Shown one piece after another: positions 1 to 10,646 of a stretch of DNA of 10,646 nucleotides. A program made the position numbers and the translations under genes. The notes under the pieces were generated by a model. It was not told where the DNA came from, ran no database searches, and saw only the letters and a list, made by a program, of their open reading frames with translations. Origin of the DNA: Mycobacterium sp. (lineage in GTDB: Bacteria; Actinomycetota; Actinomycetes; Mycobacteriales; Mycobacteriaceae). Positions within the stretch are counted from its first letter, which is position 1; the number at the start of each line of letters is the position of its first letter. Location of the stretch: the NCBI GenBank assembly GCA_025965815.1, contig JAOPWF010000823.1, positions 1 through 10,646 on the forward strand, given 5' to 3'.

Positions 1-545
1 GCAGTATCCAATGGCCCTGCGACGAGCATGCTCCGGACGGCACGCCAATCATGCACGTGGAGTCGTTCACCAGGGGTCTTGGCAGGTTCGTGCCGACGCC
101 GTTCGTGCCGACCGACGAGCGCAGCACACGCCGCTACCCGCTGATCCTCACCACGGGTCGAATCTTGAGCCAGTACAACGTCGGAGCGCAGACCCGTCGC
201 ACGGCCAACGTCGCCTGGCACAGCGAGGATCTGCTGGAGATCCATCCCCACGACGCCGAGGTGCGGGGCATCAACGACGGCGACGAGGTCACGTTGGCCA
301 GCCGAGTCGGTCAAACGACGCTGCACGCGCAGCTATCCGAACGGATGCCGACTGGGGTGGTCTACACCACGTTCCATCACCCGATCTCGGGCACGAACGT
401 CCTTACCACCGAGAACTCGGACTGGGCGACGAACTGCCCGGAGTACAAAGTGACAGCCGTCCAGGTGGCACTCACCCACCCGGTTTCCCAGCGGAACGGT
501 CAATCGGCGGCGGAGCGTTTCCTGGCCGCGGAGCTCGTGGACTGA
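1..545 (+). CDS. fdsA: Formate dehydrogenase catalytic (alpha) subunit, C-terminal part
   Basis: This is the 3' end of a gene that begins before the window; the reading frame is open from base 3 and gives 180 residues up to TGA at 543-545. The family oxidises formate to CO2 at a molybdenum bis-MGD centre and passes electrons through Fe-S clusters to NAD(+) in a soluble complex. The visible part is the C-terminal molybdopterin-dinucleotide-binding domain. Its family signatures are IQWPCDEHAPDGTPIMH near the start, TTGRILSQYNVGAQTRRT, ANVAWHSEDLLEIHPHDAE, a TTFHHP segment and SDWATNCPEYKVTAVQV near the end. The selenocysteine or cysteine ligand and the Fe-S domains lie outside the window. The next gene, fdsD, starts one base after the stop, so this is the end of an fds-type operon. 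The family call is secure; the symbol fdsA rather than fdhF rests on the fdsD neighbour. Confidence 0.95.
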   Translation, partial: SIQWPCDEHAPDGTPIMHVESFTRGLGRFVPTPFVPTDERSTRRYPLILTTGRILSQYNVGAQTRRTANVAWHSEDLLEIHPHDAEVRGINDGDEVTLASRVGQTTLHAQLSERMPTGVVYTTFHHPISGTNVLTTENSDWATNCPEYKVTAVQVALTHPVSQRNGQSAAERFLAAELVD

Positions 546-546
546 C

Positions 547-759
547 ATGTCGCACAACGAACCTGCCGAGATCAGGATGGTCAACGACATCATCGTTAAC
601 TTCGGCTACCTGCCCACCGGGCAGGCGGCTGCGGCGGTCGCCGATCACGTCAAGAGGTTCTGGGACCCACGGATGAAATGCCGGCTGATCGAACTGGTCG
701 CCGCCGATACAGAGCATCTCGACCCCGTCGTGGTGGCCGCTGCGGCGCTGCTGCCGTAA
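547..759 (+). CDS. fdsD: Formate dehydrogenase delta subunit
   Basis: A 70-residue protein matching the FdsD family. It starts MSHNEPAEIRMVNDI and carries the family hallmarks: a VNxIxxNFGYLP-like segment (residues 12-23), an AAAAVADHVKRFWDPRMK block (27-44) and a C-terminal LDPVVVAAAALL helix. FdsD is a small accessory subunit that accompanies cytosolic molybdenum formate dehydrogenases; a role in assembly or cofactor handling has been proposed. The ATG lies one base after the fdsA stop, so the two are almost certainly co-transcribed and translationally coupled. The only upstream ribosome-site candidate, GGAG inside the fdsA end, is rather far away, which also points to coupling. The gene ends 31 bases from a convergent gene, with no clear terminator hairpin between them. 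Confidence 0.93.
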   Translation: MSHNEPAEIRMVNDIIVNFGYLPTGQAAAAVADHVKRFWDPRMKCRLIELVAADTEHLDPVVVAAAALLP

Positions 760-790
760 CGCCGCTGCCTCAGAACGCCCGGACGGTCGT

Positions 791-1141
791 CTATATGACG
801 AACCTGCGTTTCCGGGTGCGCGGAACATGCGCGCCAGCGAGGCTCTGCCCACCGACACCTTCGTGGTCGACATCCCGCCAGAAATCGGTGTCGTAGTCGG
901 TGTCCGGGATCAGGATCTTCTCGGCGGACGGCTGGGGTTGGGTGAGCCCGCGTGTCATCTCCAGCTCTTCGGCGTCGATGTCGAGCCGGTCGACGTCGTT
1001 GAGGATGCGTTCGGCGTCATTGACGAGGCGACGCATCGCCGGCGCGTCGCCGTAGCTCGACACCAACGATGTCACGCACCGCCGCAACCCGTCGATCAGC
1101 TGGTGAAGCTCGCCGACGTCGGTGGTAGTGGTGGTGGTCAT
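791..1141 (-). CDS. Conserved hypothetical protein, 116 aa, linked to the transporter
   Basis: I cannot name a characterised family. The chosen ATG at 1141 follows AAGGAG with a 5-base gap and gives 116 residues. There is a Thr-rich start (MTTTTTTD), a helical acidic middle (about residues 8-55: LHQLIDGLRRCV, then AMRRLVNDAERILNDVDRL), a motif-like IPDTDYDTDFWRDVDHEGVGG stretch split over residues 78-98, and a basic tail ending RTRKRRFVI. No signal peptide or membrane segment is seen. The frame stays open upstream, and an ATG at 1225 also has a good site (GAGGAG, 6-base gap), which would add 28 low-complexity residues. It lies 119 bases behind the OFA transporter on the same strand, so it is probably in that operon. 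The soluble, acidic, helical character could fit a small partner of the transporter or dehydrogenase, but that is a guess. Confidence 0.72.
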   Translation of the reverse strand: MTTTTTTDVGELHQLIDGLRRCVTSLVSSYGDAPAMRRLVNDAERILNDVDRLDIDAEELEMTRGLTQPQPSAEKILIPDTDYDTDFWRDVDHEGVGGQSLAGAHVPRTRKRRFVI

Positions 1142-1260
1142 CGGATCTCCTTGGGCGGTAGGCATTCTGCGGCGCGTAGCACCGCCGGTAACCGGTGAGA
1201 TCGGTTGAGAGGAAAGCGCGTCCATGGTCTGCTCCTCGGCGCTACGGGGCACGGCTTCCA

Positions 1261-2610
1261 TTACCGCGGCAGCCCGAACGCCGGGTATCCGGGGCGATGA
1301 AGCAGCCGCGTCATGACGGCGGCGCACAGGCTGAGCAGGCCAGCGGCGACGAACAGAATCGTGAGTCCATGCGAGGACACCACCAATGCGGGCAGCCCCA
1401 CGCCGATGATCCCCCCGAACAGCTTGGCGCTGTAGACGACGCCGAAGTTGCGCACGGCGTTGCGCTCGCCGAAATAGTCGGCAACCAAGCTCGCGAACAG
1501 CGGGTAGAAGGCGCCGCCCGCCATCCCGCTGAGCGCAGCGAAGACCACGAACGCTGCGGGCTGCCCGACCGACGCGGAATAGACCAGCCCCAACTGCGCG
1601 CAGCCCTCGAGCAGAAGCGCGGCGCTCAGTATCTGACGTCGCCCGAATCGGTCGGAGATCCGGCCGGCGACGCTGCGGCCCGCGCCGTTCACGACAGCAA
1701 GAAGACCAACCGCCGCTGCGCCGATGCCTAGAGAGAAACCGTGGGACATCGCGACAAACGGGACGTACACGATTGCCAGGAGCGAGGCCGCGGCTGCGAA
1801 GACCAGGATGAGGTACATGACCACGAACGCAGGCGTCCGGACGGCCTCGCCAGGTGAGTACTGCCGCACCGCTGGGATGTTATTGCGCAGGCTACGGTTC
1901 ACCCGCTTATCGATGGCCCACAGTTTGGGATCGATCTCGGGTGGCCACCACCCCGGGGGCGGATCCCGCAAGAGGACCCCACAAACCGCGACGACGATGA
2001 GGACGCATACACCCACCCCTGCGAAGATCTCCGACCGATTTCCAGGTGTGAGAACGGCGGCGAAGAGCGCAACGAACGGCACGGCGCCATAACCGAATGC
2101 CCCGGTGACGAAACCGACTCGGACGCCGCGCTCCTCCGGATACCACTTCGCGACGGTGGAGGCGCACGTGGCGTAGACGATTCCGGCGCCGGTGCCGCAC
2201 AGCACGGAGTAGCCGAGCACTGCGAGCACGAGGCTGTCGGTGTAGGCGAGGGTCAACGGTCCGGCGGCGCATAAGAGGGCGCCGACGAGCACTGCGCGCG
2301 CCGGAGCCAGTGCAAAGCGGTGGCTCAACGCGGCCGTAGGCGCAGCCGCGCCGGCCTGAAACACCACCCAGAGGGCGAGCACCCAGAGTGCGCCCGTCGC
2401 ACTCGGTCCGTTGGTCACGTGCAGGGCGGTGACGGCGACGCCGTACCCATACTGCAGCACGCCGATGCCGGCCATGGCGGCCCATGAGAGCCAAAGCATC
2501 CATCTCCGGGAGTGGCCGATGATGTCGTGCGGCCGCTCACCGACTCGGTACGAACGTCCGTGGAGGTCGCGGACTTCGACGACGGCGACTGGGGCACTGG
2601 TGTAGGCCAT
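1261..2610 (-). CDS. OFA-family (oxalate:formate antiporter-like) MFS transporter 1
   Basis: A 449-residue polytopic protein with the expected 12 hydrophobic segments. It is OxlT/OFA-like: YATCASTVAKWYPEERG (about residues 146-162) corresponds to the family loop after TM4, GFVTGAFGYGAVPF follows, and the MFS motif SDRFGRR sits at 319-325. Arg312 (NGAGR) and Lys396 (YSAK) lie in the TM8- and TM11-like segments, where OxlT uses an Arg/Lys pair for oxalate; that alignment is my inference. The cytoplasmic N-terminus VEVRDLHGRSYRVGE is shared with the other two transporters here. ATG at 2610 is preferred because AGGAG lies 5 bases upstream; an in-frame GTG at 2616 abuts that site. A perfect 13-bp inverted repeat (2624-2636) lies just upstream. 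The substrate is probably oxalate, formate or another small carboxylate. Confidence 0.88.
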   Translation of the reverse strand: MAYTSAPVAVVEVRDLHGRSYRVGERPHDIIGHSRRWMLWLSWAAMAGIGVLQYGYGVAVTALHVTNGPSATGALWVLALWVVFQAGAAAPTAALSHRFALAPARAVLVGALLCAAGPLTLAYTDSLVLAVLGYSVLCGTGAGIVYATCASTVAKWYPEERGVRVGFVTGAFGYGAVPFVALFAAVLTPGNRSEIFAGVGVCVLIVVAVCGVLLRDPPPGWWPPEIDPKLWAIDKRVNRSLRNNIPAVRQYSPGEAVRTPAFVVMYLILVFAAAASLLAIVYVPFVAMSHGFSLGIGAAAVGLLAVVNGAGRSVAGRISDRFGRRQILSAALLLEGCAQLGLVYSASVGQPAAFVVFAALSGMAGGAFYPLFASLVADYFGERNAVRNFGVVYSAKLFGGIIGVGLPALVVSSHGLTILFVAAGLLSLCAAVMTRLLHRPGYPAFGLPR

Positions 2611-2616
2611 GTTCAC

Positions 2617-3298
2617 TCCTATTGCATACAGTATGCGAAGAGTTTAACGTGACGTGGATCACTTGTCTACAGGAAGCCGACTACGCGTCAGCCGACGCGC
2701 CCGGCTTGCCAAACTGCATGTGACCGACAGCATGGCCGCTATCTCGGAAACCCAACCGACTCCTGAAACCAAAGCTGCGCGGGGGCGAGGTGGATCGGAG
2801 ACGGGACACGTCTCTAGTCGACGCGGGATGTTTCGGCTTGCCGGCCCAGAGGCCTTCGTGCGGCCGGACACTGCGGGTGGGCGAGGAGCCTCAATTCCGA
2901 ATCGGCGAGCGGCCAGCCGCTGGTGTCGGTAGCGAAGCAGGTTTTGCCCCAGCCGTTTTCACCCGTGCGCCGTAGTGGCGCACAACGGTGCGGACGTATG
3001 CCTTGGCGATGTCCGCATGCCTCCAGGGCTTCGGAGGAGGTCCTCTGGGCGGTTATCGCCAGCGCTCGGGGTGGCCGGAGGCTCAGTAGTTGAACCGAGG
3101 GTTGTGATGGCCCAACTACGTCGACAGCCACGCAGCGAGTGGTTACGCATTCCCGCCGCGATACCAGCCAAGCAGCACGGCCACCGCGAATGGGATCGGC
3201 GGTCGTCGATCTCGTCCGATACCGCCGCTATGGAACACCGCATGCAGCCGTATGGCGTTCAGCGAAACGAGCAAACGAATGACACTTGCGCGCAGATT
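2617..3298. other. Intergenic stretch with no assignable gene
   Basis: This is the first part of the gap between the two divergent transporters. It holds the transporter 1 operator (2624-2636) and then about 660 bases in which several short frames are open on both strands, none with a convincing ribosome site plus a recognisable product. On the minus strand, frames over about 2820-3130 read through segments such as GENGWGKTCFATD and, in another frame, DIAKAYVRTVVRHYGARVKT. These look protein-like but I cannot assign them, and they lie in different frames, as expected if this is a decayed gene. It is too long for an ordinary promoter region in this gene-dense locus. Confidence 0.5.
2624..2636. 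promoter_or_regulatory. Putative operator, site 1 (transporter 1)
   Basis: GCATACAGTATGC is a perfect 6+1+6 inverted repeat centred on base 2630, ending 13 bases upstream of the transporter 1 ATG. It would overlap the start region of a short leader, a position suited to repression. Four relatives occur at 3299, 3378, 6721 and 8818. The likely binder is the GntR/FCD protein encoded at about 5094-5822; this is an inference from locus and site form. Confidence 0.65.
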
Positions 3299-3311
3299 GT
3301 ATGTAGTATAC
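3299..3311. promoter_or_regulatory. Putative operator, site 2 (transporter 2, distal)
   Basis: GTATGTAGTATAC matches the pattern of site 1 with an imperfect left arm and the invariant right-half form GTAT-N-C. Its right arm contains TATACG, a possible -10 element, so a bound protein would cover the promoter. It lies 79 bp centre to centre from site 3. Confidence 0.5.
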
Positions 3312-3320
3312 GTTCCCTGT

Positions 3321-3497
3321 GTGACCGAGACCACTCTCCGTACCATTGCGAGGAATAGGTCACATGTGGGGAATGTCGTATGCAGTATTCGTAGTGATCA
3401 TGCCCACTCGTCGGGCAAGCCGTCACTGAGCAACCTGTGGCCCAAACCAGTCCTGAGCCGGTTACAGGGGAACCGGAAGGAGATTGCAGCACAATGA
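3321..3497 (+). CDS. Possible leader ORF coupled to transporter 2
   Basis: A frame opening with GTG at 3321 (VTETTLRTIARNRS...) runs 58 residues and ends in a TGA that overlaps the transporter ATG (ATGA, 3494-3497). There is no ribosome site before the GTG, but a TATACG hexamer ends 8 bases upstream, so a leaderless transcript starting at or next to the GTG is possible, a common arrangement in actinomycetes. The product resembles nothing I know, and operator site 3 lies inside it. It may simply be a chance frame; the ATGA overlap is the main argument for it. Confidence 0.22.
   Translation: MTETTLRTIARNRSHVGNVVCSIRSDHAHSSGKPSLSNLWPKPVLSRLQGNRKEIAAQ
3378..3390. promoter_or_regulatory. Putative operator, site 3 (transporter 2, proximal)
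   Basis: GTATGCAGTATTC follows the same 6-A-6 pattern, with one arm mismatch, and lies 103 bases upstream of the transporter 2 ATG. The flanking C and G extend the symmetry by one pair. Two sites in front of one gene suggest cooperative binding or a loop between them. Confidence 0.5.
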
Positions 3498-4882
3498 ATT
3501 CAACAGCGCCGCCGAGTTTCCGAGAAGTAGTCGACAGTAACGGCAGGGTTTACCGGATCGGGGAGACCGACCGCGACATCCTAGGGCGTTCACGGGTGTG
3601 GATGGTGTGGCTGCCGTGGATCGCCATGATGGCCATCAGCTCGTCCGAATACGCGTTCACCTCGGCCGAAGAGACCCTCTCCGAGGCACACGGCTGGCAC
3701 GGCAGCCACATTTTCTGGTTGCTGGGCGTATGGGTGTTCTTCCAGGCCGCGGTAGCGTTCCCCGCCGGCCGACTGCGGGAAAGCGGCAGGCTGTCCGCCC
3801 GCTCGGCGATGATGTTCGGTGCGGTGGGGGCATTCCTGGGCTACCTGTCGTTGGCATACGCGCCGAACGTCTTCTGGGCCTACCTGGGATTCGGCTTCTT
3901 CGGCGGAACCGCGGCCGGCTTCGTCTACGCCACCTGCGTCAACATGGTGGGCAAGTGGTACCCGGAACGTAAGGGCGGAAAGACTGGTTTCGTGAACGGC
4001 GGGTTCGCCTACGGGTCGGTGCCCTTCATCTTCCTGTTCACCTCGTACCTGGATGTCAGCAACTACGAGGGACTCCTCCTCGCGGTCGGCGTCTTTCTGG
4101 CCGCGTTGGTGGCTGTGAGCGGGTTCTTCTTCAAAGACCCGCCGAAAAATTGGTGGCCCGCGCATGTCGACCCGCTGCGTGCCAGTGACGACCCGCGGAT
4201 TGCTCGGGCGCTGCGGAAGAATCCGCCCGCGGTGAAGCAGTACACACCGATGGAAGCCATCAAGACCGGAATCCTTCCGTTGATGTGGTTCGTCCTGCTC
4301 TGCACCGCCGGCATCAACATCTTCGGCATCGCCATGCAGGTGCCCTTCGGCAAGGAGATGGGCTTCGCCGGTGGGATCGTGGCGCTCGCGATGAGCCTCA
4401 AGGCCATCATCAACGGCACGGGGCGCGGCGTGATCGGCTGGATTTCCGACCGGTTCGGGCGGCGGGAAACGCTCATCATCGTGTGCGTGGTGCTGGGGCT
4501 GTCCCAGTACGCGGTGTTCCTGTCCGGCTCCATCGGCAGCATGCCGCTGTTCCTGCTGGCGTCGATGGTCTCGGGCTTCGGTGGCGGCGCGATCTTCCCG
4601 CTGTTCGCGGCGATGACCGCCGACTACTTCGGTGAGAACAACAACGCGACCAACTACGGCCTGGTCTACAGCTCGAAGGTCATCTCCGGCCTGGTTGGTG
4701 CCGGTTTGGGATCGGTCGTGGTGGACACGTGGGGTTACGGCGCCGCGTTCATGATCGCCGGTTCGGTCGGCGTCTGCTGCGCCTTCCTGACAATCCTCCT
4801 CCGTAAGCCCAAGCTGCCGCAGCCGCAGCAGCGGGCGCCGGAGGAGGAGGAGAAAGAGCCTGCGGCGCTAGTGCTCGACTAG
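3494..4882 (+). CDS. OFA-family (oxalate:formate antiporter-like) MFS transporter 2
   Basis: A 462-residue, 12-segment MFS protein, clearly paralogous to the transporter at 1261-2610. Matching landmarks are REVVDSNGRVYRIGETDRD in the cytoplasmic N-terminus (10-28), YATCVNMVGKWYPERKG (145-161), KDPPKNWWPAHVDP in the central loop (214-227), SDRFGRR (318-324) and TADYFGENNNATNYG (375-389). Arg311 (NGTGR) and Lys395 (YSSK) fall where OxlT has its substrate-binding Arg and Lys, by inferred alignment. The C-terminus is a soluble Pro/Gln/Glu-rich tail (about 438-462). ATG at 3494 is chosen because the N-terminus then aligns with both paralogues; its site GGAAGGAG is 11 bases away, rather long. Two operator-like repeats lie upstream and a strong hairpin terminator downstream, so it is probably a single-gene transcript. 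Oxalate/formate exchange is the best guess for function. Confidence 0.9.
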   Translation: MNSTAPPSFREVVDSNGRVYRIGETDRDILGRSRVWMVWLPWIAMMAISSSEYAFTSAEETLSEAHGWHGSHIFWLLGVWVFFQAAVAFPAGRLRESGRLSARSAMMFGAVGAFLGYLSLAYAPNVFWAYLGFGFFGGTAAGFVYATCVNMVGKWYPERKGGKTGFVNGGFAYGSVPFIFLFTSYLDVSNYEGLLLAVGVFLAALVAVSGFFFKDPPKNWWPAHVDPLRASDDPRIARALRKNPPAVKQYTPMEAIKTGILPLMWFVLLCTAGINIFGIAMQVPFGKEMGFAGGIVALAMSLKAIINGTGRGVIGWISDRFGRRETLIIVCVVLGLSQYAVFLSGSIGSMPLFLLASMVSGFGGGAIFPLFAAMTADYFGENNNATNYGLVYSSKVISGLVGAGLGSVVVDTWGYGAAFMIAGSVGVCCAFLTILLRKPKLPQPQQRAPEEEEKEPAALVLD

Positions 4883-4913
4883 CGTCCGCGGTGGCTCGCG
4901 GGCAAAGAGTCAG

Positions 4914-4964
4914 CACCCCGGGTGTGGGACAGGTCCTGGTCAGGACTTTCCCGCACCCGGGGTG
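4914..4964 (+). terminator. Strong hairpin terminator after transporter 2
   Basis: Arms CACCCCGGGTGTGGGA (4914-4929) and TCCCGCACCCGGGGTG (4949-4964) pair over 16 bp with one G-U wobble. The loop itself contains a second pairing (AGGTCCTG with CAGGACTT). A T-rich but interrupted tract (tctgtctttc) follows. It lies 31 bases after the transporter stop and shields the GntR gene from read-through. Being almost symmetric, it could also act on the other strand. Confidence 0.85.
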
Positions 4965-5044
4965 TCTGTCTTTCAAGGGTGAGTCCGGCCCGGCGGTTTC
5001 AAGTGTTGCCAGAACGGCTACTCCTAGCGCTTCAGCGGTTCATT

Positions 5045-5076
5045 GCATACGAAAACCTGTACGCTGATCTGCGTAC
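5045..5076. promoter_or_regulatory. Palindromic region before the GntR gene
   Basis: GTACGCTGATCTGCGTAC (5059-5076) is an 18-bp inverted repeat broken only at one symmetric pair. A GCATAC half-site lies at 5045-5050. The half-sites resemble those of the five 13-bp operators, but their order and spacing differ: GCATAC and GTACGC start 14 bases apart rather than 7. This fits autoregulation by the GntR protein, possibly in another binding mode. It ends just before the ribosome site AAGGAG at 5082-5087. Confidence 0.55.
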
Positions 5077-5093
5077 TTAGGAAGGAGACTGCT

Positions 5094-5822
5094 ATTTCCC
5101 GTCCCGTCCCGACCCGTCGCGAGCCTGGCCAGGCTTCGCGTGATGCGCTGGCCGACGGAGCCGCGCGCCGGGTGCAGCGCCCCGCGCCCCTGCGCCAGGC
5201 CGTCTACGACGCCATCGTGGAACTGATTGTGAACGGAACCCTGCAGCAGGGCCAGCACCTGGTCGAGAACGAGCTGGCGGAGTATCTGGGTGTCAGCCGT
5301 CAGCCGGTGCGCGAAGCCTTGCAGCGCTTACAGACCGACGGCTGGGTTGACCTTCGTCCCGCGCTGGGCGCTTTCGTGCACAGCCCTACCGAGGAGGAGG
5401 CGGACCAGCTTCTCGGCGTCCGATCGGTCCTGGAAACCTATTCCGCCCGGCTCGCCGCCGAGCGTGCCACCGCAGAGGACGTCAACCGGCTGTGGGAGTT
5501 GCAGCAGGACGGGCTGAACGCGCTGGCCGCCAACGACATCGAGGGGCTTGTGGCGGCGAACGCGGCCCTGCACGCCAGGATCAATGCGCTCGCGGGCAAC
5601 ACCGTGCTAGCCGAGCACATCGGACTCGTCGAACGCAGGTGGCGTTGGTACTACCACCTGATCGCGCAGCCGCGCGGCCAGGACGCCTGGTCAGAGCACG
5701 CCGAACTGATCAAGGCGATCGCGGCCGGGGACCCCGAATGGGCGAGCAAGATCATGAGCCAGCACACGGAGCGGACTCGGCAGGTGTACCACGAGCAGCG
5801 GCTTGCCAAGTCTGACTCTTAA
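5094..5822 (+). CDS. GntR-family (FCD/FadR-type) transcriptional regulator
   Basis: The N-terminal winged helix-turn-helix spans about residues 33-97 (LRQAVYDAIVELIVNGTL, then LVENELAEYLGVSRQPVREAL), followed by a helical FCD ligand domain (about 100-235). Histidines at about 161 (LHARI), 202 (SEHAELI) and 224 (QHTERT) match the metal-binding histidines of that fold, whose ligands are often small carboxylates. The start is uncertain. No ATG exists in frame. ATT at 5094 lies 6 bases after AAGGAG and gives 242 residues, the family's usual length. TTG at 5043 has no ribosome site and would place the upstream palindrome inside the gene. GTG at 5172 gives 216 residues and trims the N-terminus to just before the DNA-binding domain. 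The gene stands alone between a terminator and convergent fdhD and is the only regulator in view, so it probably controls this locus. Confidence 0.9.
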   Translation: MSRPVPTRREPGQASRDALADGAARRVQRPAPLRQAVYDAIVELIVNGTLQQGQHLVENELAEYLGVSRQPVREALQRLQTDGWVDLRPALGAFVHSPTEEEADQLLGVRSVLETYSARLAAERATAEDVNRLWELQQDGLNALAANDIEGLVAANAALHARINALAGNTVLAEHIGLVERRWRWYYHLIAQPRGQDAWSEHAELIKAIAAGDPEWASKIMSQHTERTRQVYHEQRLAKSDS

Positions 5823-5851
5823 CGTTGCGTCAGCACGCCCAGCATGGACGA

Positions 5852-6694
5852 TCAGCATCGCAGCGCCTCGCCGATGGTGATCCGCTCGCCGGCGGAATAG
5901 ACGTTCATTGACGATCCGCGCAGGAAACCGATCAAAGTCAGGCCCATCTCTCTGGCCAGATCCACGGCCAGCGACGACGGCGCGGACACCGCGGCCAAGG
6001 CGGGGATCCCGGCCATCACCGCCTTCTGCACCAGTTCGAAGGACGCCCGGCCACTCACCATCAAAGTCGTGCCGCTCAGCGGCAGGCGGCCGGCGCCGAG
6101 CGCCCAGCCGATGACCTTGTCCACCGCATTGTGCCGACCGACGTCTTCCCGCACGCACCACAAGTCCCCGCTAGCGTCGAACAGTGCTGCCGCATGCAAC
6201 CCGCCGGTGCGGTCGAACACCCGCTGAGCCGCCCTGAGTTTCTCCGGCAGGGTCGCGATCGTCGCGGCGGTCAGGCGCAGCGGATCACCATCGACGCGCC
6301 ACTTGCTGATCGTGCGCACCGCCTCGAGGCTGGCCTTGCCGCACAAGCCGCACGATGAAGTCGTATAGAAGTTGCGTTCCAGCGACGGGTCCGGGAGGGG
6401 AACGCCGTCGTCGAGGAGCACGTCGACCACGTTGTAGGTGTTGCCGCCGTCGGCGACCGCTCCCGCGCAGTACCGGATTGCCGCGATGTCCGAGTCGCCC
6501 GCCACCACGCCCTCGCTGACCAGAAAACCGCGGGCCAGATCGAAGTCGTCCCCCGGGGTCCGCATCGTCACCGTGAGCGGACGACCGGCCACCCGGATCT
6601 CCAGGGGTTCTTCGGCGGCAAGGGTGTCCGGGCGGGCCGTCGCCATCCCGTCGGACATGCGTAGTACTTGGTATCTGCTGGTCACGCGTCCCAC
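5852..6694 (-). CDS. fdhD: Formate dehydrogenase accessory sulfurtransferase FdhD
   Basis: A 280-residue FdhD protein. The family carries sulfur from a cysteine desulfurase to the bis-MGD molybdenum cofactor, which formate dehydrogenase needs for activity. The paired cysteines are present as CGLCG (Cys115 and Cys118). Other family blocks are [20 protein letters not shown] (29-48), [19 protein letters not shown], the [13 protein letters not shown] segment, the [19 protein letters not shown] block and [13 protein letters not shown]. The start is GTG at 6694, with GGGAG 7 bases upstream, giving [13 protein letters not shown]; the frame stays open far upstream, but that part only mirrors moeA. 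It is divergent from moeA with a 54-base gap holding one operator, and convergent with the GntR gene (29 bases between stops). Its job is presumably to activate the formate dehydrogenase at the window start. Confidence 0.95.
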
Positions 6695-6720
6695 TGTCAC
6701 ACTCCCGATAGGTGTATGGT

Positions 6721-6733
6721 GTACACAGTATAC
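6721..6733. promoter_or_regulatory. Putative operator, site 4 (fdhD/moeA)
   Basis: GTACACAGTATAC sits in the 54-base gap between divergent fdhD and moeA. The right half is the common GTAT-N-C form. It contains the palindrome AGTATACT (6727-6734), which gives a TATACT hexamer on both strands. On the minus strand this would make a good -10 element for fdhD, so one bound protein could control both genes. Confidence 0.6.
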
Positions 6734-6748
6734 TGCACTGGAGGACCG

Positions 6749-7891
6749 ATGCAGGTTCCGTGGCCAAAGGCACGGCGTATCGCCCGTGAGGTCGCAAAAC
6801 CCCTCGACGCCGTCCAGCTTCCGCTCGACGAAGCCGTTGGCGCGGCACTGGCAGGCCCGCTGTGCGCCCGTTTCCCGCAACCGCTGGGTGACGTCGCGGC
6901 GATGGACGGATACGCCGTGGCGGGTCCAGCGCCGTGGCAACTGACCGGCCGGATACTGGCGGGCGATCCGGCCGGTGTAGCGCTGTGTCCGGGGCAGGCG
7001 ACGGAGATCGCCACCGGCGCCGTCGTCCCACCTCGGGCCGATGCAGTGGTTCCGTACGAGCGGGCCGAGCGCAATGGCCACCGTGTCACCGGGCCGCTCG
7101 GCGAGCGGGCGCACATCCGCCAGCGTGGAGAGGACTTCGAGGCGGGGGAGACTCTCGTGACGCGCGGTTCGGTGGTGACACCTGCGGTCGTCGGAATGGC
7201 CGCCGGGATCGGCCAGGACGACCTGTTCGTCCATCGCCGGCCCCGCGTGCAGGTGCTGATTACCGGGAACGAGCTGCTCTTCAGCGGGCCGCCGCGGCCT
7301 GGCCGGGTCCGTGACGCCATCGGCCCGATGCTGACCGGTCTCGTGCGCGCGGCCGGCGGCGAGATCTCCGCCACCGCCCACCTGCACGACGACCCAGCCG
7401 CGCTCGCGGACGCGTTGGACCGTAGCGAACCGGACGTCTTCGCGGTCTGCGGAGCCACTTCGGCCGGCGCCGCCGACCATCTGCGGTCCGCTTTGAGGCG
7501 GGCGCGCGCGGACATCGTCGTCGACGGGGTGGCGTGCCGGCCAGGTCACCCGCAGATGCTGGCCACCCTGCCCGGCGGCGGGTTCGTGGTCGGCCTGCCG
7601 GGAAATCCCTACGCGGCGCTGGTCGCCGTGCTCACACTGCTCGCCCCCTTGCTGGGCAGTCTCGCCGGGCGGAACACCACGCCCGCGGTCACCGCGACGC
7701 TGGCGCCGGGTCCGGCCCCGCACGTGCGGGACACCCTGCTGCTGGCCGCCGTGCGTCGTGGCTCGATCGTGGTGCCGGTCGGCCACGATCGGCCCGGCAG
7801 CCTCCGCGCACCGGCAATGGCCGATGTTCTCGCCGTCCTCCCACCGGATTGGCCGGGCGGCCAGGTCGAGTTGCTGCCACTCGCCGGTTGA
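6749..7891 (+). CDS. moeA: MoeA-like molybdopterin molybdenumtransferase
   Basis: A 380-residue MoeA-family protein; MoeA inserts molybdate into adenylylated molybdopterin in the last shared step of Mo-cofactor synthesis. Family blocks in order: [13 protein letters not shown] (45-57), [17 protein letters not shown] (88-104), [12 protein letters not shown] (123-134), ITGNEL (171-176), [11 protein letters not shown] (234-244), RPGHPQ (264-269) and GLPGNPYAA (282-290). Some are off-consensus: TGNEL for the usual TGDEL, CGATSAG for GGVSVG-like, and RPGHP for the KPGKP-type lysine motif. It may thus be a specialised paralogue rather than the cell's housekeeping MoeA. The ATG at 6749 follows TGGAGGA with a 3-base gap. 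It is divergent from fdhD with a shared operator and convergent with the carbonic anhydrase (58 bases between stops). Confidence 0.88.
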
Positions 7892-7949
7892 CTGTCGCCG
7901 TCTCGGCGCCGCCGGCCGCGCGAATCTGGCGCCTGAATCTGTCTTAGCG

Positions 7950-8681
7950 TCAACAGATTTCGTGAAGTTCGCCCGTCTTCTCGTCGAAGGAGAATCCGCG
8001 GATGCCGTTGGTTTGGCGCAGGAACGGGGTGTTACACAGGCGCGCCACACCCCGGCGTGCCTCCGCCGTCACGTCGCGGAAGGTTCCTGCGCGCCAGGTC
8101 GGGCAGAGGCCGACGTCTGCCTGGACCGCGGCGGTGAATTGTTCGTCGGTGATGTCGCGCAGCCCGCAGGCGGTGTGCATGATGACCATGACCTCGGTGG
8201 TCTCAAGCAGGCGTTGACTGATGGTGAGAGATCGGATCACACCGTCGGTCACCACGCCGCCGGCGTTTCGCAGGATGTGGGCGTCACCTTCGCTGAGTCC
8301 GGGCAGCGCGTACACATTGATTCGGGCGTCCATGCAGGTCACCACCACCACGCCGGTCTTCGGCTTTTTGGGCGCACCGGGTTGGAACTGGGCCCGGTAG
8401 CGGCGGGCATTGGCCAGTAGCGCATCTGTCCGAGCGGAAAATGCTTGGGTCCATGGCGTCGGCGTGCCGTCGTGGCGCGATACCGGCCAATCGCGCCACG
8501 CAGCGTCGGTTTTCGATTCGATCCCGCGGCGAGTCGGCGTGCCTGTTTTTCCGGTGGAGTTACTTCGGGGCCCTGCAGGATTCTCGGCCGCAGTGTGCTC
8601 GATCCCGAGGCCGTGTACCTGACATTTGAATGCATCTGCTGATGTCTCCTCGTGCGACGTGAGGTCCCCTGTCTGGGCCAC
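7950..8681 (-). CDS. Beta-class carbonic anhydrase (start uncertain)
   Basis: The conserved domain spans 7950 to about 8438 (162 residues) and resembles the short actinobacterial beta-carbonic anhydrases such as Rv1284. The zinc motifs are intact: CMDAR (Cys116, Asp118 in this numbering) and HTACG (His169, Cys172), with [17 protein letters not shown] between them and a C-terminal [16 protein letters not shown]. It converts CO2 and water to bicarbonate. There is no ATG, GTG or TTG in frame between GTG at 8681 and the GTG run just before CMDAR, so the call at 8681 implies about 81 extra N-terminal residues with no recognisable fold. A well-placed ATG (8637, after GAGGAG) is in another frame. 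Either the extension is real, an unusual start is used, or the 5' end is frameshifted. In context it would handle CO2 made from formate and oxalate. Confidence 0.85.
8471..8500. repeat. Perfect 10-bp inverted repeat (hairpin)
   Basis: CGTGGCGCGA (8471-8480) and TCGCGCCACG (8491-8500) pair perfectly around a 10-base spacer. It lies just upstream of the conserved carbonic anhydrase domain, within the doubtful N-terminal extension. No T-tract follows on either strand, so an intrinsic terminator is unlikely. It could be a hairpin in an untranslated leader or a mobile-repeat remnant. Confidence 0.6.
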
Positions 8682-8817
8682 ACGTTTCCGGAGCGACCGT
8701 GCGGAGAGTTGCCATCGCCCCCTCAACGTGGTGTGGCGGTCGGTTCGCAGACGTCTTCGCGAAAACTCGCCGCAACCCTAGACAAGAGTTGTTGCGTAGG
8801 CCACACTGTTGTCTACC

Positions 8818-8830
8818 TCATACGGTATGC
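8818..8830. promoter_or_regulatory. Putative operator, site 5 (frc and carbonic anhydrase)
   Basis: TCATACGGTATGC contains the perfect inverted repeat CATAC-G-GTATG and matches the other four sites except for G at the centre and T at the first position. It lies 103 bases before the frc leader ORF, between frc and the divergent carbonic anhydrase. A separate 7-bp inverted repeat, TAGACAA (8779-8785) and TTGTCTA (8809-8815), lies beside it. Confidence 0.6.
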
Positions 8831-8932
8831 AATGTTGTGACGGAGTTCTCACCACGTCGAGCCTTCAGGCCGACGCTGCCGAACCCATCACGTCGGAGCA
8901 CCTACCCCCAGCAAGTAAAGGGAGTTGAGATC

Positions 8933-8974
8933 ATGGTTCAGACGGCGGTCCTCCTGGAGGACTCTCGTGGGTAA
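8933..8974 (+). CDS. Short leader peptide ORF overlapping the frc start
   Basis: ATG at 8933 follows AAGGGAG with an 8-base gap and encodes [13 protein letters not shown], then TAA at 8972-8974. The end overlaps the frc GTG (8967) by 8 bases in another frame, and the frc ribosome site GGAGG lies inside it. This is the classic layout for translational coupling: ribosomes finishing the leader would re-start on frc. The peptide has no regulatory residue run that would indicate attenuation. Confidence 0.5.
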
Positions 8975-10196
8975 GGCGCTGGACGGCGTTCGCGTACTCG
9001 ACATGACACATGTCCAGTCGGGTCCCTCCGCTACGCAACTGCTCGCCTGGCTCGGCGCGGACGTTATCAAGTTGGAGGCGCCGGGAAGCGGAGACGTCAC
9101 CAGGAGTCAGCTTCGCGACGTGCCGGGGGCCGACAGTCTGTACTTCACGATGCTGAACTGCAACAAGCGCAGCATCACCCTCAACATGAAGAGCGACGAG
9201 GGGAAGCAGGTCTTCACCGATCTGGTGTCCCGCGTCGACGTCCTTGTGGAGAACTTCGGCCCAGGCGTTGTCGACCGGTTCGGCTTCACTTGGGAGCGGC
9301 TGCATGAACTCAACCCGCGGTTGATCTATGCCTCGATCAAGGGCTTCGGCCGCGGTAAGTACTTCAACTTCAAAGCCTATGAAGTCATCGCGCAGGCGAT
9401 GGGTGGCTCCATGGCTACCACCGGGTTCGAGGACGGGCCGCCCACAGCGACCGGCGCACAGATCGGTGACTCGGGGACCGGCATCCACTTGGTCGCGGGG
9501 ATCCTGGCCGCGCTCTACCAGCGCACGGACACCGGTCGTGGGCAGCGTGTCGAGGTCGCCATGCAAGAGGCCGTGCTCAACCTCTGCCGGGTGAAGCGGC
9601 GCGACCAGCAACGGCTCGCGAGCGGCCCGCTCCGCGAGTACCCAAACCAGCACGTCAGCGACGAGGTCCCGCGATCGGGCAACGCGTCCGGCGGCGGCCA
9701 ACCAGGATGGGCCGTCCGGACCAAGGGTGGCGGTCCCAACGACTACATCTACGTGATCGTCCAGCCTCAGGTCTGGGCACCGCTGGCGGAACTGATCGGC
9801 CGGCCCGACCTCGCCGACCATCCCGACTGGGCCCGGCCCGACGACCGACTTCCCAAGCTGGACAAGGTGTTCGCGCTCATCGAGGACTGGACCGAGCAGC
9901 ACACCAAGTGGGAGGCCTTGGACGCGCTCAACGCCCTCAACGTCCCCTGTGGTCCGGTGCTCGGTGCGAGGGAACTGATCGAGGACGAAACACTGGCCGA
10001 TCTCGGCGCGATCGTCACCGTCGACCACCCCGAGCGGGGCCCGTACAAGACCGTTGGCTCTCCGCTGCGGCTGTCGGACTCCCCAGTGGACGTCATCCGT
10101 TCGCCGATGCTGGGCGAGCACACAGACGAGATCTGCACAGAGCTCGGCTACTCGCCGGAGCAGCTGGAGCTGTTCAGGAGTGCCGGAGCCATCTAA
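8967..10196 (+). CDS. frc: Formyl-CoA:oxalate CoA-transferase
   Basis: A 409-residue class III CoA-transferase closely matching Frc of Oxalobacter formigenes (428 residues). It moves CoA from formyl-CoA to oxalate, giving oxalyl-CoA and formate, the entry step of oxalate breakdown. The N-terminal [20 protein letters not shown] contains Gln17 at the known position. The catalytic aspartate is Asp168 in [13 protein letters not shown]. Also present are [31 protein letters not shown], the glycine loop GGGQPGW (242-248) and the C-terminal LGEHTDEI. Position 48 is Gln where the Oxalobacter enzyme has Trp. The GTG at 8967 has GGAGG 6 bases upstream and gives the expected N-terminus [12 protein letters not shown]. 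It is preceded by an overlapping leader ORF and an operator-like repeat. No oxalyl-CoA decarboxylase gene follows within the window. Confidence 0.96.
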
Positions 10197-10520
10197 GCGA
10201 CACAAGCCGGGCGTCGTCGGGCGCACTAACGGTCCGGGCCCGGCCCGGCGCACAAAGGAGTGAAACCGTCATGGGATAGACCGCACGGCCGTGAGCCGGT
10301 GCTCAGCAAGGTTCTCCCCGAGGTCGCTTGTTGCTCTCGGCGGATGAGGCCAAGAACATATGCGACCGCGCCAAACCGCTGGCGCGCCACCCAATGCCTG
10401 CACGGGGCCATACCCCCGGTGCAGAGCCGAGCAAGTGCTCCGATGTCCATCGCGAAAACCGCACGCGACAGGCCATCGAGGCGCGACCCTTCAACCATCC
10501 CTAGAAAAAGAGAATCAAGG
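10197..10520. other. Gap after frc with mini-ORF and hairpin
   Basis: This 324-base gap contains no recognisable gene. GCCGGGC (10206-10212) can pair with GCCCGGC copies at 10238-10249, a weak hairpin without a T-tract. AAAGGAG (10254-10260) is followed by ATG-GGA-TAG at 10271-10279, a two-codon ORF. CTGCAC (10398-10403) and GTGCAG (10419-10424) form a stem that can extend through GGGG/CCCC with a small bulge. From about 10330 to 10503 one plus frame is open and rather GC3-rich but has no good start and no product I recognise. No copy of the 13-bp operator was seen, so the next gene may rely on the frc transcript. Confidence 0.5.
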
Positions 10521-10646
10521 ATGTCGTCAACTATCGCAAGTTATCGCGAAGTCACCGACGCGAACAACAGCGTCTACCGCGTCGTGGAGACCGACATCGA
10601 ACTCCTCTGCAAGTCACGGGACTTGATGGTCTGGCTGCCGTGGTCC
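10521..10646 (+). CDS. OFA-type MFS transporter 3, N-terminal fragment
   Basis: The first 42 codons of a gene cut by the window end. The N-terminus reads MSSTIASYREVTDANNSVYR and continues to SRDLMVWLPWS, which aligns residue by residue with transporter 2 at 3494 (REVVDSNGRVYR... SRVWMVWLPW) and with transporter 1. Only the cytoplasmic tail and the start of TM1 are visible, so the family call rests on this shared signature. Glycines of the GRVYRIGE block seen in transporter 2 are replaced here (NSVYRVVE). The ribosome site is poor: AAGG directly abuts the ATG, with purine-rich AAAAAGAGAA further upstream. The same strand and the lack of a convincing terminator suggest it may be co-transcribed with frc. 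Confidence 0.75.
   Translation, partial: MSSTIASYREVTDANNSVYRVVETDIELLCKSRDLMVWLPWS

Follow-up and report, generated by a model that had tools for sequence, protein, structure and literature searches.

The short GTATRC-based repeats in front of oxalate and formate genes in this mycobacterial DNA are most likely real switch sites that belong to the GntR-type regulator encoded among them. On sequence evidence, those in the window (the whole 10,646-nucleotide stretch analysed here) are quite likely operators through which this GntR/FCD protein would control oxalate uptake and breakdown, the formate branch and its own gene. A single switch would then join both likely branches of oxalate use, one by decarboxylation to formate and the other by reduction to glyoxylate. 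The regulator, the operator code and the list of genes that emerge for actinobacterial oxalate use can all be tested.

Operator-like sites and their units

The first-pass annotation described five 13-bp inverted repeats, all in intergenic gaps. All five are present, and reading the window genes bore out the intergenic placement. They are listed without strand:

Operator 1, 2624..2636: GCATACAGTATGC, GCATAC-A-GTATGC, 13 bp 5' of the OFA1 start
Operator 2, 3299..3311: GTATGTAGTATAC, GTATGT-A-GTATAC, 5' of OFA2, about 180 bp before it
Operator 3, 3371..3390: a weak GAATGT followed by GTATGCAGTATTC at 3378, GTATGC-A-GTATTC, a direct pair, about 100 bp 5' of OFA2
Operator 4, 6714..6733: three units, GTATGG-T-GTACAC-A-GTATAC, with GTACACAGTATAC at 6721, in the divergent fdhD/moeA gap
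Operator 5, 8811..8830: three units, GTCTAC-C-TCATAC-G-GTATGC, with TCATACGGTATGC at 8818, in the gap between a carbonic-anhydrase-like gene and frc

The proposed targets of these sites are five genes:

OFA1, 1261..2610, minus strand: OFA-family MFS transporter (TIGR00890 163.6 bits, below the cut-off of 374.85; Pfam MFS_1 above gathering)
OFA2, 3494..4882, plus strand: OFA-family MFS transporter (TIGR00890 193.9 bits, under the cut-off)
fdhD, 5852..6694, minus strand: formate dehydrogenase accessory sulfurtransferase (NF001943 392 bits, cut-off 269), its start taken from a relative in locus L098
moeA-like, 6749..7891, plus strand: molybdenum cofactor gene (Pfam MoeA_N and MoCF_biosynth above, NCBIfam below their cut-offs)
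frc, 8967..10196, plus strand: formyl-CoA transferase (TIGR03253 634.7 bits, cut-off 504.2)

Gene borders and starts from our home-made automatic caller are approximate, and site 4 was filed as coding, within a false antisense ORF, because the caller misses moeA.

The pattern GYATRCNGTATNC is matched exactly by sites 1 and 3 and with one mismatch by sites 2, 4 and 5. At up to two mismatches it had 18 matches in the window, with palindromic sites scored on both strands, against a mean of 4.04 after shuffling (sd 2.31, maximum 13); none of 200 shuffles reached 18, so the sites exceed chance. Several also recur in relatives. The operator 1 13-mer lies 5' of an OFA1 relative in locus L066, and that of operator 5 lies 5' of an frc-like gene in L067 and of an OFA gene in L066. 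Operator 2 is retained in 6 of 12 aligned relatives, and the same six keep operator 3 with one or two base changes.

The description as a 13-bp inverted repeat held in part, as site 3 fits a direct repeat better, and it was incomplete: the units that build the sites keep a 7-bp register, and gntR has a preceding sixth site that was overlooked. Third units in this register stand at 6714 in site 4 and 8811 in site 5 (5/6 bases each), and a weak one at 3371 in site 3 (4/6 bases). Across loci the operator unit is GTATRC, arranged mainly inverted, at times direct, and often with at least three units. The register was recovered without any matrix, with unit pairs at 7, 14 and 21 bp and few elsewhere. 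With relaxed units, two extra spacings also appeared, with 20 pairs of opposite order spaced 11 bp and 22 direct pairs spaced 18 bp.

It is conceivable, if somewhat doubtful, that every site is simply a 13-bp palindrome occupied by a single dimer, with the extra in-register units irrelevant. The inverted pair GCATAC-N-GTATGC is indeed the commonest order, and among 176 sites the best fit was inverted in 79. However, direct pairs fitted better in 32, direct units at +7 occurred 36 times in 352 arms versus about one per background offset, and gntR genes are often preceded by 14-bp unit pairs that lack a middle unit.

The GntR protein and its own promoter

The candidate owner of the sites and its predicted operator are both encoded in the window:

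gntR, 5094..5822, plus strand: GntR/FCD regulator, with Pfam GntR and FCD domains above gathering scores
gntR autoregulatory operator (predicted), 5043..5065, plus strand: TTGCATAC-GAAAACC-TGTACGCT, two units 14 bp apart

The protein scored 67.1 bits for PF00392 (gathering 27) and 86 bits for PF07729 (gathering 24.3), and its fold matches FCD structures; a winged-helix domain joined to an FCD effector domain places it in the FCD (FadR) subfamily of the GntR superfamily. The gene starts with ATT, where four compared relatives (L066, L089, L092, L098) have ATG. FCD residues N147, H151, H193 and H215 are invariant across 13 relatives, and the three histidines align with His residues of 7xp0. By residue pattern alone, the protein thus carries the Asp/Asn plus three His ligands of a metal-binding FCD domain.

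The sixth site differs in geometry from the other five. At 5045-5064 it reads GCATAC-GAAAACCT-GTACGC, with a conserved AAAACC spacer, and its second unit overlaps a -10-like TACGCT (TANNNT). An operator of this type precedes 71 of 106 gntR genes, with TANNNT present in 58 of 61. At no more than one mismatch the core of the operator was found in 5 of 148 genomes, once in each and invariably before gntR.

We propose that at target promoters GntR would read GTATRC units at 7-bp pitch, mostly as GCATAC-N-GTATGC, sometimes direct and often more than two, and that at its own promoter it would read two units 14 bp apart, with the AAAACC spacer, over the -10 region. It would most likely repress by covering promoters, and oxalate or a near derivative (glyoxylate, oxalyl-CoA) may release it by occupying the FCD metal site. 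GntR is probably an autoregulated repressor of oxalate use whose effector is a metal-bound carboxylate. We infer binding, repression and the effector, and repression and the effector are held less firmly than ownership of the sites, for which the sequence argues strongly.

An activator or dual regulator in place of a simple repressor is unlikely. Activation would be compatible with the position of many sites, roughly 100 bp or more away from the predicted starts; the median distance is 95-150 bp for several targets, with approximate starts, and sites 2 and 3 are likewise far from OFA2. Against this, sites 1 and 4 lie 13-19 bp from start codons, which suits repression, and the gntR operator overlaps its -10-like element.

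More tentatively, one FCD regulator may use two operator codes made from the same GTATRC unit: arrays at 7-bp pitch with packed dimers at oxalate genes, and a 14-bp 'skip-one' pair with AAAACC at its own promoter. Its own level would then be set apart from the regulon, and the FCD pocket would directly sense oxalate itself, bound as a metal chelate. The contrast in unit spacing between the targets and the regulator's own gene would open the packing of FCD dimers on DNA to a direct test.

Distribution of the motif and its association with GntR

What was computed directly is the presence and conservation of the sites, the two unit spacings, which genes neighbour the sites and their co-occurrence with GntR. 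A matrix built from the five window sites was run on the 77 loci in which the window's GntR/FCD protein has a relative. At a score of at least 16 it found 150 intergenic and 5 coding sites. Sites at this score occurred in 69 of the 77 loci, and 8 had no intergenic site; as loci of one genus are related, these counts and their p-values are not independent. Permuted matrices at the same score gave a mean of 0.17 intergenic matches (maximum 1) over the 77 loci, with 25 coding matches for one permuted matrix; one also gave 132 intergenic matches at a score of at least 14.

The sites precede genes for OFA transporters, Frc, LysR-Oxc, a PanE-like enzyme (a probable oxalyl-CoA reductase), PntA, FdhD and GntR. 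Sites and regulator are found again beside oxalate genes in Mycobacterium, Amycolatopsis, Streptomyces, Lentzea and other actinobacteria, and in eight loci of other genera a site lies near a formate dehydrogenase alpha gene. Comparative genomics strongly supports the proposed GntR-run oxalate/formate regulon, but it is wider than the local one first envisaged, with sites at lysR-oxc and panE-pntA loci unlinked to gntR. The site expected before oxc in fact precedes lysR, which in turn precedes oxc. No site was present before the fds operon, where one had been predicted, in L068 (15500-19001) or L098 (17900-20687), the two loci in which that promoter was located; the window's own fds promoter lies beyond the contig end.

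In the genome of the window, exact matches beyond the window include sites before lysR-oxc on contig C872 and, on contig C291, before an frc remnant and an OFA gene adjoining a second gntR. In a pattern search of the same genome, however, the 13-mer at one mismatch was only modestly in excess, with 58+37 matches versus 36+25 for the reversed control. Over 11 genomes the total was 103 versus 66 for the control; G066 and G091 showed no excess. A tandem site on contig C876 (L031, 4132) lies 3' of an NAD-dependent formate dehydrogenase gene and has no clear target.

The motif seems, from its occurrence, to track the GntR. The exact palindrome was found in 10 of 11 genomes with a close GntR versus 20 of 137 without. 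Exact matches in eight of those 20 (L080-L087) included none at a recognised oxalate gene; one precedes an enoyl-CoA hydratase gene. Where GntR is present, 5 of 6 lysR loci and 5 of 6 oxc loci had a site scoring at least 14, versus 0 of 24 and 0 of 24 loci looked at where it is absent, a comparison confounded by lineage; G059 has the GntR, yet no site at lysR or oxc. Two strong sites are kept with GntR relatives of 41-42% identity, at an operon without recognised oxalate genes, and no site of at least 14 was found in seven loci with relatives of 36-41% identity.

These data also bear on ownership of the sites by the LysR whose gene adjoins oxc, or by a different local regulator (for instance an IclR-like protein near some clusters), with GntR a mere neighbour. 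The lysR gene adjoining oxc carries a preceding site in 16 loci, and sequence reading places an IclR-like gene in L098 and L070. The 24 lysR loci without a site in GntR-less genomes and the motif kept with the 41-42% relatives speak against this reading, which is very improbable. That the repeats are chance matches to a short degenerate pattern can be dismissed: although the 13-mer at one mismatch is frequent genome-wide, the clustering in gaps in the 77-locus matrix scan, the conserved footprints and the matrix-free 7-bp register contradict it.

Comparison with known FCD regulators

Among the matches listed in a search of the open-access literature, none described a GntR-type regulator of oxalate genes. 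The main text of a review of FadR-subfamily operators has no word starting 'oxal' (PMC4494728). Its GT-Nx-AC signature fits each GTATAC unit with x=2, whereas the centre of the whole 13-mer is AC-N-GT, half of the units end in GC, and the usual consensus given there is a TKGT/ACMA palindrome. HypR of Streptomyces coelicolor resembles the proposed window regulator in being an actinobacterial, autoregulated, metal-binding FCD repressor of a small-acid pathway, but it acts on hydroxyproline genes through the motif CTNTGC(A/C)ATGTCAC (PMC6608401).

NanR, the FCD repressor of sialic acid genes in E. coli and a weak fold match to the window GntR, places several dimers on repeated short units, (GGTATA)3 (PMC8012715). 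The motif analysed here shares the regular array of short units; however, inverted order dominates in it, whereas NanR uses direct repeats only, as described there, and serves a different pathway. Atu1419 of Agrobacterium fabrum, a VanR-type FCD repressor of hydroxycinnamate genes, is also a fold match. It has an Asn plus three His zinc site, residues also found in the window GntR, an operator, ATGTATACAT, that shares the GTATAC core, and palindromes that overlap -10 regions (PMC7797058). Its operators differ in being single 10-bp palindromes 109-190 bp apart, whereas the sites assigned here to GntR are built of units at 7-bp pitch.

Predicted operator sites in the window and in related loci

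The window is contig C442 in its entirety, one of 877 in a 5.66-Mb draft genome (~81% complete), and contains the following features.

Features of the window
Terminal part of the NAD-type formate dehydrogenase operon (fds; fdsA end, fdsD)
Two OFA-family transporters (OFA1, OFA2), scoring under NCBIfam cut-offs
5043-5065: predicted autoregulatory gntR operator, 14-bp form
5094-5822 (+): gntR, GntR/FCD regulator
fdhD, above curated cut-off
moeA-like gene, scoring under NCBIfam cut-offs
Carbonic-anhydrase-like gene
frc (formyl-CoA transferase), above curated cut-off
Window end: apparent third OFA gene, start only (42 residues, without family match)

The nearest named relatives of the regulator belong to Mycolicibacterium and Mycobacterium. 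Its start codon (5094-5096) appears to be ATT, compared with ATG in four relatives (L066, L089, L092, L098), either a rare start or a sequence variant. A small protein gene lies close to fds (791-1141, minus strand), with a similar protein at L098:13050-13376. The GTG start of frc is overlapped by a 13-codon ORF (8933-8974) that has a ribosome-site-like AAGGGAG of its own. This ORF may be a leader; alternatively, since the L098 Frc is longer at the N-terminus, it may be a frameshifted N-terminal extension.

The five 13-bp operator-like repeats of the first-pass annotation (2624, 3299, 3378, 6721, and 8818) were all present as described and all lie between genes. With up to two mismatches, the pattern matched the window 18 times against 4.04 expected. 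A GntR match was found in 19 of 148 genomes at E<=1e-30 and in 11 at E<=1e-75, own genome included. From the scan of named genomes the best 79 loci were retained, with GntR relatives at 58-86% identity, from Mycobacterium, Amycolatopsis, Kutzneria, Streptomyces, Lentzea, Saccharothrix, Actinoplanes, Nocardia, Pseudonocardia, and others; leaving out L091 and L147, duplicates of G066 and G070, gave 77 test loci. A matrix derived solely from the five window sites found 150 intergenic versus 5 coding sites at a score of at least 16, in 69 of the 77 loci, where intergenic bases make up 12.5%. Sixty mirrored column permutations gave means of 0.17 intergenic (largest 1) and 1.47 coding sites (largest 25). 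At a score of at least 14 there were 190 intergenic and 9 coding sites; the permutations averaged 3.27 intergenic, yet one reached 132. No site scoring at least 16 was present in L101, L111, L122, L134, L148, L150, L161, or L163.

Sites 2 and 3, in the 400 bp upstream of OFA2, were retained in 6 of 12 aligned relatives (L068, L093, L094, L096, L097, L098), with little other conservation nearby, but were missing at this place from the other six (L066, L067, L089, L090, L091, L092). Counting against the operator reading, the strict 13-mer with one mismatch gave 103 matches in 11 genomes versus 66 for the reversed control, with no genome-wide excess in G066 and G091.

Unit spacing and the predicted gntR operator

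The earlier description had the sites right but missed the 7-bp register of the GTATRC unit. Matrix-free unit pairs in gaps are spaced at 7, 14, and 21 bp. Exact units (GTATGC/GTATAC) in 88 loci numbered 470 between and 153 within genes. Inverted exact pairs (GCATAC..GTATGC) occurred 32 times at 7 bp and 20 times at 14 bp, direct pairs 4 and 9 times, and opposite-order pairs not at all at these intergenic spacings; scrambled units gave 0.05-0.35 pairs per spacing. When each pair was allowed one mismatch, 92 loci gave 178 inverted pairs at 7 bp, 149 at 14 bp, and 22 at 21 bp, with 0-14 at twelve other spacings. Among 176 non-overlapping sites the best fit was inverted for 79, direct for 32, and tied for 65.

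Spacing differed with the gene facing the gap. Gaps faced by gntR only held 23 pairs at 14 bp without a middle unit versus 2 at 7 bp, and those upstream of other genes 13 versus 139 (Fisher p 1e-17, the loci not being independent); gaps common to gntR and a divergent gene held 56 and 28. The 14-bp form, TTGCATAC[C/G]AAAACCTGTAT[G/C]CTGA, precedes 71 of 106 gntR genes (62 loci), and a 7-bp pair occupies the corresponding stretch before 13. TANNNT falls inside its second unit in 58 of 61 aligned cases, fitting a -10 element. The predicted gntR operator of the window had been overlooked in the first-pass annotation. With at most one mismatch, the 19-bp core matched 5 of 148 genomes, once each and always upstream of gntR; two mismatches added two matches, both in genomes without a close GntR, and no core match occurred in 6 of 11 genomes with one.

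Genes near the predicted operators

Genes within 350 bp of intergenic sites scoring at least 14 were counted in 93 loci, crediting sites between divergent genes to both; nine groups (all but gntR, OFA, frc, and fdhD) were named by NCBIfam from one representative each.

Loci with a nearby site
gntR: 42
2-dehydropantoate-reductase-like (panE-like) gene: 43
TPP enzyme (acetolactate synthase / 2-hydroxyacyl-CoA lyase / oxalyl-CoA decarboxylase group): 28
frc: 21
OFA transporters: 18
Succinyl-CoA-ligase-beta-like gene: 18
Acyl-CoA-dehydrogenase-like gene: 18
lysR: 16
fdhD: 11
pntA: 8
Formate dehydrogenase alpha: 8
Hydroxypyruvate isomerase-tartronate semialdehyde reductase fusion: 6
PAS protein: 5

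The panE-like gene probably encodes an oxalyl-CoA reductase, because PMC7486775 describes Methylobacterium extorquens panE2 as a CoA-acylating glyoxylate dehydrogenase and places a homologue close to frc-oxc in Cupriavidus necator. Sites also lie between pntA and panE in G066, G070, and G059. A site expected ahead of oxc was found in the own genome upstream of lysR-oxc on contig C872, where the oxc fragment at the contig end scores 420.8 bits to TIGR03254; one expected ahead of the fds operon was not found in the two loci searched. On contig C291 a site precedes an frc remnant and an OFA gene, adjoining a second GntR (65% identity). The frc-like remnant of the own genome at L029:2692-3000 has an OFA gene on one side and an intact operator (2509) on the other. 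Ten GntR-bearing genomes contain exact GYATACNGTATRC sites, 14 in total, and each of these lies in a gntR-bearing locus or in one of these oxc/panE loci. On this distribution control would be partly in trans, with sites at separate oxc/panE loci as well as gntR-bearing ones. An array of three to four units at 7-bp spacing (L031:4132-4158) follows an NAD-dependent formate dehydrogenase gene on its downstream side and has no clear target; the similar gap in L070 leads to gntR.

The probable regulator and its possible effector

Sequence comparison indicates a real, conserved, partly trans-acting operator system that uses two unit spacings, covers oxalate and formate genes, and most likely belongs to the window's GntR/FCD protein. 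The earlier assignment to this regulator was supported by exact palindromes, present in 10 of 11 genomes with a close GntR versus 20 of the 137 that lack one (Fisher p 3e-7, not corrected for relatedness). At lysR and at oxc loci, each inspected in 30 of 43 matching genomes, sites scoring at least 14 occurred in 0 of 24 without GntR versus 5 of 6 with it, a comparison confounded by lineage (GntR-less loci come mostly from a more distant one), with G059 as the exception and the G110 locus truncated by a contig end. Two genomes, G082 and G027, have GntR relatives at 42 and 41% identity, each with two strong sites (18.8, 17.6); these loci count once because they are orthologous. Their conserved operon (weak RutB-like hydrolase, ABC transporter, gamma-glutamyltransferase-like) contains no recognisable oxalate genes. 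No site scoring at least 14 was found in seven loci with GntR relatives at 36-41% identity.

The 13-mer GTATACAGTATGC precedes an enoyl-CoA hydratase gene in the GntR-less G001 (L083:6212); about ten genomes of the genus that lack GntR contain it too, and it is perhaps another regulator's site. In G053, also without GntR, two palindromes, GCATACGGTATGC and GCATACTGTATGC, overlap at a spacing of 11 bp upstream of a response-regulator-like gene (L082:6552-6575). A TGATAACCGGCGTTTATCG-like inverted repeat in a lysR/oxc gap (L030:3375-3400) is a candidate LysR site. The GntR protein may instead act by activation, because the distances from sites to predicted starts are often ~100 bp.

The predicted GntR model (mean pLDDT 85.7) is similar in fold to PmiR, AlkR/VanR, Atu1419, and TM0439, among other FCD structures. 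Metal-bound oxalate would be a plausible effector, because oxalate is a strong metal chelator. Counted from the codon at 5121, residues N147, H151, H193, and H215 do not vary among 13 relatives, and this Asn and three His pattern is the one described as binding zinc in Atu1419.
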